NCBI RefSeq assembly: GCF_013364235.1
Contig: NZ_CP054919.1
Coordinates: 3,400,103 to 3,464,102 of the forward strand
Origin: Kitasatospora sp. NA04385
GTDB taxonomy: Bacteria > Actinomycetota > Actinomycetes > Streptomycetales > Streptomycetaceae
Direction of reading: 5' to 3'
Length of the DNA stretch: 64,000 nt
The notes beneath the pieces are model-generated. The model did no database searches. It had not been told where the DNA came from and was given only the letters and a program-made list of their open reading frames with translations. A program made the position numbers and the translations under genes. Shown one piece after another: positions 1 to 64,000 of this stretch (positions are counted from its first letter, which is position 1; every line of letters starts with the position of its first letter).

Positions 1-556
1 GGCGGGTGTCCGGCGCGTGCGCGGGCCGCCAGCGGGCGGCCCACCCGGCGGGCTCCGCGACCAGCGCGGGCAGCACCCGGCCGCGCCCGGCCAGCCGCCA
101 GGCCAGGTCGTGCACGCCGGTCAGCCAGCGCAGCGACGCCCCGTACGCGAGTTCCGCCGTCCGGCCGCCGGGCAGTTCGACGGTGGTGCCGGGCCAGTGC
201 GGGTCGAACAGTTCGCCGAGCAGTTGCGCGGCCTCGGCCCGGTCGAACAGCAGCGCCGGGATCCGCCACGGCCGCAGCTCCGGGCCGCGGGCGGTGGAGC
301 CGACCGGGAGGTCGGGCGAGGGGGTGGGCCGCGAGCCGAGCGTCGGCAGCCGCAGCGTCAGCCACCGCTCGTCCCCGCGCTCGGCCAGCCAGGCCGGGCC
401 GGGCCCGACGGCGGCCAGCAGCGCCGCGACCTCGCCCGCCGGGCAGGCGTACGGGTGCCGCGCGCCCTCCACCCGCCGCCCGCCGAACGCCCCGGCGTCC
501 TCCGCCCACACCCCGAGCCGGCCGTCGACCCGCCACTGGGCGTGCAGGACGTACAT
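1..556 (-). CDS. SNF2-family helicase, N-terminal part (runs off window)
   Basis: The 5' part of a leftward gene beginning at the ATG at 556-554; the reading frame is open to the window edge, so at least 185 residues are visible. The start MYVLHAQWRVDGRLGVWAED, with later stretches on HPYACPAGEV and LRLPTLGS, matches the helicase-associated N-terminal region of large actinobacterial DEAD/SNF2 ATPases as I know them. The ATPase core (Walker A, DEAH) would lie beyond the window and is not seen. No partner gene is visible on this side; the upstream region holds repeats and a pseudogene. Family assignment rests on recalled resemblance of the N-terminal domain alone. Confidence 0.7.
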   Translation of the reverse strand, partial: MYVLHAQWRVDGRLGVWAEDAGAFGGRRVEGARHPYACPAGEVAALLAAVGPGPAWLAERGDERWLTLRLPTLGSRPTPSPDLPVGSTARGPELRPWRIPALLFDRAEAAQLLGELFDPHWPGTTVELPGGRTAELAYGASLRWLTGVHDLAWRLAGRGRVLPALVAEPAGWAARWRPAHAPDTR

Positions 557-605
557 CGGGCCTCCGGGGATCGGGCGCAAGGACCTTCCAGGGTAGATGC
601 GCGAC

Positions 606-819
606 CAGGGGCCCGGCGGCACGCATTCAGGGGCCCGGGGAACTGTCGGCAGACGAGCATGCACCACCAGGGGCCCGGGGAACGGCGGGTCCGTGCTGCT
701 GGTGGCCGGAGCCCATCGGAGGTCGGGGCTGCTGCGTGCAGTGACAAGAACCCGAAGCAGCTGCGCGCCACGGCAGTGCACCGCCAGCAGCCCGGGCCTC
801 GCCGTTCCCCGAGCCCCTG
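606..819. repeat. CAGGGGCCCGGGGAAC intergenic repeat cluster
   Basis: Two identical 16-bp copies at 628-643 and 668-683, 40 bp apart. A truncated copy starts at 606 and an inverted copy with one mismatch is at 804-819 (GTTCCCCGAGCCCCTG). Similar AGGGGC-CGGGGAA elements are scattered between genes in Streptomyces genomes. Here they fill the gap between the helicase gene and the AAA+ pseudogene and could form a stem-loop between the direct and inverted copies. Confidence 0.65.
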
Positions 820-828
820 ACGGGGCGC

Positions 829-1240
829 TCAGCTGACGTGGAAGACCGGCCCGCGCGCCGTGAACGGCAGCGTCGCGCCGCGCGGAATGTCGGGGCTGGC
901 GGACTGGCGGCGGAAGGGGCGGGCGTAGGAGCGCAGCGGTTCGGGGTGCGGGACGTGCCCGGCGGCCCAGCCGAGCCAGTCGTCGGAGCTGGCCCGCAGG
1001 TGGCCGTGGACCAGGCGGTTGACCAGCGCGGAGGGCATCGGAAGTGGCGGCGGTTCAGCTCGTCCAGGAACAGGCAGTAGGGCTGGTCGCGGGCGATGGT
1101 CCCGGGCGGGCAGAACCGGGAGCGGCCCTCGGGGGTGATCTGCGGGGCGCCGATCAGGTCCTCGGGGGCGAGCTGGGTGCCGAGCAGCGAGACGCACTCC
1201 AGGCCGAGCGACTCGGCGAGGGGATTTCTGGGGTCCGGCG
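829..1240 (-). pseudogene. AAA+ (MoxR/AAA_5-like) ATPase remnant
   Basis: Two pieces of one ATPase lie in different frames. Upstream (about 1039-1227) the frame reads ECVSLLGTQLAPEDLIGAPQ and then YCLFLDELN, a Walker B/sensor segment. From 1038 down to the TGA at 829-831 another frame reads MPSALVNRLVHGHLRAS and continues to FHVS. In intact family members about 40 residues containing the GAGNR sensor separate these pieces, so there is an internal deletion plus frame change. The N-terminal Walker A region is also missing. Not expected to give a working protein. Confidence 0.7.
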
Positions 1241-1310
1241 GCCGGTGTGGAGGGCGCGGCGGGCGGGCGCACCCGGTTTTCCGCGGCGCGGCCGCCGGAG
1301 AGGTTTCGGA

Positions 1311-1357
1311 CAACTTTCAACTTCATGGTTGAAAGTTGAACCAGATCGGCGTACGGT
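1311..1357 (+). promoter_or_regulatory. yceI promoter with perfect palindromic operator
   Basis: Perfect 11-bp inverted repeat CAACTTTCAAC (1311-1321) and GTTGAAAGTTG (1328-1338) around TTCATG. The right arm contains TTGAAA (1329-1334), which sits 17 bp before TACGGT (1352-1357), a good -35/-10 pair. A dimeric repressor bound here would cover the -35 box. TTGAA/TTCAA symmetry is common for MarR-type regulators, but no MarR gene lies beside it, so the regulator is unknown. Confidence 0.7.
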
Positions 1358-1421
1358 GAACCGCGTGAACAAGTTGAAGCCTCAACAAATGGCTTCGGCC
1401 CCCGTCCCGAGGAGAGAAGTC

Positions 1422-2057
1422 ATGGGCATCTTCAACCGCAGCAAGAACACCGCCGCCACCGCCACCGCCGCCACCACTGCCGCTCCGGCCGCCGCCACCG
1501 AGGCCCAGGGCCCGGACCTGGCCCACCTGACCGGCGACTACACCATCGACGCCGCCCACTCCAAGATCGGCTTCGCGGTCCGGCACGCGATGGTCACCAA
1601 CGTCCGCGGCGAGTTCGCCGAGTACGAGGGCAAGCTGTACCTGGACGGCGGCAACCCGGCCGCGTCCACCGCCGAGCTGGTGATCAAGGTCGCCTCGATC
1701 AGCACCGGCCAGGCCCAGCGCGACGAGCACCTGCGCACCGGTGACTTCTTCGACGCCGCCGCGTACCCGGAGATCACCTTCCGGTCGACCTCCGCCGAGC
1801 GGGTCGAGGGCGACACCTACCGCCTGCACGGCGACCTGACCATCAAGGGCACCACCCGCCCGGTCGCCCTCGACCTGGAGTTCACCGGCGCGGCGACCGA
1901 CGTGTACGGCGCCGACCGGGTCGGCTTCGAGGGCGGCACCAGCGTCGACCGCACCGCCTGGGGCCTGACCTACAACGCCGCGCTGGAGACCGGCGGCGTG
2001 CTGATCGGCGAGAAGGTCAAGCTGACGCTGGACGTCTCCGCCGTGCGAGCCTCCTGA
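1422..2057 (+). CDS. YceI family lipid-binding protein
   Basis: 211 residues. An Ala/Thr-rich N-terminal tail (about 1-35) precedes a full YceI domain: GDYTIDAAHSKIGFAVRHAM at the start, then SISTGQAQRDEHLRTGDFFD and PEITFRST, ending in a beta-strand-rich region. YceI proteins form a lipocalin-like barrel that binds isoprenoid chains. There is no signal peptide, so this form is probably cytoplasmic. The ATG at 1422 is chosen because GAGGAGAG lies about 6 bp upstream; the open frame extends further but lacks coding support. It is transcribed alone from the palindromic promoter just upstream and followed by a strong hairpin. Actinobacterial YceI genes are often under MarR-type control linked to oxidative or organic stress. 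Confidence 0.92.
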   Translation: MGIFNRSKNTAATATAATTAAPAAATEAQGPDLAHLTGDYTIDAAHSKIGFAVRHAMVTNVRGEFAEYEGKLYLDGGNPAASTAELVIKVASISTGQAQRDEHLRTGDFFDAAAYPEITFRSTSAERVEGDTYRLHGDLTIKGTTRPVALDLEFTGAATDVYGADRVGFEGGTSVDRTAWGLTYNAALETGGVLIGEKVKLTLDVSAVRAS

Positions 2058-2097
2058 ACCCGCCCGTCCCGGCCGCCCGTCCGGCCTCCCCGGTACC

Positions 2098-2124
2098 GCC
2101 CCCGCCGTCCCCCTCGGCGGGGGC
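2098..2124 (+). terminator. Hairpin terminator after yceI
   Basis: Perfect 10-bp stem GCCCCCGCCG (2098-2107) / CGGCGGGGGC (2115-2124) with a 7-nt loop, 40 bp after the yceI stop. No U-tract, as is usual in this group. Confidence 0.65.
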
Positions 2125-2199
2125 GCCGCCGTTCCCGGAGCCGCCCGTCGACGCCCGCCGGACCGCAGCGCCACGGCCCCTCGGCCGAACAGCGCCCCC

Positions 2200-3165
2200 T
2201 CAGACGGACAGCAGCGCCGCGTCCTCGGCCGGCAGCCAACTGCCCGGCGGGCGGCGCAACCAGCCCTCGGCGGCGGCCAGTTCACCCGCGCAGGCACGCA
2301 GCGCGGCCAGCCCCGGGTGGCGGCCGCCCGGCCGGTGCACCAGGCCGACCAGGCTGAGCGGCACCGGGTCGACCAGCGGCCGGACCACCCCGCCCGGGAG
2401 GTCCCGCGCCCCGGCGGCGGTCAGCACCGGGTCGCCGTGCCGGGCCAGGTAGCGGGCGAACTCGGCGGCGCCGACCGGCGGGGTGCGACCGGGCGCGGCC
2501 GCCAGCCCGTGCGCGCCCAGCAGCCGCAGGCCCAGGTCGGTCCACTCGGCGGTGGCGGGCTGCCCGGCGAACACGTCCACCCGGTGCCCGGCCAGCGCGG
2601 CCAGCGGGACGGCGGGCAGCGCGGCCAGCGGGTGGTCCGGCGGCAGGAAGAGCGCCATCGGCTCCAGCCGGACCGGCAGGTGGGCCAGCCGGGCCCGGTC
2701 GGCGGCGGGCAGCCCGGCGTACCGGCCGAACGAGGCGTCCAGCCGGTGGGCGGCCAACTCCCTTGCGGCGGAGGTGAGTCCGCCCAGGTAGCGGGCCAGC
2801 AGTTCGGCCTCCGGGCAGCGGCGGCGGGCCGCGGCGAGCACCCGTTCGGCGGCGTGGTCCGGCCCCCAGTCCTGGCTGTTGAGGTCGACCAGCAGCGCCC
2901 GGGTGTCGCCCAGCGCGGTGATCTCCGCCTGGAGTTCCAGCAGTTGGCGCGCCTTCGGGAGCAGCGCCGCGCCCGCCTCGGTCAACTCCACGCTGCGGGT
3001 GGAGCGGTGCAGCAGCACGCAGCCCAACTCCCGTTCCAGCGCCTGGACGTCGCGGCTGACGGCCTGCTGGGCCAGGTGCAGCCGCTCGGCGGCGCGGCCG
3101 AAGTGCAGCGTCTCGGCGACGGCGGCGAAGCTGCGCAGCAGGCGGGGGTGGAGGTCGCGGGGCAC
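2200..3165 (-). CDS. LysR family transcriptional regulator
   Basis: 321 residues. The N-terminal winged helix-turn-helix is clear (HPRLLRSFAAVAETLHFGRA, AERLHLAQQAVSRDVQALER, then LGCVLLHRSTRSVELTEAG), followed by a two-lobed effector domain. The GTG at 3165 places the HTH at residues 5-65 as usual. The gene is divergent from an MFS transporter that starts 27 bp away, the classic arrangement of a LysR regulator with its target, so it probably controls that gene. Effector unknown. Confidence 0.9.
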   Translation of the reverse strand: MPRDLHPRLLRSFAAVAETLHFGRAAERLHLAQQAVSRDVQALERELGCVLLHRSTRSVELTEAGAALLPKARQLLELQAEITALGDTRALLVDLNSQDWGPDHAAERVLAAARRRCPEAELLARYLGGLTSAARELAAHRLDASFGRYAGLPAADRARLAHLPVRLEPMALFLPPDHPLAALPAVPLAALAGHRVDVFAGQPATAEWTDLGLRLLGAHGLAAAPGRTPPVGAAEFARYLARHGDPVLTAAGARDLPGGVVRPLVDPVPLSLVGLVHRPGGRHPGLAALRACAGELAAAEGWLRRPPGSWLPAEDAALLSV

Positions 3166-3191
3166 GCCCGGAAGATTAACAACGGGAAGCG

Positions 3192-4520
3192 GTGAATGCG
3201 GCGGAGCGGGTGTTGGACGCCGCCGCTCCCCCGCCCCGAGGCTGGAGGCTCCCCCCACCCCTCGGAGCTCGGAGCCCCTCCTTGTCGCTGCCGCTCGCCC
3301 GCTACCGCCCGGTGTTCGCCGCACCCGGCACCCTGGCCTTCACGCTGTCCGGGCTGCTCGGCCGGCTCGCCCTGGCGATGAACGGCGTCTGCGTCGTGGT
3401 GCTGGTCGCCGACCGGCGCGGCTCGTACGCGCTGGCCGGGGCGGTCTCCGCGGTCGGGGTGCTGGCCGGCGCGGTCCTGCTGCCGCTGCTGGGACGACTG
3501 GTCGACCGGCTCGGGCAGTCCCGGGTCGCGGTGCCCGCGGTGCTGGCCGGCGCGCTGCCGACGGGGGCGCTGCTGCTGTGCGTCCGCTCCGGCGCGCCCG
3601 CCTGGACGCTCTTCCTGTGCTGGGCGCTGTCCGGCAGCAGCCCCGACCTGGGCGGCCTGGCCCGGGCCCGCTGGGCGCACCTGCACCGCGCCGACCCGGC
3701 CGTGCTGCACCGGGCCAACGCGCTGGAGCAGTCGCTGGACGAGCTGTGCTTCATGGCCGGACCGGTGCTCGGCATGGTCCTGTGCACCGCCGCCTTCCCC
3801 GAGGCCGGGCTGCTCGCCGCGCGGGTGCTGGGCACCGCGGGCACCCTGCTGTTCGCCGCCCAGCGCGCCACCGAGCCACCGCTGCCGCCGCACCGCCCCG
3901 GGCGCACCGGGGGGCTGCTCCGGACGCCCGGCCTCCGGCCGCTGCTGGCGGTGTTCCTGGCCGCCGGGGTGCTGTTCGGCTCGCTGGAGGTGACCACGCT
4001 CGCGTACACCGACGCACTCGGCCGGCAGTCGGCGGGCGGCGGGCTGCTGGCCCTGGTCGCGGCCGGGTCGTGCGCCTCGGGGCTGGTGTTCGGCGCGGTC
4101 CGACCGCGTCGCCCGGCGGCGGTGCGGCTGGCGCTGGGCACCGGCGCGATGACCGCCCTGATGCTGCTGCCGCTGTCGGCGGGCCTGGCCGGGGCGGGCG
4201 TGCTGCCGCTGGGCGCGGCGCTGCTGGCGGCCGGGTCGGGCACCGCGCCGACCATGGTCAGCGGCATGACGCTGGCCCAACGGCTGCTGCCCGCCCACCG
4301 GTTGACCGAGGGGATGGCGATGGCGGTCGCGGCCATCCTGGTCGGCATCTCCACGGGTGCGGCGCTCGGCGGCACGCTCGCCCAGCACTGCGCGCCGGGC
4401 ACCGGCTACCTGCTGCCGTGCTGCGCCGCCGCGCTCGCGCTGCCGGCGTCCGTCCGCCTGGCCCGCGGGGTGGAGCCCGGCCCGCGGGGCGGGCCGACGG
4501 CGGGTCAGCGCCAGCCGTAG
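3192..4520 (+). CDS. MFS transporter
   Basis: 442 residues with about ten to twelve hydrophobic segments and an MFS loop motif after TM2 (GRLVDRLGQSRVAV). Lacks a large central domain, so it looks like a 12-TM single-component exporter. The GTG at 3192 is the furthest upstream start that keeps clear of lysR; a start near residue 30 (before LPLARYRPVF) is also possible because the first 30 residues are Pro-rich and not membrane-like. The 3' end overlaps the convergent acetyltransferase gene by 16 bp. Substrate unknown; the divergent LysR gene suggests inducible expression. Confidence 0.85.
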   Translation: MNAAERVLDAAAPPPRGWRLPPPLGARSPSLSLPLARYRPVFAAPGTLAFTLSGLLGRLALAMNGVCVVVLVADRRGSYALAGAVSAVGVLAGAVLLPLLGRLVDRLGQSRVAVPAVLAGALPTGALLLCVRSGAPAWTLFLCWALSGSSPDLGGLARARWAHLHRADPAVLHRANALEQSLDELCFMAGPVLGMVLCTAAFPEAGLLAARVLGTAGTLLFAAQRATEPPLPPHRPGRTGGLLRTPGLRPLLAVFLAAGVLFGSLEVTTLAYTDALGRQSAGGGLLALVAAGSCASGLVFGAVRPRRPAAVRLALGTGAMTALMLLPLSAGLAGAGVLPLGAALLAAGSGTAPTMVSGMTLAQRLLPAHRLTEGMAMAVAAILVGISTGAALGGTLAQHCAPGTGYLLPCCAAALALPASVRLARGVEPGPRGGPTAGQRQP

Positions 4521-5110
4521 ACGTACTCGGGCAGCCGCGTCCCGTCCGCGAAGTGCGCGGTGCCGCGGCCGAGCCGGCGGGCGCCGTGCCGCTCGTAGAA
4601 CGCGACGGCGCGCCGGTTGGCGGCCAGCACGTCCAGCCGGACGGGCACGTCGGGGAAGCGGTCCAGGGCGGCGCGCAGCAGCCGGGTGCCGATCCCGCCA
4701 CCGGTGCGGTCGGGGCGGACGTGCAGCTGCTCCAGCCGGACTTCGCCGCCGTCCGGCACCAGGTGGGCGAAGCCGACGAGGGCCCGCCCGGCCCCGGGGT
4801 CTCGTCCGGGCTCCTCGGCGAGCAGCAGGACGGGGGTGTCGGCGGGCGTCCCGTAGTCGGCCTCCAGCCGCAGCGTCCAGAGCATCTCCTGCTGGGCGTC
4901 CTCCGCGTCGAGCACCCGCTCCGGCACCAGGTGGGCGTACGCGGCGCGGCGGCTGGCGGCGTGCAGCCGGGCGACGGCGGCGGCGTCCGCGGCGGTGCCC
5001 TCGCGCAGGACGGGCGGGGACGCTGCGGGCAGTGACGCTGCGGGCGGGAGCGGGGACGCTGCGGGCGGGGGCGCTGTGGACGGGAGCGGGCGGTGGTCGG
5101 GGGCGGGCAT
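4505..5110 (-). CDS. GNAT family N-acetyltransferase
   Basis: 201 residues. The first 35 are a Pro/Ala linker; a GNAT domain follows (VLREGTAADAAAVARLHAAS, then LEQLHVRPDRTGGGIGTRLL, the acetyl-CoA pyrophosphate loop of type R/Q-x-x-G-x-G, and NRRAVAFYERHGAR near the end). It acetylates an amine of unknown identity. Start taken at the ATG at 5110. Its stop lies inside the end of the convergent MFS gene. Confidence 0.88.
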   Translation of the reverse strand: MPAPDHRPLPSTAPPPAASPLPPAASLPAASPPVLREGTAADAAAVARLHAASRRAAYAHLVPERVLDAEDAQQEMLWTLRLEADYGTPADTPVLLLAEEPGRDPGAGRALVGFAHLVPDGGEVRLEQLHVRPDRTGGGIGTRLLRAALDRFPDVPVRLDVLAANRRAVAFYERHGARRLGRGTAHFADGTRLPEYVYGWR

Positions 5111-5211
5111 CCGTCCAGCCTTCCACACCTCCCGCGACCGCCCGCATCCCTGCCCGGCTTTCCACGCTCCGGGGTTGAGCGTGTCCGAACCGGTGCCCTA
5201 GAGTCGTCCCG

Positions 5212-5241
5212 ACAGGTTCCTGAACGCGTTCGAAAACCTGT
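5212..5241. promoter_or_regulatory. Nested palindrome, candidate TetR operator
   Basis: ACAGGTT (5212-5218) and AACCTGT (5235-5241) flank, at equal 3-bp spacing, the perfect palindrome GAACGCGTTC (5222-5231), giving a 30-bp two-fold symmetric element. It lies in the 307-bp gap between the GNAT gene and the tetR gene, about 180 bp before the tetR start. Symmetry and position suit autoregulation by the TetR protein; no other gene nearby is an obvious owner. Confidence 0.5.
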
Positions 5242-5417
5242 TCCCGGCGGCCGGAGGGGGAGCCGTCCGGTTCCGATTCGCCCTCCCGGTCCGGAGTTGT
5301 CCCGGTCCGGGCTAGGCTCGGACGGGTAGACGACCGGGACGGAAGCGAATCAGGCGGGGCGAGGTGTCAGGTAGCGGCCAGGAGCGGACTCATCAGCGCC
5401 CGGTAGGGTCGGGCGGC

Positions 5418-6188
5418 GTGGAGAACGCGAACGACAGCACGGAGCAGGCACCCGGCCCGCCCGGGTCCGGCGAGCTGGCGGGCGGCCGGGCCCAGCCGAA
5501 GACCGACAAGAGCGAGGCCACCCGCGCGCTGATCCTGGAGACCGCGATGCGGATGTTCCAGGAGCGCGGCTACGAGAAGACCACCATGCGGGCGATCGCC
5601 GCCGAGGCGGGCGTCTCGGTCGGCAGCGCCTACTACTACTTCTCGGCCAAGGAGTTCCTGATCCAGGGCTTCTACGACCAGATGACCTACGAGCACGCCG
5701 CCGACGCCAAGGCCCGGATGGCGCACACCCGGGACTTCGCCGAGCGCCTCCAGATCGCGATCGACTCCTGGATCGACACCGCCGCCCCGTACCACGAGTT
5801 CTCCGCCCAGTTCTTCCGCACCGCCGCCGACCCGACCAGCTCGCTCAGCCCCTTCTCCAACGAGTCCCACCCCGCCCGGGCCACCGCCGTCGAGCTCTTC
5901 CGCGAGGTCCTCCAGGGCTCCGAGCTCGCCCCCAAGCTGGACGCCGAACTGGTCGACCTGCTCCCGGACGTGCTCTGGCTGCACCTGATGATCGTCGTCC
6001 TCTACTGGGTCTTCGACCGCACCCCCGACACCGAGCGCACCCGCGAGTTCGTCCGCCGCTCCACCCCCCTGGTGGCCCGGCTGATCAACCTCTCCCGCTA
6101 CCGGGTCTTCCGTCCCCTGGTCCGCGACGCCAAGGGCCTGATCCAGGACTTCGTGCTCCCCAGCATCGGCAAGACCATCGTCAAGTGA
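5418..6188 (+). CDS. TetR family transcriptional regulator
   Basis: 256 residues from the GTG at 5418. An unstructured N-terminal 35 residues precede the TetR HTH (ILETAMRMFQERGYEKTTMR, AIAAEAGVSVGSAYYYFSAK). The long alpha-helical ligand domain contains AAPYHEFSAQFFRTAADPTS and VLYWVFDRTPDTERT, a signature I recall from a conserved streptomycete TetR subgroup. A longer frame begins at 5364 but adds only low-complexity residues. A sigma-factor gene starts 72 bp downstream and might be cotranscribed. Ligand and targets unknown. Confidence 0.9.
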   Translation: MENANDSTEQAPGPPGSGELAGGRAQPKTDKSEATRALILETAMRMFQERGYEKTTMRAIAAEAGVSVGSAYYYFSAKEFLIQGFYDQMTYEHAADAKARMAHTRDFAERLQIAIDSWIDTAAPYHEFSAQFFRTAADPTSSLSPFSNESHPARATAVELFREVLQGSELAPKLDAELVDLLPDVLWLHLMIVVLYWVFDRTPDTERTREFVRRSTPLVARLINLSRYRVFRPLVRDAKGLIQDFVLPSIGKTIVK

Positions 6189-6260
6189 AGATCGCCGCCG
6201 AGTGAGGGCCCCCGTCGAGTAGGGTCCCCGGCAGGGGGACGGACACGGGCGGGGGCGCGG

Positions 6261-6761
6261 ATGAGGGACGAGGAGACGTCCCGGCTGGTGGTGGCGGCCC
6301 AGCAGGGCGACGTGTTCGCCATGGACGCGTTGATCACCGAACTGACCCCGTACGTCGGGCGGATCTGCGCCTCGGTGGCCCTGGAACACGCCCCGGACGC
6401 GATGCAGGAGGTGTTCGTCGCGGTGTTCCGCGGCCTGCACGGGCTGCGGACGCCGGAGGCGCTGTACGGGTGGGTGCGCGTCATCGCCGTGCGCGAGGCG
6501 GTGCGGGTCGCCCGGCAGCACCGGCGGGAGGTCGCCGTGCCCGACCTGGCGGACGTTCCCGCGGACGGGGACGCGGCGCTCGCGGGCGACGTGGCGGACG
6601 TGCTGCGGCGGCTCGGCCCGCAGCAGCGCGCGGTGCTGGTGCTGCGGCACCTGGAGGGGCTGGACGAGCAGGAGGTGGCCCGGCTGCTCGACGTGCCGGT
6701 GGGGACGGTCAGGTCGAGGCTCTTCCGGGCCAGGGCGGCCTTCCGGCGTGCCTGGGAGTGA
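6261..6761 (+). CDS. RNA polymerase sigma factor, ECF type
   Basis: 166 residues. Region 2 spans about 7-80 (AQQGDVFAMDALITELTPYV; DAMQEVFVAVFRGLHGLRTP; WVRVIAVREAVRV) and region 4 spans about 112-160 (LGPQQRAVLVLRHLEGLDEQ, then EVARLLDVPVGTVRSRLFRA). No region 3 and no C-terminal extension. No anti-sigma gene adjoins; the next gene is a convergent SRPBCC protein. Directs transcription of an unknown regulon. Confidence 0.9.
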   Translation: MRDEETSRLVVAAQQGDVFAMDALITELTPYVGRICASVALEHAPDAMQEVFVAVFRGLHGLRTPEALYGWVRVIAVREAVRVARQHRREVAVPDLADVPADGDAALAGDVADVLRRLGPQQRAVLVLRHLEGLDEQEVARLLDVPVGTVRSRLFRARAAFRRAWE

Positions 6762-6860
6762 ACCCGCCCGACCTCCCCCCGCGCTGCGCTTCTGACCTCC
6801 CTGACCTCCCTGGTATTCCTGCTCTACCCTCCTGACCTCCCTGCTCCGCCCTCCCCGGCC

Positions 6861-7382
6861 TCAGGCCCGGCGGGCCGCGATCCGCGCGCCGAGCCGGTCC
6901 AGGAGCGCTTCGCTGCGCGCCCCCGCGCCCGGCCGGCGCAGCGCCTGCAGGGCGCCGCCACCGGGGAGCCGGAAGGCGCTCAGGTAGCCGAACCGGGTGC
7001 CGCCGTCCTCGGGTTCGGCGGCCATCGCGCCCAGCAGCACCCGGCTCTGCATCAGGCACCAGCCCGGGGCGAGCAGCACCTCGAAGGTCTCCCGGTGGCC
7101 GAGCCTGCTGACCGCGACGGCCCGGAACCGCCCGCCCGCCGCGCCGCCCACCGCGCCATCGTCCGGCCGCTCTCCGGCCTCCGGGGTGAACGACCGTACG
7201 CCGGGCAGGAGTTGCGGGAGTTCGCGCTCCAGATCGGAGACGACCTCCCACAGCCGCTCCGGGGGGACGTCGAACCGGCGGGTGGCGCAGACCGGGTTCC
7301 TCGCCGTCGAGGCGATCACCCGCAGCCGGCGCAGCGGTCCGAGCTCGGCCGTCGGCCAGGTGGTACCGCTCGATTCGGGCAC
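6861..7382 (-). CDS. SRPBCC family (START-like) protein
   Basis: 173 residues. The pattern CATRRFDVPPERLWEVVSDL, a Pro/Leu-rich centre, and GWCLMQSRVLLGAM fits the helix-grip SRPBCC fold, which binds hydrophobic ligands. The GTG at 7382 is supported by AAGGAG 8 bp upstream. The 3' end faces the sigma-factor gene across a pyrimidine-rich 100-bp gap with four TGACCTCCC repeats. Specific ligand or enzymatic role cannot be told. Confidence 0.75.
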   Translation of the reverse strand: MPESSGTTWPTAELGPLRRLRVIASTARNPVCATRRFDVPPERLWEVVSDLERELPQLLPGVRSFTPEAGERPDDGAVGGAAGGRFRAVAVSRLGHRETFEVLLAPGWCLMQSRVLLGAMAAEPEDGGTRFGYLSAFRLPGGGALQALRRPGAGARSEALLDRLGARIAARRA

Positions 7383-7453
7383 GGCCGCGACTCCTTGACT
7401 GATCGGCGCCGGAACGCCCCCAGGCTATCCGGCGCCGTCCGGCCCCCTCCCCG

Positions 7454-8353
7454 TCAGCGCGGGAACAGCTGCCTGACCCGTTCGGCGACCAGTTCGGGCC
7501 GTTCCTCCGGCAGTTGGTGCCCGGCGCCCGGGACGGTCTCGACCCGCAGGTCGTCGCAGAACTCCGTACCGCCCGCGAGGAGCCGGGGCGGGATCACCGG
7601 GTCGTGCTCGCCGGTGAGGGCGAGCGTGGGCGTCCGCAGCCGCAGGGCGTGGAACTCCGCGCGGCGCAGGGCGGCGAGGTCCCGGGCGACGAAGGCCCGG
7701 TGGACGGACTCCCCCGCCAGCGCCGCCAGCGGCACCCGCGCGGCCTCCGCGAACTCGGCGACCTCCGCGGCGGTGAGTGCGGAGCGGTCGGCCGGGCCGC
7801 GGCGCAGCAGGAAGCGGGTGAAGGCGGGCCAGTGGCGCAGCACGGCGCGGCCGAGCGGCGGCCACTCCAGGGCGAGCGTGTACCAGAAGCGCCAGGCGCT
7901 GCCGAGGGTGGCGCGGCGCTGCGGCCAGAGGTGGACCATGTTCAACGCCAGGTACCCGTCGAAGCGTTCGGGTCGGCGGGCGCAGGCCAGGTACCCGGCC
8001 CAGGCGCCCCAGTCGTGGGCGACCAGGAACGCCGAGTCCAGCTCCAGCGCGTCGAGGAAGCCCACCAGGTCGGCCGCCCGCGCCTCGGTCGACCAGCGCC
8101 CGGGCGCACCCTCGGACCAGCCGAAGCCCGGCATGTCCGGGCAGAGCAGCCGGAAGTCCCCGGCCAGCAGCGGCACCACCCGCCGCCAGGCGAACCAGTG
8201 CTGCGGGAAGCCGTGCACCAGGACGACCGGCGGGGCGTCGGCGGGCCCTGCCTCGGCGTAGTGCAGGCGCAGGCCGCCCACCTCGGCCGTGCCGTGCCGC
8301 ACTCCCGCGAGCTCGGGCAACGGTCGTTGTGACGGCATCAATTGACGTGTCAT
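7454..8353 (-). CDS. Alpha/beta hydrolase, epoxide hydrolase-like
   Basis: 299 residues. HGFP (47-50) is the oxyanion-hole motif; VAHDWGA carries the nucleophilic Asp at about 114; Asp about 251 (GEHDP) and His about 279 (GAGHQLPEERPE) complete the triad. An Asp nucleophile in an HDWG context, rather than a Ser, points to epoxide hydrolase or haloalkane dehalogenase relatives; the cap region lies around 140-210. Start ATG 8353 has GGGGAGAG upstream. Stands alone; natural substrate not evident. Confidence 0.88.
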   Translation of the reverse strand: MTRQLMPSQRPLPELAGVRHGTAEVGGLRLHYAEAGPADAPPVVLVHGFPQHWFAWRRVVPLLAGDFRLLCPDMPGFGWSEGAPGRWSTEARAADLVGFLDALELDSAFLVAHDWGAWAGYLACARRPERFDGYLALNMVHLWPQRRATLGSAWRFWYTLALEWPPLGRAVLRHWPAFTRFLLRRGPADRSALTAAEVAEFAEAARVPLAALAGESVHRAFVARDLAALRRAEFHALRLRTPTLALTGEHDPVIPPRLLAGGTEFCDDLRVETVPGAGHQLPEERPELVAERVRQLFPR

Positions 8354-8466
8354 CGGTTCTCTCCCCGGTCGGTTCCGTCGAACGTCCTGCCGGGAAGAGG
8401 AGCCGCCCCGCCCCCGCACTCCCCCACCCCCGCGTGACGTGCACCACAGGAATCGCCCGGCCCCCG

Positions 8467-8895
8467 TCACGCCTTCCGGTGGTCGCGCCAGGCGCACGCG
8501 GCACCGATCATCCGGGCCGTCCACGCATCCGGGTCGCCCCCGCCGATCTCTTCCCACATCCGGGCGTTGGCCACGGCGAACGCGTCCACCCCCGCTGCGG
8601 AAGCCGCCTGCCACCCGGGAACGCGGGACGCCCACCCCTCGGCCGAGGCGGGTCCGTGCCCGAACGCGATGAGCCAGAGCGCCCAGTACGCGGCGTCCAG
8701 CCATGGAGCCCCCCTGGTGGCCCAGGCCCAGTCGACGAGTCGGGCCTGCCGACCGGCCACGAGGACGTTCGTGTCGTGCCAGTCGGTGTGAAGCAGCGCG
8801 TCCCCGGCGAAATGGCCGAGGTCCGCCGGCCGCCCCGCGTACCGGGCCACGCACTGTTCGGCCCGCCTCAACTCGATCGGTGGACACGGGATTTC
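8467..8895 (-). pseudogene. Aminoglycoside-phosphotransferase-fold fragment
   Basis: The C-terminal half of an APH-type kinase: LLHTDWHDTNVLVAG is the catalytic loop (HTD for HxD) and LVDWAWATRGAPWLDAAYWA holds the metal-binding DFD-equivalent (VDW). The N-terminal lobe with the nucleotide-binding Lys is absent; the frame upstream closes at about 8941. Another short frame starts at ATG 8956 with a good ribosome site (GAGGGGAACGAC) but does not join it. Most likely a decayed gene that lost its first half. Confidence 0.65.
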
Positions 8896-9029
8896 GGCCC
8901 GGCTGCAAGACGACGTGGGCCCCCAGGAACGGAGCCGCGATCAGATCGTGCGCCATGTCGTTCCCCTCTTCTCCGGACGTGGAACCTTGGGCGTTCGCCG
9001 CGTTCAGCACCACGGGTGGACGAGCGGGT

Positions 9030-9359
9030 TCAGCCCCCCTCCCCGGCACGGCTGCCGTCAGGTCGGTGAGCACGGGCCTCGGTGGCTTCCGGGGGCGGGT
9101 CGGTGTGGATCTCGCTCCAGACGGTTTCGCGGGCGGTGCCGTCGTTGCGGGAGGGCGGGGAGTAGCGGTGTCCCCAGCGGTCGCCGAGGGCGAGGGCGTC
9201 CAGGACGGCCCGGTGGTCGTCGGCGCCGTGGGGACGGAGGATCGCGAGCTCGATGCGGTAGCCGGTGGGGGTGGTGGTGAGCTTGGCGTCACCGCCGCCG
9301 GCGAGGGAGAGCTGCTCGGCGAGGCGCCAGGCGCGCCGCTGCGGGTCGTTGTCGGTCAC
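9030..9359 (-). CDS. Hypothetical protein, member of XRE-linked small gene cluster
   Basis: 109 residues, mostly polar, no membrane segment or signal. The start MTDNDPQRRAWRLAEQLSLA followed by a strand-rich stretch (AKLTTTPTGYRIELAI) resembles short uncharacterised proteins that accompany XRE/DUF397 loci in Streptomyces. Its ATG overlaps the upstream stop (ATGA at 9356-9359), so it is translationally coupled to the gene before it. Function unknown. Confidence 0.65.
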   Translation of the reverse strand: MTDNDPQRRAWRLAEQLSLAGGGDAKLTTTPTGYRIELAILRPHGADDHRAVLDALALGDRWGHRYSPPSRNDGTARETVWSEIHTDPPPEATEARAHRPDGSRAGEGG

Positions 9360-9730
9360 GGCTGTACCGCCTTGCGGGCAGAGGGCTGCTGGGGAAGGTG
9401 CAATTCGCCTCGGAGACAGGCGAGTTCGAGGAGCGCTTCGGCGGTGCGCTGGACCCAGGGCAGTCCCGCGCAGCCGAGCGCGACGGCGCCGTGCTCGGGG
9501 GCGATGTCGTCGCGGTAGACGGGCGAGAGCCCGGGCGGCGGGTCGAGGCGGGCGGCGCGGAAGGCCAGCTCCAGCAGGTCGGCGGCCTGTTCGGCCCGGG
9601 TGAATCCGTCACGGAGGAAGCGCCGGAGGGTGTCGGCGGCCTCCAACGACTGTCCGGTGTACAGCACTTCGGTCCCCTCGGGGTCAGGCCGCAGTGTCAC
9701 GGGCGGCAGGGGTACAGCGCGGACACGCAC
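9356..9730 (-). CDS. Hypothetical protein, coupled to neighbours
   Basis: Up to 124 residues. The GTG at 9730 overlaps the upstream gene by 47 bp; a GTG at 9700 would overlap by only 17 bp and begin at VTLRPDPEGTEVLYTGQ. A helical body (AADTLRRFLRDGFTRAEQAA, DLLELAFRAARLDPPPG) is followed by IAPEHGAVALGCAGLPWVQR. I do not recognise a named domain. It lies between two coupled small genes, all leftward and divergent from the XRE regulator. Confidence 0.6.
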   Translation of the reverse strand: MRVRAVPLPPVTLRPDPEGTEVLYTGQSLEAADTLRRFLRDGFTRAEQAADLLELAFRAARLDPPPGLSPVYRDDIAPEHGAVALGCAGLPWVQRTAEALLELACLRGELHLPQQPSARKAVQP

Positions 9731-9929
9731 AGGCCGGCCAGGTCAGCGCCGAGACCAGCGGCAGGACGAGGTCCTCGTCGAAGGCGCAGGAGGAGACCTG
9801 CACCCGACTGCCGTCGGCCCGCACGGTGTAGACCCGGATGGTCAACCGGGCAGTCGGATCGCCGGGCGCGGCACCGGGGAGGGGCAGGCCCACCCCCGGC
9901 GGGGCGGCAGAGCTTTGCTGACTGGTCAT
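9684..9929 (-). CDS. Small hypothetical protein with CxCPxC end
   Basis: 81 residues. RLTIRVYTVRADGSRVQV leads to a C-terminal ACACPRC motif that could bind a metal. Short proteins of this plan (a YTVRVY strand pair plus a terminal CxCP motif) are recurrent partners of XRE/DUF397 pairs in Streptomyces. The start is ATG 9929, directly preceded by an alternative GTG at 9932; AAGGA lies just upstream. First gene of a three-gene leftward unit divergent from the XRE gene at 10077. Confidence 0.65.
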   Translation of the reverse strand: MTSQQSSAAPPGVGLPLPGAAPGDPTARLTIRVYTVRADGSRVQVSSCAFDEDLVLPLVSALTWPACACPRCTPAARDTAA

Positions 9930-10076
9930 CACGATCCTTGCCTCGCACGGCGGCTGACCTTGGCAATGGTCACTTTCTGTGCCTCAAGCCTTGCCGAGCG
10001 GCACTACCCTGAACAAGGAGCGCCGCGTTGCGGACCTGCGCGGATGCGGGCGCGGAACACGAAGGAGGCTGGACGG

Positions 10077-10931
10077 ATGGGCTGGCAAGAACGCGACCTT
10101 CAGCCGAATCTCTCGCCCCGACACTTCTACGGCGCCGAGATCCGCCTCCACCGGGCGAACAACGACATGTCGTTGGAGAGCCTGGGGAACATCATCAAGT
10201 TCTCCAAGGCGCACCTGTCCCGGATCGAGAGCGGAGCGTCCAAGCCTCCGGAGGGCCTGTCGGAGAAACTGGACATGGTCTTCGGGACGAACGGACTGTT
10301 CTGCCGCCTCTACGAGCTGGCGAAGCGGGAGCCGTTCCCCGACAAATACAGCACGTTCCACAAGCTCAACAGCCGCGCGGTGGAACACGCCTCGTACTCG
10401 CTGTCGTTCCCGGGCCTGCTCCAGACCGAACGGGTGATCAGGGCGATCATGCACGGGAGCGGGTCCCGGGCGTCGGACGAGGAGATCGAGAGCTGGCTGA
10501 CCGCCCGACTCGGACAGCAGGAACGGCTCCGCACCGAACCAGCGGTGTGCGAGTACTGGTTCATCATCGACGAGGCCGCGCTGCAACGTCCCATTGCCGG
10601 GCCGGAGGTAATGGTGGAACAGCTCTCTGCACTGCTGGCCGCTGGTCGGCGCCGCAATGTGACGGTGCAGGTGCTGCCGTTCAGCGCTGGTGTGCACTCA
10701 CGGATGAGCGGCTCCTCGCTCATCATGCTCACTTCGCCCGATGGATCGATGGCCGCCTACGAGGAGGGTGATCGATGGGGGCGTTTGCACGATGACACAG
10801 AGACAGTTGTGAGTCGTAGGAAGGACTACGATCTGTTGCGGGCCCAGTCCCTCTCGCCGAGGAGTACCGAGGCCAAGATCAGCTCCGCTTTGGAAGGATT
10901 CGCTGAGGATGCGCGCCGACGGCATGCCTGA
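10077..10931 (+). CDS. XRE-type regulator with DUF5753 domain
   Basis: 284 residues. N-terminal helix-turn-helix at about 20-75 (GAEIRLHRANNDMSLESLGN, IIKFSKAHLSRIESG). The DUF5753 sensor-like domain fills the rest: SLSFPGLLQTERVIRAIM, then LTARLGQQERL, EYWFIIDEAAL and VTVQVLPFSAGVH. The ATG at 10077 follows AAGGAGG at 9 bp. The downstream DUF397 gene overlaps its 3' end by 23 bp; this pair is a widespread Streptomyces module of regulator and small partner, to which WhiJ belongs. In that system the small protein is thought to act with the regulator; the target here is unknown, with the divergent small genes as candidates. Confidence 0.92.
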   Translation: MGWQERDLQPNLSPRHFYGAEIRLHRANNDMSLESLGNIIKFSKAHLSRIESGASKPPEGLSEKLDMVFGTNGLFCRLYELAKREPFPDKYSTFHKLNSRAVEHASYSLSFPGLLQTERVIRAIMHGSGSRASDEEIESWLTARLGQQERLRTEPAVCEYWFIIDEAALQRPIAGPEVMVEQLSALLAAGRRRNVTVQVLPFSAGVHSRMSGSSLIMLTSPDGSMAAYEEGDRWGRLHDDTETVVSRRKDYDLLRAQSLSPRSTEAKISSALEGFAEDARRRHA

Positions 10932-11112
10932 GAACTGGGTCAAGAGCAGCTACAGCAACGATGACGGCGGCGCCTGCATCGAGGTGGACACCAACCACCC
11001 CGGCACCGTCCGCGACTCCAAGGACCCGGCCGGGCCCCGCCTGCGCTTCACCCCCGCCGCCTGGGCCGCCTTCGTCTCCTCCGCCGCCGCAGGCGAGTTC
11101 GGCACCGTCTGA
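10909..11112 (+). CDS. DUF397 domain protein
   Basis: 67 residues from ATG 10909, or 62 from ATG 10924. The hallmark WVKSSYSNDDGGACIEV is followed by VRDSKDPAGPRLRFTPAAWA and FV, the complete DUF397 domain. It overlaps the end of the XRE gene and so is translated with it. Expected to be the small cytoplasmic partner of that regulator. Confidence 0.92.
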   Translation: MRADGMPENWVKSSYSNDDGGACIEVDTNHPGTVRDSKDPAGPRLRFTPAAWAAFVSSAAAGEFGTV

Positions 11113-11125
11113 GTCGTCTCCCCGC

Positions 11126-11533
11126 TCAGGCCACGTTCTCGGTGCGGTCCGCCGGGAACGGGGCGCCGTAGGCGGTCCAGAGCGGCATGACGCGCGGGGT
11201 GATGGCCGGGCGGGGGGCCGGGTGGACGGCGATCCGGGTGGCGGGGCCGTGGACGAGCGGCAGGCGGGGCATGATCGTGCGGCGCAGCGCGTGCAGGGAG
11301 AGCGGGTGCCGGAACCGGGAGCACACCGGGAGGGTGTTCGGCGGTCGCACGGGTGCCGGTGCGGCGGCGGGGAGGCCGCCCGCCCGGTGGCGGCCCTTCG
11401 GGGTGTCGACTCCCGTGCGGTGACGGCCGGTTGGGGTGTCTCCTGGGCCGGAGAGGTACCAGGCGATGGCGAAAACGAGAAACAGCGCGGCGATGGCGAT
11501 GCAGGGTGCCGCCCAGACGCTAAGGTGGAACAT
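11126..11533 (-). CDS. Small membrane-anchored hypothetical protein
   Basis: 135 residues. One N-terminal membrane segment (about 5-25, VWAAPCIAIAALFLVFAIAW) is followed by a basic Pro/Arg-rich tail without a recognisable domain. I place the start at ATG 11533 because the membrane segment begins just after it and a G-rich ribosome site precedes it; an upstream extension would read low-complexity residues. The ribosome site lies inside a hairpin (11534-11578). Convergent with the DUF397 gene. Confidence 0.5.
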   Translation of the reverse strand: MFHLSVWAAPCIAIAALFLVFAIAWYLSGPGDTPTGRHRTGVDTPKGRHRAGGLPAAAPAPVRPPNTLPVCSRFRHPLSLHALRRTIMPRLPLVHGPATRIAVHPAPRPAITPRVMPLWTAYGAPFPADRTENVA

Positions 11534-11578
11534 GTCGAAGCCCCCATGGTTTTCTTTTTTCTGGGTGGGCGCTTCGAC
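11534..11578 (-). promoter_or_regulatory. Hairpin enclosing ribosome site of small membrane gene
   Basis: Read on the minus strand, GTCGAAGCGCCC pairs with GGGGGCTTCGAC (12 bp, one mismatch) across an A-rich 21-nt loop, and the 3' arm touches the ATG at 11533. The G-rich ribosome-binding sequence is inside the stem, so folding should hide it. It may be a translational switch. Confidence 0.5.
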
Positions 11579-11878
11579 TCCGCCCCGGGGGTGTTGCTGC
11601 ACCCACCGGGGCATTTCTCCGTGCTGCCGAGAGCGGCCCGATCGACCCGAACGCTATGCAGCGGCAAGGGAACTGTCGATCCGTCAGATTCGAACGGCCA
11701 CGCCCGCGCCGGACTCCCGTTCACCCCTCCGGGCGGTCACCGCGGAAGGCGTTCTCCCAGTTCGCGGACGATACGCCAGAGTTGCGCTCCGGCCGCGCCA
11801 ACTCCACGCCATCGCAGGAGTGTTCGGCACACCTGGGGGTGAAGGGAACAAGCTCCCGATTGACGTCCGGCGCCTCGC
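11579..11878. other. Gene-free interval
   Basis: About 300 bp between the small membrane gene (and its leader hairpin) and the next leftward gene. Short frames here have no family signature and no ribosome site. It presumably carries the promoter of the small membrane gene. Confidence 0.4.
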
Positions 11879-12736
11879 TCAACTCCGCCCGGCACGCCGG
11901 GCGTTGTCGTTCTCGGCGGCCCGCAGCACAGCGGCCCTGGCCGCGCCCGGATCGACCTCCGGGAGGGCGAACAGACCCGGCACGGCGGCCAGGTGGCGGG
12001 CGGGGTCGTCGTCCCAGCGGTGCACCGTCCAGCCCGGCCAGCGGGCCGGGACGGCGTCCGGGTCGGGGAGGTTGGTGAGCGTCCACCAGCCGAGGGTGCG
12101 GCGCTCCGGGTCAAGGTGCAGGCCCGCGTCGGCGGCCACCTCGCGGTGACTGAAGTCGGTTGCCCCGTCCAGCCGTTGCAGCAGTGCGGGGCCCTCGGTA
12201 GCGGGGTGGTCGCCGATGTCGGCGAGCAGGTGGCAGCGGCTGCTACTGCGGCTGCGGCTGCGGCTGGGGCCGACCGTCACCACGACGAGCGCGGACTCCT
12301 CGGCGGCGACCTCCCACTCCGCACTGAGCGGCGGCGCGACCACCGGGCGCACGTCCCGGTCGCGGACGGTCTCCGGGTCGCGGCCGAGGTACCGGAGCAG
12401 GTCGGCGTTGCCGTCGAGGCACCAGCGCACCTCCCAGCCGGGCCAGGCCTCCCGGAGCAGCGCGAAGACGGCCGCGCGCAGCCGGGGGTCGGTGCTCGGG
12501 CCCTCCCAGGCGAAGAACAGCAGCACCCGGCGCGGCAGGTCGACCAGGACCGCGCCCTGGCAGAACACGTCGTCCAGCCAGTACCCGCCGGGCCCGAGCG
12601 CCCGGATCCGCTCGACGGTGCGCGCCGGGCCGGCCAGCAGCGCGAGGTCGAGCCCGACGGCGCCGTACTTGTCCACGTACGGCCCGTGCACGGCCCGGTT
12701 CCCGTCCAGCAGCACGAAGTTCGCCCGGTCCCCCAT
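11879..12736 (-). CDS. Conserved hypothetical protein (MGDRANFV family)
   Basis: 285 residues from ATG 12736. The start MGDRANFVLLDGNRAVHGPY and many Trp residues (GYWLDDVFCQGAVLV, LLREAWPGWEVRWCLDG, TLGWWTLTNLPDPDAVPARW) recall an uncharacterised cytoplasmic family found across Streptomyces. No membrane segment, signal or catalytic motif is apparent. A short Ser/Arg repeat (SRSRSRSSSR) interrupts the middle, probably an expanded CGG/CTG tract. Lies 85 bp downstream of the Eis-like gene on the same strand. Confidence 0.7.
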   Translation of the reverse strand: MGDRANFVLLDGNRAVHGPYVDKYGAVGLDLALLAGPARTVERIRALGPGGYWLDDVFCQGAVLVDLPRRVLLFFAWEGPSTDPRLRAAVFALLREAWPGWEVRWCLDGNADLLRYLGRDPETVRDRDVRPVVAPPLSAEWEVAAEESALVVVTVGPSRSRSRSSSRCHLLADIGDHPATEGPALLQRLDGATDFSHREVAADAGLHLDPERRTLGWWTLTNLPDPDAVPARWPGWTVHRWDDDPARHLAAVPGLFALPEVDPGAARAAVLRAAENDNARRAGRS

Positions 12737-12821
12737 GCCCGCCAGCCTGCCCGGAACCCGCCCCGACCGCCAGTGGGTCACCGGCGGCGGGGTCAGGGGC
12801 CGCACCAGGGGCGGCGGCGGG

Positions 12822-14120
12822 TCAGAAGCCGTCCGGGTTCCAGGGGGCGCGGGCGGTGCGCAGCAGGGTGTCCGCACGGACGGCCGCGCCCGGGGTCAGC
12901 TCGGTGAGCAGGGCGGCGTCGGCGAGGGCCGCCGCGCTGCCGCCGCCCAGGTAGAGGGTGCCGAGCCGGGAGACGTCGAGCGCGAGGTCGGCCGGGTCGT
13001 CGGTGGGGGTGATCCGGCCGGTGCCGTCGGCGGCGGTCTCCAGCGCCCAGCGCCCGGCCGTCCAGCCCTCGCGGTCGGTGACGTCCAGCACCAGGCGGCC
13101 GGGGGCCTCGTAGCGGCGGGCGGCGAACGCGGCGGGCAGGTCGAGCAGCCGCAGCCAGGTGAAGTCGGAGCTCTCCTCGTGCGGCTTGGCCCCGCGCGGG
13201 TCCGCCAGCAGCAGCGGCAGCACGTCACCGGCGCCGAGGTGCGGCGCGACGACGTGCCGCACCCAGTCGACCGAGAAGGCGAACGCCCAGAGCGCGTTGG
13301 CGGTCTCCCGGTCGAGCGCGATGAAGTCCCGGACGGTGAGCGGGCAGTCGGGGTAGGAGCCGTCCCACTTGTCGTCGACGGTGTAGTTGAGCATGCCGGT
13401 GAGGGTGCCGTCGGCGGTGCGGTGGAAGGCGGTGAAGCCCTGCTTCCAGTCGAAGCCGGGCAGGTCGACCTCGCCGACCCGCAGCCGCCACCAGGCCTCG
13501 GGGCGGCCGATCGCACCGGGCTGGGTGGGCCGCCAGCGCTCGTGCAACTCGGGGCCGTGCTTGCGGAACTCCTCCAGGGTGGCGAAGTCGATCCGATGGC
13601 CCTCGTGCACGGGCAGCCCGGCCCGGATGCCGCCGGAGCGCAGCACGTCGACCCGCCAGCCCGCCAGCGGGGCGGCCGAGCCGAAGCCGAAGCGGCCGTA
13701 GATGTTGTGCTCGGCGGCGATCAGGATCGCGGCGGCCGCGCCGCGCTCGCGGGCGGCCGTCAGGTCGTGCCGCATCATGCCACTGAGCAGACCGCGCCGG
13801 CGGTGGGTGGCGTTGACCGTGACGGCGGTGATCGCGTCGACCGGCAGCAGCGCCCCGCCGGGCACCGTCAGCCCGGTGTCGAAGCTGCGGAAGGTCGCCA
13901 CGCAGCGCGGCCGGCCGTTCGCCGCCGCCGGGCCGTCGTGGTCGAAGGCCCCCAGCATCCGGCCCGGTTCGAACAGCAGCTCCCGCCACTGCGTCGCCGG
14001 GGCGACGTGCGGGCGCATGAACCCGAGCGCGATAGCCCGGTCCCAGTCGGCCAGTTCCTCGTGGGTGATCGGCCGGATCTCGATGCCCCGGTGGGGGCCC
14101 TGTCGTGCGTCGTTGCCCAT
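12822..14120 (-). CDS. Eis-family GNAT acetyltransferase
   Basis: 432 residues. An N-terminal GNAT domain (IEIRPITHEELADWDRAIAL; acetyl-CoA loop VNATHRRRGLLSGMMRHDL) is followed by AILIAAEHNIYGRFGFGSAA, typical of Eis proteins, a second degenerate GNAT domain, and a C-terminal sterol-carrier-like domain (ALDVSRLGTLYLGGGSAAAL). The terminal acidic carboxylate expected at the active site is present as the final Phe of PDGF. Eis enzymes acetylate multiple amines on aminoglycosides and peptides; in producers and soil actinomycetes the natural role is often unclear. Start ATG 14120. Confidence 0.93.
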   Translation of the reverse strand: MGNDARQGPHRGIEIRPITHEELADWDRAIALGFMRPHVAPATQWRELLFEPGRMLGAFDHDGPAAANGRPRCVATFRSFDTGLTVPGGALLPVDAITAVTVNATHRRRGLLSGMMRHDLTAARERGAAAAILIAAEHNIYGRFGFGSAAPLAGWRVDVLRSGGIRAGLPVHEGHRIDFATLEEFRKHGPELHERWRPTQPGAIGRPEAWWRLRVGEVDLPGFDWKQGFTAFHRTADGTLTGMLNYTVDDKWDGSYPDCPLTVRDFIALDRETANALWAFAFSVDWVRHVVAPHLGAGDVLPLLLADPRGAKPHEESSDFTWLRLLDLPAAFAARRYEAPGRLVLDVTDREGWTAGRWALETAADGTGRITPTDDPADLALDVSRLGTLYLGGGSAAALADAALLTELTPGAAVRADTLLRTARAPWNPDGF

Positions 14121-14239
14121 CGGGCCACCGTACGACGGCCCCCCGCCCCCGGCATCCGGTTTTCCGGCCGGTCGGAGCGGGCGCGGCCCGGTGCGGCCCG
14201 GCCCGGCGGGCGCGGCCCGGCCCGGTCCGGCGCGCAGGA

Positions 14240-14270
14240 CGGCGGCCCGGGCGCGGGGCCCGGACCGCCG
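14240..14270 (-). terminator. Hairpin after lectin gene
   Basis: Stem CGGCGG-CCGGGC / GCCCGG-CCGCCG (14240-14252 with 14258-14270) with a single internal mismatch and a 5-nt loop, about 30 bp past the lectin stop at 14299. Confidence 0.55.
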
Positions 14271-14298
14271 GTTCGGTTCCCGCCGGAGCGGGCGGGGG

Positions 14299-15171
14299 CT
14301 ACAGGCCCCAGGTGCCGCTGGCCCAGAGCGCCCGGCCGTCGCGCTGGTAGACGACGAAGTTGCCGTCGTCCTGGAGGACGGCGTACCCGCCGGGGTTCCC
14401 GCCGGTGTTGGTGGACCAGAGCGCGTTATTCCAGGAGCCGAAGCTCTCCAGCGGGTAGAGGACCAGGTTGCCGTCGTCCTGCATCCGCAGCGTGGATTTC
14501 GGGTGGCCCCAGGTGTTGGTGGACCAGATCGCCTTGTCGTCGCGCTTGCGGTACAGCACGACGTTCCCGTCCGGCTGGACGATCAGCCAGGCCGAGGCCG
14601 ACTCCGTCCAGGAGCCCGAGAGGATCTCGCCCGGCGAGCCCGCCACCCCGGGGCAGAAGGCGGACGGCTCGTCGAAGGTGCTGGAGCTCCACGACTTGCC
14701 GGGCGTGCCGACCAGGAAGAGGGCGCCCGGAAGGATCGTCAGGGTGGCGCCCGGCAGCCCCCAGGTACCGGTGGACCAGAGCGCGCCGCCGGTCTCGGGG
14801 CCGCCACCGGCCTGGTACACCACGAAGTTGCCGTCGCTCTGGAGGAGACCGTACGCGCCCGGGTGGCCCCAGGTGCCGCTGCTCCAGATCGGGTGGTTCG
14901 GGCCGCCGGTGGAGTTGACCAAATAAAGCACCAGGTTGCCGTCGGGCTCCATGGTCAGGACGGCCTTCCCGTCCTTCGCCGCCAGGCTCTGACCCGAAGT
15001 CAGCTTCCACCCGGCCGACTGGCGGTCCGCCACCGTGGTCGGGCCGGGCAGCTGGCACTTGGGCGTCGGCGGCTCCGCCGAACCCGCCGCCTGCGCGGTC
15101 GGCACCATCCCGACCATCGCCGCCGCAGCCAGCAGACCGGCCGCCGCCGCACTCGTCACGCGTCGCCGCAT
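14299..15171 (-). CDS. Secreted tandem mannose-binding (B-type) lectin
   Basis: 290 residues. A Sec signal peptide (RRR start, hydrophobic 8-23, likely cut after AQA at 28) precedes two bulb-type lectin domains, about 56-164 and 180-290. Carbohydrate-site motifs Q/E-x-D-x-N-x-V-x-Y occur at 75-83, 111-119, 199-207, 231-239 and 267-275; the third site of domain 1 (about 147-154) is degenerate. Spacer repeats LWSTGTWG and IWSTNTWG alternate with them. Two tandem domains of this fold are also the plan of LlpA-type bacteriocins, but secreted lectins in Streptomyces may simply bind mannan. Single gene with its own terminator; the MFS remnant upstream overlaps its 5' end. Confidence 0.9.
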   Translation of the reverse strand: MRRRVTSAAAAGLLAAAAMVGMVPTAQAAGSAEPPTPKCQLPGPTTVADRQSAGWKLTSGQSLAAKDGKAVLTMEPDGNLVLYLVNSTGGPNHPIWSSGTWGHPGAYGLLQSDGNFVVYQAGGGPETGGALWSTGTWGLPGATLTILPGALFLVGTPGKSWSSSTFDEPSAFCPGVAGSPGEILSGSWTESASAWLIVQPDGNVVLYRKRDDKAIWSTNTWGHPKSTLRMQDDGNLVLYPLESFGSWNNALWSTNTGGNPGGYAVLQDDGNFVVYQRDGRALWASGTWGL

Positions 15172-16741
15172 GAGGTTCCCCCCTCTGTCTCCTGCTGAAT
15201 TTCGTGGGCGAACCTAGCACGTGCGGGAGACGGCAGAGCAAACGTTTTTTCAGCACTTCCAGGCCCTACCGCCCCCTCCCCGTCCCGGCGCCCGGCCATC
15301 GCCCGCACCGCCGGGACGACCCCCGCGACCAGGGCGAGCGCGACCGCCAGCACGAGCCGGGCCGCGGGCAGCGAACCGGCCGCCGGGTCGGGCCCGCCGA
15401 GCCGCGCCAGGAAGACGCCGCCGAGCAGCGCGGTGCCGAGGGTGGCGCCGAACTGCTGGACGGCGTTGAGCAGTCCGGCGGCCGAGCCGGTCTCGTGCGG
15501 GCGGACCCGGGACAGCGCGGCGGTGAAGAACGGCACCGTGAACAGCCCGCAGCCCAGCCCGGTCACGGCCAGCCCGGGCAGCACCCACCACGGGTAGTGG
15601 CGGGCACCGGTCGCGGCGTACCCGGCGAGCGCCGCCGCCAGGCCGACGGCCAGCACCGCCAGCCCGGCCCGCATCACCCGGCTGCCGTACCGGGGCACCA
15701 GCCGGGCGCCCGCCGCGAGCGAGCCGGCCGCCATCGCGGCGGTCCACGGCAGCAAGGTCAGTCCGGCGGCCAGCACGCCGCGGCCCGCGCCGAGTTGGAC
15801 CTGGAGCACGATCACCGGGAGCAGTCCGTTGAGCACCGCGAAGAACAGCGTGGAGGCGACCAGTGCGGCCGGGAAACCCCGGTCCCGGAACAGGCCCGGC
15901 TCGACCAGGGTCGCCCGCCCGGCCCGCGTCCGGGCCCGCTGGTGCAGCACGAAGAGCACCAGCAGCGCGGCCCCGCAGCCGAGTTCGGCCGCCCGCCGGA
16001 CGTCCCGGACACCGTGCCCGCCGTGTCCGCCGGTCAGCAGCGGCAGTGAGAGCAGCGCCCCGGCCGCCGCGAGCAGCACCGTGCCGACCGGGTCGAGCCG
16101 CCCGCCGCCGATACCCCCGCCGATGCCCCCGCCGGTGCCCCGCCGCGGCCGCCGGGGCCGCCGGGACCGCCCGGCAGCAGCCGCGCACCCGCCAGCACCG
16201 CGCCCGCCAGCGGCAGGTTGACCAGGAACGCCGCCCGCCAGGACAGGCCGAACAGGTCGGCCCGGGTCAACACCGCGCCCAGCAGCGGCCCGAGGATCGC
16301 GGCCAGCCCCATCACCGGCCCGATGCCGCTCATCGCCCGGGCCAGTTCGGGCCCGTCGAACAGCTCCCGGATCAGCCCGACCGTCTGCGGGATGACCAGC
16401 GCCGCCGCCGCGCCCTGCACCGCCCGCGCCGCCAGCAGCGGCCCCGGCCCGGGGGCCAGCGCGCACCCCAGCGAGGCGGCCGCGAACCCGGCCGCGCCCA
16501 GCACGAACACCCGCCGCCGCCCGGCCAGGTCGCCGAGCCGCCCGCCGGTGACCAGCAGCACCGCGAACGGCAGCGTGTACGCGGCGTTGAACCACGGGAT
16601 CTCGGCGGCCGGGCCGCCCAGGTCCGCCTGGATCACCGGCGCGGCGACCGTCACCACCGTCGCGTCCAGCAGGTTCATCGCCTCCGCCACCAGCAGCACC
16701 GCCAGCGCCCACCAGCGCCACCGCTCCGTCCGCCCGTCCAT
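15156..16741 (-). pseudogene. MFS (DHA2-type) exporter, frameshifted
   Basis: The N-terminal part, from ATG 16741, reads ALAVLLVAEAMNLLDATVVT and the motif GGRLGDLAGRRRVFVLG through about TM6, and ends in GGPGGPGGRGG. The rest of the transporter (LDPVGTVLLAAAGALLSLPL to the last helices) is in another frame that closes at 15156. The shift lies at about 16130-16170 in a Gly/Pro-coding run of C and G, a spot prone both to slippage and to sequencing error. If repaired, a 14-TM drug/proton antiporter results. Divergent from the AsnC-type regulator, which likely controlled it. Confidence 0.75.
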
Positions 16742-16904
16742 CCCGGCCCCCTCTCCTCGTCCGGCCGGCCGTCCGCGGCCCGCCCGCGCCCCAGCCTCGG
16801 CAGCGGCCCCGGACCGCCTCCAGCCACGGCGTCTCGATGGTGGATTTCCTCCAGCGCACCCGCCCGTGAAGCGGATTAGGCTCACCTCGACGAAGGGGGC
16901 GACC

Positions 16905-17876
16905 GTGCTGGACGCGCTGGAGCGGGCCGTGGTGCAGGCGCTGCAGGTCGACGGCCGGGCGCCGTTCGAGCGGATCGGTGCGGCGCTGGGGGTGTCCGCG
17001 CAGACGGTGGCGCGGCGCTACCGGAGGCTGCGGGCCGAGGCCGGGCTGCGGGTGGTCGGGGTCGCCGACCACGAGCGGGCCGCGCAGGCCCAGTGGGTGG
17101 TGCGGGTGGCCGCCGTGCCCGGGGCGGCGGAGGAGATCGCCCGGGCGCTGGCCCGCCGACCGGAGACCTCCTGGGTGAAGCTGACCTCGGCGGGCACCCA
17201 GATCTTCGCGATCGTCCGCTCCGACCTGGCCGAGCACCCGCCGGTGCTGAGCCGCCTGCCGCACACCCGGGGCATCACCTCGGTCTCCGCGCACTGCCTG
17301 CTGCACACCTACCTCGGCGGCCCGACCGCCTGGCACGGCCGCCTGCAGTCACTGACGCCCGGCCAGACGTCCCTGCTCGCACCCGACCTGCCGGAGCGGC
17401 CCGCCACTCCCCCGACCGCGACCGACCTACGCCTGCTGGACGCGCTGCGCCACGACGGCCGCACCCCGTACGCCGAACTCGCCGCCGCGGCCGGCTGCTC
17501 GGTCGGCACCGCCACCCGGCGCCTCGCCGAACTCCGTTCCAGCCGACAGCTGTTCTTCGACGTGGAGGTCGACCCGTCCGGCTACGGCATCGCCACCCGC
17601 GCACTGCTCTGGCTGACCGTCCGCCCCGCCGACCTCGACCGAATCGGCACCGACCTGGCCGGACACCCCGAACTCGCCGTGGTCGCCGCCGTCACCGGGC
17701 CCGCCAACCTGCTCGCCCAGGCCCTCTGCACCGACCCGGCCGACCTGCACCACTACCTGACCCACCGACTCGGCGCCCACCCGGAGATCCACCACGTCGA
17801 GACCGAACCCGTGGTCCGCACCGTGAAGGCCGTCGGCCACCTCCCCCTCGCCCCCCGCCCACCCCGCAGCCGGTGA
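16905..17876 (+). CDS. Lrp/AsnC family regulator, duplicated form
   Basis: 323 residues made of two AsnC-type units. The first HTH (LDALERAVVQALQVDGRAPF, then RIGAALGVSAQTVARRYRRL) is at about 1-50 and the second (TDLRLLDALRHDGRTPYAEL, then AAAAGCSVGTATRRLAEL) at about 170-220, each followed by a ligand-binding RAM-like stretch. GTG 16905 is chosen for the GGGGG ribosome site just upstream; GTG 16866 is an alternative. Divergent from the MFS gene starting at 16741, so probably its regulator. The left end of the transposon lies 23 bp past its stop. Confidence 0.88.
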   Translation: MLDALERAVVQALQVDGRAPFERIGAALGVSAQTVARRYRRLRAEAGLRVVGVADHERAAQAQWVVRVAAVPGAAEEIARALARRPETSWVKLTSAGTQIFAIVRSDLAEHPPVLSRLPHTRGITSVSAHCLLHTYLGGPTAWHGRLQSLTPGQTSLLAPDLPERPATPPTATDLRLLDALRHDGRTPYAELAAAAGCSVGTATRRLAELRSSRQLFFDVEVDPSGYGIATRALLWLTVRPADLDRIGTDLAGHPELAVVAAVTGPANLLAQALCTDPADLHHYLTHRLGAHPEIHHVETEPVVRTVKAVGHLPLAPRPPRSR

Positions 17877-17894
17877 ACGCCCGGCGGCGACGGC

Positions 17895-17909
17895 TGACCT
17901 GTAGGTTCC
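17895..17909. repeat. Left transposon end: target duplication plus terminal repeat
   Basis: TGACC (17895-17899, target duplication) followed by TGTAGGTTCC (17900-17909, terminal inverted repeat). The same ten bases occur inverted at 28644-28653, again followed by TGACC. A probable TnsB-site copy, TTCCCAGTGATCTTGCG, lies 58 bp inside (17958-17974). Confidence 0.9.
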
Positions 17910-18097
17910 AATCGTGATCTTCATTCGGCTTCAGCCTGAGCTGGGCTGTTGTCGCCCTTCCCAGTGATCTTGCGCGGGTTTTGACCCATCTTCTTTGCGT
18001 TTCCTCACTGGCAGGGTGGGCAGGCCGTCACTGTGTACTCACTGAAGTGCCCCGGCAGGTACGGGATTGCCGGGCTCCGTCGTGGATCTTGCGACGT

Positions 18098-18700
18098 CTA
18101 CCTGGGCGAGTCCGCGAGTGCGCACAGCTCATCGATGAATCGGCTCGGCGGCGAGGGCTTGAACTGGGCGTCGTTCCACTGGTGCCACATGCCTCCGGGG
18201 GCGAGGAGACGGCTGGCGCGGTCGGTTCCCGCCTGACTGTCGATGTGGAGGAGCGCGCTGATGGCCCAGTGCTGGTCGTACTGGCAGTCGGGCTGTTGGA
18301 GATAGCGTTCCAGGTAGGCCACCAGGTGCAGGGCATCTTCCTCCGTGCAGAAGCGTGCGAGAGCGAAGCAGTAGCCCTGACCGGAGAAGCACAGCTGGCT
18401 GGCGAGAAGCAGGTCACCCAGCACGTCTCGGAAGTGCTGCCGGCGGTCCACACCGATCAACCAGGCAGCGGTGAGGCGGGAGCGCCATTCGCTCTCCAGG
18501 AGGATTTCGAGTTCCTCATCGGTGATCGCCTGAGCAGCTGAGCGCAGTGACTGGAGGAAGGGTGTGCGCTCACGCTCGTCGTCACGGGCGAAGTTGGCGT
18601 GAAGGAGGTGGAGGTAGCGCCCGGTGTCGTTGGTTATGGGCTTGACGTAGCGCTCGATGACATCGAGCAGTTCGGGGTCCGAGGGGCGAGGAAAGCGCAT
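18098..18700 (-). CDS. DUF6000 family protein (transposon cargo)
   Basis: 200 residues from ATG 18700 (GGGAAG upstream). All-helical, with DPELLDVIERYVKPITNDTG, ITDEELEILLESEWRSRLTA, AAWLIGVDRRQHFRDVLGDL and a C-terminal GTDRASRLLAPGGMWHQW, which I recognise as DUF6000. The repeated helices resemble HEAT-like repeats. Function is not known for the family. It is the outermost cargo gene next to the left transposon end, leftward, divergent from the next small gene. Confidence 0.75.
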   Translation of the reverse strand: MRFPRPSDPELLDVIERYVKPITNDTGRYLHLLHANFARDDERERTPFLQSLRSAAQAITDEELEILLESEWRSRLTAAWLIGVDRRQHFRDVLGDLLLASQLCFSGQGYCFALARFCTEEDALHLVAYLERYLQQPDCQYDQHWAISALLHIDSQAGTDRASRLLAPGGMWHQWNDAQFKPSPPSRFIDELCALADSPR

Positions 18701-18824
18701 GTCGGCATCTTCCCGTTCGCCATTGGTCTGCGGCCAACTGATTCTGAGGCTGGCTCGGGGTGGGACCGTCAGCCCACGGGCAGGACTCTTCCCCACATCG
18801 CCGAAGCTGGGCAATGATCTGCTC

Positions 18825-19082
18825 ATGGATGACCTCCTGAAGTTCCTCCACACCCGCTACGAGGCGGACAATCATGCCTATGCCGAGGTGGCTTACCGCT
18901 TCGGGGCTGACGCCCTGCTTGACAGCCACCTGCCGATGCTCGACCTCGTCGACATGCTGGCCCGGGACTACGAGGCAATGGATTCGTCCGACGCGCGCTT
19001 CGCCGGCCTCGGCCATGCCTTGCGCGTGCTCGTACAGTCGTACGCCGAACACCCCGGCTACCGGGCGGAGTGGCGACCCTAG
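18825..19082 (+). CDS. Small DUF6221-like protein (transposon cargo)
   Basis: 85 residues, acidic and helical: MDDLLKFLHTRYEADNHAYA at the start and VLVQSYAEHPGYRAEWRP at the end. The ends match the pattern of DUF6221 proteins (MDDL-x-FL start, YADHP-Y-x-x-EW end), a small Streptomyces family of unknown role, though the middle is divergent. ATG 18825 chosen from the family-like start; the ribosome site is weak. Faces the next cargo gene across a hairpin. Confidence 0.6.
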   Translation: MDDLLKFLHTRYEADNHAYAEVAYRFGADALLDSHLPMLDLVDMLARDYEAMDSSDARFAGLGHALRVLVQSYAEHPGYRAEWRP

Positions 19083-19109
19083 AACCTGGTCCAAGTAGGT
19101 CCGGGAATG

Positions 19110-19161
19110 TCACAAAATCAGCTACCGAGCCCACTCATCGGCTCCGTCGATGATCTTGTGA
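19110..19161. terminator. Bidirectional hairpin between cargo genes
   Basis: Outer arms TCACAAAATCA (19110-19120) and TGATCTTGTGA (19151-19161), one mismatch, enclose inner arms GAGCC (19127-19131) and GGCTC (19140-19144). It sits between convergent genes ending at 19082 and 19223. Confidence 0.5.
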
Positions 19162-19222
19162 TGGCTCTCGCCCCGGAGAGCCTCAGCCCGGTTCCGCCCC
19201 GTGGTCAGTAGGTGTAGCCGGG

Positions 19223-19963
19223 TCAGTGTGGATCGTTCCAGCGGGCGGGCCCGGTGAGGCCGATCAGCCTCAGGCGTTGGAGCAGGTCGGCGGGGGCGTT
19301 GGACGCTCTCAGTCGAGCGGGGGCATGGCGGGTGAGCCAGGCGGTGAGAACCGCCAGCTTCTCGTCCTTGTCGTACCAAGTGCTCCAGGGGAGTTCGTCG
19401 GCGAGCAGGTCGTAGTCCCACGTGTCGACGGCCTCTGCGAGGTTCCGATCGGCGGTCGGGTGCTCCAGCGTCTCCCAGACGTCGAGCCAGGGACTCAGCT
19501 CGCCGGACGCCTCGACGCACATGGCGAGGGTCAGCGAGGTGTGCCCGACGGGGCCAGCGGTGACAAGGCTGTGGGCCCAGAACGCGTGCAGGAACTCCCA
19601 CACGGCCGCGGCCTGTTTCCGGGGCCATTCCTGCCAGTCCGCTCGGGCGAGCGAGACGCCGATGTCGTCCCGGTACCCGAACGACTCCGATCGGCTGTCG
19701 AGGAGAGCGCCGGCGAGCTGAGGCAGGATGCGGCGGAGCACCGAGGCGTGGTCGCGCCAGTCCGACGGCTGCCAGGCCCGCCGGAGAAGGTCGGGGTCGA
19801 GCCTCACGTCCGGCACCTTGAGAAGGGCGAGCTCCTCCGCACTGCCCCAGTGGCACTCGCAGTTGAACTCCTCGGGCTGCGCAACCGCTCCGCGGAAGAC
19901 TGCGAGGCCCTCCAGGGCCGCGTCGAGGCGAGCCTTTGCACGTCGAGCGTGAACCTCGGTCAT
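19223..19963 (-). CDS. Conserved hypothetical protein (transposon cargo)
   Basis: 246 residues, soluble, Trp-rich and helical. FNCECHWGSAEELALLKVPD near residue 33 holds a Cys-x-Cys-x-His cluster that could bind metal; SFGYRDDIGVSLARADWQEW and LDVWETLEHPTADRNLAEAV follow. No named domain recognised, though I recall similar proteins in Streptomyces. Start ATG 19963 with GAAGG upstream. Its role in the element cannot be inferred. Confidence 0.65.
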   Translation of the reverse strand: MTEVHARRAKARLDAALEGLAVFRGAVAQPEEFNCECHWGSAEELALLKVPDVRLDPDLLRRAWQPSDWRDHASVLRRILPQLAGALLDSRSESFGYRDDIGVSLARADWQEWPRKQAAAVWEFLHAFWAHSLVTAGPVGHTSLTLAMCVEASGELSPWLDVWETLEHPTADRNLAEAVDTWDYDLLADELPWSTWYDKDEKLAVLTAWLTRHAPARLRASNAPADLLQRLRLIGLTGPARWNDPH

Positions 19964-20267
19964 CGGCGTCTGCCTTCACGTACTCCGCGGGAGCGCGCCC
20001 GCGAAGATCCCTACGCTACCGGCCGCCGGGAGGATGCGCCCCAGCAGGGCTGCCCTCATCTGCGGCTGGCTCACTGCCGCAGGTTGCGGCAGACGGCGTC
20101 ACAGGATCAGCGACAGAGCCACTGACGCGGCTCAGCTCAAGGCTTCTGCCACGATGTGGGAGTGGAAGCTGGGGCATGAAGTGACTGGCCGACCCGCGCG
20201 ACGCAGACTTATGGCGGGCCCGAGACAACTTGCCGGCCCGCCGAGTCCAGTGCTGCGAGCGGAAGGA
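19964..20267. other. Gene-free interval inside transposon
   Basis: 304 bp between two leftward cargo genes. I see no family-like frame, tRNA or strong hairpin. It should carry the promoter of the gene starting at 19963. Confidence 0.4.
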
Positions 20268-21101
20268 TCACTGGGCCGAAACAGGAACCTGCCGTCGTGA
20301 GAGAGCCAGCCTTCGCCGTTCTCGGTCAAGGTCGATGACGACGACCGAGACTGCGTCGCCGACCTGGATCACGTCCTCTGGTGTCTTCACGGGCGTCCAT
20401 GCGAGCTCGTCGAGGTGGACCAGTCCCTCGATCCCGTCGGCCACCTGGACGAAAGCGCCGAATGGAATCAGCTTGGTGACGACTCCGCGCAATGTCTGAC
20501 CCACCGCATGGCCGTCAGCGAAGACCTGGAAGGGATCCGGCTTCATCGCTCGCAAGGACAGCCGGGCCTCTCCGTTCCAGGTGTCGAACTGAAGGAACTC
20601 GCAAGAGACGTGCTCCCCGACCTGCACGATGTCCGATGCTGCTTCGAAACGGCTCCAGGAGAGTTCGGGGATCGTGATGAATCCGACGCCGGGGAAGACC
20701 GGGTGGTCAGGGCCGTCGTCCAGTGCCACGAACACGCCGAACGACTCGATGGCCGCGATCGTGCCGGAGAGGATCTCGCCACGGTCGAGTCGGTTCAGAA
20801 ACGTCCAGAGTTCCGGGTTCTCGGTGGCGGCCAGTGACAGCCGGACGTGGCCTCCTTCCAGGTCGACGGCGAGCACTTCGGCAGTGATCCGCTGACCGAC
20901 CTGAACGGCTTCGGCCCGAGGCCGTCCCCAAGGCAGGTCGAGCGGCCAGACGGACCCCAGCGGCTTGGCGGTGAATCCGTCCAGCGTCACCGCCACCCCA
21001 TGGGAGCGGGTGATCTCGGTTGCCACCCCGCTGCATAGGTCACCTACGTGGATCGTTGACAGAAAGCTCCCTATAGCTTGATCGTCCGACGCTTCATCCA
21101 T
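20268..21101 (-). CDS. Triple S1-domain RNA-binding protein (transposon cargo)
   Basis: 277 residues with three S1 motifs: about 19-91 (degenerate), 108-184 (GEILSGTIAAIESFGVFVAL) and 201-270 (GQTLRGVVTKLIPFGAFVQV, then EGLVHLDELAW and VGDAVSVVVIDLDRERRRLA LS). S1 domains bind single-stranded RNA; this protein has no nuclease or other catalytic domain. ATG 21101 follows AAAGG. Related stand-alone S1 proteins occur in Streptomyces chromosomes, so it may have been captured as cargo. Whether it acts on ribosomes, as ribosomal protein S1 does, is not known. Confidence 0.85.
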   Translation of the reverse strand: MDEASDDQAIGSFLSTIHVGDLCSGVATEITRSHGVAVTLDGFTAKPLGSVWPLDLPWGRPRAEAVQVGQRITAEVLAVDLEGGHVRLSLAATENPELWTFLNRLDRGEILSGTIAAIESFGVFVALDDGPDHPVFPGVGFITIPELSWSRFEAASDIVQVGEHVSCEFLQFDTWNGEARLSLRAMKPDPFQVFADGHAVGQTLRGVVTKLIPFGAFVQVADGIEGLVHLDELAWTPVKTPEDVIQVGDAVSVVVIDLDRERRRLALSRRQVPVSAQ

Positions 21102-21321
21102 GACGGCAGCCTTTCACGGAGGCAGTACGTCGGCTTGAAAACTCGCTCTACCCGGAGGCTTGAGGGGACCTGCCCCGAACGGTGGCTCTTCTCGATGCGG
21201 ATGCGGGTTCGCGAGCCTTGCCACTCACGGCAGCGCTGTCGTCCGGTGCCGCAATAATCCGTGCATGCTGATGATGAGTTCTGGGGCAGGGATGCCCTTC
21301 CGACGGACGACGAAGCCACAG

Positions 21322-21594
21322 ATGAGTGCGGCGATAGCCAACCTGCAACCAGGTCGAGCGGTCGTCGTGGAGCGCTCTGACGGCCAGGCTCCTGGTGACT
21401 AGTACGTGCAGGTGCTCATGCGGCAGGACAATACGTTCCAGTTGGAGTACCGGGACGGGACACCCAGCCAGCACTATCAGACGCGGACGGTGTCGCGCGA
21501 GAAGGTTGTGGACGCCGTGCTCGGCTGGGCGAAGAACGATCCGACCTGGAAGGACGCGTTCATGTGGAACAACATCGGCTCCTACTTCGAGTAG
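21322..21594 (+). pseudogene. Small hypothetical gene with in-frame TAG (transposon cargo)
   Basis: From ATG 21322 the frame reads 26 residues (MSAAIANLQPGRAVVVERSD and on to GD), meets TAG at 21400-21402, then continues without another stop through YVQVLMRQDNTFQLEYRDGT to WNNIGSYFE at 21594. The two halves fit one 90-residue protein, the second half looking strongly conserved. GTG 21406 directly after the stop could restart translation of a 62-residue piece, but has no ribosome site of its own. Convergent with tniQ, whose stop is 22 bp away. A nonsense mutation is the simplest reading. Confidence 0.65.
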
Positions 21595-21615
21595 GGACCG
21601 ACGAGCTCATCCATC

Positions 21616-24603
21616 TCATCCATCCGTTCGCGACTGGGCACGTTCGCGCGTGCGCCGACGGGTCGGCCAACGGGCGATCTCGTGAAGGATCGCGTCTCGT
21701 CCGGCTGAGGTGAGTCGGTAGTAGGTACGGCGGCGTCCGGGGCCGCGTCCTGGGGTGGCTCTGGAATTCCAGGACGCGTCGTCTTCGACTCGGTTGGTGA
21801 TCCAACCTGCCGCCTGTAGGCGGTGGAGTTGTTCGTAGATGTTTCCGGGGTCGCGCTTGAGCCGGTCGATGACGAGCGCGCCGTAGCATTCCCCATCGCT
21901 GTGGGTCATGAGGTCCTTGAGCAGAGCGAGCATCGCGGCGGTGATTCGGAGCCTGGTGACGGGGATCTCCGTGAACGGGCTGACGGAGCGACGCGGCCGG
22001 GGGAATTGCTGTTGGGCCGCAGCTGCCTGGTGTTCCGCGAGTCTGTCGAGCTCGTGGTCGGCGATGGACTTGGCCATTTGACTTCGGATGTGTGGCTTCT
22101 CCAGATGGTCGAGGAGCCGCCTTCCTCGCTTCGTCGGTTGCTGCGGTGTGCCCCCTGTCGAGCGGACGAAGATCTCGGCGCCGATGTCGCGTTCGAGGCG
22201 TTGAAACTGGACGACGAGTGTTCGGGGCGGGATGCCAAGATGCTCGGCCGCTGCTTTGAGGGTCGGGAAGACCATGGCGATCTGAAAGCGGTGCAGTCTC
22301 TCCCAGCCGCCGAGGCTTCCTTCAACGGCGGCTCGGATGTCCTTTGCAAGCCGACCGTCCAAGCGATTGATCATCTGCTCCGAGCTGTGGATACCTGGCG
22401 GGCGGGGCGTAACCCCCAGCCGGTGCAGTGCGTTGTTGACAGTCATCTGGGTGGTTCCGAGTTCCTCCGCGATGGTGCTCGTCGACTTCCGCTGCCCGTG
22501 ATACTGGTCGCGAAGCCAGGCGGGGTCGTTGATGGCCGGCGCTTTGCCCTTGTTGAGGGGAATCTTGTGCGAGCGGGCGGCTTGGGCGAGGAGGGATCGG
22601 CTGAACCCGGTCTCGGCGGCGAGGTCATGGAGGGTGCGGTTCGCGCCCACGTATTCGTGTTCGAAGAAGTCCCGTGTGGCGATCCGGGGCATGGCCTGTC
22701 GGCGCTTCCAGGACTGGGGCAGGGCGCGGGGGCTCCAATCCCGCTCGGGCCGGTCGAGGTGTTGGAGCGCGAGTGCGACGTGTTCGACGTGGACGCCCAG
22801 GACTTCGGCCGCCTCGCTGACGGGCCGCTGGTCTTCGATCACGATCCGGCGGATCGTCGTGGTGTCCAGCGTGGACGGGAGTGCTCCGGGCAGCGTCAAT
22901 CCGTGGGCGAGATCCAGGGGCGGTGACCAGGTCACCGGTTCGTCGATCTCCAGGTCGTCCAGGATCCGCTGGGCGTGCCCGGCGAGAGCCGACCGCAGGG
23001 GCAGAGTGAGTTGGTGGGTGAACGTTACGTAGCGGCTGTGGTCGGAGCTGCCGGTGAAGCCGAATCGGTGCCCGTCCACGCCGAGGTCCGCGCCTGTCAG
23101 CAGCTGCAGGAGATGGCGTTGGGCGTGCAGGTGGCGGCCGCGGGCAGTCTGGTCGTCGCGGGGGCTCTTTCCCGGGTGGAAGCCGGCTTCGCAGGCCAGG
23201 TCCCGCCATTGCGGCCAGGTGATCAGCGAGTGTGCGGGAATCCGCTCGCGGCGTCGCTGGTAGTCGATCGGAGAGCCGCAGGTGTCCAGGTAGTCGGCTA
23301 TGCGGCAGAACGCGGCCAGAACATCGGTGAGGCCGGACTCGGGCAGATCGCCGAAGCTCTGGAGGAGGACGCTGAGGTGGGCGGAGGTGACGCGGCGGTT
23401 GAAGTGAGTGGTCAGGTCTCTGTAGGCACGTTCGGACGACCCGGGTATCAGCAGGCATGTGGCTGCGGTCGCACGGAAAAGCTCGGACCGGAAGCCCGAT
23501 CGGAGTGGCAGTAGGAGGCCGGCCCAGTCCGGCCAGATCAGGTGCGGGATGTGCCGCCCCCTTGTCTCGGCCGTGCGGTTGCCGGGCTTTCCCGCCTGCG
23601 GGGTGGGCGATTTGAATCTCAACCGGTCCATGGGGGTCATGTCGGTATCGATCGATTGCAGGAAGCGGTTCGGGAACGGTCCCTTCATCGTCTTCCACCG
23701 GTGGAAGTTCATCCCTGCAGGCACGACTCCGGTCCGTGTACGACGTCCGCTGGAGAGTTCGCGCACGGCGGCGACTCCGGCTTCGTGATCGGCACCGAGA
23801 ACAGTCCGGGCCATGTCGAGCACGACCGCGACCAGGGGAGCGTCCGCCTTCGGCAGCCGCCCGTTCAGCACGAGCAGGGTGGTCCGAGCGCGGCCCGGTG
23901 CGAGTTCGGCGGCACGGGCCTGCCAGTCGGTTCCCTCGTGGCCCATCAGCCAGTAGGCGACGGCAGGGAGTTCATCCAGCGTGATCGCGGAGTCCAGGTC
24001 GCCGTTCCGGTCAGCGTCCCGCTGGAGGCCGTCGATCCAGTCCTGGGCTTCCAGGGCGACCTGGGGAGCCGGGATTCCCGAAAGCGCGGCCAGGTCGGTG
24101 CCGCAGCGCGTGCTCCGATGTTGAGGCTGGTAGGCGCACGTCCCTGGTGGAAGTTCCTCGGTTCCGCCGGGCAGGTAGACCCTCAGTGTCCTCGCGCAGG
24201 ACGGGCAGCTATCGAGTAGCAGAAGGCGGTGACGGGTGCAGGCGACCGCCCAGTTGGACCGCCAAGCGAGCAGCCATCGGCCGCCGTTCTCGCCCAGACA
24301 GACCGGACAGAACCTCGTGCCGCCGCCGACGAGCGTCATCCTCATTGCCTGACCTGCAAGTTGGACGGAGCGAAGTCCTCCCTCGGGCATGCCGGCCACA
24401 CATTCCATCCGCCGCCAGGACTCCTCGGGAGTGGCCTTGATCAGGCGGTGGATCGAACGTGCGCGCTCGGGAAGACCGAGTGCGGGCAACAACTGGCTTG
24501 GGGAAAGCCGGTGTCTGCGGGCCAGTTCCTCGATCCAGGAGTCCACGCTCTCGCCGTCGATCGGGGCGGCCCTGAGCGGAACCGTGTTCACGTCGCCGGT
24601 CAC
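21616..24603 (-). CDS. tniQ: TniQ/TnsD-type target selector with extra winged-helix domains
   Basis: 995 residues. An N-terminal TniQ domain with zinc-finger Cys/His sets (FCPVC at about 98-102, then CTRH and CPSC) is followed by a long helical body, two homeodomain-like HTH units (LHDLAAETGFSRSLLAQAAR; STIAEELGTTQMTVNNALHR), a LysR-type HTH (LKAAAEHLGIPPRTLVVQFQ, then IGAEIFVRSTGG), and at the C terminus a PadR-like winged helix (LALLKDLMTHSDGECYGALV, then GNIYEQLHRLQAAGWI and RTYYRLTSAGRDA). TniQ/TnsD proteins bind the attachment site and recruit the TnsC ATPase. Ordinary TniQ proteins are 300-500 residues; this one is large-TnsD-sized. GTG 24603 overlaps the tniB stop (GTGA), so it is the last gene of the coupled operon. 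Confidence 0.88.
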   Translation of the reverse strand: MTGDVNTVPLRAAPIDGESVDSWIEELARRHRLSPSQLLPALGLPERARSIHRLIKATPEESWRRMECVAGMPEGGLRSVQLAGQAMRMTLVGGGTRFCPVCLGENGGRWLLAWRSNWAVACTRHRLLLLDSCPSCARTLRVYLPGGTEELPPGTCAYQPQHRSTRCGTDLAALSGIPAPQVALEAQDWIDGLQRDADRNGDLDSAITLDELPAVAYWLMGHEGTDWQARAAELAPGRARTTLLVLNGRLPKADAPLVAVVLDMARTVLGADHEAGVAAVRELSSGRRTRTGVVPAGMNFHRWKTMKGPFPNRFLQSIDTDMTPMDRLRFKSPTPQAGKPGNRTAETRGRHIPHLIWPDWAGLLLPLRSGFRSELFRATAATCLLIPGSSERAYRDLTTHFNRRVTSAHLSVLLQSFGDLPESGLTDVLAAFCRIADYLDTCGSPIDYQRRRERIPAHSLITWPQWRDLACEAGFHPGKSPRDDQTARGRHLHAQRHLLQLLTGADLGVDGHRFGFTGSSDHSRYVTFTHQLTLPLRSALAGHAQRILDDLEIDEPVTWSPPLDLAHGLTLPGALPSTLDTTTIRRIVIEDQRPVSEAAEVLGVHVEHVALALQHLDRPERDWSPRALPQSWKRRQAMPRIATRDFFEHEYVGANRTLHDLAAETGFSRSLLAQAARSHKIPLNKGKAPAINDPAWLRDQYHGQRKSTSTIAEELGTTQMTVNNALHRLGVTPRPPGIHSSEQMINRLDGRLAKDIRAAVEGSLGGWERLHRFQIAMVFPTLKAAAEHLGIPPRTLVVQFQRLERDIGAEIFVRSTGGTPQQPTKRGRRLLDHLEKPHIRSQMAKSIADHELDRLAEHQAAAAQQQFPRPRRSVSPFTEIPVTRLRITAAMLALLKDLMTHSDGECYGALVIDRLKRDPGNIYEQLHRLQAAGWITNRVEDDASWNSRATPGRGPGRRRTYYRLTSAGRDAILHEIARWPTRRRTRERAQSRTDG

Positions 24604-25664
24604 CTGCCGGCCCCTTCCTTCTTCCGTACCCGCTTCTTGGTCTCAGCGGCGCGGCGTTTCCGGGAACGCTCCGCGGCTTCGTCGATCCGGATTGTCTCCA
24701 GCAGTTCTCGGCTCAGCGACTCGGTCCCGTTCGCGATGGCTTTGAAGCACCCTCGGGTGACCAGGGTGATCAACGAGCCAATGTGTCCGCCGGTCCGCTC
24801 GAACAGGTAGTCGTCCAGGGCGACCAGCTTGCCCGGCCGTGCCTTGGCCAGGATCAGCTGCTTCTCGATCGCTTTGATGAGTCCGGTCCAGCTGTCGTCC
24901 CGGTCGAACGACGCGACCTCCAGGCGGGTCCAGCGGGCTGCGGTCTGGGCGAGTGCGGTGGACTCACCCGACAGGCCCTCGTCGAAGAACCGGCGTTCGG
25001 TCAGCCCGACGCCCGCGTAGATGAACGTGACGGGCAGTTCGTTGGCCAGCCACTTCAGGTGGTTGCTGACCGCCAAGCCGTCCTTGCTGTTCTGGTTGAT
25101 GAAGTGGACGTCGTCGATGATCCCGATGCGGGTCTCGCATTTGAGGACGCAGTCCAGTGCGAAGGTCGCGAGCTGGGCGGCGGTGCCGTTGGCCGCGCCG
25201 GGATGCCCGTAGAACTCGCAGATCATCTTGTTCAGGGTCCGCAGGGTGGTGTTCGAGGTCAGGCCGACCCGGAAGACCGGTATCCGTTCGTCGCCCGCTT
25301 CGGTGGTCTCGCCGCCCAACTGGCGGGCGGTCCGGTCGTAGTCGCGTGCGAACAGGTTCGCCATTGTCGTCTTCCCCAGGCCGGGGAATCCGTCGATGAC
25401 CGCCGCTCCGCGGACCCGGTCGCTGTCCTGCCGGTTCGAGGCGACGATGAGTTCCAGTTCCTCGCGGACCTGCTTGAGCTGCGGCGTTGCGATCGTGCCG
25501 AAGTTCGCGTGCCAGTCGTGCCGGGAATCGTTGTAGTGGGCGCGTTCGAGCGGTGCGAGGCGGGTCAGCGCGGTTGGCGACATCCGCTCCGGCCGTGTCC
25601 GGGCCGGTGTGTCGGTGAAGCGGCGCCAGCCCTGCTTGCGCGAGAGGCTGTAGGCGGTGGTCAC
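24600..25664 (-). CDS. tniB: TniB/TnsC-type AAA+ ATPase
   Basis: 354 residues. Walker A GFPGLGKTT at 92-100 and Walker B IIDDVHF at about 182-188, with the arrangement of TniB: a basic N-terminal tail, then HYNDSRHDWHANFGTIATPQ before the P-loop, and a Lys/Arg-rich C terminus. In Tn7-like systems this ATPase bridges the target selector and the transposase and imposes target immunity. GTG 25664 overlaps the tniA stop (GTGA) and its own stop overlaps the tniQ start, indicating balanced translation of the set. Confidence 0.93.
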   Translation of the reverse strand: MTTAYSLSRKQGWRRFTDTPARTRPERMSPTALTRLAPLERAHYNDSRHDWHANFGTIATPQLKQVREELELIVASNRQDSDRVRGAAVIDGFPGLGKTTMANLFARDYDRTARQLGGETTEAGDERIPVFRVGLTSNTTLRTLNKMICEFYGHPGAANGTAAQLATFALDCVLKCETRIGIIDDVHFINQNSKDGLAVSNHLKWLANELPVTFIYAGVGLTERRFFDEGLSGESTALAQTAARWTRLEVASFDRDDSWTGLIKAIEKQLILAKARPGKLVALDDYLFERTGGHIGSLITLVTRGCFKAIANGTESLSRELLETIRIDEAAERSRKRRAAETKKRVRKKEGAGR

Positions 25665-27694
25665 TCCAGCACCTCCAGCGCGTCGTCGTAGTAGCCGTCG
25701 ATGTCGTCGAACAGCTCGTCCTCGCTGTCGCCGTCGCCCTCCAGCTGAGGACTGGAGCTCTGTGCGGGCAGCCGGGTCGGGAAGTCGTCATCCTGGGCGG
25801 CGGGCGGCAGCGGGGTACCGGAGCGCTCAGCGGACAGGCGGGCTGCCATCCGGCGTTCGCGCCGGTCCAGGACCTGCCCGTTGTCCCAGCGCTGGAGGAC
25901 CTGCTTGAGCGCGGCCACTGGGTCGGTGAAGCGATCGTTCCGAGCTGCAAGCGCACGGGCGTACTGGGCGGCCTCTGCCGAGAACGCGGTGCCCAACATG
26001 GGTGTGTGCTCCCACTCCAGGCAGTGCCAGGACCCGTCGGCCGGTTCCTGGAAGTAGACCGAGCGCACGTCCTCGTCGTTCACGCGGATCGGCCACTTGC
26101 CGGCCTGGATCCCGCCGTAGGGGCTGGCCTGGTTGCGGTGCCCGTCAAGGGCGGGCCCGTTGTAAAGCAGCCCGTTCACCTCGACGCCGTAGTGCTGGAT
26201 CGTCCGCCAGGCCACCCGGTGGAACTCCAGCGCGAGCTCGGGCCGAGCGGGCAACCGCAGACGCCCCGCCTTGCCGACACCGAGAGTGAACATCTCGTTC
26301 GGCGACAAGGCCAGACCCGGCCACTCCGGGATGGTGAGACCGTCGTGCTTGCCGGTGTGGTGGACGGTGACGATCCAATCGCGAATCACGTCCTCCAACT
26401 CGTGCAAGAACAGGAACGCCTGCTCTTCCAGCCCGATCCCCCGGCTGTGCAGGTCGGGCCCCTTGTAGGCGGGAAGGTGCTGGATCAACCCCTCCCGCAG
26501 AGTCCTGAAGAACCGCTCGACAGTGGGCTTGTCGGTCGGCTTCTTCGGCTGGGCGGGCTGGATGGAGATGCCCAGCCGCGCGCAGACTCCGATGACATGC
26601 GACGACAGGAACGCCTTCCCATGGTCGACGACGAGTGCCTCCGGCAGGCACCACGATTCCTCGGCCCCGTGCTCGGTGAACACCAGCCGCTGCGGGACTC
26701 CGTGCGGCGACCCCAGCACGGACCGTCCACCACTGCGACCGGTGATCGACTCGAACAGCACGCCGGCGACGTCGACGGCCTTGGTGGATACCGGTGTCAC
26801 CCTCAGCCCCAGGATCTGCCGGTCGAAGAGATCCTGGGCGACTGTCAGCTGAGCACGTACCCAGCGGCAGGTGACTGGCTCCATCGCAAACACGTCCAGG
26901 TCCTGAGTGTCCAGGATCAGCTACTCGCCCGGACGGGTCGCCCGCAGCCGTCCGTAGGTTCCCTGCGGGCGGGAAGCGATCGACCGTCGGCCCTTCGCCG
27001 AACCGGACACGGCATTGCGGCCCTTGGCCAGCTCCGCCAGCCGCCGGTAGGCCGTCGTCTTCGGCGGAACCTGGACGGCGCCTTCGCCGTGTTCGCGTTC
27101 CAGACGCTCCGCGACCCGCAGCAGGACCGCGCTCCGGGTGGGTGTCGACGCGTCCACCCCGGCGGCCAACTCCGCCAGCACTGCCGCGTCCCAGCGCGGA
27201 TCGACCGAGCTGCGGCGCCCGGTCCGCTTCCGCTCGTCCACCAGCGCGGCCTCGCCGGAGGCCCGGTACGCGGACACCCAGTTCTCCACCGTCCTGACCG
27301 AGACCTTCAGCTCGGCAGCCTTCGCCGCGTACTTGTCTTTCAGCGCCGCCTCCGGGGCGAATTGCGGACGCGGTTCACCCGGCCTTGCCGACTCCGCGTG
27401 ACCGGCGGCAAAGCCTGTCAGGACCTCGCGAACGTGCCCGGCGCGAGCAGTCACCTTCTCCCGCTCGTCCGCCGACAGGCCGGCCAGCACCAACCCGGGG
27501 TCGTCGGCGTCCACGGGCCCGGACCCCACTCCGCGGGCCCGAGCCACGAGCTCCGCCAGTGTCAGAGTGCGGTAGCCGCCGTCGCCGAGCGCACGCACCA
27601 TCACCGACCGGCCGTCGAACTCGACAACCTGAACCGGGTCTCCATCGAGCAGCAGCGTCGCCCCAGCCACAATCGTGACAACATGCCCGTTCAC
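25661..27694 (-). pseudogene. tniA: TniA/TnsB-type DDE transposase interrupted by in-frame TAG
   Basis: 678 codons from GTG 27694 in one frame, with TAG as codon 258 (26923-26921). Before it: a leader domain and an HTH (KAAELKVSVRTVENWVSAYR). After it: LILDTQDLDVFAM with the first catalytic Asp, ALVVDHGKAF with the second, and TVERFFRTLREGL with the Glu, in an rve-type catalytic core, then a Mu-like beta-barrel and an acidic tail that would contact TniB. Related enzymes read GEY-LVLDTQ here, so TAC to TAG is likely. A restart at GTG 26893 would lose the first catalytic Asp. The gene overlaps tnsA upstream and tniB downstream by 4 bp each, so nothing else is disrupted. Confidence 0.88.
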
Positions 27695-28464
27695 GCCACC
27701 ACCCCCAGCCGGACCTGGGTGGCGCCGCCCAGTGGGCGCGACAGATCCGCCAGCAGCCAGCCGCGCCAGAGCAGATGCAGGATCACCGGCCGGATGACGG
27801 CCGCCTCCCCCATCCCGGGCAGCGACCGCTCAAGGTGCGCGACCGGAACCGGCTCGTCCACGGCACCGATAACCGCCTCGGTCAGCTCTGGGTCGATCAT
27901 CGCGTCGCGGCGGTAGCCGGCCAGGAAGCGCACGTTCTCCAGCAGCACCGGGTCGGCTGAGGACCACACCTCGAAGTCCCAGCCCCTAGCGTGGGCCAGG
28001 CGCTCAGTCCACGCGAACTGTCTGGCCACCTTCGGATCGTCGAGGCGGTACGCGGCCTTCACGTCCACCACGGCCACCGAGCCGTCCGCACGGCCGAGCA
28101 ACAGATCAGGAACATGCCGACGTGTACGGCTGCCATCGGACCACTCAAGCCAGAACGGCTGAGCAGCGATCGAGACGACCTGCGGATCATGGTCGGCCAG
28201 CAGGATACGAGCCAACTCCAACCGGCTCTCGTAGACCACGTGCCCACCCGTCGTCGCCGACCAGTACCACCCCGAGTAGCACTGCCGACCCGCGAACCAG
28301 CGCATCTCCCGCACCGGCAGGCCCGCCAGAACGTCGTCGACCGACACCCGATCCAAGGAGGTGTCCACGAAGGCACCGCTCTCACCGCGGTAGCGCACCG
28401 CCACATCAGAGGCCGACGGCACGGATATGCCCTCGGTGATTAGAACATCAGACCAGCCAGTCAT
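27691..28464 (-). CDS. tnsA: TnsA-like endonuclease
   Basis: 257 residues from ATG 28464 (GGGAG upstream). The TnsA nuclease domain spans about 75-140: HVVYESRLELARILL (catalytic Glu about 79), RRHVPDLLL (Asp 120) and SVAVVDVKA (Lys 136), a restriction-enzyme-like E-D-x-K site. TnsA cuts the 5' strands so that the element moves by cut-and-paste rather than by cointegrates; its presence separates this element from Tn5053-type tniABQ transposons, which lack it. First gene of the operon, 190 bp from the right terminal repeat. Confidence 0.88.
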   Translation of the reverse strand: MTGWSDVLITEGISVPSASDVAVRYRGESGAFVDTSLDRVSVDDVLAGLPVREMRWFAGRQCYSGWYWSATTGGHVVYESRLELARILLADHDPQVVSIAAQPFWLEWSDGSRTRRHVPDLLLGRADGSVAVVDVKAAYRLDDPKVARQFAWTERLAHARGWDFEVWSSADPVLLENVRFLAGYRRDAMIDPELTEAVIGAVDEPVPVAHLERSLPGMGEAAVIRPVILHLLWRGWLLADLSRPLGGATQVRLGVVA

Positions 28465-28643
28465 GGCGCGACCATCTCCCGCCCGACGGACCGGGGCGGG
28501 GCGAACCGGCTTCAGATCACCCGTGATGGTGAAGAATCGAGGAATCGGTAGGCGCGCCCGCCGAACCGCCCCCTCACCGCCCCATTGATCTTGCACACAC
28601 GCAAGGTAGACGCAGATTCAGTGGGAAAGCGCACGGAGAAATG

Positions 28644-28658
28644 GGAACCTACATGACC
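28644..28658. repeat. Right transposon end: terminal repeat plus target duplication
   Basis: GGAACCTACA (28644-28653) is the exact inverse of the left terminus, followed by TGACC (28654-28658). A probable TnsB-site copy lies 26 bp inside (28611-28627; reads TTCCCACTGAATCTGCG inward). The duplication ends 9 nt before the stop codon of the NlpC/P60 gene. Confidence 0.9.
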
Positions 28659-28667
28659 GCCGGGTGC

Positions 28668-29975
28668 TCAGGGGCGGGCGTAGAAGTCCGGCCGTCCCAT
28701 GATCCAAAGGCTGGCCTGCTTGATGGCCGTGCCGGGGCGGGGGGCCTCGATCATCTGGTCGTCGCCGAGGTAGATGGCGACGTGGTAGATGTCGGCGGCG
28801 CGGCCGGTCTTGGTCCAGAACACCAGGTCTCCGGGGCGGAGTTGGGCGTAGCTGACCGGGGTGGACTCGGCGTACTGGTCGGCGGCGAAGTGGGTGAGCG
28901 CCTTGCCGCCGCGGCGCCAGGCCATCATGGTCAGGCCGGAGCAGTCGTAGCCCCCCGGGCCCTCGCCGCCCCAGATGTAGGGCAGGCCGACGACGGAGCG
29001 GGCGAAGGCGAGGGCGGCCGCGGAGCCGCCCGCCGACCAGGCGCTCTCGCGCTGCTGCGGGACGGCGTGGTGCCGGGCCGCCTCGGCGGCGGCCGCGGCG
29101 GCGGCCCGCTGCTCGGCCTCGGCCTGGGCCCGGCGGGCGGCCTCCTCGGCCTCGCGGGCGGCGATCGCGTCGAGCGCCTCCTGCCGCTGCCGTTCGAGTT
29201 CGACGGTGGTGTTGCGGGCGGTGGCGAGTTCGGCGAGCAGGGTCTCCCGGCGGGCGGCGGTCTCGGTGACCTTGGCCTGCTGCTCGGTGACGCGCCGCTG
29301 GGCCTGCTCCTTGGCGGTGCGGACCGCCCCGGCGGCGGCGCGGGCGGTGTCCTCGGCGGCGCGGGCCTCGTCGGCGGCGCGGGCGGCGGCCTTCGCGGTG
29401 GAGGTGGCGTCGTCGAGGATCTGCCTGGTCCGGGCTCCGGCGGTGCCGACGGCGGCGGCCCGGCCGGACAGCGAGGCGGTGCCGCGCGGGTCCAGCAGGG
29501 CGTTGACGGCCGAGAGCTGCGGGGTGGCGCCCTGCCGGTAGATCTCGGCGAGCAGTTCGGCGGCCCGGTCGGCGGCCTCGGTCCGGTCGGCTTCGGCGGC
29601 GGTCGAGCGCGCGGCGGCGCCCCTGGAGGCCTCCTCGGCCCGGCCGAGCCGGACCAGCGCGCCGTTGTACGCCTCGACGGCCTGTTCGGCGCTCTGCCCG
29701 GCCTGCTCCAACTCCCGCTGGGCGGCGGCCAGTCGTGCTTCGACGGCGGCGGTGTCGGCGGCCTTGGCGTCCGCGTCGGCGCGGGCCCGGTCGACGTCCT
29801 CGGCGGAGGGGAAGTCGGGCTGCGGCGGGTCGTCGGCGGGCCGGGCGGCGCGGACGGCCTCGGGGGCGCCCGCGGGGGCGGCCTCGGGGGCGGCGGCGGG
29901 GGCGTTCGCGGCCGGGAGCAGGGCGAGCACGGCGGCGGTGGCGAGGAGGAGGGTGGGGAGGAGCCTGCGCGGCAT
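28668..29975 (-). CDS. Secreted NlpC/P60 cell-wall hydrolase with coiled coil
   Basis: 435 residues. A signal peptide (RR start, LLPTLLLATAAVLALLPAAN) is followed by a low-complexity Ala/Pro stretch, a long coiled coil rich in Ala, Glu and Arg (about 55-310), and a C-terminal NlpC/P60 domain. Catalytic Cys 345 lies in GYDCSGLTM and His 398 in IYHVAIYLGDD. RipA-like enzymes of this plan cleave peptide crosslinks in peptidoglycan and the coiled coil is thought to restrain or position the enzyme. Start ATG 29975. The 3' end abuts the transposon insertion, which leaves the coding sequence intact. Confidence 0.92.
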   Translation of the reverse strand: MPRRLLPTLLLATAAVLALLPAANAPAAAPEAAPAGAPEAVRAARPADDPPQPDFPSAEDVDRARADADAKAADTAAVEARLAAAQRELEQAGQSAEQAVEAYNGALVRLGRAEEASRGAAARSTAAEADRTEAADRAAELLAEIYRQGATPQLSAVNALLDPRGTASLSGRAAAVGTAGARTRQILDDATSTAKAAARAADEARAAEDTARAAAGAVRTAKEQAQRRVTEQQAKVTETAARRETLLAELATARNTTVELERQRQEALDAIAAREAEEAARRAQAEAEQRAAAAAAAEAARHHAVPQQRESAWSAGGSAAALAFARSVVGLPYIWGGEGPGGYDCSGLTMMAWRRGGKALTHFAADQYAESTPVSYAQLRPGDLVFWTKTGRAADIYHVAIYLGDDQMIEAPRPGTAIKQASLWIMGRPDFYARP

Positions 29976-30272
29976 GACGGTCCCCTCTCGGCGGACGGTG
30001 GCGGTTCCTGACGATCAGCCGGATGTCGCATGAAGTGATCATCCGCTGACGCACCGCAAGATTCTCAGACCCGGCGGCGGCGCAGCGCCACCGCCATACG
30101 GCCGCCCGGGTGAGATGTCGGATTGTCGGAACGGGCCGGTGCGCCGCACGGACGGGACGTCCACGAACTCTACCGGCCGGGAGCCGCGCCGCCCCCGGTT
30201 TCAACGCTCCTTCAACAGCACCACCGCCAGCACCGGTACCCCCGCCAGCCCCGGCACCCCCGCCGACACCGG

Positions 30273-33020
30273 TCAGCGCACCCGACCCGAGGGCCGCCCC
30301 GGCCCGGTCGCGGTGGTCCGCGGCCGTCCGGCCCGGACGGTGCGCCGCCGCCGTTGGGCCCGGGCCCGCCGCGCCGGGTCGCCGTGCGCGGCCCCGGCCG
30401 CCCCCTCGGCGCCGGGGCCACCCGTCGCCCAGGCCGCGCCCCGCCCGGGACGGCGGCGGTGGGCCAGCGCCCGGGCGGCCATCCGCTCGGCCACCGCCTG
30501 CGCCTTCGGGTGGCCGGCCGGGACCTTGTCGGGCGCCCCGGCGATCAGGTCGAACAGCCAGGTGCGGGCCCGGTCCGTCCGGGCGTGCAGTCGGCGTTCG
30601 CGCCGGATCGCGCGCGCCATCCGCCGGGGGCGTCCGGTGTAGCGCCAGCGCGCCCACGGGCTGCCGGGGCGGCCCAGCCGGATCGCGCCGATCCAGGACA
30701 GGCCGGGCACCATGATGCCGAGCAGCCCCGTCCAGACCTTGCCCTTGAGCAGCGCGACCAGGGACACCAGCGCGTTGACCCCGATCACCGCGACCAGCCC
30801 CCAGCGGGTGTCCTGCCCGGGGACGACGCCGAGCGGCACGTAGCCGGTGAGCAGCAGCGCGGTGAGCAGGATGCCGAGGATCACCGCGTCCACCGACTTG
30901 CGGCCCTGCTCGCTCCAGTACACGTCGTCCAGGTGCAGGATCAGCGCGAACTCGTCCAGCACCAGCCCGCAGCCGATGCCGAAGGACAGGCCGAACCAGT
31001 CGGTCCAGGGGTGCCCGCCGTAGGTGGCGAAGGTGCCGATGCCGCCGAGCAGCAGGAAGCCCAGGCCGAACACCATGTGGTGGATGTGCAGCCCGCCGGG
31101 GGTGATGTTGCCGGGCCACCAGCGGACCTGGGCGCGGATCATCCGGGTGCTGAACCGGATGAACGCGAAGGAGGTGATGAACCCGACCAGCAGCAGGAAC
31201 AGCGGCTGCTTGTGGGCGTCCACGATGTGGTGGCGGTAGCCGTCCAGCAGTGCACTGATCATCGGGTGGTGCCTCTTCTTGCAGGGGGTGACGCGGGGTC
31301 GGGAGCCGCGGGTGCGCTCGGCCGCCCGGCGCGGGATCAGCGCGTGCGGGGAGTCCCGGTCGCTCGCGCCGGGGTTCTTCAGGAACAGCCGGGCCACCTC
31401 GCCGCCGAGGTTGACGCCGATCGCCAGCGCCAGCGCCAGCGCGACCGCCCGGGAGGCGGAGACCAGCCCGGACCCGGCGTGGCCCTGGGCGAAGGCCAGC
31501 ATGCCGAGGTAGAGCGCCGAACCGGGCATCAGCGGCCCGATCGCCGCGGTCACGTACGGCAGCGCGGAGGCCGACCGGTAGCGGGCCAGCAGCTGGCCGA
31601 ACAGGCCGACCAGGCCGGCCGCCAGGCCGGTGGCGACGATCGCCGAGACGCCCGCGTTGTGGGTGAGCACGCCGTACGTGGACCAGCCGACGGCGGCGTT
31701 CAGCACCACCATCGGCAGCGCCCGCCGGTCGGTCTGCAGCAGCATCGCGAAGGCCAGCGCCAGCACCATCGCGGCGACCAGCTGGACCGGCGGGTTGGCG
31801 GTGCCGCCCAGGCTCTCGTCCGGCCTGAGCCTGGCGTTGTAGTTGACGCCGACGTACAGCACCAGCATCACGCCGATGACGATGCCCGCGATCAGGTACA
31901 TCACCTCCAGCAGCCGGGCCGCGGCGGTGATGTAGAAGCCGGTCAGGCCGTCCTGGACGGCGGCGACCATCGCCCGGCCGGGCAGCAGCGCGAACAGTCC
32001 ACCGGTGATCACCACCGAACCGCGCAGGTGCAGTTCGTTGAAGGAGAGCAGGATGCCGCAGAGCGCGGCGGGCATCGCGGCGATCACGAACTGGTAGAAC
32101 TCCGGCAGCCCGCGGCGGGCGACGGCCGAGGCCAGCCGGTCGCCGACCACGGCGGTGGTGAACGCGGAGACGAACACCAGCCAGGCCGTGGAGTCGACCT
32201 GCCCGCCGACCAGGAAGGACGCCGCCCCGGCCAGCAGCCCGGTGGCCACCGCCATCAGCCACACCGGGTACGGGTGCCGGTTGCGGCGGATCCCGGCGAG
32301 GCGCCGGTACGCGTCGTTGACGGTGACCTGCTCGGCGGTGATGTCGGCGACCAGCTCGTACACGGCGGCCAGCCGGGTGTAGTCGGAGGTGCGGCGGCGC
32401 ACCACCCGGTCCGCGGTGACCGGCGGGTCGATCAGCGAGGGCTGGTGCGAGATCGAGATCAGCGTGAAGGTGACCTGCGGCTCGCAGTGGTCGAGCCGGT
32501 ACGCGTGGGCGATGCCGAGCATCGCGGCCTCCACGTCCTCGGCGGCCTCGCCGCTGGCCAGCAGCAGTTCGCCGATCCGCAGCGACAGGTCCAGCACCCG
32601 CGGCACGTTGCGCTGGGCCTGCGCACCGGCCGCGGGGTGCAGTTCGCGGGCGGTGCGCTCGAACGCCGGGCGCTCGGCCATCGGCGTCCGCAGCAGGGTG
32701 CGCATCCGGTCCGGCCAGGGGGCGTCGCCGGGGGCGCCCTTGTGCAGCTCGGCCAGGTCGATGCCGTGGGACGGGGTGTAGCCGGCCGCGTTCCACTCCT
32801 CGGGCGTCAGGGTGTCCTGGAGCAGCGGGTTGCGGCGGGGCCGGGCGGCCTCGGCGGACTCGGGGAGCGGGAGGTGGCCGAGCAGCCCCTCGGTCTGCAG
32901 CGGCTCCGGCGCGTGCGGCACGCTGACGGTCCGTCCGATCGGCGGCGCGTCCGGTCCGAGCAGCCCCTCGGTGGGCGGCGCTTCCTGCGCGGGCGCGCCC
33001 TCCGGCTCGCGATCGGACAC
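30273..33020 (-). CDS. ThrE-type threonine/serine exporter fused to a second membrane protein
   Basis: One uninterrupted frame of 915 codons. Residues 1 to about 586 form a ThrE-family exporter: an N-terminal cytoplasmic domain (RVLDLSLRIGELLLASGEAA, the start of the DUF1212 region) and about ten membrane helices with the DUF3815-like second half. The frame then continues through RTRGSRPRVTPCKKRHHP into what is usually a separate gene: ATG 31262, MISALLDGYRHHIVDAHKQP, six or so helices with GGLHIHHMVFGLGFLLLGGI and HLDDVYWSEQGRKSVDAVI, and a basic Arg-rich tail. GAAGAGG 9 bp before ATG 31262 looks like a working ribosome site, so the second part may also be made alone. Start GTG 33020 has GGAGGA upstream. 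Divergent from the CDF gene. Confidence 0.8.
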   Translation of the reverse strand: MSDREPEGAPAQEAPPTEGLLGPDAPPIGRTVSVPHAPEPLQTEGLLGHLPLPESAEAARPRRNPLLQDTLTPEEWNAAGYTPSHGIDLAELHKGAPGDAPWPDRMRTLLRTPMAERPAFERTARELHPAAGAQAQRNVPRVLDLSLRIGELLLASGEAAEDVEAAMLGIAHAYRLDHCEPQVTFTLISISHQPSLIDPPVTADRVVRRRTSDYTRLAAVYELVADITAEQVTVNDAYRRLAGIRRNRHPYPVWLMAVATGLLAGAASFLVGGQVDSTAWLVFVSAFTTAVVGDRLASAVARRGLPEFYQFVIAAMPAALCGILLSFNELHLRGSVVITGGLFALLPGRAMVAAVQDGLTGFYITAAARLLEVMYLIAGIVIGVMLVLYVGVNYNARLRPDESLGGTANPPVQLVAAMVLALAFAMLLQTDRRALPMVVLNAAVGWSTYGVLTHNAGVSAIVATGLAAGLVGLFGQLLARYRSASALPYVTAAIGPLMPGSALYLGMLAFAQGHAGSGLVSASRAVALALALAIGVNLGGEVARLFLKNPGASDRDSPHALIPRRAAERTRGSRPRVTPCKKRHHPMISALLDGYRHHIVDAHKQPLFLLLVGFITSFAFIRFSTRMIRAQVRWWPGNITPGGLHIHHMVFGLGFLLLGGIGTFATYGGHPWTDWFGLSFGIGCGLVLDEFALILHLDDVYWSEQGRKSVDAVILGILLTALLLTGYVPLGVVPGQDTRWGLVAVIGVNALVSLVALLKGKVWTGLLGIMVPGLSWIGAIRLGRPGSPWARWRYTGRPRRMARAIRRERRLHARTDRARTWLFDLIAGAPDKVPAGHPKAQAVAERMAARALAHRRRPGRGAAWATGGPGAEGAAGAAHGDPARRARAQRRRRTVRAGRPRTTATGPGRPSGRVR

Positions 33021-33227
33021 GGCACTTCCTCCACCACCCCGGCCGCCCGCCCGGTCGGGGCGGCCTCCTGGCCTCCACCTTGCCCGATCGGCGGCGCGGG
33101 TGCGAACAGCGCGTGACGTGGGCCGCGCCACCCCGGCCCGGCCCCCGGCCCGGCCGTCCGGCGCCGGGAGGACATGCCCCGCACCGCTCCGGGGCGGCGG
33201 GTCGCGGATCGGACACAATGGCCGGTG

Positions 33228-34181
33228 ATGAGCGAGCAACGGACGGTGACCGGCACCCCCGGGGACAGCGGCGGCGAGAGCGTCACCACGGTGGTCGTCG
33301 CGGGCCTCTGCAACCTCGGCATCGCGTTCGCCAAGGCCGTGGCGGGCGCGATCAGCGGCTCCAGCGCGATGCTCTCCGAGGCCGCGCACTCCTTCGCCGA
33401 CACCGTCACCGAGGTGCTGCTCTTCCTCTCGCTCAAGCGCAGCGCCCGCCCCGCCGACGACGAGCACCCGCTCGGCTACGGCCGCGAGCGCTACCTGTGG
33501 GCGCTGCTCGCCTCCTTCGCGACCTTCGTCGGCGGCGCGGTGTTCTCGATCCACGACGGCATCCACACCTTCCAGTACGGCGAGGAGCTGGGCAGCCCGG
33601 CCCTCTCCTACCTGATCCTGGCCGTCGCCTTCGTCCTGGAGTCCGTCTCGCTCTCCCGGACGGTCCGCCAGCTGCGCGGCGAGACCCGCCGGCACCGGGT
33701 CGGCGGCTACCGCTACCTGCGGCACACCCCGGACACCGCCGTGAAGGCGGTCTTCCTGGAGGACTGCGCCGCCCTGGTCGGCCTGCTGTTCGCCTTCGGC
33801 GGCCTGCTCGGCGCCCAGCTCACCGGTGACGCCCTGTGGGACGGCCTGGCCTCCGTGCTGATCGGCGCCCTGCTCGCCTGGGTCGCCTACGTCCTGGCCC
33901 GGGACAACGCCTCGCTGCTGATCGGCCGCTCCCTCCCCGAGCGCGACGAGCGCGCCATCACCGAGGCCCTGACCGCCCAGCCCCAGGTCGTCCGGGTCCT
34001 CGACCTGGTCACCAGCGTGCACGGCCCCGATGACGTCCTGGTCGCCGCCAAGGTCGACTTCGCCGACCTCGCCACCGCCACCGACATCGAGACCGCCTGC
34101 GACCGCGCCGAACGCGCCGTCCGCCACGCCGTCCCCTCCGTCACCCGGGTCTACCTCGACCCCACCCCGCCCCGCACCTGA
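33228..34181 (+). CDS. Cation diffusion facilitator (CDF) metal exporter
   Basis: 317 residues. Six membrane helices; TM2 carries the metal-binding pair in SSAMLSEAAHSFADTVTEVL (His and Asp), TM5 a second Asp in VFLEDCAALVGLLFA. The cytoplasmic C-terminal domain (VVRVLDLVTSVHGPDDVLVA, then KVDFAD) has the CDF ferredoxin-like fold. Exports Zn2+ or a similar divalent ion in exchange for protons. Start ATG 33228; a longer frame from 33174 is less likely. Ends at a hairpin shared with the convergent TPR gene. Confidence 0.92.
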   Translation: MSEQRTVTGTPGDSGGESVTTVVVAGLCNLGIAFAKAVAGAISGSSAMLSEAAHSFADTVTEVLLFLSLKRSARPADDEHPLGYGRERYLWALLASFATFVGGAVFSIHDGIHTFQYGEELGSPALSYLILAVAFVLESVSLSRTVRQLRGETRRHRVGGYRYLRHTPDTAVKAVFLEDCAALVGLLFAFGGLLGAQLTGDALWDGLASVLIGALLAWVAYVLARDNASLLIGRSLPERDERAITEALTAQPQVVRVLDLVTSVHGPDDVLVAAKVDFADLATATDIETACDRAERAVRHAVPSVTRVYLDPTPPRT

Positions 34182-34210
34182 CCGGCCGGGCGGGGCGGGG
34201 AGCCGGTCAG
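34178..34210. terminator. Bidirectional hairpin terminator
   Basis: Perfect stem CTGACCGGC (34178-34186) / GCCGGTCAG (34202-34210). It contains the stop codons of both convergent genes (CDF and TPR). Confidence 0.7.
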
Positions 34211-36558
34211 AGGCCGTAGTCGTCGACGATCTTCCGGTGGCGGGCGGTGTCGGCGCCCGCCGCCTCGGCGAGGGCGGGCCAGGCCAGCGGGTGGGCGAGG
34301 TCGGCGGTGAGGGCGGTGAGGAGGGCGTCGGCCTGGGCGGCGGTGGCGGTCGGGGGGACGCCGAGGGCCGCGTAGACGCCGGGGAGGCTGCCCTCGGGGT
34401 CGGCCGGGTCGGCGGTGCGGTAGGTGTCGCCGCTGTAGACCCAGACCTCGTGCCCGGCGGCCCGGACGGCGTCGCGCAGGGCGTACCACCGCTCCGGGTC
34501 GGGGCGGACGCCGTCGATCCAGTAGGTGGTGTAGCCGGCCGGGTCGAGCAGGGTGAGGAACTCGAAGACCGGCCGCCAGTCCTCCTGCTCGGGCGAGCCG
34601 GGCTCGGGGCGGTCGTTGAGGACGGCCGGGGAGAAGACCGCGACGTCGCCGTGGTTGAGGTCGAGATCCTCGCCGAGCACCGGCAGCACCTTGGCGGTGG
34701 CCGGGCCGGTGCGCAGCGCGGGCAGGTCGGTGGTGGTGCCGTTGGCCCGGGGGACGCGCAGCTCGATCAGCTGCCACTGCTCCTCGACCGGGCCGCTGTC
34801 GGTGTCGAACTCGATGCCGATCCGGGCGCCGGCGGCGCGGACGGCCGCCCAGTCCCGGTTGGCGGTGGCGGCGGTGATCAGGTGCCACAGGTCGGGTTCC
34901 TGGACGGTGCGGTACGCGTCCTCCTCGCCCGCCTCGGCCGGGTCGAGGGCGTGCTCCAGCAGTTCCAGGTACAGCCGCTGGGCCTCGGCGTGGTCGCCGC
35001 GCCGGGTCGCGGCGGCCGCGGCCAGCCGACGGGTGTTGAGCGCGTCGGGCGAGTGGACCAGGACGGCCGCGCACTGCTCGCCGACCTCCTCCCAGCGCCC
35101 CTGGGCGGCGGCCCAGCGGGCCCGCAGCCAGTGCGCGTCGGACGGGTCCTCGGGGGTGGCCCGGGCCAGCCGGGTGGCCAGCCGGTCGACGCCCTCGCCG
35201 TCCTCGGAGTCGATCAGGAGCTGGCCGAGCATGCCGGTGAGGTACGCGTGGCCCGGGTCCAGTTCCAGCTGGGCCCAGGCGAGTTCGGCGACGGCCCGGG
35301 TGTGGCCGAGCGCGCCGAGGGCGCCGGCCAGGTTGACCACCAGGACGGTGTCGGGGCGCTCGCCGCGGGCCAGCGCGGCGGCCAGCAGGTCGGCGCCGGT
35401 CTCCGGGTCGGGGCGGTGCTCGGCCAGCCAGGCCGGCAACTCCTCGACCGGCACCGGGAGTTCGGGGAGCGGCAGGGCCTCGGCGGCGGCCCGCAGCGCG
35501 GCCACCTGCTCGGCGACGCCCTCGGTGCGGCGCAGCTGCCCGAGCTTGCGCTCGCCGGTGCGGGCCAGCGTCAGGGCGACCTCGCGGGCGCCCCGGGCGA
35601 GCGCCAGCCGACCGGCCCGCAGCACCAGGTCGAGGCACGGGCGGTGCGACCCGGCGGTGTCCAACTCGCCCGCCCAGGAGGCGAGTCGGGCGCCCAGCGC
35701 GGCGTCGTTGTCGAACTCACCGGCGGCGGCCAGCAGTTCGACGGCGGAGGACCAGCGGTGCCGGATGTCCGGGTACCGGTCGGCCTCCTCGGCGTCCGGC
35801 AGCAGCTCCAGCGCGGGGCCGGGGCGGCCGAGCGCCGCGAACTGCAGGGCGCGGCCGGCCGCGAGCTTGCGCCGGTCGTCGTCGTCCGGCCGGTTCCCGG
35901 CGGCGACGTGGGCGCGCTCGGCGGTGTCGTACGCGTCCAGCGCGTCCTGGTGGCGGCCGAGCCGGTGCAGGGCGGAGGCGCGGCTGTGCGCGAAGGAGAG
36001 CGAGACCCGCTCGCCGGCGGCCGTGATCCGGGTCTCGGCCCGGTCGAGGTGGGTCAGCGCGTCCGCCGGGCGGCCGTCGTCCTCCAGGGTGTCGGCGTAC
36101 TCGCGGGACAGGCAGTCGAAGCAGGCCCGGGCCGGCTCGACCCGCTGCAGCGCCTCCTCCAGCACGGCGAGCCGCTCCGGGACGTAGCCGGGGCCGTCGA
36201 TGTTGGCGTGGCAGATGGTGAAGTCCTGGACGGCGCACACCGACTGCGGGCAGGACGCGGTCTCCTCGCGGTGCGCGAACTCCAGCAGCGACACCGCCTC
36301 GGACAGCGCGGCCTCGCCCTGGTGGCGCTTGTTCAGCAGGTTCTGCAGCCGCCAGTGCCGCAGGAACACCTCCACCCAGGGCAGGCCCAGGGCCCGCGCG
36401 GAGGCCAGCGCCTCCGGGTACATCGCGTCCAGCTGCTCGTTGCGGCCCTCCACGGCGTGCCCGGCGATCTCGGCGAGCGCGTCGGCCAGCCGGTGCTGGC
36501 CGGACTCGGCGAGCTGCCGGTGGGTGTCGTGCACCCAGGACCAGATGTCGGTGGTCAT
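34207..36558 (-). CDS. Large TPR-repeat protein, coupled to Hsp90-like gene
   Basis: 783 residues, soluble, built of helical repeats over most of its length: LTHLDRAETRITAAGERVSL, ALHRLGRHQDALDAYDTAER, LAAAAATRRGDHAEAQRLYL and similar. The last third (VLGEDLDLNHGDVAVFSP, FLTLLDPAGYTTYWIDGVRP) is different and may be a separate domain. The ATG overlaps the stop of the Hsp90-family gene (ATGA at 36555-36558), so the two are made together. Hsp90 partners often use TPR clamps to bind the chaperone, but this Hsp90 lacks the EEVD tail, so the contact would be of another kind. I recall this pair as conserved in Streptomyces. Confidence 0.85.
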   Translation of the reverse strand: MTTDIWSWVHDTHRQLAESGQHRLADALAEIAGHAVEGRNEQLDAMYPEALASARALGLPWVEVFLRHWRLQNLLNKRHQGEAALSEAVSLLEFAHREETASCPQSVCAVQDFTICHANIDGPGYVPERLAVLEEALQRVEPARACFDCLSREYADTLEDDGRPADALTHLDRAETRITAAGERVSLSFAHSRASALHRLGRHQDALDAYDTAERAHVAAGNRPDDDDRRKLAAGRALQFAALGRPGPALELLPDAEEADRYPDIRHRWSSAVELLAAAGEFDNDAALGARLASWAGELDTAGSHRPCLDLVLRAGRLALARGAREVALTLARTGERKLGQLRRTEGVAEQVAALRAAAEALPLPELPVPVEELPAWLAEHRPDPETGADLLAAALARGERPDTVLVVNLAGALGALGHTRAVAELAWAQLELDPGHAYLTGMLGQLLIDSEDGEGVDRLATRLARATPEDPSDAHWLRARWAAAQGRWEEVGEQCAAVLVHSPDALNTRRLAAAAATRRGDHAEAQRLYLELLEHALDPAEAGEEDAYRTVQEPDLWHLITAATANRDWAAVRAAGARIGIEFDTDSGPVEEQWQLIELRVPRANGTTTDLPALRTGPATAKVLPVLGEDLDLNHGDVAVFSPAVLNDRPEPGSPEQEDWRPVFEFLTLLDPAGYTTYWIDGVRPDPERWYALRDAVRAAGHEVWVYSGDTYRTADPADPEGSLPGVYAALGVPPTATAAQADALLTALTADLAHPLAWPALAEAAGADTARHRKIVDDYGL

Positions 36559-38543
36559 CGTTCCTCGTCCCCCTGCGGAAGGTCTGCGGCGTCAGCGGCA
36601 TCTGCGGCGTCGGCGGCCTCGACGGAGATGGTGTCGGGCACCGCCGACAGCCCGTCGGCGGGCACGGCCGCGGTGAGCGCGGCCACCGCGGTGGAGATCC
36701 CGGACAGCGCCGCCCCCAGGTCGCCGCCCGCGGAGCCGGAGGCCGCCGCCATGATGACCTTCAGCGAGCGCAGCAGCGCCGCGGCGGTGGCCGCCCCGGT
36801 GTGCCCGTCCCGGTACGCGGCCAGCAGGTCGCGGACGGCCGGCGAGGCCAGGTTCAGGTACAGCCGGGCCCTGACCGCGCCGTCGGTGCGCGCGGTGAAC
36901 GCCCGCGCCAACTGCAGGGCGGCGGACGGGATGCGGGAGTCCGCCCGGTCGTCCTCGATCCGCGCCTTCAGCTCGGCCTCGCGGTCCGGCACCAGCACCA
37001 GCGGCAGCCCGGGCGGGTCGAACCTGGCGGGCACCAGCTGCTCGCCGTCCTCGGTCAGCGCGGCCGCCAGCCAGGCCTGCTGCTCGGCGGGCAGCGGCAC
37101 GTCCGGGGCCCGGAACAGCTCCTTGTTGCCGCTCTCGCTGCCGAGTTCGACGATCCGGCAGTCCCGCAGCCGGGCGTAGCGGCGCAGGAACGGCAGCACC
37201 GCGTACCGGTCGCCGCGGGCGATCGGCACCTGCATCGCCCGGTACAGCATCTCCTCGAAGCCGCCGCCGCTGCCCAGCGCCACGTGCACCGCGCCGGAGC
37301 CCGCGGCCCGCAGCGCGCCCGCGGTCAGCTCGCCCTGCGAGGTCGGCACCGGGACGTCGTCGGCGAGCAGCGTGAACAGCCGCTCGTCGCAGAGCGCCGC
37401 GCCCAGCAGGTCCTGGCCGTGCCGGGCCAGGATCCGCCGCCAGGCCGCCGGGTGCAGCCGGGCGGTCTCGTACAGGCCGTCCACGATCGCGTCGGCCAGC
37501 GCCTGCTGGAGCGCCCGGTAGTGCTCGTCGCGCTGGAGGTCCTCGCGGCTGGCGGTGGGGGTGAGCCGGGTCGACTCGACCACGCCGCCGATGAACCCGG
37601 CCCAGCTGGGCAGCAGGTCCCGGGCGTCGTCGGCGAGCAGCATGCCGCGCAGGTAGACCGCCAGGTCCCGGTTGTCGCTCGACCCGTACGTCCCGCCGTC
37701 CTGCACCCACAGCAGCCCGACCGCGTCCGTGCGGTCCTCGACGGGCGTCACCGGGAAGGCGGTGAGCGGCTCGAAGCTGCGGGCGAACGCCGAGGCGAAG
37801 CGCATCCGGTGCAGGTGCGCCGAGCCCGGCGCGTCCTGCCGCCAGGGCACCGCCACGTCGTTGACCGGCCGCTCGTCCCCGCCGACGTACACCGCGATCG
37901 GCAGCAGCACGCAGTACCGGGCCAGCACCTCGCGCAGCGCGTGCTCGTCGGCGAGGTGCGCGTGCTCGGCCTTCAGCCGCAGCCGCACCACCGTCCCCGG
38001 CCCGGGCCGCGCCGGGGCCCGCTCCACGCTGTACTGCTCGCCGCCCCGGCTGCGGTAGGTGTGCGCGGCCGCCGGCTCGCGGTGCGAGGCGGTGGTGACG
38101 GTCACCTCCTCGGCCACCGAGAACGCCGAGAGGAAGCCGAGCCCGAAGGCGCCGATCAGGTCCTGGTTGCCGGTGAGGTCGCGCAGCATCCGGGTGTAGC
38201 CGGTGCCGACGGTCGCCAGGTACGCGTGGATCTCCGGCTCGGTCAGCCCCGCGCCGTTGTCCTCGATCGACACCGTCCGCGCCGCCGGGTCGCCGGTGAC
38301 CCGGATCAGCGGGCGGTACGCCCCCTCCGGGTCCTCCAACTTCCGCCGGGTGTGCGAGTCGTGGGCGTTCTGCACCAGTTCGCGCAGCGCCACCAGCGGG
38401 GTGGAGTAGAGGTGCGTGGCGAGCACTCCCACCAGGCCGCCGAGGTCGACCTCCGTGGTGCGGAGATCCGCCGAGTTCTCGGACGCGGGGAATTCGGCGC
38501 CACTTCCGTCGGCTCCGGAAGCGGGGGGAAGGCCATCAGACAT
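36555..38543 (-). CDS. Hsp90-family ATPase (GHKL)
   Basis: 662 residues. Bergerat ATP-binding fold: ALRELVQNAHDS (Asn about 59), VSIEDNGAGL (Asp about 95), LIGAFGLGFLSAF (131-140). The middle domain retains the Hsp90 pattern DLAVYLRGMLLADDARDLLP and STRLTPTASREDLQRDEHYR. The C-terminal part is shorter and diverged, with an Asp/Ala repeat (AADAADAADAAD) close to the end. It is HtpG-related, but the sequence is a distinct lineage used together with the TPR gene that follows. Start ATG 38543. The wide upstream gap carries an inverted repeat. Confidence 0.9.
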   Translation of the reverse strand: MSDGLPPASGADGSGAEFPASENSADLRTTEVDLGGLVGVLATHLYSTPLVALRELVQNAHDSHTRRKLEDPEGAYRPLIRVTGDPAARTVSIEDNGAGLTEPEIHAYLATVGTGYTRMLRDLTGNQDLIGAFGLGFLSAFSVAEEVTVTTASHREPAAAHTYRSRGGEQYSVERAPARPGPGTVVRLRLKAEHAHLADEHALREVLARYCVLLPIAVYVGGDERPVNDVAVPWRQDAPGSAHLHRMRFASAFARSFEPLTAFPVTPVEDRTDAVGLLWVQDGGTYGSSDNRDLAVYLRGMLLADDARDLLPSWAGFIGGVVESTRLTPTASREDLQRDEHYRALQQALADAIVDGLYETARLHPAAWRRILARHGQDLLGAALCDERLFTLLADDVPVPTSQGELTAGALRAAGSGAVHVALGSGGGFEEMLYRAMQVPIARGDRYAVLPFLRRYARLRDCRIVELGSESGNKELFRAPDVPLPAEQQAWLAAALTEDGEQLVPARFDPPGLPLVLVPDREAELKARIEDDRADSRIPSAALQLARAFTARTDGAVRARLYLNLASPAVRDLLAAYRDGHTGAATAAALLRSLKVIMAAASGSAGGDLGAALSGISTAVAALTAAVPADGLSAVPDTISVEAADAADAADAADLPQGDEER

Positions 38544-38882
38544 AAGGCCCCAGTGTGCCAGTACGACAATCGGGGGACCACTGCTTTCCGATTTCCCGTT
38601 CCTGTCGATCCTCGGTCAACCCGGCGTTGACGTGCGGAGATCGCGGCGGACCTGCCCGGAACGGTGAAATCCCTTGTCAGCGCGGTGTTCTGCGGACCGG
38701 CGCCGGTCACTCCCGGTCCCGGCGCTATTCCACCGGAGTGACACCTTCGGGCGAACCCGCGTGCCCGCACTGGAACCCGAACGGCCCCGTGGGCAATCCT
38801 GATGACGCGACGCCAGGAACCGGCGCGAACGGGGCGGCCACCCCGCAGCGCCACATTCGCACCAGTTAGCAGGGAGACCACC
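38544..38882. other. 339-bp divergent promoter region with inverted repeat
   Basis: Separates the Hsp90-like gene from the small secreted protein. Holds GTCACTCCCGG (38706-38716) and CCGGAGTGAC (38733-38742), which pair over 10 bp if one C is bulged. No convincing gene inside. Confidence 0.45.
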
Positions 38883-39200
38883 GTGTCCCGTATTCGCGCA
38901 GTCGCCGTCGTCGCCGCCCTCGGCGCCTTCCTCCTCGCGGGGGCCGGCACCGCCGCCGCCGACAACGGCGCGGGCGCCGACCACTCCTCGAACAGCGGCG
39001 TGGTCGGCACCATCGGCTCCGGCAACATCGTCGGCCCGGTGCACGGCAACGCCAACGGCACCCAGCAGACCGCGACCGGCTCCGGCGCGAGCAACCAGAA
39101 CAACACCCTCGCCGCCACCGACAACACCGGCGGCGTCGGCGCCCTCCAGTCCAACGCGAACCTGGCGCACACCGTCTACTACCCGTTCGTCCTGTACTAG
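38883..39200 (+). CDS. Small secreted protein, Asn/Gly/Thr-rich
   Basis: 105 residues from GTG 38883 (GGGAGA upstream). A signal peptide (hydrophobic VAVVAALGAFLLAGA, likely cut after AAA at about 26) leaves an 80-residue mature chain rich in Asn, Gly, Ser and Thr without Cys: SGNIVGPVHGNANGTQQTAT and SNQNNTLAATDNTGGVGALQ. The composition recalls surface proteins of aerial hyphae such as rodlins, but I cannot match their conserved positions, and the GCG/Cys pattern of chaplins is absent. Function unknown; likely on the cell surface. Confidence 0.75.
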   Translation: MSRIRAVAVVAALGAFLLAGAGTAAADNGAGADHSSNSGVVGTIGSGNIVGPVHGNANGTQQTATGSGASNQNNTLAATDNTGGVGALQSNANLAHTVYYPFVLY

Positions 39201-39361
39201 GCCGCCCGCGGGCGGGGGCGCGGGGAACCGCGCCGCCGCCCGCACCCCGGCGAGCGCCGCCGAAATCCCTCCGCAGCCCGCTCACCTGCCCGTCCGCCTC
39301 CCTGGACACCGGAAGCTACTGGCGATTAACTTGAGCGAGCAGCCGCCGAAGGGAGCGCACC

Positions 39362-40519
39362 GTGCGCCGCACCGTGTACAACGAGGACCACGAGGCGTTC
39401 CGGGAGACCATCCGGGACTTCATCGCCAACGAGGTCGTCCCGGTCTACGGGAGCTGGGAGGAGGCCGGCCACCCGCCGCGCGACTTCTACCGCAAGCTCG
39501 GCGAGCTGGGCGTGTTCGGCATCGAGGTCCCGGAGGAGTACGGCGGCGCGGGCGAGAGCGGCTTCAAGTACCAGGCCGTGATCTACGAGGAGACCGCCCG
39601 CGCGGGCGTCACCTTCGGCTCCTCGGGCGTGCACACCGGCCTGGTGCTGCCGTACCTGATGGAGTACGCCTCGGAGGAGCAGAAGCGGCGCTGGCTGCCC
39701 GGCTTCGTCTCGGGCGAGATCATGACCGCCATCGCGATGACCGAGCCGGGCGCGGGCTCCGACCTGGCGGGCATCGCCACCACGGCGAAGCTGTCCGAGG
39801 ACGGCACCCACTACGTCCTCAACGGCGCCAAGACCTTCATCACCGGCGGCGTGCTGGCCGACCTGGTGCTGGTGGTCTGCCGCACCGCCCCGTACGACCC
39901 GGCGGACCGCCGCGCGGGCCTGTCCATCCTGTGCGTGGACACGAAGTCCGAGGGCTACGCGGTCGGCCGCAAGCTGCAGAAGATCGGCCTGCGCACCTCG
40001 GACACCGCGGAGCTGTCCTTCACCGACGTCAAGGTCCCGGTGGCGGACCTGCTCGGCGAGGAGGGCCGGGCGTTCTCCTACCTGACGCACAACCTGGTGC
40101 AGGAGCGCCTGGCCATCGCCGTCGGCGCGTACGCCTCGGCGGCGGCCGCGGTGCGCTTCGCGGTGCAGTACGTCAAGGACCGCAAGGTGTTCGGCAAGGC
40201 GGTCGCCGAGTTCCAGAACACCAAGTTCTCGCTGGCCGACTGCCAGGCCCAGGTGCTCGCCCAGCAGGCGATGGTCGACCAGGCGCTGGAGCTCTACCAG
40301 AACGGCGAGCTGACGGTGGCGGACGCCGCCGCGGCCAAGCTGTTCTGCACCGAGTCGGCCTCCGGGGTGATCGACCAGTGCCTGCAGCTGCACGGCGGCT
40401 ACGGCTACATCCTGGAGTACCCGATCGCCCGGCTCTACGCCGACAACCGGGTGTTCCGGATCTACGGCGGCACCAGCGAGGTCATGCGGACGATCATCGC
40501 CAAGTCGCTCGGCCTGTAG
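39362..40519 (+). CDS. Acyl-CoA dehydrogenase
   Basis: 385 residues, normal family length. Signature regions: MTEPGAGSDLAGI (FAD contact), YVLNGAKTFITGG, QKIGLRTSDTAELSFTDV, and LQLHGGYGYILEYPIARLYA. The C-terminal RIYGGTSEVMRTIIAKSLGL places the catalytic Glu as in short-chain enzymes (YEGTSE). Oxidises an acyl-CoA at the alpha-beta carbons, passing electrons to ETF. Start GTG 39362 with GGGAG upstream. It is a single-gene unit with a strong terminator. Confidence 0.95.
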   Translation: MRRTVYNEDHEAFRETIRDFIANEVVPVYGSWEEAGHPPRDFYRKLGELGVFGIEVPEEYGGAGESGFKYQAVIYEETARAGVTFGSSGVHTGLVLPYLMEYASEEQKRRWLPGFVSGEIMTAIAMTEPGAGSDLAGIATTAKLSEDGTHYVLNGAKTFITGGVLADLVLVVCRTAPYDPADRRAGLSILCVDTKSEGYAVGRKLQKIGLRTSDTAELSFTDVKVPVADLLGEEGRAFSYLTHNLVQERLAIAVGAYASAAAAVRFAVQYVKDRKVFGKAVAEFQNTKFSLADCQAQVLAQQAMVDQALELYQNGELTVADAAAAKLFCTESASGVIDQCLQLHGGYGYILEYPIARLYADNRVFRIYGGTSEVMRTIIAKSLGL

Positions 40520-40544
40520 GACCGGCCGGGCCGAGCGCGCACGG

Positions 40545-40578
40545 CGGAGGCGGGCACCCGGTCGGGCGCCCGCCTCCG
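40545..40578 (+). terminator. Hairpin terminator after acyl-CoA dehydrogenase
   Basis: Perfect 11-bp stem CGGAGGCGGGC (40545-40555) / GCCCGCCTCCG (40568-40578), 26 bp past the stop; also serves the convergent small gene. Confidence 0.75.
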
Positions 40579-40600
40579 TGCCGTTCCACCGTCGCTCCGG

Positions 40601-40861
40601 TCAGTTGACGCTGCTGCGCCAGGCCTCCCGTCCGGCCGCCGAAGCGGCCTTCGCCTGCTGGAAGGTGCGCTGCGCCATTTCGGCGGGGTGGGTCTCCAGG
40701 GTCCGCACCCAGCCCCGGCCCGCACTCACCAGGGCGGTGCAGACCAGCGCCGTCCCGGCCAGGGCGACGACGGCGCCGACCCCGGTGAGGGCCGCGCCGG
40801 CGGTGAGCAGGCGGCGGTTGACCTGGAAGCCGCCGACGGTGAATTTCTGATTGGTCGTCAT
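40601..40861 (-). CDS. Small single-pass membrane protein
   Basis: 86 residues. A short N-terminal region (FTVGGFQVNRRLL) leads to one membrane helix at about 20-45 (TAGAALTGVGAVVALAGTAL, VCTALV), then a helical, amphipathic tail. No known domain; small proteins of this shape are common in Streptomyces. Start ATG 40861. The open frame extends upstream to 41365 only as a shadow of the cupin gene. Confidence 0.65.
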   Translation of the reverse strand: MTTNQKFTVGGFQVNRRLLTAGAALTGVGAVVALAGTALVCTALVSAGRGWVRTLETHPAEMAQRTFQQAKAASAAGREAWRSSVN

Positions 40862-41026
40862 AGGGCCACCATCGGCCCACTCCCCCGCCCCCGCACGCCG
40901 AGCGGCCCCTTCCTTAACCCCTGCGCGTGATCCAGCGCGCGACACGCGCGGGGCGCCGCTTAGGGTCGACCGCGGGGCCCGGTCGGCGGGCCCGGTGGTG
41001 CGGGGGGACCGACGGAGGAGAACGCG

Positions 41027-41362
41027 ATGACCGAGCAGCCGACCCGGATCGACCTGAACGCCCTGGCCGAGGAGCACGCCGCCAAGGCCGCCGCCAGCCC
41101 GCACGGCCGCAGCGCCCACCTGCTGCTGCACGACGGGGTGCTGCGGCAGACCGTGATCGCGCTGCGCGCCGGGGCGGTGCTGGACGAGCACAACGCCCCG
41201 GTCGCGGCCAGCCTCCAGGTGCTGCGCGGCCGGGTCGCGCTGACCGTCGCGGGCCGCCGGCAGGAGGCCGGCCCGGGCGAGCTGCACCCGATCCCGCAGG
41301 AGCGGCACGGCCTGCTCGCCCACACCGACGCGGTGGTGCTGCTCACCGCCGTCACCGCCTGA
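41027..41362 (+). CDS. Small cupin-domain protein
   Basis: 111 residues with the cupin barrel: LRAGAVLDEHNAPVAASLQV, LRGRVALTVAGRRQEAGPGE and LHPIPQERHGLLAHTDAVVL. The first motif G(x)5HxH is altered to DEHNAP, keeping one His; the second His is in ERHGL, so metal binding is possible but not typical. GGAGGAGA precedes the ATG. Substrate or sensor role unknown. Confidence 0.85.
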   Translation: MTEQPTRIDLNALAEEHAAKAAASPHGRSAHLLLHDGVLRQTVIALRAGAVLDEHNAPVAASLQVLRGRVALTVAGRRQEAGPGELHPIPQERHGLLAHTDAVVLLTAVTA

Positions 41363-41448
41363 CACCCCCGGCGCCCGCGGCGTCTCCCCCGGTGCGTCCC
41401 CGGCGTCTCCCCCGGCGGCGGCCGCGGCGCCTCCGCCCGCCGGGCCGG

Positions 41449-42036
41449 TCAGCCCTTCGCCCCGCCCAGCACGTCACCGGAGACCAGGGACAGCCCGAGC
41501 AGGTACTGCTCGCCGCTGGGCGCCAGCTCGGGGCTGATCAGCCACTGGCCGGCCTGCCCGAGCAGCAGCGACTGGTAGAAGATGCCCCGGGCCAGCTCGT
41601 CCGGGGTGTCCGCCACCTCGGCCTTGCCCTGGAACAGCGCGGCCAGGCCGAGCCGGCCCTCCTTCTGCGCCGCGGCCAGCCGCTCGGGCAGCCCGGGCAG
41701 GTGGTCGAGCTGGGCGAGCAGCTCGAACTGCACGGTCCACAGCCCCCGGTGCGCGGCGAAGCTGTCGCGCACCGCGTTCCAGGCCCGGACGAAGCGCTCC
41801 CGGGGGTCGTCGACCGCGGTGGCGGCGGACAGCGCGGCGCCGATCGAGTCGCCCCACTTCCCCATCGCCTCGACCAGCGCCTCGATCAGCAGGGCGTCCT
41901 TCGATCCGTAGTGGTAGCCGATCGCGGCCAGGCTGACGCCCGCGCCGGTGGCGATGTCCCGGGCGGTGGTGCGCCCGTAGCCCTTCTCTTGCAGGCAGCG
42001 GGCAGCGCTGGCCAGCAGGTCCTCACGATTTCCCAT
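41449..42036 (-). CDS. TetR family repressor of the adjacent MFS exporter
   Basis: 195 residues from ATG 42036. HTH at about 18-45 (TTARDIATGAGVSLAAIGYH, then YGSKDALL), followed by a helical ligand pocket (FVRAWNAVRDSFAAHRGLWT, VQFELLAQLDHLPGLPERLA). Divergent from the MFS pump starting at 42147, with palindromic operators between them, so it almost certainly represses the pump and itself until a pump substrate binds. Confidence 0.92.
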   Translation of the reverse strand: MGNREDLLASAARCLQEKGYGRTTARDIATGAGVSLAAIGYHYGSKDALLIEALVEAMGKWGDSIGAALSAATAVDDPRERFVRAWNAVRDSFAAHRGLWTVQFELLAQLDHLPGLPERLAAAQKEGRLGLAALFQGKAEVADTPDELARGIFYQSLLLGQAGQWLISPELAPSGEQYLLGLSLVSGDVLGGAKG

Positions 42037-42057
42037 GCCGCCGATGCTAACTCCGTC

Positions 42058-42126
42058 CAAGACGATTGTCTTGCTCGAACGTCTGGAACGATTGATTTAG
42101 ACGCTTGTACTAGACATTCGTGCAAG
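42058..42126. promoter_or_regulatory. TetR-type operators in tetR/MFS intergenic region
   Basis: Perfect palindrome CAAGAC-GATT-GTCTTG (42058-42073). A second near-palindrome has arms CTTGTAC (42104-42110) and GTGCAAG (42120-42126), one mismatch. GTC/GAC half-sites recur between (AGACGC, TAGACAT). Both lie in the 110-bp divergent promoter region. Confidence 0.7.
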
Positions 42127-42146
42127 ACATCCGTACAGTCATCGTC

Positions 42147-43691
42147 ATGACCACCGACCACCGCACCGCCGAGCGCGCCGGCCGCCGGGCCTGGCTGGGC
42201 CTCGCCCTCCTGCTGCTGCCGACCCTCGTCCTCGCCATGGACATGGGCGTCCTGTTCTTCGCCGTCCCCTTCATCGCCACCGACCTGCACCCCAGCGGCA
42301 CCCAGCAGCTGTGGATCATGGACATGTACTCGTTCCTGCTCGCCGGGCTGCTGATCCCGATGGGCGCGCTGGGCGACCGGATCGGCCGGCGCAAGCTGCT
42401 GATCGGCGGCACCGCCGCCTTCGCGGCCGCCTCGCTGGTCGCCGCCTGGTCGGACGGGGCGGGCCGACTCATCGCCGCCCGGGCCCTGCTGGGCATCGCG
42501 GGGGCGGTCTTCGGGCCCTCCACGCTGGCCCTGATCCGCAACATGTTCCCCGACCCCAAGCAGCGGCAGTCCGCGATCGGCGCCTGGAGCGGCGTGATGA
42601 TGGCCGGCGCCACCCTCGGGCCGGTGATCGGCGGACTCCTGCTCAACCACTTCTGGTGGGGCTCGGCCTTCCTGATCGCCGTCCCCGCGATGCTGCTGGT
42701 GATGGTCCTGGCGCCGGTGCTGCTCCCCGAGTACCGCGCCCCGCAGCAGGGCCGCTTCGACCTGCTCGGCGCCGCGCTCTCGATGGCCACCGTGCTGCCG
42801 GTCGTCTACGGCATCAAGACGCTCGCGGTGGACGGCTGGAGCCCGCTCCCCGCCCTGGTGCTGCTGGTCGGCCTGGCGATCGGCGGCGCCCTGGTGGTCC
42901 GGCTGCGGACGGCCGCGAACCCGCTGATCGACATCAGCCTGTTCCGCATCCGCACCTACACCGGCGCGATCACCGTCAACACCATCGCGATGTTCGCGAT
43001 GATGGGCTTCACCCTCTTCACCTCGCAGTACCTGCAACTGGTCAAGGGCTACAGCCCGCTGGCCGCCTCGCTCTGGGCGCTGCTGCCCAGCGTCGGCGTC
43101 GGCGCGGCCGTCGGCGGGTTCGGGGCGCTGGCCGGCCGGGTGCGACCGGCCGTCCTGCTGGTCGCCGGGTTCCTGGCCGGCGCCGGCGGGTTCGTCGCGA
43201 TGGCCCTGGTCGACCCGGGCTCCTCGCTCGCCCTCCCGCTGATCGCGGCCGGCGTGATCGCGGCCGGTTCGGTCGGCACCATCAGCATCACCGGCGAGAT
43301 GGTGCTCTCCGCCGCCCCCGCCGACCGGGCCGGCGCGGCCGGCGCCACCTCCGAGACCGCCCAGGAGCTCGGCAGCTCGCTCGGCATCGCCGTCCTCGGC
43401 GCGGCCGGCGCCGCGATCTACCGCTCCCGGATGGACGGCACCGCCCCCGAGGCCGCCCGCGACACCCTCGGCGGGGCCGTCACCACCGCCGCCCACCTGC
43501 CCGGCGAGGCCGCCGACCGGCTCCTGGCCACCGCCCGCGACGCCTTCGCCGACGGGATGCACGTCGCCGCGGTGGTCGGCGTCCTGGTCATGCTCGGCGC
43601 CGCGCTGGCCGCCCACCTGCTGATGCGCCACCTGCCGGTGCCGGGCGCGGCGCAGGCCGCGGCGCAGGAGGAGCGGGAGCTCGCCGCGTAG
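42147..43691 (+). CDS. MFS drug exporter, 14-TM DHA2 type (QacA/SmvA-like)
   Basis: 514 residues. Begins RRAWLGLALLLLPTLVLAMD with the acidic residue of motif D1 in TM1 (MDMGVLFFAVPFIATDL), then motif A GALGDRIGRRKLLIGG and motif C (AGATLGPVIGGLLL). Fourteen hydrophobic segments. This subgroup exports cationic biocides and dyes by proton antiport. ATG 42147 lies close to the operators. Controlled by the divergent TetR gene; ends at a strong hairpin. Confidence 0.93.
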   Translation: MTTDHRTAERAGRRAWLGLALLLLPTLVLAMDMGVLFFAVPFIATDLHPSGTQQLWIMDMYSFLLAGLLIPMGALGDRIGRRKLLIGGTAAFAAASLVAAWSDGAGRLIAARALLGIAGAVFGPSTLALIRNMFPDPKQRQSAIGAWSGVMMAGATLGPVIGGLLLNHFWWGSAFLIAVPAMLLVMVLAPVLLPEYRAPQQGRFDLLGAALSMATVLPVVYGIKTLAVDGWSPLPALVLLVGLAIGGALVVRLRTAANPLIDISLFRIRTYTGAITVNTIAMFAMMGFTLFTSQYLQLVKGYSPLAASLWALLPSVGVGAAVGGFGALAGRVRPAVLLVAGFLAGAGGFVAMALVDPGSSLALPLIAAGVIAAGSVGTISITGEMVLSAAPADRAGAAGATSETAQELGSSLGIAVLGAAGAAIYRSRMDGTAPEAARDTLGGAVTTAAHLPGEAADRLLATARDAFADGMHVAAVVGVLVMLGAALAAHLLMRHLPVPGAAQAAAQEERELAA

Positions 43692-43721
43692 GCCGCGACG
43701 CGGCGGAGGTCGGACGCGGAA

Positions 43722-43758
43722 GGGACCGCGCCGGGGCGACTCGCCCCGGCGCGGTTCC
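43722..43758 (+). terminator. Hairpin terminator after MFS exporter
   Basis: Perfect 13-bp core CCGCGCCGGGGCG / CGCCCCGGCGCGG with a 3-nt loop, extended by a few pairs on each side. Confidence 0.75.
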
Positions 43759-43794
43759 GTTGTGGGCGCGGGCGGCCCCGCCTAGGGTCGCCGT

Positions 43795-44157
43795 ATGGCG
43801 CAGGAGTCCGGGGAACCCGAGGAGCCGAAGGAACTGGACTACCGGTTCACGCTGGCGAACGAGCGGACGTTCCTGGCCTGGATCAGGACCGCGCTGGCGC
43901 TGCTCGCGGGGGCGGTCGGGCTGGACCAGCTGACCCCGGACCTGGCGCCGGTGCCGGTGCGGGTAACGCTCTCGGTGCTGCTGGCCGCGGGCGGGGCGGG
44001 GCTGGGGTGGGCCGCCTACCAGCGGTGGGTGCGGGTGGAGCGGGCGATGCGGGCGGGCGGCCCGCTGCCGGCGACCCGGACCATGCTGGTGCTGACGGTG
44101 TGCGTGGCGGTCGCGGCGGCGGTGTTCTCGGTGCTGATCGTCGGCTGGTCGCGGTGA
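43795..44157 (+). CDS. YidH/DUF202 membrane protein
   Basis: 120 residues. DYRFTLANERTFLAWIRTAL is the DUF202 signature, followed by three membrane helices (ALLAGAVGLDQL region; VTLSVLLAAGGAGLGWAAYQ; MLVLTVCVAVAAAVFSVLIV). Function unproven for the family. Its TGA overlaps the GTG of the next gene (GTGA), which is another DUF202 protein; the two likely form a complex. Confidence 0.9.
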   Translation: MAQESGEPEEPKELDYRFTLANERTFLAWIRTALALLAGAVGLDQLTPDLAPVPVRVTLSVLLAAGGAGLGWAAYQRWVRVERAMRAGGPLPATRTMLVLTVCVAVAAAVFSVLIVGWSR

Positions 44158-44477
44158 CGGCGGCGGGGCGGGACCCGGGCCTGCAACCGGAGCGGACCCT
44201 GCTGGCGTGGAGCCGCACCGCGCTGGTGCTGGCCGCCGACGCGCTGCTGGTGCTGCGCACCGGGTACGTCCGGGGGCGGCCCGGACTGACCGCGCTGGGC
44301 GGGGTGTTGGCGGCGGCGGCGGCCGGGACGTACGCGCACGGGCTGCGGCGGCGCAGTGCGGTGGAACACAGTCCGCACGTCTCGGCGGGCCGGTGGTGGA
44401 TGCGGGGGCTGACCGCCGCGGTGGTGCTGGCGGCCGGCGGCGCGGCGTGGTCGGTGCTGGTGAACACGGGCGGGTGA
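44154..44477 (+). CDS. Second DUF202 membrane protein
   Basis: 107 residues. DPGLQPERTLLAWSRTALVL is the DUF202 core with the conserved E-R-T-x-L-A-W, followed by three helices. It lacks the charged N-terminal tail of its upstream partner. Start GTG 44154 is fixed by the 4-bp overlap. Pairs of unequal DUF202 genes are common in actinobacteria. Confidence 0.9.
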   Translation: MTAAGRDPGLQPERTLLAWSRTALVLAADALLVLRTGYVRGRPGLTALGGVLAAAAAGTYAHGLRRRSAVEHSPHVSAGRWWMRGLTAAVVLAAGGAAWSVLVNTGG

Positions 44478-44679
44478 GGTTCCGGGCCGGTCCGCCGGGG
44501 CACCGGCGGACCCCTCGCGGTGGCACAGACCACATGACTGGGATCACCTGTTTTTCGGCGGCTGTTTGCCGACGGGTGTATACGTTCGCGGACCGAGCCG
44601 TGCATACTGGCCGAGTCGGGCATTCCGCTCGGCCCCCTTGTCACAGCGAGAACTTCCACGAAAGGACCGGTGGTCAGGG

Positions 44680-44952
44680 ATGTTCCGTAACGGTCTTGAG
44701 CCCTGGCACATCGCCATCATGGTGGTGGTGCTGGTCCTGCTGTTCGGCTCGAAGAAGCTGCCCGAGATGGCCCGCGGCCTGGGCAAGTCGATGCGCATCC
44801 TCAAGGCGGAGACCAAGGCCCTGCGCGAGGACGACGCCCCCGCGGAGGCCCAGAACGGCACCGCCGCCTCGCAGGCCGAGCCGCTGCGCCCGGCCGTCGA
44901 GCCGATCGTGGTCACCAAGGCCGCCGAGGCCACCAAGCCGACCACGGCCTGA
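44680..44952 (+). CDS. tatA: Twin-arginine translocase subunit TatA
   Basis: 90 residues. N-terminal membrane helix (HIAIMVVVLVLLFGSKK), the FGSKKLPEMARGLGKSMRIL hinge and amphipathic helix, then a charged, Ala/Glu-rich tail. Oligomers of TatA form the pore for folded proteins carrying RR signals, for example the Tat-lipoprotein at 60.3 kb. TatB/TatC are not next to it, as in many actinobacteria. ATG 44680; promoter in the 200-bp gap before it. Confidence 0.95.
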   Translation: MFRNGLEPWHIAIMVVVLVLLFGSKKLPEMARGLGKSMRILKAETKALREDDAPAEAQNGTAASQAEPLRPAVEPIVVTKAAEATKPTTA

Positions 44953-44987
44953 CGCCGCGTCGGCCCCGGCCGACCGCGCCCGCCGTA

Positions 44988-45030
44988 CCGGAGCCCCCGG
45001 CCCGTCGCCCTGACGGACCGGGGGCTCCGG
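44988..45030 (+). terminator. Hairpin terminator after tatA
   Basis: Perfect 13-bp stem CCGGAGCCCCCGG (44988-45000) / CCGGGGGCTCCGG (45018-45030), 36 bp past the stop. Confidence 0.8.
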
Positions 45031-45115
45031 CGTGTCGGGACGCCCGAGTGGCTGACCGTTTCATCCTGTTATCTCCTGGTATCCACCTGACGGCGGATCA
45101 CCTGGGAGGCACCGG

Positions 45116-46459
45116 ATGGCGGCGGACCCGTCGGACGACCGGGAGCTCGCTGAGCTGCGCGGCCGGATCGCCGTGCTGGAGGAGCAGGGGCCGCCGCGGA
45201 AGCGGCACCGGGTGCAGTCCTTCTTCGCGGCGCTGCTGATCGTGCTGGCCGTGGTGCTGACCCCGCTCGGGGTGGTCGCCGCCTGGAGCAAGTCGCAGGT
45301 GACCGACACCGACCGGTTCGTGGCCACGATGGCGCCGCTGGCCTCCGACCCGGCGGTGCAGGGCGCGCTGACCGACCGGGTGACCACGGCGGTGATGCAG
45401 CAGCTGCCGATCACCGACCTGCTGAACGACGCGGCGCCCGGCGACCGGCCGCTGCTGGACGCCGCGCTGGGCAGGCTCGGCCCGGCGCTGACCAGCGGGC
45501 TGACCGGGTTCGTCCACGACCAGGTGCTGCGGTTCGTCCGGTCCGACGCCTTCGCCACGGTCTGGACGGGCGTGCTGCGCAACGCGCACGCCGCGTTCGA
45601 CAAGGTGCTGACCGGGCAGGGCGGCGGAGCGGTGCAGGTCAAGGGCGACACCGTCAGCCTGGACCTCGCCCCGGTGATCGCGGCGGTGAAGGACCGGCTG
45701 GTGGCCAACGGGCTGGGGCTGGCGTCGAAGATCCCCGAGGTGCACACCGACTACACGCTGGTGCAGTCGGACGCGGTGCGCAAGGCGCAGACCGGGCTGC
45801 GGCTGCTCGACCTGGCCGGGTTCTGGGTGCCGGTGCTGGCGCTGCTGTGCGCGGTCGGCGGGATCGTGCTGGCGGTGCACCACCGCCGGGCCACCGTCTG
45901 GGCGGCGCTCGGGGCGGCCGCCGGGGCGGGGGTGCTGGGCATCGGGCTGAGCGTGTTCCGGGCGATCTACCTGGACAAGCTGCCCGCCGACGTCGACCAG
46001 GCCGCCGCGATGGCGGTGTACGACACGCTGGTGCGCTACCTGCGGGCCGCGATCCGGATGGTGCTGGCGCTGGGCGTGGTGATCGCGCTGGCCGCCTGGC
46101 TGACCGGCGGGGGCCGCCGGGCCGGCTGGGTGCGGCACCTGTGGGGGTCCGGTCTGGGCGCGGTGCGGCAGGCCGCCGAGGGCATCGGCATGCGGCTCGG
46201 CCCGGTCGGCCCGTTCGTGCACCGCTGGAAGTCCTGGCTGGGCTGGGGCGCGGTGGCCGTCGCCGCCGTGGTGGTGCTGACCTGGAGCTACCCGACCAGC
46301 GCGGTGGTGCTGTGGACGGCGGTGGTGCTGCTGGCCGGGCTGGCGGTGCTGGAGTTCCTGGACACCCCCGCCGGCCCCCCTGCCGAGGAGCCCGCCGAGC
46401 CGCCCGCGGGCCCGCCGCCCGGCCCGCCGCCCGCCGGTGGGAAGGCCGCACCGGCGTGA
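45116..46459 (+). CDS. Integral membrane protein
   Basis: 447 residues from ATG 45116 (GGGAGG upstream). One helix near residues 38-58 (FFAALLIVLAVVLTPLGVVA) is followed by a 170-residue predicted extracytoplasmic domain (SQVTDTDRFVATMAPLASDP, VQGALTDRVTTAVMQQLPIT), then four or five more helices and a Pro-rich cytoplasmic tail (PAGPPAEEPAEPPAGPPPGP). I recall this arrangement in uncharacterised actinobacterial proteins. Its stop overlaps the start of the next gene, the channel-like protein. Confidence 0.8.
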   Translation: MAADPSDDRELAELRGRIAVLEEQGPPRKRHRVQSFFAALLIVLAVVLTPLGVVAAWSKSQVTDTDRFVATMAPLASDPAVQGALTDRVTTAVMQQLPITDLLNDAAPGDRPLLDAALGRLGPALTSGLTGFVHDQVLRFVRSDAFATVWTGVLRNAHAAFDKVLTGQGGGAVQVKGDTVSLDLAPVIAAVKDRLVANGLGLASKIPEVHTDYTLVQSDAVRKAQTGLRLLDLAGFWVPVLALLCAVGGIVLAVHHRRATVWAALGAAAGAGVLGIGLSVFRAIYLDKLPADVDQAAAMAVYDTLVRYLRAAIRMVLALGVVIALAAWLTGGGRRAGWVRHLWGSGLGAVRQAAEGIGMRLGPVGPFVHRWKSWLGWGAVAVAAVVVLTWSYPTSAVVLWTAVVLLAGLAVLEFLDTPAGPPAEEPAEPPAGPPPGPPPAGGKAAPA

Positions 46460-46971
46460 GGGAGACGGCCCGGACGTACCTCGTCCTGCTGGCCGGACCG
46501 GTGCTGCTGCTGACGGCCTACTTCACGGTGCCGCTGGACTGGTTCGGGCCGCACCACCCGCTGCTCAGCTGGCTGGTGGCCGGGAGCCTGCTGGTCCTGC
46601 TCGGCCTGGGCCTGCTGCGCGAGGTGCGGCTGCAGGTGCTGGGCCGCGCCCGGCACCCGGCGCCGCGCATCCTGTTCCTGCTGTGCGGCGCGCTGGTGGT
46701 CTTCGCCACCTCCTACCTGGGCATGTCCCGGCAGCCCGGCGAGCTGGACGGGCTGACCACCAAGGTCGACGGGCTGTACTTCACGGTCATCACCATGGCG
46801 ACCGTCGGGTACGGCGACATCCACCCGGCCGGGCAGACCGCCCGGGTCGTGGTGATGCTCCAACTCCTGTACACCGTGGTCTTCCTGACCACCGGCGTGA
46901 CCGCGCTGACCCGGCAGGTGAAGACCCGCGCGGTGCAGCGGGCCCACCACCGCGAGCGCCCCGGGGACTAG
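46456..46971 (+). CDS. Small potassium-channel-like protein
   Basis: 171 residues. After three hydrophobic segments comes the pore loop VDGLYFTVITMATVGYGDIH with the K+ selectivity filter TVGYGD (about 113-118), then a last helix (VVVMLQLLYTVVFLTTGVTA). No RCK/TrkA domain, so gating is not obvious. Start GTG 46456 overlaps the upstream TGA, so it is coupled with the membrane protein. Tail-overlaps the kinase gene by 4 bp. Confidence 0.88.
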   Translation: MRETARTYLVLLAGPVLLLTAYFTVPLDWFGPHHPLLSWLVAGSLLVLLGLGLLREVRLQVLGRARHPAPRILFLLCGALVVFATSYLGMSRQPGELDGLTTKVDGLYFTVITMATVGYGDIHPAGQTARVVVMLQLLYTVVFLTTGVTALTRQVKTRAVQRAHHRERPGD

Positions 46972-48524
46972 TCGTCCTGCTGGGCGGCCTGCAGGTGCAC
47001 CGCCGTGGTGAGGGCGGCGAGCCGGGTCTGCCAGCCGATCAGGACCGGGGCGTCCACGGCCTTGCGGCGCTGGAGGTCTCGGACCAGCCGCTGGGCGTCC
47101 TTGAGGGAGTCCTCCGCGTCGGCGGGCTGCTTGTCGTTGACGGACTGGGCGGCCCGGGCCAGCAGGGCGGTCAGGTCGTCCTGCTTGTCCCGGTCCCGGT
47201 CGAAGGTGGTCTGGGCCACCTCGGCGCGCAGCTGGGTGAGTTGAGCGACCAGGGCGCCGCCCTTGGGGGTGGCGGAGGGCCTGGGCGAGGTGCTGGGCTT
47301 CGTGCTGGCCGACGGGGACGGGGTCGGCGTCGGGGAGGGCGGCGGGGAGGGCGTCGGGGTCGGCGCGGCGGTGGTGGCGGCGGCCGCCGGGGCCGGGGTG
47401 CGCCCGGCCTCGGGAGCGGAGCCGTCGCCGGCGAGCGAGAACGCGGCGATGCCCGCCACGCAGGCGATCACGGCGGCGCCGATGCCCGCGTACAGCAGCG
47501 GGTTGCGGCCGCGGTGGGGCGCGGGCTCCTCGTCCTCGTAGCGGGCCGAGGGCAGCAGCGGGGCCTGCACCGGCGGCAGCACCGAGGTGCGCTGCGGCTC
47601 GGTCCAGGGCTGCGGCGGCGGGGCCGGGAAGGCGGCGGCGGGGACGGGCGGCAGCACCCGGGTGGCGGCGCCGAGGAGTTGGGCGGTGCGGTCGGCGGGG
47701 GCGGCCGGGACGGCGGCGAGCAGTTCGGCGGCCGCGGCCCTGGCGTCGGCGGGGCGCTCGGCCGGGTGCTTGGCCAGCAGCCGCATGATCGCGACGTCCA
47801 GCGCGGGCGGCACGTCGGGGCGGTGCGCGGAGACCGGGACGGGGTACTCGGTGACGTGCTTGAAGGTCACCGCGACGGGGGTGTCGGCGGTGAACGGCGG
47901 CGCGCCGGTCAGCATCTCGTAGAGCACGCAGCCCACCGCGTACAGGTCGGCGCGGCCGTCGACCTGGCCGGCGGTGGCCTGTTCCGGGGAGAGGTAGGCG
48001 GCGGTGCCCAGCACGGACGCGGTCTGGGTGAGCTGCTGCCCGGAGGAGGAGCCGGCCCGGGCGATGCCGAAGTCGACGACCTTGACCTCGCCGTCCCGGG
48101 TGATCATCACGTTGCCGGGCTTGATGTCGCGGTGCACCAGGCCCCGGGCGTGCGCGGCGGCCAGCGCGTCCAGCACGGCGGCGGCGGTGCCGACGGCGCG
48201 CTCCACCGGCAGCACGCCCTGCTCGGCGATCACCCGGCCCAGCGTGGCGCCGTGCACCAGCTCCATCACCAGGTACGGGGAGCCCTGGTCGACGCCGGAG
48301 TCGAAGACGGTGACCACCCGCGGGTGCGCCAGCAGCGCGGCCGAGCGGGCCTCGCGGGCGAACCGCTCGGCGAACCTCGGGTCGTCGGCCAGGCCGCCGT
48401 TGAGCACCTTGACCGCCACCGGGCGACCCAGTTGGTGGTCCACGGCGCGGTACACGGTGGCCATGCCGCCGACTCCGAGGATCTCGCCGAGTTCGTAGCG
48501 GCCGTTCAGCGCGCGTCCGATCAT
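46968..48524 (-). CDS. PknB-type Ser/Thr protein kinase, membrane-anchored
   Basis: 518 residues. Gly loop GVGGMATVY (17-25), Lys 39 (VAVK), HRDIKPGN with Asp 133, DFG at 151-153, and LGTAAYLSPEQATAGQVDGR in the activation segment. A Pro-rich linker leads to one membrane helix at about 345-365, then a Thr/Pro/Ser-rich stalk and a small helical extracellular domain (LVAQLTQLRAEVAQTTFDRD). No PASTA repeats, unlike the family's cell-wall sensors. Start ATG 48524. The small gene at 48586 lies just upstream on the same strand. Confidence 0.95.
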   Translation of the reverse strand: MIGRALNGRYELGEILGVGGMATVYRAVDHQLGRPVAVKVLNGGLADDPRFAERFAREARSAALLAHPRVVTVFDSGVDQGSPYLVMELVHGATLGRVIAEQGVLPVERAVGTAAAVLDALAAAHARGLVHRDIKPGNVMITRDGEVKVVDFGIARAGSSSGQQLTQTASVLGTAAYLSPEQATAGQVDGRADLYAVGCVLYEMLTGAPPFTADTPVAVTFKHVTEYPVPVSAHRPDVPPALDVAIMRLLAKHPAERPADARAAAAELLAAVPAAPADRTAQLLGAATRVLPPVPAAAFPAPPPQPWTEPQRTSVLPPVQAPLLPSARYEDEEPAPHRGRNPLLYAGIGAAVIACVAGIAAFSLAGDGSAPEAGRTPAPAAAATTAAPTPTPSPPPSPTPTPSPSASTKPSTSPRPSATPKGGALVAQLTQLRAEVAQTTFDRDRDKQDDLTALLARAAQSVNDKQPADAEDSLKDAQRLVRDLQRRKAVDAPVLIGWQTRLAALTTAVHLQAAQQDD

Positions 48525-48585
48525 CGGATACTCCCATCACCTCGGTCCGGCACCCGTGAACCATAGCGGGCCGCCCGGACCCGGT

Positions 48586-48726
48586 TCAGGGGCGCTGGAC
48601 GAGCAGTGCTGCGGTCAGGGCGGCCAGGGCGACGGCGAGCAGCGCGCGCAGGGTGCGCGGCGGGCCGTCCTCCAGCGCGCGGCGGGCGGCGCGGTCGGCG
48701 GCGGGCGAGGTGCGGGGGAAGGTCAT
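48586..48726 (-). CDS. Small membrane peptide, 46 residues
   Basis: Too short for usual gene calling. Reads MTFPRTSPAADRAARRALED, then a single membrane helix (LRALLAVALAALTAALLV) and ends QRP. 61 bp before the kinase gene on the same strand. A ribosome site is weak (GGCGAG). The hairpin array begins 78 bp upstream, so the peptide may be translated from an mRNA carrying it. Confidence 0.45.
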   Translation of the reverse strand: MTFPRTSPAADRAARRALEDGPPRTLRALLAVALAALTAALLVQRP

Positions 48727-48803
48727 CGCGGGCTCGCCTGGCGGTGCGGTCGTTCGTTCACCGTGACTCCAGGGTGTTTCGGACGGTACTGCCGGTCGGA
48801 GCC

Positions 48804-49041
48804 CCGGACGGACGGTGGACCCGGGGGAGTCCGGCCGTCCGTCCGGAGCGGTCCCCGACCGGCCGCGGACCCGGGGGAGTCCGCTGCCGGTCGGAGCCTG
48901 ATCCGGACGGGCGGGGGCCCGGGGGAGCCCGTCGCCCGTCCGGAGTCGGTCCCGGGCGGACGACGGGTACAGGGGCCCGTCGGCCGCCCGGAGGCGGTGC
49001 CCGGTCGGACGGGGGCCCGGGGGAGCCCGCGGTCCGACCGG
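48804..49041. repeat. Five tandem covarying hairpins, 49-nt period
   Basis: Inverted repeats at 48804-48846, 48855-48894, 48903-48943, 48952-48991 and 49001-49041. Each has a 13-17 bp stem; loops of four are CCGGGGGA, the other TACAGGGG; each is followed by GAG or AGCG. Stem sequences differ between units (arms begin CCGGACGGAC, CCGACCGGC, CCGGACGGGC, CCGGGCGG, CCGGTCGGAC) yet the 3' arms change with them, so pairing is conserved while sequence is not. Lies between the anti-sigma-like gene and the small peptide gene. Confidence 0.85.
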
Positions 49042-49050
49042 AGTGCGGTG

Positions 49051-49926
49051 TCAGTCCTGGCTGTTCCCCCCGCCGGACGGCCGGGCGCTCTGGCGTCCCC
49101 ACTTGCCGGAGGACGAGGGCGACGGCGAGGACGGCCGGCTCGGGACGGCCGTGGGCCTCCCGCGCCCGTCCCCGCCCGGCTGGTCCCAGCCGTGCGCGGC
49201 GAGCAGGGCGCAGAAGCCGGTCACCTTCTCCGGCGCGCCGGCCGCCTTCAGCAGCTCGGCGAGATCCGGGTCGACGGCGGCCTCCCCGGGCTTGCTGCCG
49301 CCCGCGATCCGCCCGGCGAAGCCCGCGCAGAGCTTCGACAGGTCGGGCAGGCCGGACGGGTCGGACGGGTCGCCGGAGGCCCGGCCGGTGGGCCGGGCCG
49401 GGCTGCCGGAGCGGCTCGGCGACGGGCTCGGCCGCCCGGTGCGGTCGGCACCGGGGCTCGCCGAGGACGGTGCGGCCGGGGACGGCTCGGCGGACGACGG
49501 CGCGGGCGCCGCGCTGGTCGCCGGCGGGGCCGGGGCGGGGCCGCCCAGCACCTCCGGCAGCCGGCCGGTGGACGCCGCGACCGCGACGCCGCCCACGGCG
49601 GTGACGCCCAGTGCGACGGCCACGGCCTTCGCACTGAGGGCACGCGCGAGCGCGGTGTCCGCCATCTTTCGTCTCCGGTGCTGCCTGGGGGCCGGCTGGC
49701 GACGAGCCTGCCGGAACGCGGCCAGCGCCCCCTCCTCGCCGGGCAGCGGGCCGTCACCGGCCGCCCCGCCCGCCGCGGCGGCGAGCAGGGCGGCGAGCTC
49801 CGGCCGTCCTGGCGCGGACCGCTGCCCGGCGGAGGGGTCCTGACCGGCCTCCGGGTCGACCGTGACGCCGCCGAGCAGCTGCTCGGCGACGGCGCGATCG
49901 ATCCGGCGGGATCGGTTGGTGCTCAT
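49051..49926 (-). CDS. Membrane protein paired with ECF sigma (anti-sigma-like)
   Basis: 291 residues. The cytoplasmic N terminus (STNRSRRIDRAVAEQLLGGV, PELAALLAAAAGGAAGDGPL) precedes one membrane helix at about 95-118 (KAVAVALGVTAVGGVAVAAS). The outside part is Pro/Ser/Ala-rich linker, then SGLPDLSKLCAGFAGRIAGG and VTGFCALLAAHGWDQPGGDG with two Cys that could bond. No HxxxCxxC zinc motif, so it is not a ZAS-type anti-sigma. Coupled to the ECF gene by ATGA overlap, which suggests regulation of that sigma factor. Followed by the hairpin array. Confidence 0.8.
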   Translation of the reverse strand: MSTNRSRRIDRAVAEQLLGGVTVDPEAGQDPSAGQRSAPGRPELAALLAAAAGGAAGDGPLPGEEGALAAFRQARRQPAPRQHRRRKMADTALARALSAKAVAVALGVTAVGGVAVAASTGRLPEVLGGPAPAPPATSAAPAPSSAEPSPAAPSSASPGADRTGRPSPSPSRSGSPARPTGRASGDPSDPSGLPDLSKLCAGFAGRIAGGSKPGEAAVDPDLAELLKAAGAPEKVTGFCALLAAHGWDQPGGDGRGRPTAVPSRPSSPSPSSSGKWGRQSARPSGGGNSQD

Positions 49927-50660
49927 CTCGTGTCCTTCAGCGTCGGCACCTGCGCCGGTGTCACACCCTGCGCGGGAATTCTTTTCCCGGACTCCCGGCG
50001 GGGCACCCCGGCGGCCGCTCCCCCGCCCTGCTCCAGCACCTTGGCCAGCCGTCTGAGCCCCCGGTGGGCGGCCATCCGGACGCTGCCGGAGCGCTTGCCG
50101 AGCACCTTCGCGGCGCTCTCCGCGTCCAGCCCGAGCACCACCCGCAGCAGCACCGCCTCGGCCTGGTCGGGCGGCAGCGCGGCGATCAGCGCGAGCGCGT
50201 CGGAGGTGGCCACGGCGGCCATCGCCCGGCCCTCGGTGTCCTCGGCGGCGGCCAGCTCGGCCAGGTACTCCACCGGCAGGTCGGCGACCGGGCGGCGGCG
50301 CAGGCGGCGCAGGTGGTCCATGGCCCGGTTGCGGGCGACCGTCGCGGCCCAGCCGCGGAACCCGTCCGCGTCGCCGCGGAAGCCCGGCAGGTCGCGGGCG
50401 ATCTGCAGCCACGCCTCCGAGGCGATGTCCTCGGCGTCCTCGGCCCGCCCGCCGACCAGCACCCGCAGGTAGCGCAGCAGCCCCGGCTGGACGGCCCGGA
50501 ACAGCACCCGGAACGCCTCCTCGTCACCGTCCTGGGCGGCGCGGACGGCGGCGGCCAGGTCGGTCCGCCGGGCGGGCGGACGGTCCGGTGCATCCGGACG
50601 GCCGAGCCGGTCCCCGTCGTCCGCCCCGTGGTGTTCAGCTCTGTGCACCCGCCACATCAT
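49923..50660 (-). CDS. ECF-type RNA polymerase sigma factor
   Basis: 245 residues. Region 2 at about 40-110 (EAFRVLFRAVQPGLLRYLRV, AEDAEDIASEAWLQIARDLP, FRGWAATVARNRAMDHLRRL) and region 4 at about 150-205 (LPPDQAEAVLLRVVLGLDAE, SAAKVLGKRSGSVRMAAHRG). ATG 50660 starts the frame; a GTG at 50648 (VHRAEHHG) is possible. The downstream coupled gene encodes its likely membrane regulator. Regulon unknown. Confidence 0.9.
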   Translation of the reverse strand: MMWRVHRAEHHGADDGDRLGRPDAPDRPPARRTDLAAAVRAAQDGDEEAFRVLFRAVQPGLLRYLRVLVGGRAEDAEDIASEAWLQIARDLPGFRGDADGFRGWAATVARNRAMDHLRRLRRRPVADLPVEYLAELAAAEDTEGRAMAAVATSDALALIAALPPDQAEAVLLRVVLGLDAESAAKVLGKRSGSVRMAAHRGLRRLAKVLEQGGGAAAGVPRRESGKRIPAQGVTPAQVPTLKDTR

Positions 50661-50933
50661 GCGCCATCCGGGGGAACGCTCCCACCGCCGGGGCGCCGCC
50701 CGTCCCGTGACGGAGCGGTGGCCGAGCGGTGTCGGCCCGGTGCGGGCCCGGTGCCCGCCGACGCCGCGTCAGCTCCGCCGCCGGACCGGGCCGCAGGGCC
50801 CGCGCCGCACCGACCTTCGTCCCGCCGGCTGCCGCCCTTCGCCCGCGGTTCGGCCCCCCACCACCGACATACCGTGCAAATACGGGGCGATTCGCCCACG
50901 CACCCTTCATCGGACGAGGAGGCCGGAGCCGCC

Positions 50934-51632
50934 ATGCGCACCGCCCAGGAGCTGTACACCACGGGGATCCGCGACCACTTCGCGCCCGCGCTGCGCCGGC
51001 TCGGGTTCCAGGGCTGGCGGCACTCCTTCTCGCTGCCCGACCGCGACCGCTGGGCGGTGCTCGGCGTGCGGGCGGTGCCCGGCGACGGGCGGGTGCGGTA
51101 CACCGTGAACCTCTCCGTCACCGACAAGTCCGCCTGGGACCGGCGCAGCATCCGGCCGGACGCCAACTCCCCCACCGGGCTTGAGCGCTGGCACTCCCCG
51201 ATCGGCGAACTGCTGCCGGTCGGCGGCGAGGTCTGGTGGGAGGTGGCGCCCGGGCCGCGCTGGCTGATCGCCGTCGAGGACTCGGTGGCCGCCGTCCGCG
51301 GCTACGCGCTGCCCGAGCTGCGCCGCCGGCTACGCGTCGAGGAGCGCGAGCACTACCTCGGCCAGGCCGAGCTCGACGGCGTCAACGGCGCCCTCGCCGC
51401 GGCCGCCGTCGCCCGCATCCAGCGCGCCGAACTCATCGGCGGCGCCCTGGAGTTGCACGGCGCGTGGAGCCGGCACGACCCGGTCGCGCAGGCCGTCCTG
51501 GCCGGTGCCGCCCGCGGCTTCCTGTCCGCCCTGGACGCCAGGTTCCGCACCGTGCGGGTGCTCGACACGCTCGGCCGGACGCTCTGGGAGTTCCGCCACG
51601 CCCCCGGCGGGAACCATCCCGGGGCGGGCTGA
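50934..51632 (+). CDS. DUF4304-like protein
   Basis: 232 residues. FAPALRRLGFQGWRHSFSLP, DRDRWAVLGVRAVPGDGRVR, YTVNLSVTDKSAWDRRS and GGEVWWEVAPGPRWLIAVED resemble DUF4304 proteins, which open with a GF-(K/R) and aromatic strand pattern and are of unknown function. Soluble and probably cytoplasmic. ATG 50934 follows GAGGAGG. The next gene starts 69 bp downstream. Confidence 0.7.
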   Translation: MRTAQELYTTGIRDHFAPALRRLGFQGWRHSFSLPDRDRWAVLGVRAVPGDGRVRYTVNLSVTDKSAWDRRSIRPDANSPTGLERWHSPIGELLPVGGEVWWEVAPGPRWLIAVEDSVAAVRGYALPELRRRLRVEEREHYLGQAELDGVNGALAAAAVARIQRAELIGGALELHGAWSRHDPVAQAVLAGAARGFLSALDARFRTVRVLDTLGRTLWEFRHAPGGNHPGAG

Positions 51633-51701
51633 GTCCCTGTCAGTGGCGGTGCGCCGGGCGCACCTCCGGAACGGACACGGGGCGCACACGCGGGGGCGGA
51701 C

Positions 51702-52418
51702 ATGACGGGGACCACGGCGATACCGCACGAGGAACGCCGGCTCGACTGGGACGGCTGCCTGAACGTCCGCGACCTCGGCCTGCTGCCCACCCTCGACGGA
51801 CGGCGCACCCGCACCGGCGCGGTCGTCCGGGCCGACAACCTCGACCGGCTCACCGCCGAGGGCCAGAACTCGCTGGTCGCGTACGGCGTGCGCACCGTCG
51901 TCGACCTGCGCGACGCCGCCGAGTACCGGCCGCTGCTGCCCGCGCCCGACGGCATCGACCTGGTGCGCGTCCCGCTCGACGCGCTGGCCGGGCCCGACTG
52001 GTGGTCCCGGTTCGGCGCCCTGGACGGCACCCCGCTCGCCTTCCGCCCCTACCTCGACCACTGCCGGCAGGCCGTCGCCGAACTGGTCGCCGCCGTCGCC
52101 CGGGCCCGCCCCGGCACCGTCGTGGTGCACTGCGGCGCCGGCCGCGACCGCACCGGCCTGGCCGCCCTCGTCCTGCTCGCCCTCGCCGGGGCCACCCCCG
52201 CCGCGGTCGCCGAGGACTACCTGCTCTCCGCCGCCAACCTGCGCCCGCTGTGGGCGATCCTGGACCGCTCCGAGGAGGAGGCCGGCCCCGCCCGCCTGCT
52301 CGCCGACGCCGGCACCACCCCCGAACAGGCCCTGCACGAGGTGCTGGCCGAGTTCGACGCCGAGCAGTGGCTGCCCGCCGGGGACGTCGCCGCCGTCCGG
52401 GCCCGGCTGCTCGGATAA
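51702..52418 (+). CDS. Protein-tyrosine phosphatase, PtpB-like
   Basis: 238 residues. Active-site P-loop VVHCGAGRDRTGLAAL with Cys 144 and Arg 150. NVRDLG near the start and DLRDAAEY near 68 complete the pattern of the family that includes Mycobacterium PtpB (HCxxGKDRTG signature; here Arg-Asp-Arg for Lys-Asp-Arg). It removes phosphate from tyrosine, and in relatives from phosphoinositides. Start ATG 51702. Confidence 0.92.
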   Translation: MTGTTAIPHEERRLDWDGCLNVRDLGLLPTLDGRRTRTGAVVRADNLDRLTAEGQNSLVAYGVRTVVDLRDAAEYRPLLPAPDGIDLVRVPLDALAGPDWWSRFGALDGTPLAFRPYLDHCRQAVAELVAAVARARPGTVVVHCGAGRDRTGLAALVLLALAGATPAAVAEDYLLSAANLRPLWAILDRSEEEAGPARLLADAGTTPEQALHEVLAEFDAEQWLPAGDVAAVRARLLG

Positions 52419-52487
52419 CCGCCCGGACGACCGGCCGCCCGGATAACCGCTCGCGGTGCGGGCGGGCCGCGAACCAGACTGTCCGGC

Positions 52488-53183
52488 ATGACGAACTTCT
52501 CCCTGTTCGACACCCGCGGTTACCCCACCGTCGACGTCCGCACCGGCTACGCCGGGTGGGTCGACAGCTACGAGGACACCGTCCAGGACGCGATGGACGT
52601 CGAGGTGCTGGCCCGGCTGTCCGTCCCGCGCTGGGCCGGCACCGACCTCGCCGTCGACCTCGGCTGCGGCACCGGCCGCACCGGCGCCTGGCTGCGCGAC
52701 CGCGGCGTCGCCGCGGTCGACGGCGTCGACCTCACCCCCGAGATGCTCGCCCGCGCCGGAGCCCGCGGGGCCCACCGGCGGCTGCTGGAGGGCGACCTGG
52801 CCGCGACCGGCCTGCCCGCCGGGGAGTACGGCCTCGCCGCCTGCTCGCTCGTCGACGAGCACCTCGCCGACCTCGGCCCGCTCTACCGCGAGGCCCACCG
52901 CCTGGTCCGCCCCGGCGGCCTGTTCGTCCTGGTCGGCCTGCACCCCGCCTTCATCATGGCCGCGGGCATGCCCACCCACTACGACGGCCCCGACGGCCCG
53001 GTCGCCATCACCACCCACGTCCACCTGGTCAGCGACCACCTCACCGCGGGCCTCGCGGCGGGCTGGCAGCTCGCCGAGATGCGCGAGGAGGTGGTCGGCG
53101 ACCGGTGGACGGCCCTCAAGCCCAAGTGGGAGCGCTACCGCGGCCACCCGGTCTCGGCGGCGTACGTCTGGCGCAAGGCGTAG
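52488..53183 (+). CDS. Class I SAM-dependent methyltransferase
   Basis: 231 residues. Motif I VDLGCGTGRTGAWLRDRGV at about 57-75, post-I acidic region DGVDLTPEMLARA, and motif II/III around YGLAACSLVDEHLADLGPLY with RLVRPGGLFVLVGLHPAFI. The substrate cannot be read from the sequence. Starts 70 bp after the phosphatase; separate promoter likely. Convergent with the NUDIX gene. Confidence 0.92.
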   Translation: MTNFSLFDTRGYPTVDVRTGYAGWVDSYEDTVQDAMDVEVLARLSVPRWAGTDLAVDLGCGTGRTGAWLRDRGVAAVDGVDLTPEMLARAGARGAHRRLLEGDLAATGLPAGEYGLAACSLVDEHLADLGPLYREAHRLVRPGGLFVLVGLHPAFIMAAGMPTHYDGPDGPVAITTHVHLVSDHLTAGLAAGWQLAEMREEVVGDRWTALKPKWERYRGHPVSAAYVWRKA

Positions 53184-53218
53184 CACGGCGCGCAGCGAAA
53201 GCCGCCCGTCAGCGGGAT

Positions 53219-53247
53219 CGCGGGACCGGGCAAGTCCGCATCCCGCG
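53219..53247 (+). terminator. Candidate hairpin between methyltransferase and NUDIX genes
   Basis: CGCGGGA (53219-53225) pairs with TCCCGCG (53241-53247). Seven perfect pairs with a 15-nt loop. Confidence 0.4.
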
Positions 53248-53317
53248 TCGCGATCCGGCTGGGCGGGCTCGCCGACCGCGCGGTTCCCCGGTCTCGCTCC
53301 GCCTCGTCCTCCCCTGC

Positions 53318-53812
53318 TCAGAAGCCGGAGGCGGGCGCCGTCACCAGCCGGGTGCGGCCGTCCACCCGGGCGGCGAGGCCGGCTTCGAGCCGCAGGGCGC
53401 GGGCCGGGCCGAGGAGGGCGAGCGCCTCGGGGACGGCGGCCCAGCGGTGGGCGTCGAGCTCGCCGGGCGGGAGGGTGATCGGGGTGTCGGCGGGAAAGAC
53501 GCCCAAGTCGAAGAGGAAGTGGCAGGCGGGGTGGTCGAGTTCGCCGCTGGGGTTGGTCCAGGCGACGGCCAGCAGTTCGCCGGCCTCGCGGCGCAGCCCG
53601 GTCTCCTCGTGGAGTTCGCGGGTCGCACACTGCCGGGGGTTCTCGCCGAGGTCGACGGTGCCGCCGACGAACTGCCAGGCGTCGCGGTAGCCGGCCTTGA
53701 CGATCAGGACGCGGCCCTCAGGGTCGGTGATCAGGCAGCCCGCCGCGGCGTAGACGCGGTGCAGCGAGGCGAGCCACTCCTCACGGGAGGCGAACTCGGG
53801 GGCGTCGGCCAT
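53318..53812 (-). CDS. NUDIX hydrolase
   Basis: 164 residues. The Nudix box GGTVDLGENPRQCATRELHE, completed by ETGL, fits G-x5-E-x7-R-E-U-x-E-E-x-G-U. It opens with AAAGCLITDPEGRVLIVKAG-like strands (YAAAGCLITDPEGRVLIV). Hydrolyses a nucleoside diphosphate derivative; exact substrate unknown. Start ATG 53812. Confidence 0.93.
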   Translation of the reverse strand: MADAPEFASREEWLASLHRVYAAAGCLITDPEGRVLIVKAGYRDAWQFVGGTVDLGENPRQCATRELHEETGLRREAGELLAVAWTNPSGELDHPACHFLFDLGVFPADTPITLPPGELDAHRWAAVPEALALLGPARALRLEAGLAARVDGRTRLVTAPASGF

Positions 53813-53908
53813 GGCACTCCTTCGACGGGGGCGGGAGCTTGCGGCCCCACTCTCCCACCCCCGCGGTGCCGGGCTCTCCCACCCCGCGGTGCCGGGCCCG
53901 GACGGCCC

Positions 53909-54187
53909 TCAGTGCGCGGAGTGCCGTTCCGCCCCGCGGTGCCGGTGGCCGGGCAGGTCGGTGTGGGCGGCGGGCCCCTCGGCGGGCCCGGCGGCCGGGG
54001 GCATCCGGCGGCCGCCGTGGCTGAACACCGCGTCCACGTAGTGCGGGCCGCCGCGGGTCTCGGGGGCCGCCCCGGTGTGCAGCTGCGGGGCGAGGGCCAC
54101 CGGGTCGGCGACCATGCCGCGCTCCGCGAGCAGTTCCTCACCGCCCCGGCGGAGCATGGCCGTCCTGTCGGTCGAGCGCTCGGTCAT
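53909..54187 (-). CDS. Small conserved hypothetical protein
   Basis: 92 residues from ATG 54187 with AGGGAG upstream. MTERSTDRTAMLRRGGEELL is followed by VADPVALAPQLHTGAAPETR and GGPHYVDAVFSHGGRRMPPA, then a His-rich tail. I recall similar short proteins in Streptomyces with the same RGGPHYVDAVF core. No known fold or role. Confidence 0.65.
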   Translation of the reverse strand: MTERSTDRTAMLRRGGEELLAERGMVADPVALAPQLHTGAAPETRGGPHYVDAVFSHGGRRMPPAAGPAEGPAAHTDLPGHRHRGAERHSAH

Positions 54188-54299
54188 CGCATGACTCCCT
54201 TCCTCGGACCTCCATCAGACCGATATTCCCGTTATCGACCGATGTACACCAGGACACTCGGTCCCCCTTGCCGGAACGGCCCGATCGGGCCGGGCCGGT

Positions 54300-56795
54300 G
54301 TGGGACCATGCCGCGTGGCCACGGTGATACAAGCCGACGAATCCCGGGAGTCCCGGACGCCCCCGCGCCGGACGCCCGCCCGGCGGGTGGACCGCGTCCG
54401 GCACCCCGCCGCGCTGATCCGGCTGGCCGCCGGGGGGTGCTGGATCGCCCTGGTGCTGCTGCTGGCCTGCTACGCCCGCTCCTCCGCGCTCGGCCTGGAC
54501 AGCGACGTGGCCCGCGGCGTCGAACTGCTGCCCTGGCCGCCCGCCAAGCTCACCGCCGCGCTGTGCGGCGCCGCGCTGCTCACCGTGCCGCTCGGCTTCG
54601 CCGTCGACCGGGTGCTGCGCGGGGAGGGCCGCCGGGTCGCCGACGGCGTGCTCGCCGCCGTCCTGGCGTACGGCCTCTCGCTCGGCCTGGACCTGCTGGC
54701 GGGCGACCTCGCCGCGCTCACCCACCCGCTGCCCTCCGGCCTCGGCCGCACCGACCCGGTGTACGGGCACCTCGCGCCGGTGCTGGCCTTCATGACCGCC
54801 CTCGGCACCGCCGGGCGCCGCCGCTGGCGCACCGCGCTGGGCGTCACGCTGGGCCTGTCCGGGCTGTCCGGCCTGGTCACCGGGTACGCCACCCCGCTGT
54901 CGCTGGTGCTGGCGCTGCTGCTCGGCTGGACCACCGCGCACGCCGCCCGGTACGCCGTCGGCGAGCCGGTCGGCGAGCCCACCGAGGAGCAGATCGCGGT
55001 GGCCCTGGCCGGTACCGGCGTCCGCCCGAGCGCGGTGCTGATGCTCGGCAGCGGCCGCTACCTGGTCACCCAGCACGACGGCCGCCCCGACCTGGACGTC
55101 CACCTGCTCGACCGGTACGCGCAGGCCAGCGGGCTGCTCGGCCACCTGTGGCTGGCGCTGCGGCTGCGCACCGCGCCCCGCCCGCTCGGCCTGCGCCCGC
55201 TGCGCGCCGTGCTGGAGCACCAGACCCTGCTCGGCCACGCCGCGTCCGCCGCCGGGGCCCGCACCCGCATCCCCCTCGCGGTGGTCGAACTCGGCCCGGA
55301 CGCCGCCCTGGTCGCCTACCGGCGGATCGACGCCCGGCCGTTCGCCGCGCTCTTCGACGAGCTGCCCGACCCGGACGGCGACGGCACCGGCGACAACGGC
55401 ACCGACGACGGCGGCACCGGCGGCGGCACCGAGACCGACGCCGGTCCCACCGACGCCGAACTGCGCGACGCCTGGCAGCAGTTGGCCCTGTTGCAGCGCC
55501 GCCGGATCGCGCACCGCTCGCTGTCCCCGAACACCGTGCTGCTGGACGCCGAGGGCCGGGTGCACCTGGTCGGCCTGGCCCACGGCGAGATCGCCGCGAG
55601 CGAGCTGCTGCTGCGGCTGGACGTCGCCGGGCTGCTCGCCGTCCTCGCCCTGTACGCCGGGCCGCAGCGGGCGGTGCGGGCCGCGGTCGAGGTGCTCGGG
55701 GCCGGGCCGGTCAGCGCCGCGCTGCCGCTGCTGCAACCGATCGCGCTGGCCCGCCGCACCCGGGCCGCGCTGGCCCGGCACGGGGAGCTGGCCGCCGCCC
55801 TGCGCGCCGAGGTGCAGGGGCAGACGCCGCGGTCCACCGCCGTGCCCGTCCGGCTGGAGCGGCTGCGCCCGCGCACCCTGCTCGCCATCGTGGCCTGCGT
55901 CGTGGTCGGGTACGCGCTGCTGCAGTTCTCCAACCCGGTGGACGTGATCGCCGCGGCCGACCCGCTCTGGCTGGCCGGCGCCGTGCTGTGGGCCGCGGTC
56001 AGCTACCCGGTGGCGAGCTTCGCGTTCAGCGGCTTCGTCCCCGAGAAGCTGGCGTTCCGCTCCACCCTGGCCACCCAGGTGGCCGGGTCCTTCGTCAAGG
56101 TGGTCGCCCCCGGCGGTGTCGGCGGCCTGGCCCTGAACACCCGCTACCTGCAGTGCGCGAACATCCCCACCGCGCAGGCGATGTCCAGCATCGGCGTCAG
56201 CCAGCTGTTCGGCCTGCTGCTGCACATGCTGCAGCTCGCCGTGTTCAGCGCCCTGGTCGGGGTGGACACCGCGTCGGTCGGCGGCGAGTCGTCCTCCCCG
56301 CTGGCCGGCGGCTGGGTGCTCTGGCTGGCCGGGGCGGCCACCGCCGTCGTCGCGGTGTCGGTCGCCGCGGTGCCCTCGCTGCGGCGGCGGGCCCAGACCC
56401 TGCTGCGGCCGCTGCGCGCCGAGGTGCTGCCCCGGCTGCTCGACCTGGCGCAGCGGCCCGGCCGGCTGGCCACCGGCGTGGCCGGGCAGCTGCTGGTGTC
56501 GATGTGCTTCGTGATGTGCCTGTACTGCTGCACCCGCGCGGTCGGCCAGCACCCGGGCTTCAACGCCGTCGCGATGACCTTCCTGGCCGGCAACGCGGCG
56601 GGCAACGTGGTGCCGCTGCCCGGCGGCGCGGGCGGGGTGGAGCTGCTGATGCCCGCCCTGCTGACGCTGACCGGCGGCGTCGGCGCGGTCGGCGCGCGGG
56701 ACTCCGTGATGCTGTTCCGGCTGCTGACCTTCGTGCTGCCGGTGCTGCCGGGCTGGGCCGCCTTCGCCTGGCTCAAGCGCCGCGGGCAGATCTGA
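54300..56795 (+). CDS. Flippase-like membrane protein with degenerate kinase domain
   Basis: 831 residues. Six or seven N-terminal helices (about 35-220), then a soluble region that resembles a protein kinase without its catalytic residues: LQRRRIAHRSLSPNTVLLDA and GRVHLVGLAHGE stand where HRD and DFG would be. The final third (about 520-830) is a lysylphosphatidylglycerol-synthase/flippase-type membrane domain (SFVKVVAPGGVGGLALNTRY; GNAAGNVVPLPGGAGGVELL). An acidic Gly/Asp/Thr stretch, GTGDNGTDDGGTGGGTETDA, splits the middle. GTG 54300 or GTG 54315 may start it; neither has a good ribosome site. Related actinobacterial proteins are thought to move lipids or glycolipid precursors. Confidence 0.82.
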   Translation: MGPCRVATVIQADESRESRTPPRRTPARRVDRVRHPAALIRLAAGGCWIALVLLLACYARSSALGLDSDVARGVELLPWPPAKLTAALCGAALLTVPLGFAVDRVLRGEGRRVADGVLAAVLAYGLSLGLDLLAGDLAALTHPLPSGLGRTDPVYGHLAPVLAFMTALGTAGRRRWRTALGVTLGLSGLSGLVTGYATPLSLVLALLLGWTTAHAARYAVGEPVGEPTEEQIAVALAGTGVRPSAVLMLGSGRYLVTQHDGRPDLDVHLLDRYAQASGLLGHLWLALRLRTAPRPLGLRPLRAVLEHQTLLGHAASAAGARTRIPLAVVELGPDAALVAYRRIDARPFAALFDELPDPDGDGTGDNGTDDGGTGGGTETDAGPTDAELRDAWQQLALLQRRRIAHRSLSPNTVLLDAEGRVHLVGLAHGEIAASELLLRLDVAGLLAVLALYAGPQRAVRAAVEVLGAGPVSAALPLLQPIALARRTRAALARHGELAAALRAEVQGQTPRSTAVPVRLERLRPRTLLAIVACVVVGYALLQFSNPVDVIAAADPLWLAGAVLWAAVSYPVASFAFSGFVPEKLAFRSTLATQVAGSFVKVVAPGGVGGLALNTRYLQCANIPTAQAMSSIGVSQLFGLLLHMLQLAVFSALVGVDTASVGGESSSPLAGGWVLWLAGAATAVVAVSVAAVPSLRRRAQTLLRPLRAEVLPRLLDLAQRPGRLATGVAGQLLVSMCFVMCLYCCTRAVGQHPGFNAVAMTFLAGNAAGNVVPLPGGAGGVELLMPALLTLTGGVGAVGARDSVMLFRLLTFVLPVLPGWAAFAWLKRRGQI

Positions 56796-56810
56796 GGCCG
56801 GCCCGAGCCG

Positions 56811-57044
56811 CTACTCCCGGTAGTCCTCGTCCTCCAGGGCGACCTCGCGGACCTGCTCCACCGCGTCGCCCTCGTCCGCGGGCTCCGCGCCCCGCTCGCG
56901 CTGCTGCCGCAACACCTCCAGGTCGTCCACCTCCGGTTCGGCCGCCGCCCGCTCCTGGTCGGCGGCCTCCAGCACGGTCGGGGACTGCTCGTCGCCGTCC
57001 TCGGGGTACTCGGGGTTCTCGGGGTTCTCCGCATTGGCACGCAT
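56811..57044 (-). CDS. Small acidic hypothetical protein
   Basis: 77 residues, strongly acidic. Begins with a short repeat (ENPENPEYPED), has PEVDDLEVLRQQRERGAEPA as a helical core, and ends LEDEDYRE. Probably cytoplasmic and disordered. Conserved small proteins of this kind occur widely in Streptomyces; no role known. Start ATG 57044. Convergent with the flippase-like gene, stop 16 bp away. Confidence 0.65.
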   Translation of the reverse strand: MRANAENPENPEYPEDGDEQSPTVLEAADQERAAAEPEVDDLEVLRQQRERGAEPADEGDAVEQVREVALEDEDYRE

Positions 57045-57129
57045 ACCGCCAGTATCCGACCGGAGCGGCGCGAACCCGAGCCTTTCCGGCGGCGGGTCTC
57101 GCATCCGGTCGGACGGCCCGGCGCGGGGG

Positions 57130-57942
57130 TCAAGCCTTGGCGGGGGCCCGGCGGTTGGCGGCGGGGACGACCAGCGGGGTGCCGGTCTCCGGGTCGGGGA
57201 TGACCCGGCAGGGCAGCCGGAAGACCTCCTCGACCAGCTCGGCGGTGACCACCTCCTGCGGCGGACCGGCCGCGACCAGCTTCCCGTCGCGCAGCGCGAC
57301 CAGGTGGGTGGCGTAGCGGGCGGCCTGGTTGAGGTCGTGCAGGACGGCGACCAGGGTGCGGCCCTGCTCCTGGTGCAGGCGGGCGCACAGGTCGAGGACC
57401 TCGACCTGGTGCGCGATGTCCAGGTAGGTGGTGGGCTCGTCGAGCAGCAGCAGCGGGGTCTGCTGGGCCAGTGCCATGGCGATCCAGACCCGCTGGCGCT
57501 GGCCGCCGGAGAGCTCGTCCACCGGCCGGTCGGCGAGTTCCGCGACGCCGGTGTCGGCCATCGCCTCGGCGACCACCCGCTCGTCCTCGGTCGACCACTG
57601 GCGCAGCACGCCCTGGTGCGGGTAGCGGCCGCGGGAGACCAGCTCGGAGACGGTGATGCCGTCCGGGGCGATCGAGGACTGCGGGAGCAGGCCCAGGGTG
57701 CGGGCGACCTGCTTGGCGGGCAGCGTGGCGATCGACCGGCCGTCCAGCAGCACCTGCCCGGAGACCGGCTTGAGGGTGCGCGACAGCGCGCGCAGCAGGG
57801 TGGACTTGCCGCAGGCGTTCGGGCCGACCACCACGGTGAAGGAGTGGTCGGGGACGTCGACGGTCAGGCCCTCGGCGATGGTGCGCTTGTCGTAGGCGAG
57901 GGTCAGGTCGCGGCCGGCCAGGCGCGACGCGGGCTGGGCCAT
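57130..57942 (-). CDS. Iron-siderophore ABC transporter, ATP-binding protein
   Basis: 270 residues. Walker A GPNACGKST at 40-48, signature LSGGQRQRVW, Walker B LLLLDEPTT, and the H-loop His in VAVLHDLNQ. Matches FepC/FhuC-type ATPases that power uptake of ferric siderophores. ATG 57942 has CGGAG at a good distance. GTG 58083, overlapping the permease stop by 4 bp (GTGA), would add a 47-residue Pro-rich leader made of a 10-residue repeat. Last gene of a leftward operon behind two permeases. Confidence 0.94.
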   Translation of the reverse strand: MAQPASRLAGRDLTLAYDKRTIAEGLTVDVPDHSFTVVVGPNACGKSTLLRALSRTLKPVSGQVLLDGRSIATLPAKQVARTLGLLPQSSIAPDGITVSELVSRGRYPHQGVLRQWSTEDERVVAEAMADTGVAELADRPVDELSGGQRQRVWIAMALAQQTPLLLLDEPTTYLDIAHQVEVLDLCARLHQEQGRTLVAVLHDLNQAARYATHLVALRDGKLVAAGPPQEVVTAELVEEVFRLPCRVIPDPETGTPLVVPAANRRAPAKA

Positions 57943-57980
57943 GGGGGGCTCCGTTCGGGACGACGGGACGGGCGGGGCGG

Positions 57981-58070
57981 GCGAAGCGGGCAGGGGCGGG
58001 GCGGGCACGGGCGAAGCGGGCAGGGGCGGGTCGGGCACGGGCGAAGCGAGCACGGGCGGGTCGGGCACGG
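57981..58070. repeat. 30-bp tandem repeat, three copies
   Basis: Consensus GCGAAGCGGGCAGGGGCGGG plus 10 bp, at 57981-58010, 58011-58040 and 58041-58070 (last diverged), with a partial fourth copy. In the ATPase frame each copy encodes ten residues like VPDPPLPASP without stops. Confidence 0.8.
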
Positions 58071-58079
58071 GCGGGTCGG

Positions 58080-59105
58080 TCACAGGCGGCCGGCCCGGCG
58101 CTGGGTGGCGAGCAGCCAGACCAGGTAGCCGCCGCCCAGGACGCCGGTGACCACGCCCACCGGCAGCTGCCGGTCGCCGAACAGGTGCTGCGCGGCGAAG
58201 TCCGCCGTGACCAGCAGCGCGGCACCGGTGCACATGGACGCGGCCAGGTTCGGGCCCGGCGAGCGGGTGATCCGGCGGGCCAGCTGGGGGGCGGTCAGGG
58301 CCAGGAAGTTGACCGGCCCGGCGGCGGCCGCGGCCAGCGAGGCGAGCAGCACGGCGGCGCCCAGCAGCGCGATCCGCAGCCGCTCGGGGCGCACGCCCAG
58401 CCCGCTCGCCGCGTCGTCGCCCAGCTCCAGGGCGCGCAGCGCGGGCCCGCAGACCAGCAGCACCAGCGGGACGAGCACGGCCAGCGCGAGTGCCAGCGGG
58501 CGGGCCTGGTCCCAGCCCCGGCCGTCCAGGCTGCCGGTGAGCCAGAGCACCGCGCGGGCGGCGTCCATCAGCTGGGTGCGGGTCAGCAGGTAGCCGTTGA
58601 CGCCGGTGAGGATCGCCGCCGTTCCGATGCCGACCAGCACCAGCCGGGCGCCCTGCACCCCGCCGCGCCAGGCCAGGGCGTAGATCAGCGCGCCGGTGGC
58701 CAGGCCGCCCGCCACCGCGCCGCCCGCCAGCGCGGCGCTGGAGCCGCCGGCCACCACCACCAGCAGCGCGCCGGTGGCCGCGCCCTGGGTGAAGCCGAGG
58801 ACGTCCGGGCTGCCCAGCGGGTTGCGCACCAGGGTCTGGAACAGCGCCCCGGCCAGCGCCAGGGCCGCGCCGACCAGCAGCGCGGTGGCCACCCGGGGCA
58901 GCCGGAGCTGGTTGACGACGTAGCTCTGGGCGGCGTCCCCGCCGCCGAGCAGCGCCCGCACCACGTCCCCGGGCCCGATCGGGAAGTCCCCCCGCCCGAG
59001 CGCGAGCACCCCGACCACGAGCGCCGCCAGCAGCGCCCCCGCCCCCACCGCGAGGCCCCGCGGCCGGTACCGCACCGAGAACCGGGCCACCCTCAGAGTC
59101 TTCAT
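58080..59105 (-). CDS. Iron-siderophore ABC transporter permease (FecCD), second subunit
   Basis: 341 residues, about ten helices. LRLPRVATALLVGAALALAG and QTLVRNPLGSPDVLGFTQGA are FecCD signatures; RPERLRIALLGAAVLLA marks the ATPase-contact region. Partner of the permease encoded upstream, coupled by ATGA at 59102-59105. Start ATG 59105. Both permeases form the membrane channel for the siderophore handed over by the lipoprotein at 60.3 kb. Confidence 0.94.
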   Translation of the reverse strand: MKTLRVARFSVRYRPRGLAVGAGALLAALVVGVLALGRGDFPIGPGDVVRALLGGGDAAQSYVVNQLRLPRVATALLVGAALALAGALFQTLVRNPLGSPDVLGFTQGAATGALLVVVAGGSSAALAGGAVAGGLATGALIYALAWRGGVQGARLVLVGIGTAAILTGVNGYLLTRTQLMDAARAVLWLTGSLDGRGWDQARPLALALAVLVPLVLLVCGPALRALELGDDAASGLGVRPERLRIALLGAAVLLASLAAAAAGPVNFLALTAPQLARRITRSPGPNLAASMCTGAALLVTADFAAQHLFGDRQLPVGVVTGVLGGGYLVWLLATQRRAGRL

Positions 59106-60133
59106 GCGCGGGCCTTCCCCCGTCGTGCGAAGTACAGGAAGAACGGGCCGCCGAGGACGGCCGTGACGATGCCGACCTGGAGCTCGCCGGGACGGCCCAG
59201 GACGCGGCCCAGGACGTCGGCGCCGAGCAGCAGGACGGGGGCCAGGACGGCGCAGTACGGGAGGAGCCAGCGCAGGTCGGGGCCGGTGAGGGCGCGGACC
59301 AGGTGGGGCACCATCAGGCCGACGAAGACGATCGGGCCGCAGGCGGCGGTGGCCGCGCCGCACAGCAGGGTGACGGCGACGATCGCGGCGGCCCGGATCG
59401 CGGCCGGCCTGGCCCCCAGCGCCCGCGCCGCGTCGTCGCCGAGCGCGAGCGCGTTGAGCGGGCGGGCCAGGCCGAGCGCGAGCAGCGCGCCGACGGCGAT
59501 GAACGGCAGGACGCCGAGCACGGTGGAGGTCTGGGCGCTGGCCAGCGAGCCGACCGTCCAGAAGCGCAGCTTGTCGAGCGAGGCGGTGTCCAGCAGCATC
59601 ACCGCGCTGACGTACGAGTACAGGGTGGCGTTGAGCGCGGCGCCGGCCAGTGCGAGCCGGGCGGGGGTGGCGCCGCGGCCGCCGCCGACGGCGTACACCA
59701 GGACGGAGACCAGGGCGGCGCCGACCAGCGCCCACCAGACGTAGCCGGTGAAGGAGGTGACGCCGAGCACGGCGGCCGCGGTGGCGACGGCGGCCGAGGC
59801 GCCGGCGTTGATGCCGAGCAGGCCGGGGTCGGCGAGCGGGTTGCGGGTGAGCGCCTGCATGACGCCGCCGGCCAGGCCGAGCGCAGTGCCGGCCAGCAGG
59901 CCGAGCAGGGTGCGGGGCAGCCGCATCCGGTGGACGACGGTGTAGCCGGGGGCGTCCGGGTCGAGGAGTCCGTGCCAGACCTCGGCGGGGCTCAGCTGCT
60001 TGGCGCCGAGGCCGAGGCTGAGCACCAGGACGGCGAGCAGCACGAGCAGCCCGACGGCCAGGCCGAGCGCGCGGGGCGAGCCGCGGCGGGCGGGGGCGGC
60101 GCCGGGTATCGGGAGGGAGCCGGTGGTGCTCAA
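59102..60133 (-). CDS. Iron-siderophore ABC transporter permease (FecCD), first subunit
   Basis: 343 residues from TTG 60133 (GGAG 7 bp upstream). FecCD motifs: MRLPRTLLGLLAGTALGLAG, QALTRNPLADPGLLGINAGA, and GPIVFVGLMVPHLVRALTGP. A longer frame from TTG 60193 would start inside the iron box region and seems unlikely. First gene of the leftward uptake operon permease-permease-ATPase, under the iron box at 60195. Confidence 0.92.
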   Translation of the reverse strand: MSTTGSLPIPGAAPARRGSPRALGLAVGLLVLLAVLVLSLGLGAKQLSPAEVWHGLLDPDAPGYTVVHRMRLPRTLLGLLAGTALGLAGGVMQALTRNPLADPGLLGINAGASAAVATAAAVLGVTSFTGYVWWALVGAALVSVLVYAVGGGRGATPARLALAGAALNATLYSYVSAVMLLDTASLDKLRFWTVGSLASAQTSTVLGVLPFIAVGALLALGLARPLNALALGDDAARALGARPAAIRAAAIVAVTLLCGAATAACGPIVFVGLMVPHLVRALTGPDLRWLLPYCAVLAPVLLLGADVLGRVLGRPGELQVGIVTAVLGGPFFLYFARRGKARA

Positions 60134-60194
60134 GGGTGCTCCGGGTGGGTCGGGGGACGGGTCGGCGGGGCCTGGGGGCTCTCCGTACCGCAAC

Positions 60195-60213
60195 TTAGGT
60201 TAGGTTAACCTGC
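60195..60213. promoter_or_regulatory. DmdR/IdeR-type iron box
   Basis: TTAGGTTAGGTTAACCTGC, matching 16 of 19 positions of the DtxR/IdeR/DmdR consensus TTAGGTTAGGCTAACCTAA. It sits between the divergent permease operon and the binding-protein gene, so it can repress both when iron is ample. Confidence 0.9.
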
Positions 60214-60306
60214 GTACGCCCGGCGGCTACCGCCGGGTACCGCGCTCCGGCACCCCCACCGGTGTGTGGTTCCCCCCTGCCCCGAAGCTCGAACCGAGGT
60301 ACCGCC

Positions 60307-61335
60307 ATGTCGTCTTCCCCCCGCCTGACCCGCCGCGGCCTGCTCGCCGCGGGCGGAGCCACCGCCCTCGGCGCGGTGCTCGCCGCCTGCGGCTCCTCCG
60401 GCGACAAGGCGTCGGAGGGGGCCAAGGGCACGGGCGGCGGCGCGTGGACCTTCACCGACGACCGCCCGCAGACCGTCACCGCGAAGAGCGTCCCGTCCCG
60501 GGTGGTGGCCTTCACCGGCGCCGCCGCCGCGCTCGCCGACTTCGGCCTGGACAAGCAGCTGGTCGGCGTCTTCGGCGAGACCAAGACCGCCGACGGCAAG
60601 GCCGACCCGCAGGCCGGCAGCCTGGACGTGGACAAGATCGAGATCATCGGCAACGCCTGGGGCGAGTTCTCGATCGAGAAGTACGCGGCGCTGCGCCCCG
60701 AGCTGCTGGTGACCCACATGTACGACCCGGGCGCGTACTGGTACGTGCCGGACGAGTCCAAGGACAAGATCCTGCCGCTCGCCCCGCAGGCGCTGATCTC
60801 CACCGGCCGGGTCACCATCACCCAGCCGATCGAGCACTACGCCAAGCTCGCCGAGTCGCTGGGCGCGGACCTGGGGGCGCAGAAGGTGGTCGACGCCAAG
60901 GCCCGCTTCGAGAAGGCGTCCGAGGAGCTGCGGCAGGCCGTCAAGGCGGCCGGCGGCGTCAAGGTGATGGCCTGCTCCGGCAGCGCCGACCTGTTCTACG
61001 TCTCCAACCCGAAGATCTCCTGCGACCTGATCTACTTCGCCGAGCTGGGCGTGGAGTTCATCCAGCCGGAGAAGACCGACGGCGGCGACTACTACGAGGG
61101 CCTGAGCTGGGAGAACGCTGGCAAGTACCCGGCCGACCTGCTGCTGCTCGACCAGCGCTCCACCGCCCTGCAGCCCAAGGACCTGGCCGCCAAGCCCTCC
61201 TGGGGCCAGCTGCCCGCCGTCAAGGCCGAGCAGATCACCCCGTGGGACGCGGTGCCGCGCTTCTCGTACGCCGGGTTCGCCCCGCTGATCGAGCGGCTGA
61301 CCGCCGCGATCCAGAAGTCCCGCAAGCTGAGCTGA
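60307..61335 (+). CDS. Siderophore-binding lipoprotein of ABC transporter (FepB-like)
   Basis: 342 residues. Tat-type lipoprotein signal: twin Arg in LTRRGLLAAGGATALG with lipobox LAAC, Cys 28 to be lipidated. A periplasmic-binding-protein fold of the FhuD/FepB type follows (PSRVVAFTGAAAALADFGLD; KYAALRPELLVTHMYDPGAY; LSWENAGKYPADLLLLDQRS). It captures the ferric siderophore outside the membrane and gives it to the permeases encoded divergently. ATG 60307. The next gene follows after 11 bp in the same operon. Confidence 0.94.
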   Translation: MSSSPRLTRRGLLAAGGATALGAVLAACGSSGDKASEGAKGTGGGAWTFTDDRPQTVTAKSVPSRVVAFTGAAAALADFGLDKQLVGVFGETKTADGKADPQAGSLDVDKIEIIGNAWGEFSIEKYAALRPELLVTHMYDPGAYWYVPDESKDKILPLAPQALISTGRVTITQPIEHYAKLAESLGADLGAQKVVDAKARFEKASEELRQAVKAAGGVKVMACSGSADLFYVSNPKISCDLIYFAELGVEFIQPEKTDGGDYYEGLSWENAGKYPADLLLLDQRSTALQPKDLAAKPSWGQLPAVKAEQITPWDAVPRFSYAGFAPLIERLTAAIQKSRKLS

Positions 61336-61346
61336 AGGACCCCCCG

Positions 61347-62201
61347 ATGACCGGCCAGGCCCAGGAGTACGACTTCTTCCCGGCGCACGTGGTGCGCACC
61401 CGCCGACTCGGCCCGACCATGCTGCGGGTCACCTTCGGCGGGGAGGCGCTGCGCGGCTTCGCGAGCGGCGGGCGCGACCAGTCCTTCTCGCTGTTCCTGC
61501 CGCACCCCGGGCAGGACGAGCCGAACCTGCCGTACGCGCAGGGCGAGGGCTGGTTCGCGGCCTGGCGGGCGCTCCCGGCGGACGAGCGGGCCGTGATGCG
61601 CTCGTACACCGTCCGCGCGCAGCGGGCCGAACCGCCCGAGGTGGACGTCGACTTCGCGCTGCACGGCACCGGCCCGGACGACCGCGCACCCGCCGGTCCG
61701 GCCGCCGCCTGGGCCGCCGCGGCGGGCCCCGGCGCGCGGGTGGTGCTGCTCGGCCCGGCCGTCGCCGACAACCGCTCGGTGTCCTTCCGGCCGCCCGCGG
61801 ACGCCGACTTCGTGCTGCTGCTGGCCGACGAGACCGCGCTGCCCGCGACCGGCGGCATCCTGGAGCACCTCCCGGCCGGCACCCGGGCGCTGGCCTGGAT
61901 CGAGGTGCCGGACGCCGACGACGTCCAGGACCTGCCCGCCCCGGACGGGGTGGAGCTGCACTGGCTGGTCCGCGCCCCCGGCGCGCCCTCCGGCCTGCCG
62001 ACCGCCCTGCGCGCGGCCGAACTGCCCGACGGCGCCCCGTACGCGTGGATCGCCGGTGAGTCCGGCACCGTCAAGGAGCTGCGCCGGCACCTGGTGCGCG
62101 AACGCGGCGTCGACCGGCGCGCGGTGGCCTTCTCCGGCTACTGGCGGCGCGGCGCGTCCGAGGACCGGCTGCGCGAGGAGGCGTACGCCGGGCAGTCCTG
62201 A
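61347..62201 (+). CDS. Siderophore-interacting protein (flavin reductase of ferric siderophores)
   Basis: 284 residues. SIP/ViuB family: FAD-binding [20 protein letters not shown] with [20 protein letters not shown] (RxYTxR), then the NAD(P)H-side domain ([40 protein letters not shown]). It reduces Fe3+ in imported siderophores to free the iron in the cytoplasm. ATG 61347 with GAAGGA upstream. Shares the iron-regulated transcript of the binding protein and ends at a strong terminator. Confidence 0.95.
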
Positions 62202-62209
62202 CCCGCCGT

Positions 62210-62256
62210 GCACGACGAAGGCCCGCCCGGTCCCACCGGGCGGGCCTTCGTCGTGC
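62210..62256 (+). terminator. Long perfect terminator hairpin
   Basis: 21-bp perfect stem between 62210-62230 and 62236-62256, loop TCCCA, 9 bp past the SIP stop codon. The strongest terminator in the window; isolates the iron operon from sodF. Confidence 0.85.
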
Positions 62257-62290
62257 GGCGACACCTGGGCTTAATGCCCCATCAGTGCTC

Positions 62291-62306
62291 TTGCAAGAGG
62301 TTTGCA
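62291..62306 (+). promoter_or_regulatory. Nur-like nickel-repressor box before sodF
   Basis: TTGCAAGAGGTTTGCA: TTGCA repeated in direct orientation across 6 bp. In S. coelicolor, Ni-Nur represses sodF through a TTGCA-repeat box at its promoter. Position about 55 bp before the sodF start fits the promoter. Confidence 0.65.
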
Positions 62307-62359
62307 ATAGGGTGACAGTCGCAACTGACCCTCCGTCGAACCAGAAGGGCCGCTCCGCC

Positions 62360-62959
62360 ATGGGTGCCTACACGCTGCCTGACCTGCCGTACGACTACTC
62401 CGCCCTGGAACGGGCGATGTCCGCCGAGATCCTCGAACTGCACCACTCCAAGCACCACCAGGCGTACGTCAACGGCGCCAACTCGACGCTCGACCAGCTC
62501 GCCGAGGCCCGCGACAAGGAGCAGTTCGGCTCGCTGGTCGGCCTGCAGAAGACGCTGGCCTTCAACCTCTCCGGCCACGTCCTGCACTCGCTGTTCTGGG
62601 AGAACCTCTCCCCCGACGGCGGCGACCGCCCCGAGGGCGCCCTCGCCGACGCGATCACCGAGCACTTCGGCTCCTTCGAGGCCTTCAAGCAGCAGCTCAC
62701 CACCGCCACCGTCGGCGTCCAGGGCTCCGGCTGGGGCATCCTCTCCTGGGAGCCGCTCGGCGAGCGGCTCGTCATCGAGCAGGTCTACGACCACCACGGC
62801 AACGTCGGCCAGGGCACCACCCCCCTGCTCGCCTTCGACGCCTGGGAGCACGCCTACTACCTCCAGTACAAGAACGTCCGCCCCGACTACGTCACCCGCC
62901 TCTGGGACGTCGTCAACTGGCAGGACGTCAGCGCCCGCTACGCCGCCACCCGGGCCTGA
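62360..62959 (+). CDS. sodF: Iron-type superoxide dismutase SodF
   Basis: 199 residues. Metal ligands His 28 (LELHHSKHH), His 76 (HVLHSLFW), Asp 160 and His 164 ([13 protein letters not shown]). The streptomycete Fe/Zn enzyme is expressed when nickel is scarce, as a replacement for the nickel enzyme SodN; the Nur-like box upstream supports that identity. ATG 62360. Its 3' end overlaps the stop of the convergent MFS gene by 32 bp. Fe and Mn enzymes cannot be told apart with certainty from sequence alone. Confidence 0.92.
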
Positions 62960-64000
62960 CCCCGGCGGCGGGGGCGCCGCCCGTCGGCCGCGCCCCCGCC
63001 GCCGCCCGCTCCCGCCGCCGGAGCCCGCCGACGAGCAGCGCCCCGAGCAGGAAGGCGCCCGCCGCGACCAGCGCCGAGACGTGCAGGCCGCGCACCGGGC
63101 CCAGCGCGCCCGCCAGGGTGCCGAACAGCGCCACGCCGAACGAACTGCCCGCCTGCCGCGCGACGTTGAACACCGCCGAGGCCGTTCCCGCCGAGGCCGG
63201 CGGCGCCGCCTCCAGCACCGCGACGGTGGCCGCGACCACCGTCAGCGGCGTCGCCAGCCCGGTCGCCGCCAACGCGAACAGCAGCACCGGGTACGGGGTG
63301 TGCGGCCCCGCCGCCAGCCAGCCCAGGAACCCCGCCGCCCCCAGCAGCAGCGCGCCCGCCATCGGCGGGTACGGGCCGGACCGGGCCGCCAGCCGGCTCG
63401 ACAGCGGGGCCGCGAGCAGGCCCATCCCCACCGAGGGCAGCAGCGCCAGCCCCGCCCCCAGCGCGCCGAGGTGCAGCACCTGCCGGAAGTACGGCGTCAG
63501 CACGTACAGCATCCCGTAGTAACCGAGGCTCAGCAGCAGCCCGACCGCGTCCACCACCGCGAGCCGCCCGTCCCGCAGCAGCGCGGGCGGCAGCAGCGGG
63601 GCCCGGCCGCCCGGCTCCCGCGCCGAGCGCCGCTCCAGCCGCCGCTCCAGCCGCAGTTCCACCCGGACGAACCCGGCCAGCGCCGCCGCGCCGCCCGCGA
63701 GCACGGCCAGCACCCACGGCGAGCCCCAGCCCCGCGCGCCCGCCTCGTTCACCGCCCCGACCAGCGCCACCAGGCCCGCCGCGCCCAGCAGTTGGCCCAG
63801 CGGATCGCCCCGCCGCCCCGAGCGCACCGCCGCCGACGGACGGACGTGACGGCAGGTCAGTGCCGCCGCCAGCGCCGCGACCGGCAGGTTCACCCAGAAC
63901 ACCCACCGCCAGCCCGGCCCGGCCACCAGCAGCCCGCCCACCGCGGGCCCCGCGCCGAACGCCACCGCCGAGACCAGCCCCCACGCCCCCACCGCCCGGG
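62928..64000 (-). CDS. MFS exporter, C-terminal part (runs off window)
   Basis: At least 357 residues; the frame is open to the right edge, so the start lies outside. It enters at [21 protein letters not shown], motif C of drug/proton antiporters (TM5), so about four helices are missing. [20 protein letters not shown] is the central loop; later helices include [20 protein letters not shown] and [23 protein letters not shown]2/EmrB-type 14-TM transporter. Substrate unknown. Confidence 0.88.

Follow-up and report, generated by a model that had tools for sequence, protein, structure and literature searches.

The window analysed here (the whole stretch of 64,000 nucleotides, G000:C1:3400103-3464102, from a genome of 8.4 Mb assembled as a single contig) contains a Tn7-like transposon with defined ends and a 5-bp target duplication, located directly behind an nlpC/P60 peptidoglycan hydrolase gene. 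The features of the element and its insertion site are as follows (window coordinates, with the basis of each assignment in brackets):

17895-17899, no strand: left target-site duplication TGACC (sequence)
17900-17909, plus strand: left terminal repeat TGTAGGTTCC (same ends in relatives)
17960-17974 and 17985-17999, plus strand: two tentative TnsB-box-like repeats CCCAN7TGCG of the left end (motif picked post hoc)
18098-18700, minus strand: cargo, DUF6000 protein (PF19463)
18825-19082, plus strand: cargo, DUF6221-like protein (PF19730, C-terminal match only)
19223-19963, minus strand: cargo, protein without a family match (Pfam/NCBIfam profiles)
20268-21101, minus strand: cargo, S1-domain protein resembling part of ribosomal protein S1 (Pfam/NCBIfam profiles)
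21418-21594, plus strand: cargo, 58-aa ORF (read by eye)
21616-24603, minus strand: tniQ/tnsD, 995 aa, predicted target selector (PF06527, fold model)
24600-25664, minus strand: tnsC, TniB-type AAA+ ATPase (PF05621)
25661-27694, minus strand: tnsB DDE transposase, interrupted (profile match and in-frame TAG)
26921-26923, minus strand: in-frame TAG, codon 258 of tnsB (Tyr/Phe codon in close relatives)
27691-28464, minus strand: tnsA endonuclease (PF08722, NF033179)
28611-28625, minus strand: one tentative TnsB-box-like repeat of the right end (motif picked post hoc)
28644-28653, minus strand: right terminal repeat of the TGTAGGTTCC/GGAACCTACA pair (exact inverse of the left)
28654-28658, no strand: right target-site duplication TGACC (sequence)
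28668-29975, minus strand: nlpC/P60 peptidoglycan hydrolase gene, proposed attachment gene (PF00877)
28731-28748, minus strand: EAPRPG motif codons, 77 bp away from the right end; TniQ presumably reads a sequence that includes or adjoins them

The element is 10.75 kb long, and its matching terminal repeats and the TGACC on both sides are placed exactly as the original prediction had described them. The search proposed there for elements with the same ends in other genomes revealed relatives with such ends and perfect 5-bp duplications at other loci; therefore, the ends and the duplication represent more than a chance match. A 15-mer occurs three times in the element ends, compared with a maximum of two in shuffled sequences, the CCCAN7TGCG motif itself having been chosen post hoc.

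Profile searches (Pfam/NCBIfam) revealed the gene order tnsA-tnsB-tnsC-tniQ, with all four genes on the minus strand and with overlapping junctions, in agreement with the operon that had been predicted. TnsA matches the NF033179 family TnsA_like_Actin (6.7e-78) and PF08722 (2.2e-8), and the E...D...VDVK pattern is visible in its sequence; the TnsC/TniB protein matches PF05621 (5.4e-12), and TniQ matches PF06527 (7.1e-15). In TniQ, the TniQ domain (~9-129) is accompanied by a LysR-type (~763-830) and a PadR-type (~879-975) winged helix-turn-helix. TniQ/TnsD chains are among the best PDB fold matches of its structure model (mean pLDDT 81), although these matches are weak (best E 3.5e-3). No cas genes were found among the searched ORFs of the element, which is thus not classed as a CRISPR-associated transposon (CAST). 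The remaining coding capacity comprises about five small cargo ORFs, as expected from the prediction, and no defence families were found among these genes.

The right end of the element, on the tnsA side, is located 14 bp beyond the stop codon of the nlpC/P60 gene, one of 11 NlpC/P60 genes in total in this genome. In the element of Actinocrinis (G124), at first the nearest full relative, the end lies 13 bp past the stop codon of a different NlpC/P60 gene. We measured how far the element end lies from the final codon of the NlpC/P60 AP[RK]xG motif in 13 insertions with a related TniQ and obtained 78.5 +/- 1.27 bp (range 77-81); these values are not all independent, as a common target type occurs in several Streptomyces. 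For the same 13 insertions, the stop-to-end distance was 10.8 +/- 5.9 bp, because the tails of the NlpC/P60 proteins have 18-24 residues. The individual motif-to-end distances were as follows:

77 bp: window element, S. wuyuanensis, S. cyaneus
78 bp: G360, G405/S. lomondensis, G419, G125, GESEQ-4
79 bp: Actinocrinis, S.PB5 (remnant)
80 bp: R. opacus, Acrocarpospora
81 bp: M. inaquosa (remnant)

Perfect 5-bp duplications were present in G419 (CGTAT), G405 (TGCCT), G125 (GTAAG), R. opacus (CAAGT), Acrocarpospora (AACGG), GESEQ-4 (GCTTC) and S. cyaneus (CGTGG), while no left ends with a matching duplication were found for the G360 and Actinocrinis elements. The orientation of insertion is fixed, with the tnsA side (right end) facing the target gene. 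No invariant DNA word is common to all targets, and at locus L194 the NlpC/P60 gene to the left has no element end nearby. In the Actinocrinis genome, 4 bp separate the left end of the full element from a tns-less segment (L033 386-3824) that has a left and a right end of its own and encodes a ParB-like and one other ORF, so that tandem ends occur at one attachment site; on one contig of the same genome (L039), two additional complete tns sets of different types are arranged in tandem.

The AP[RK]xG anchor was chosen after the first few cases had been viewed, and plasmid records, which were not used in finding the distance rule, provided a later check. All plasmid insertions showed a motif-to-end distance of 76-83 bp and a perfect 5-bp duplication:

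R. jostii RHA1 pRHL3 (intact element of 7 kb): 79 bp, CCTGC
R. pseudokoreensis R79, two plasmids: 83 bp, CAAGC, and 80 bp, ATAGA
DK17 pDK3 and pDK1: 79 bp, TCAGT, and 80 bp, CAAGT
S. virginiae: 76 bp, GGTGG

In R. pseudokoreensis R79, elements that are 100% identical are located behind two different NlpC/P60 genes. The pDK1 and pDK3 copies of DK17 are 99.5% identical, and the pDK1 site seems to be the same as that in R. opacus. The Rhodococcus targets, except on the R79 plasmid unnamed4, encode M23-SLT-NlpC/P60 proteins, whose domain make-up and neighbours suggest that they belong to conjugation systems. Because the NlpC/P60 domain occurs both in chromosomal hydrolases and in the M23-SLT-NlpC/P60 hydrolases of large plasmids, one selector could serve a chromosomal site as well as plasmid transfer.

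Which component of the machinery does the target go with? In the TniQ tree, all nlpC-associated elements that were placed in it fall within one 19-row clade (SH-aLRT 100), and the 40 other loci considered all lack an NlpC/P60 gene on the tnsA side. The elements of Acrocarpospora (L215) and G125 (L205) combine a TniQ of this clade with a TnsB from another well supported clade and are still located at nlpC. As judged from these sequence comparisons, the target goes with TniQ and not with TnsABC. Insertion at a specific site and in a specific orientation behind the conserved gene was observed across the TniQ clade, apart from some exceptions. The element of S. wuyuanensis, located at nlpC, recurs with 99.8% DNA identity at an unrelated place in Streptomyces CCM_MD2014 (L187/L220; 28,457 bp), where it is flanked by a perfect CCCGC duplication and no nlpC is present at the site; thus, targeting is not absolute. 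In Nocardia alder85J, N. africana and N. NBC_01377 (L234, L217 and L268), the element is located behind a gene for a TraG/VirB4-like ATPase, and one element of this kind in Dactylosporangium is located behind another gene than nlpC. Since those TniQs of these exceptions that were placed in the tree fall inside the nlpC-associated clade, the target seems to have changed within it.

An uninterrupted site was identified for the S. lomondensis element: in G537, another genome of the genus of S. lomondensis, the joined flanks align with 89% identity over 476 bp, although the duplication region itself has diverged. For the window element, the same flank joining revealed no orthologous Lrp-nlpC junction in 29 loci of the window's own genus. 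The Lrp gene to the left of the element has no nlpC neighbour in the nearest relatives, and the only Lrp-like trace beside nlpC is a 39-aa stretch in G060. Most of the 60 nlpC loci examined in the window's genus lack an element, and three carry tns-less mini-elements:

L106 17894-18711: 818 bp, NUDIX-like cargo (by eye), perfect duplication ACCGT
L134 15080-16237: 1,158 bp, SMI1/KNR4-like cargo (by eye), perfect duplication GCGGG
L094 17039-18377: 1,339 bp, GNAT-like cargo (by eye), duplication one base off

Over ~100 bp, the 818-bp mini-element and the window element have closely similar left ends. An end-like 11-mer was found at 76-80 bp in 6 of the 60 loci (0.13 expected); the corresponding p-value of 4e-9 is optimistic, as the pattern and the distance were known before the test. 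Stop codons had inflated a simple count of CCTACR near nlpC, for which the fixed-distance test was substituted.

These mini-elements may have been mobilised in trans by a related TnsABC-TniQ set, and the window copy could be too. We regard this as a tentative addition to the main interpretation, not an alternative to it, with the balance of probability somewhat against it. It is consistent with the left ends of the G055 and G014 mini-elements, whose sequence resembles that of the window element's left end, and with the location of the mini-elements at the same site with 5-bp duplications; nevertheless, no tns genes were found near them up to ~55 kb out, and they could be internal deletions left after the insertion of one full element.

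Another important question is whether the window copy can still move. Codon 258 of its tnsB is a TAG located in the RPGE-Y-xxxDT motif, directly ahead of the first catalytic Asp; in the alignment, the equivalent codon encodes Tyr in nearly all relatives, Phe in L034 and Val in L052, the latter being a distant and poorly aligned TnsB. Because tnsB stops before the catalytic residues and no second TnsB was found in the genome, the window copy is, judging from its sequence and barring a sequencing error at the TAG, probably immobile by its own means now. Alternatively, the TAG may be such an error, or translation may continue through it, and the element would then be active. In favour of this, tnsB is otherwise an open and well-conserved frame, tnsA, tnsC and tniQ are intact, and only one assembly stands behind the TAG; against it, this assembly is a single contig and no relative has a stop at that position. 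We therefore consider an active element unlikely, with a chance that is still appreciable. The tnsB genes of close relatives are intact. Thus, of the "complete" element with cut-and-paste movement in the original prediction, the Tn7-like character and the defined ends stand, whereas the uninterrupted transposase does not and present-day movement is doubtful: the family has an intact DDE transposase, and this copy is defective. The prediction had also missed both the TAG and the specific target adjacent to nlpC/P60.

Taken together, the data make it highly probable that this is a Tn7-like element that is directed to NlpC/P60 genes by its ~1000-aa TniQ/TnsD and inserts in a fixed orientation behind chromosomal nlpC/P60. 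By analogy with TnsD at glmS, TniQ would bind the conserved DNA around the codons of the NlpC/P60 catalytic site and then recruit TnsC, whereupon TnsA and TnsB would excise the element and join it ~78 bp downstream. This joining would generate the 5-bp duplication and leave the host nlpC gene intact, again as with TnsD at glmS, and the longer spacing would fit the larger TniQ protein. There is an even chance, in our estimation, that a single TniQ, combining its TniQ domain with LysR/PadR-type heads, reads the catalytic-site codons for both the chromosomal site and access to plasmids, the work of TnsD and TnsE in one protein.

The same distribution could in principle be produced by selection, if insertion were random and only elements in harmless spots behind nlpC survived. 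The intergenic site and the intact nlpC gene agree with such a scenario. However, selection would not be expected to hold an internal coding motif at a constant distance when the stop distance varies from 5 to 26 bp, and insertions by elements with a different TniQ are not at this site, which makes this explanation very improbable. Least probable of all is that the element is an ordinary Tn7-like transposon with little target preference and a coincidental nlpC neighbour, which one element of the clade at an unrelated place (G328) would suit, but which more than ten separate insertions at the same fixed distance in several families, identical elements at two NlpC/P60 genes within one strain and the presence of just 11 NlpC/P60 genes in this 8.4-Mb genome contradict.

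Compared with Tn7 and attTn7 (PMC2918618), the targeting element described here shares TnsABC with a TniQ-family selector, the 5-bp duplication, insertion downstream of a conserved gene with the right end adjoining it and, presumably, the recognition of active-site codons. In Tn7, TnsD at glmS binds conserved active-site codons, and insertion takes place ~25 bp further on (PMC2918618), whereas the corresponding codons of nlpC/P60 are ~78 bp from the insertion. The window target is nlpC/P60 instead of glmS, the selector of ~990 aa contains LysR- and PadR-type domains, and no TnsE was seen in the element. The attachment sites listed in a 2024 review (glmS, parE, tRNA genes, yhiN and comM; PMC11406308) follow the same logic, and none of them is an NlpC/P60 gene.

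The claim that such elements are little described in Streptomycetaceae was only partly right, since relevant descriptions already exist, namely, those of Benler 2021 (PMC8649781), the NCBIfam family TnsA_like_Actin and Tn7706 (PMC12915292). Benler 2021 delimited thousands of Tn7-like elements, including one clade that is dominated by Actinobacteria and has no characterised member, and in the accessible portion of that paper (PMC8649781) no attachment gene is named for it. The window element very probably belongs to the same broad clade, with which it shares tnsA-tnsB-tnsC-tniQ. Tn7706 of Rhodococcus erythropolis, described with its ends, is a Tn7-like element that is similar, by description only, in its tnsA, tnsB, tniB and tniQ genes, inverted repeats and plasmid location, and different in length (19.4 kb vs 10.75 kb; PMC12915292, accessible text), with no target rule given there. 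A Tn7-like attachment site at NlpC/P60 was not found in the literature searched, subscription papers and supplements lying outside the search. Thus, Tn7-like transposons of actinobacteria were already known, while the nlpC/P60 attachment site is apparently new within this literature.

A natural site-specific integrator that inserts behind an unharmed gene could serve as a tool in Streptomyces and Rhodococcus. For a large branch of Tn7-like elements in antibiotic-producing and pollutant-degrading actinobacteria that has not been characterised, the findings offer an attachment site that can be tested; they also suggest how elements with cargo only come to accumulate at a single chromosomal location and that it is the selector, not the transposase, that carries the address.
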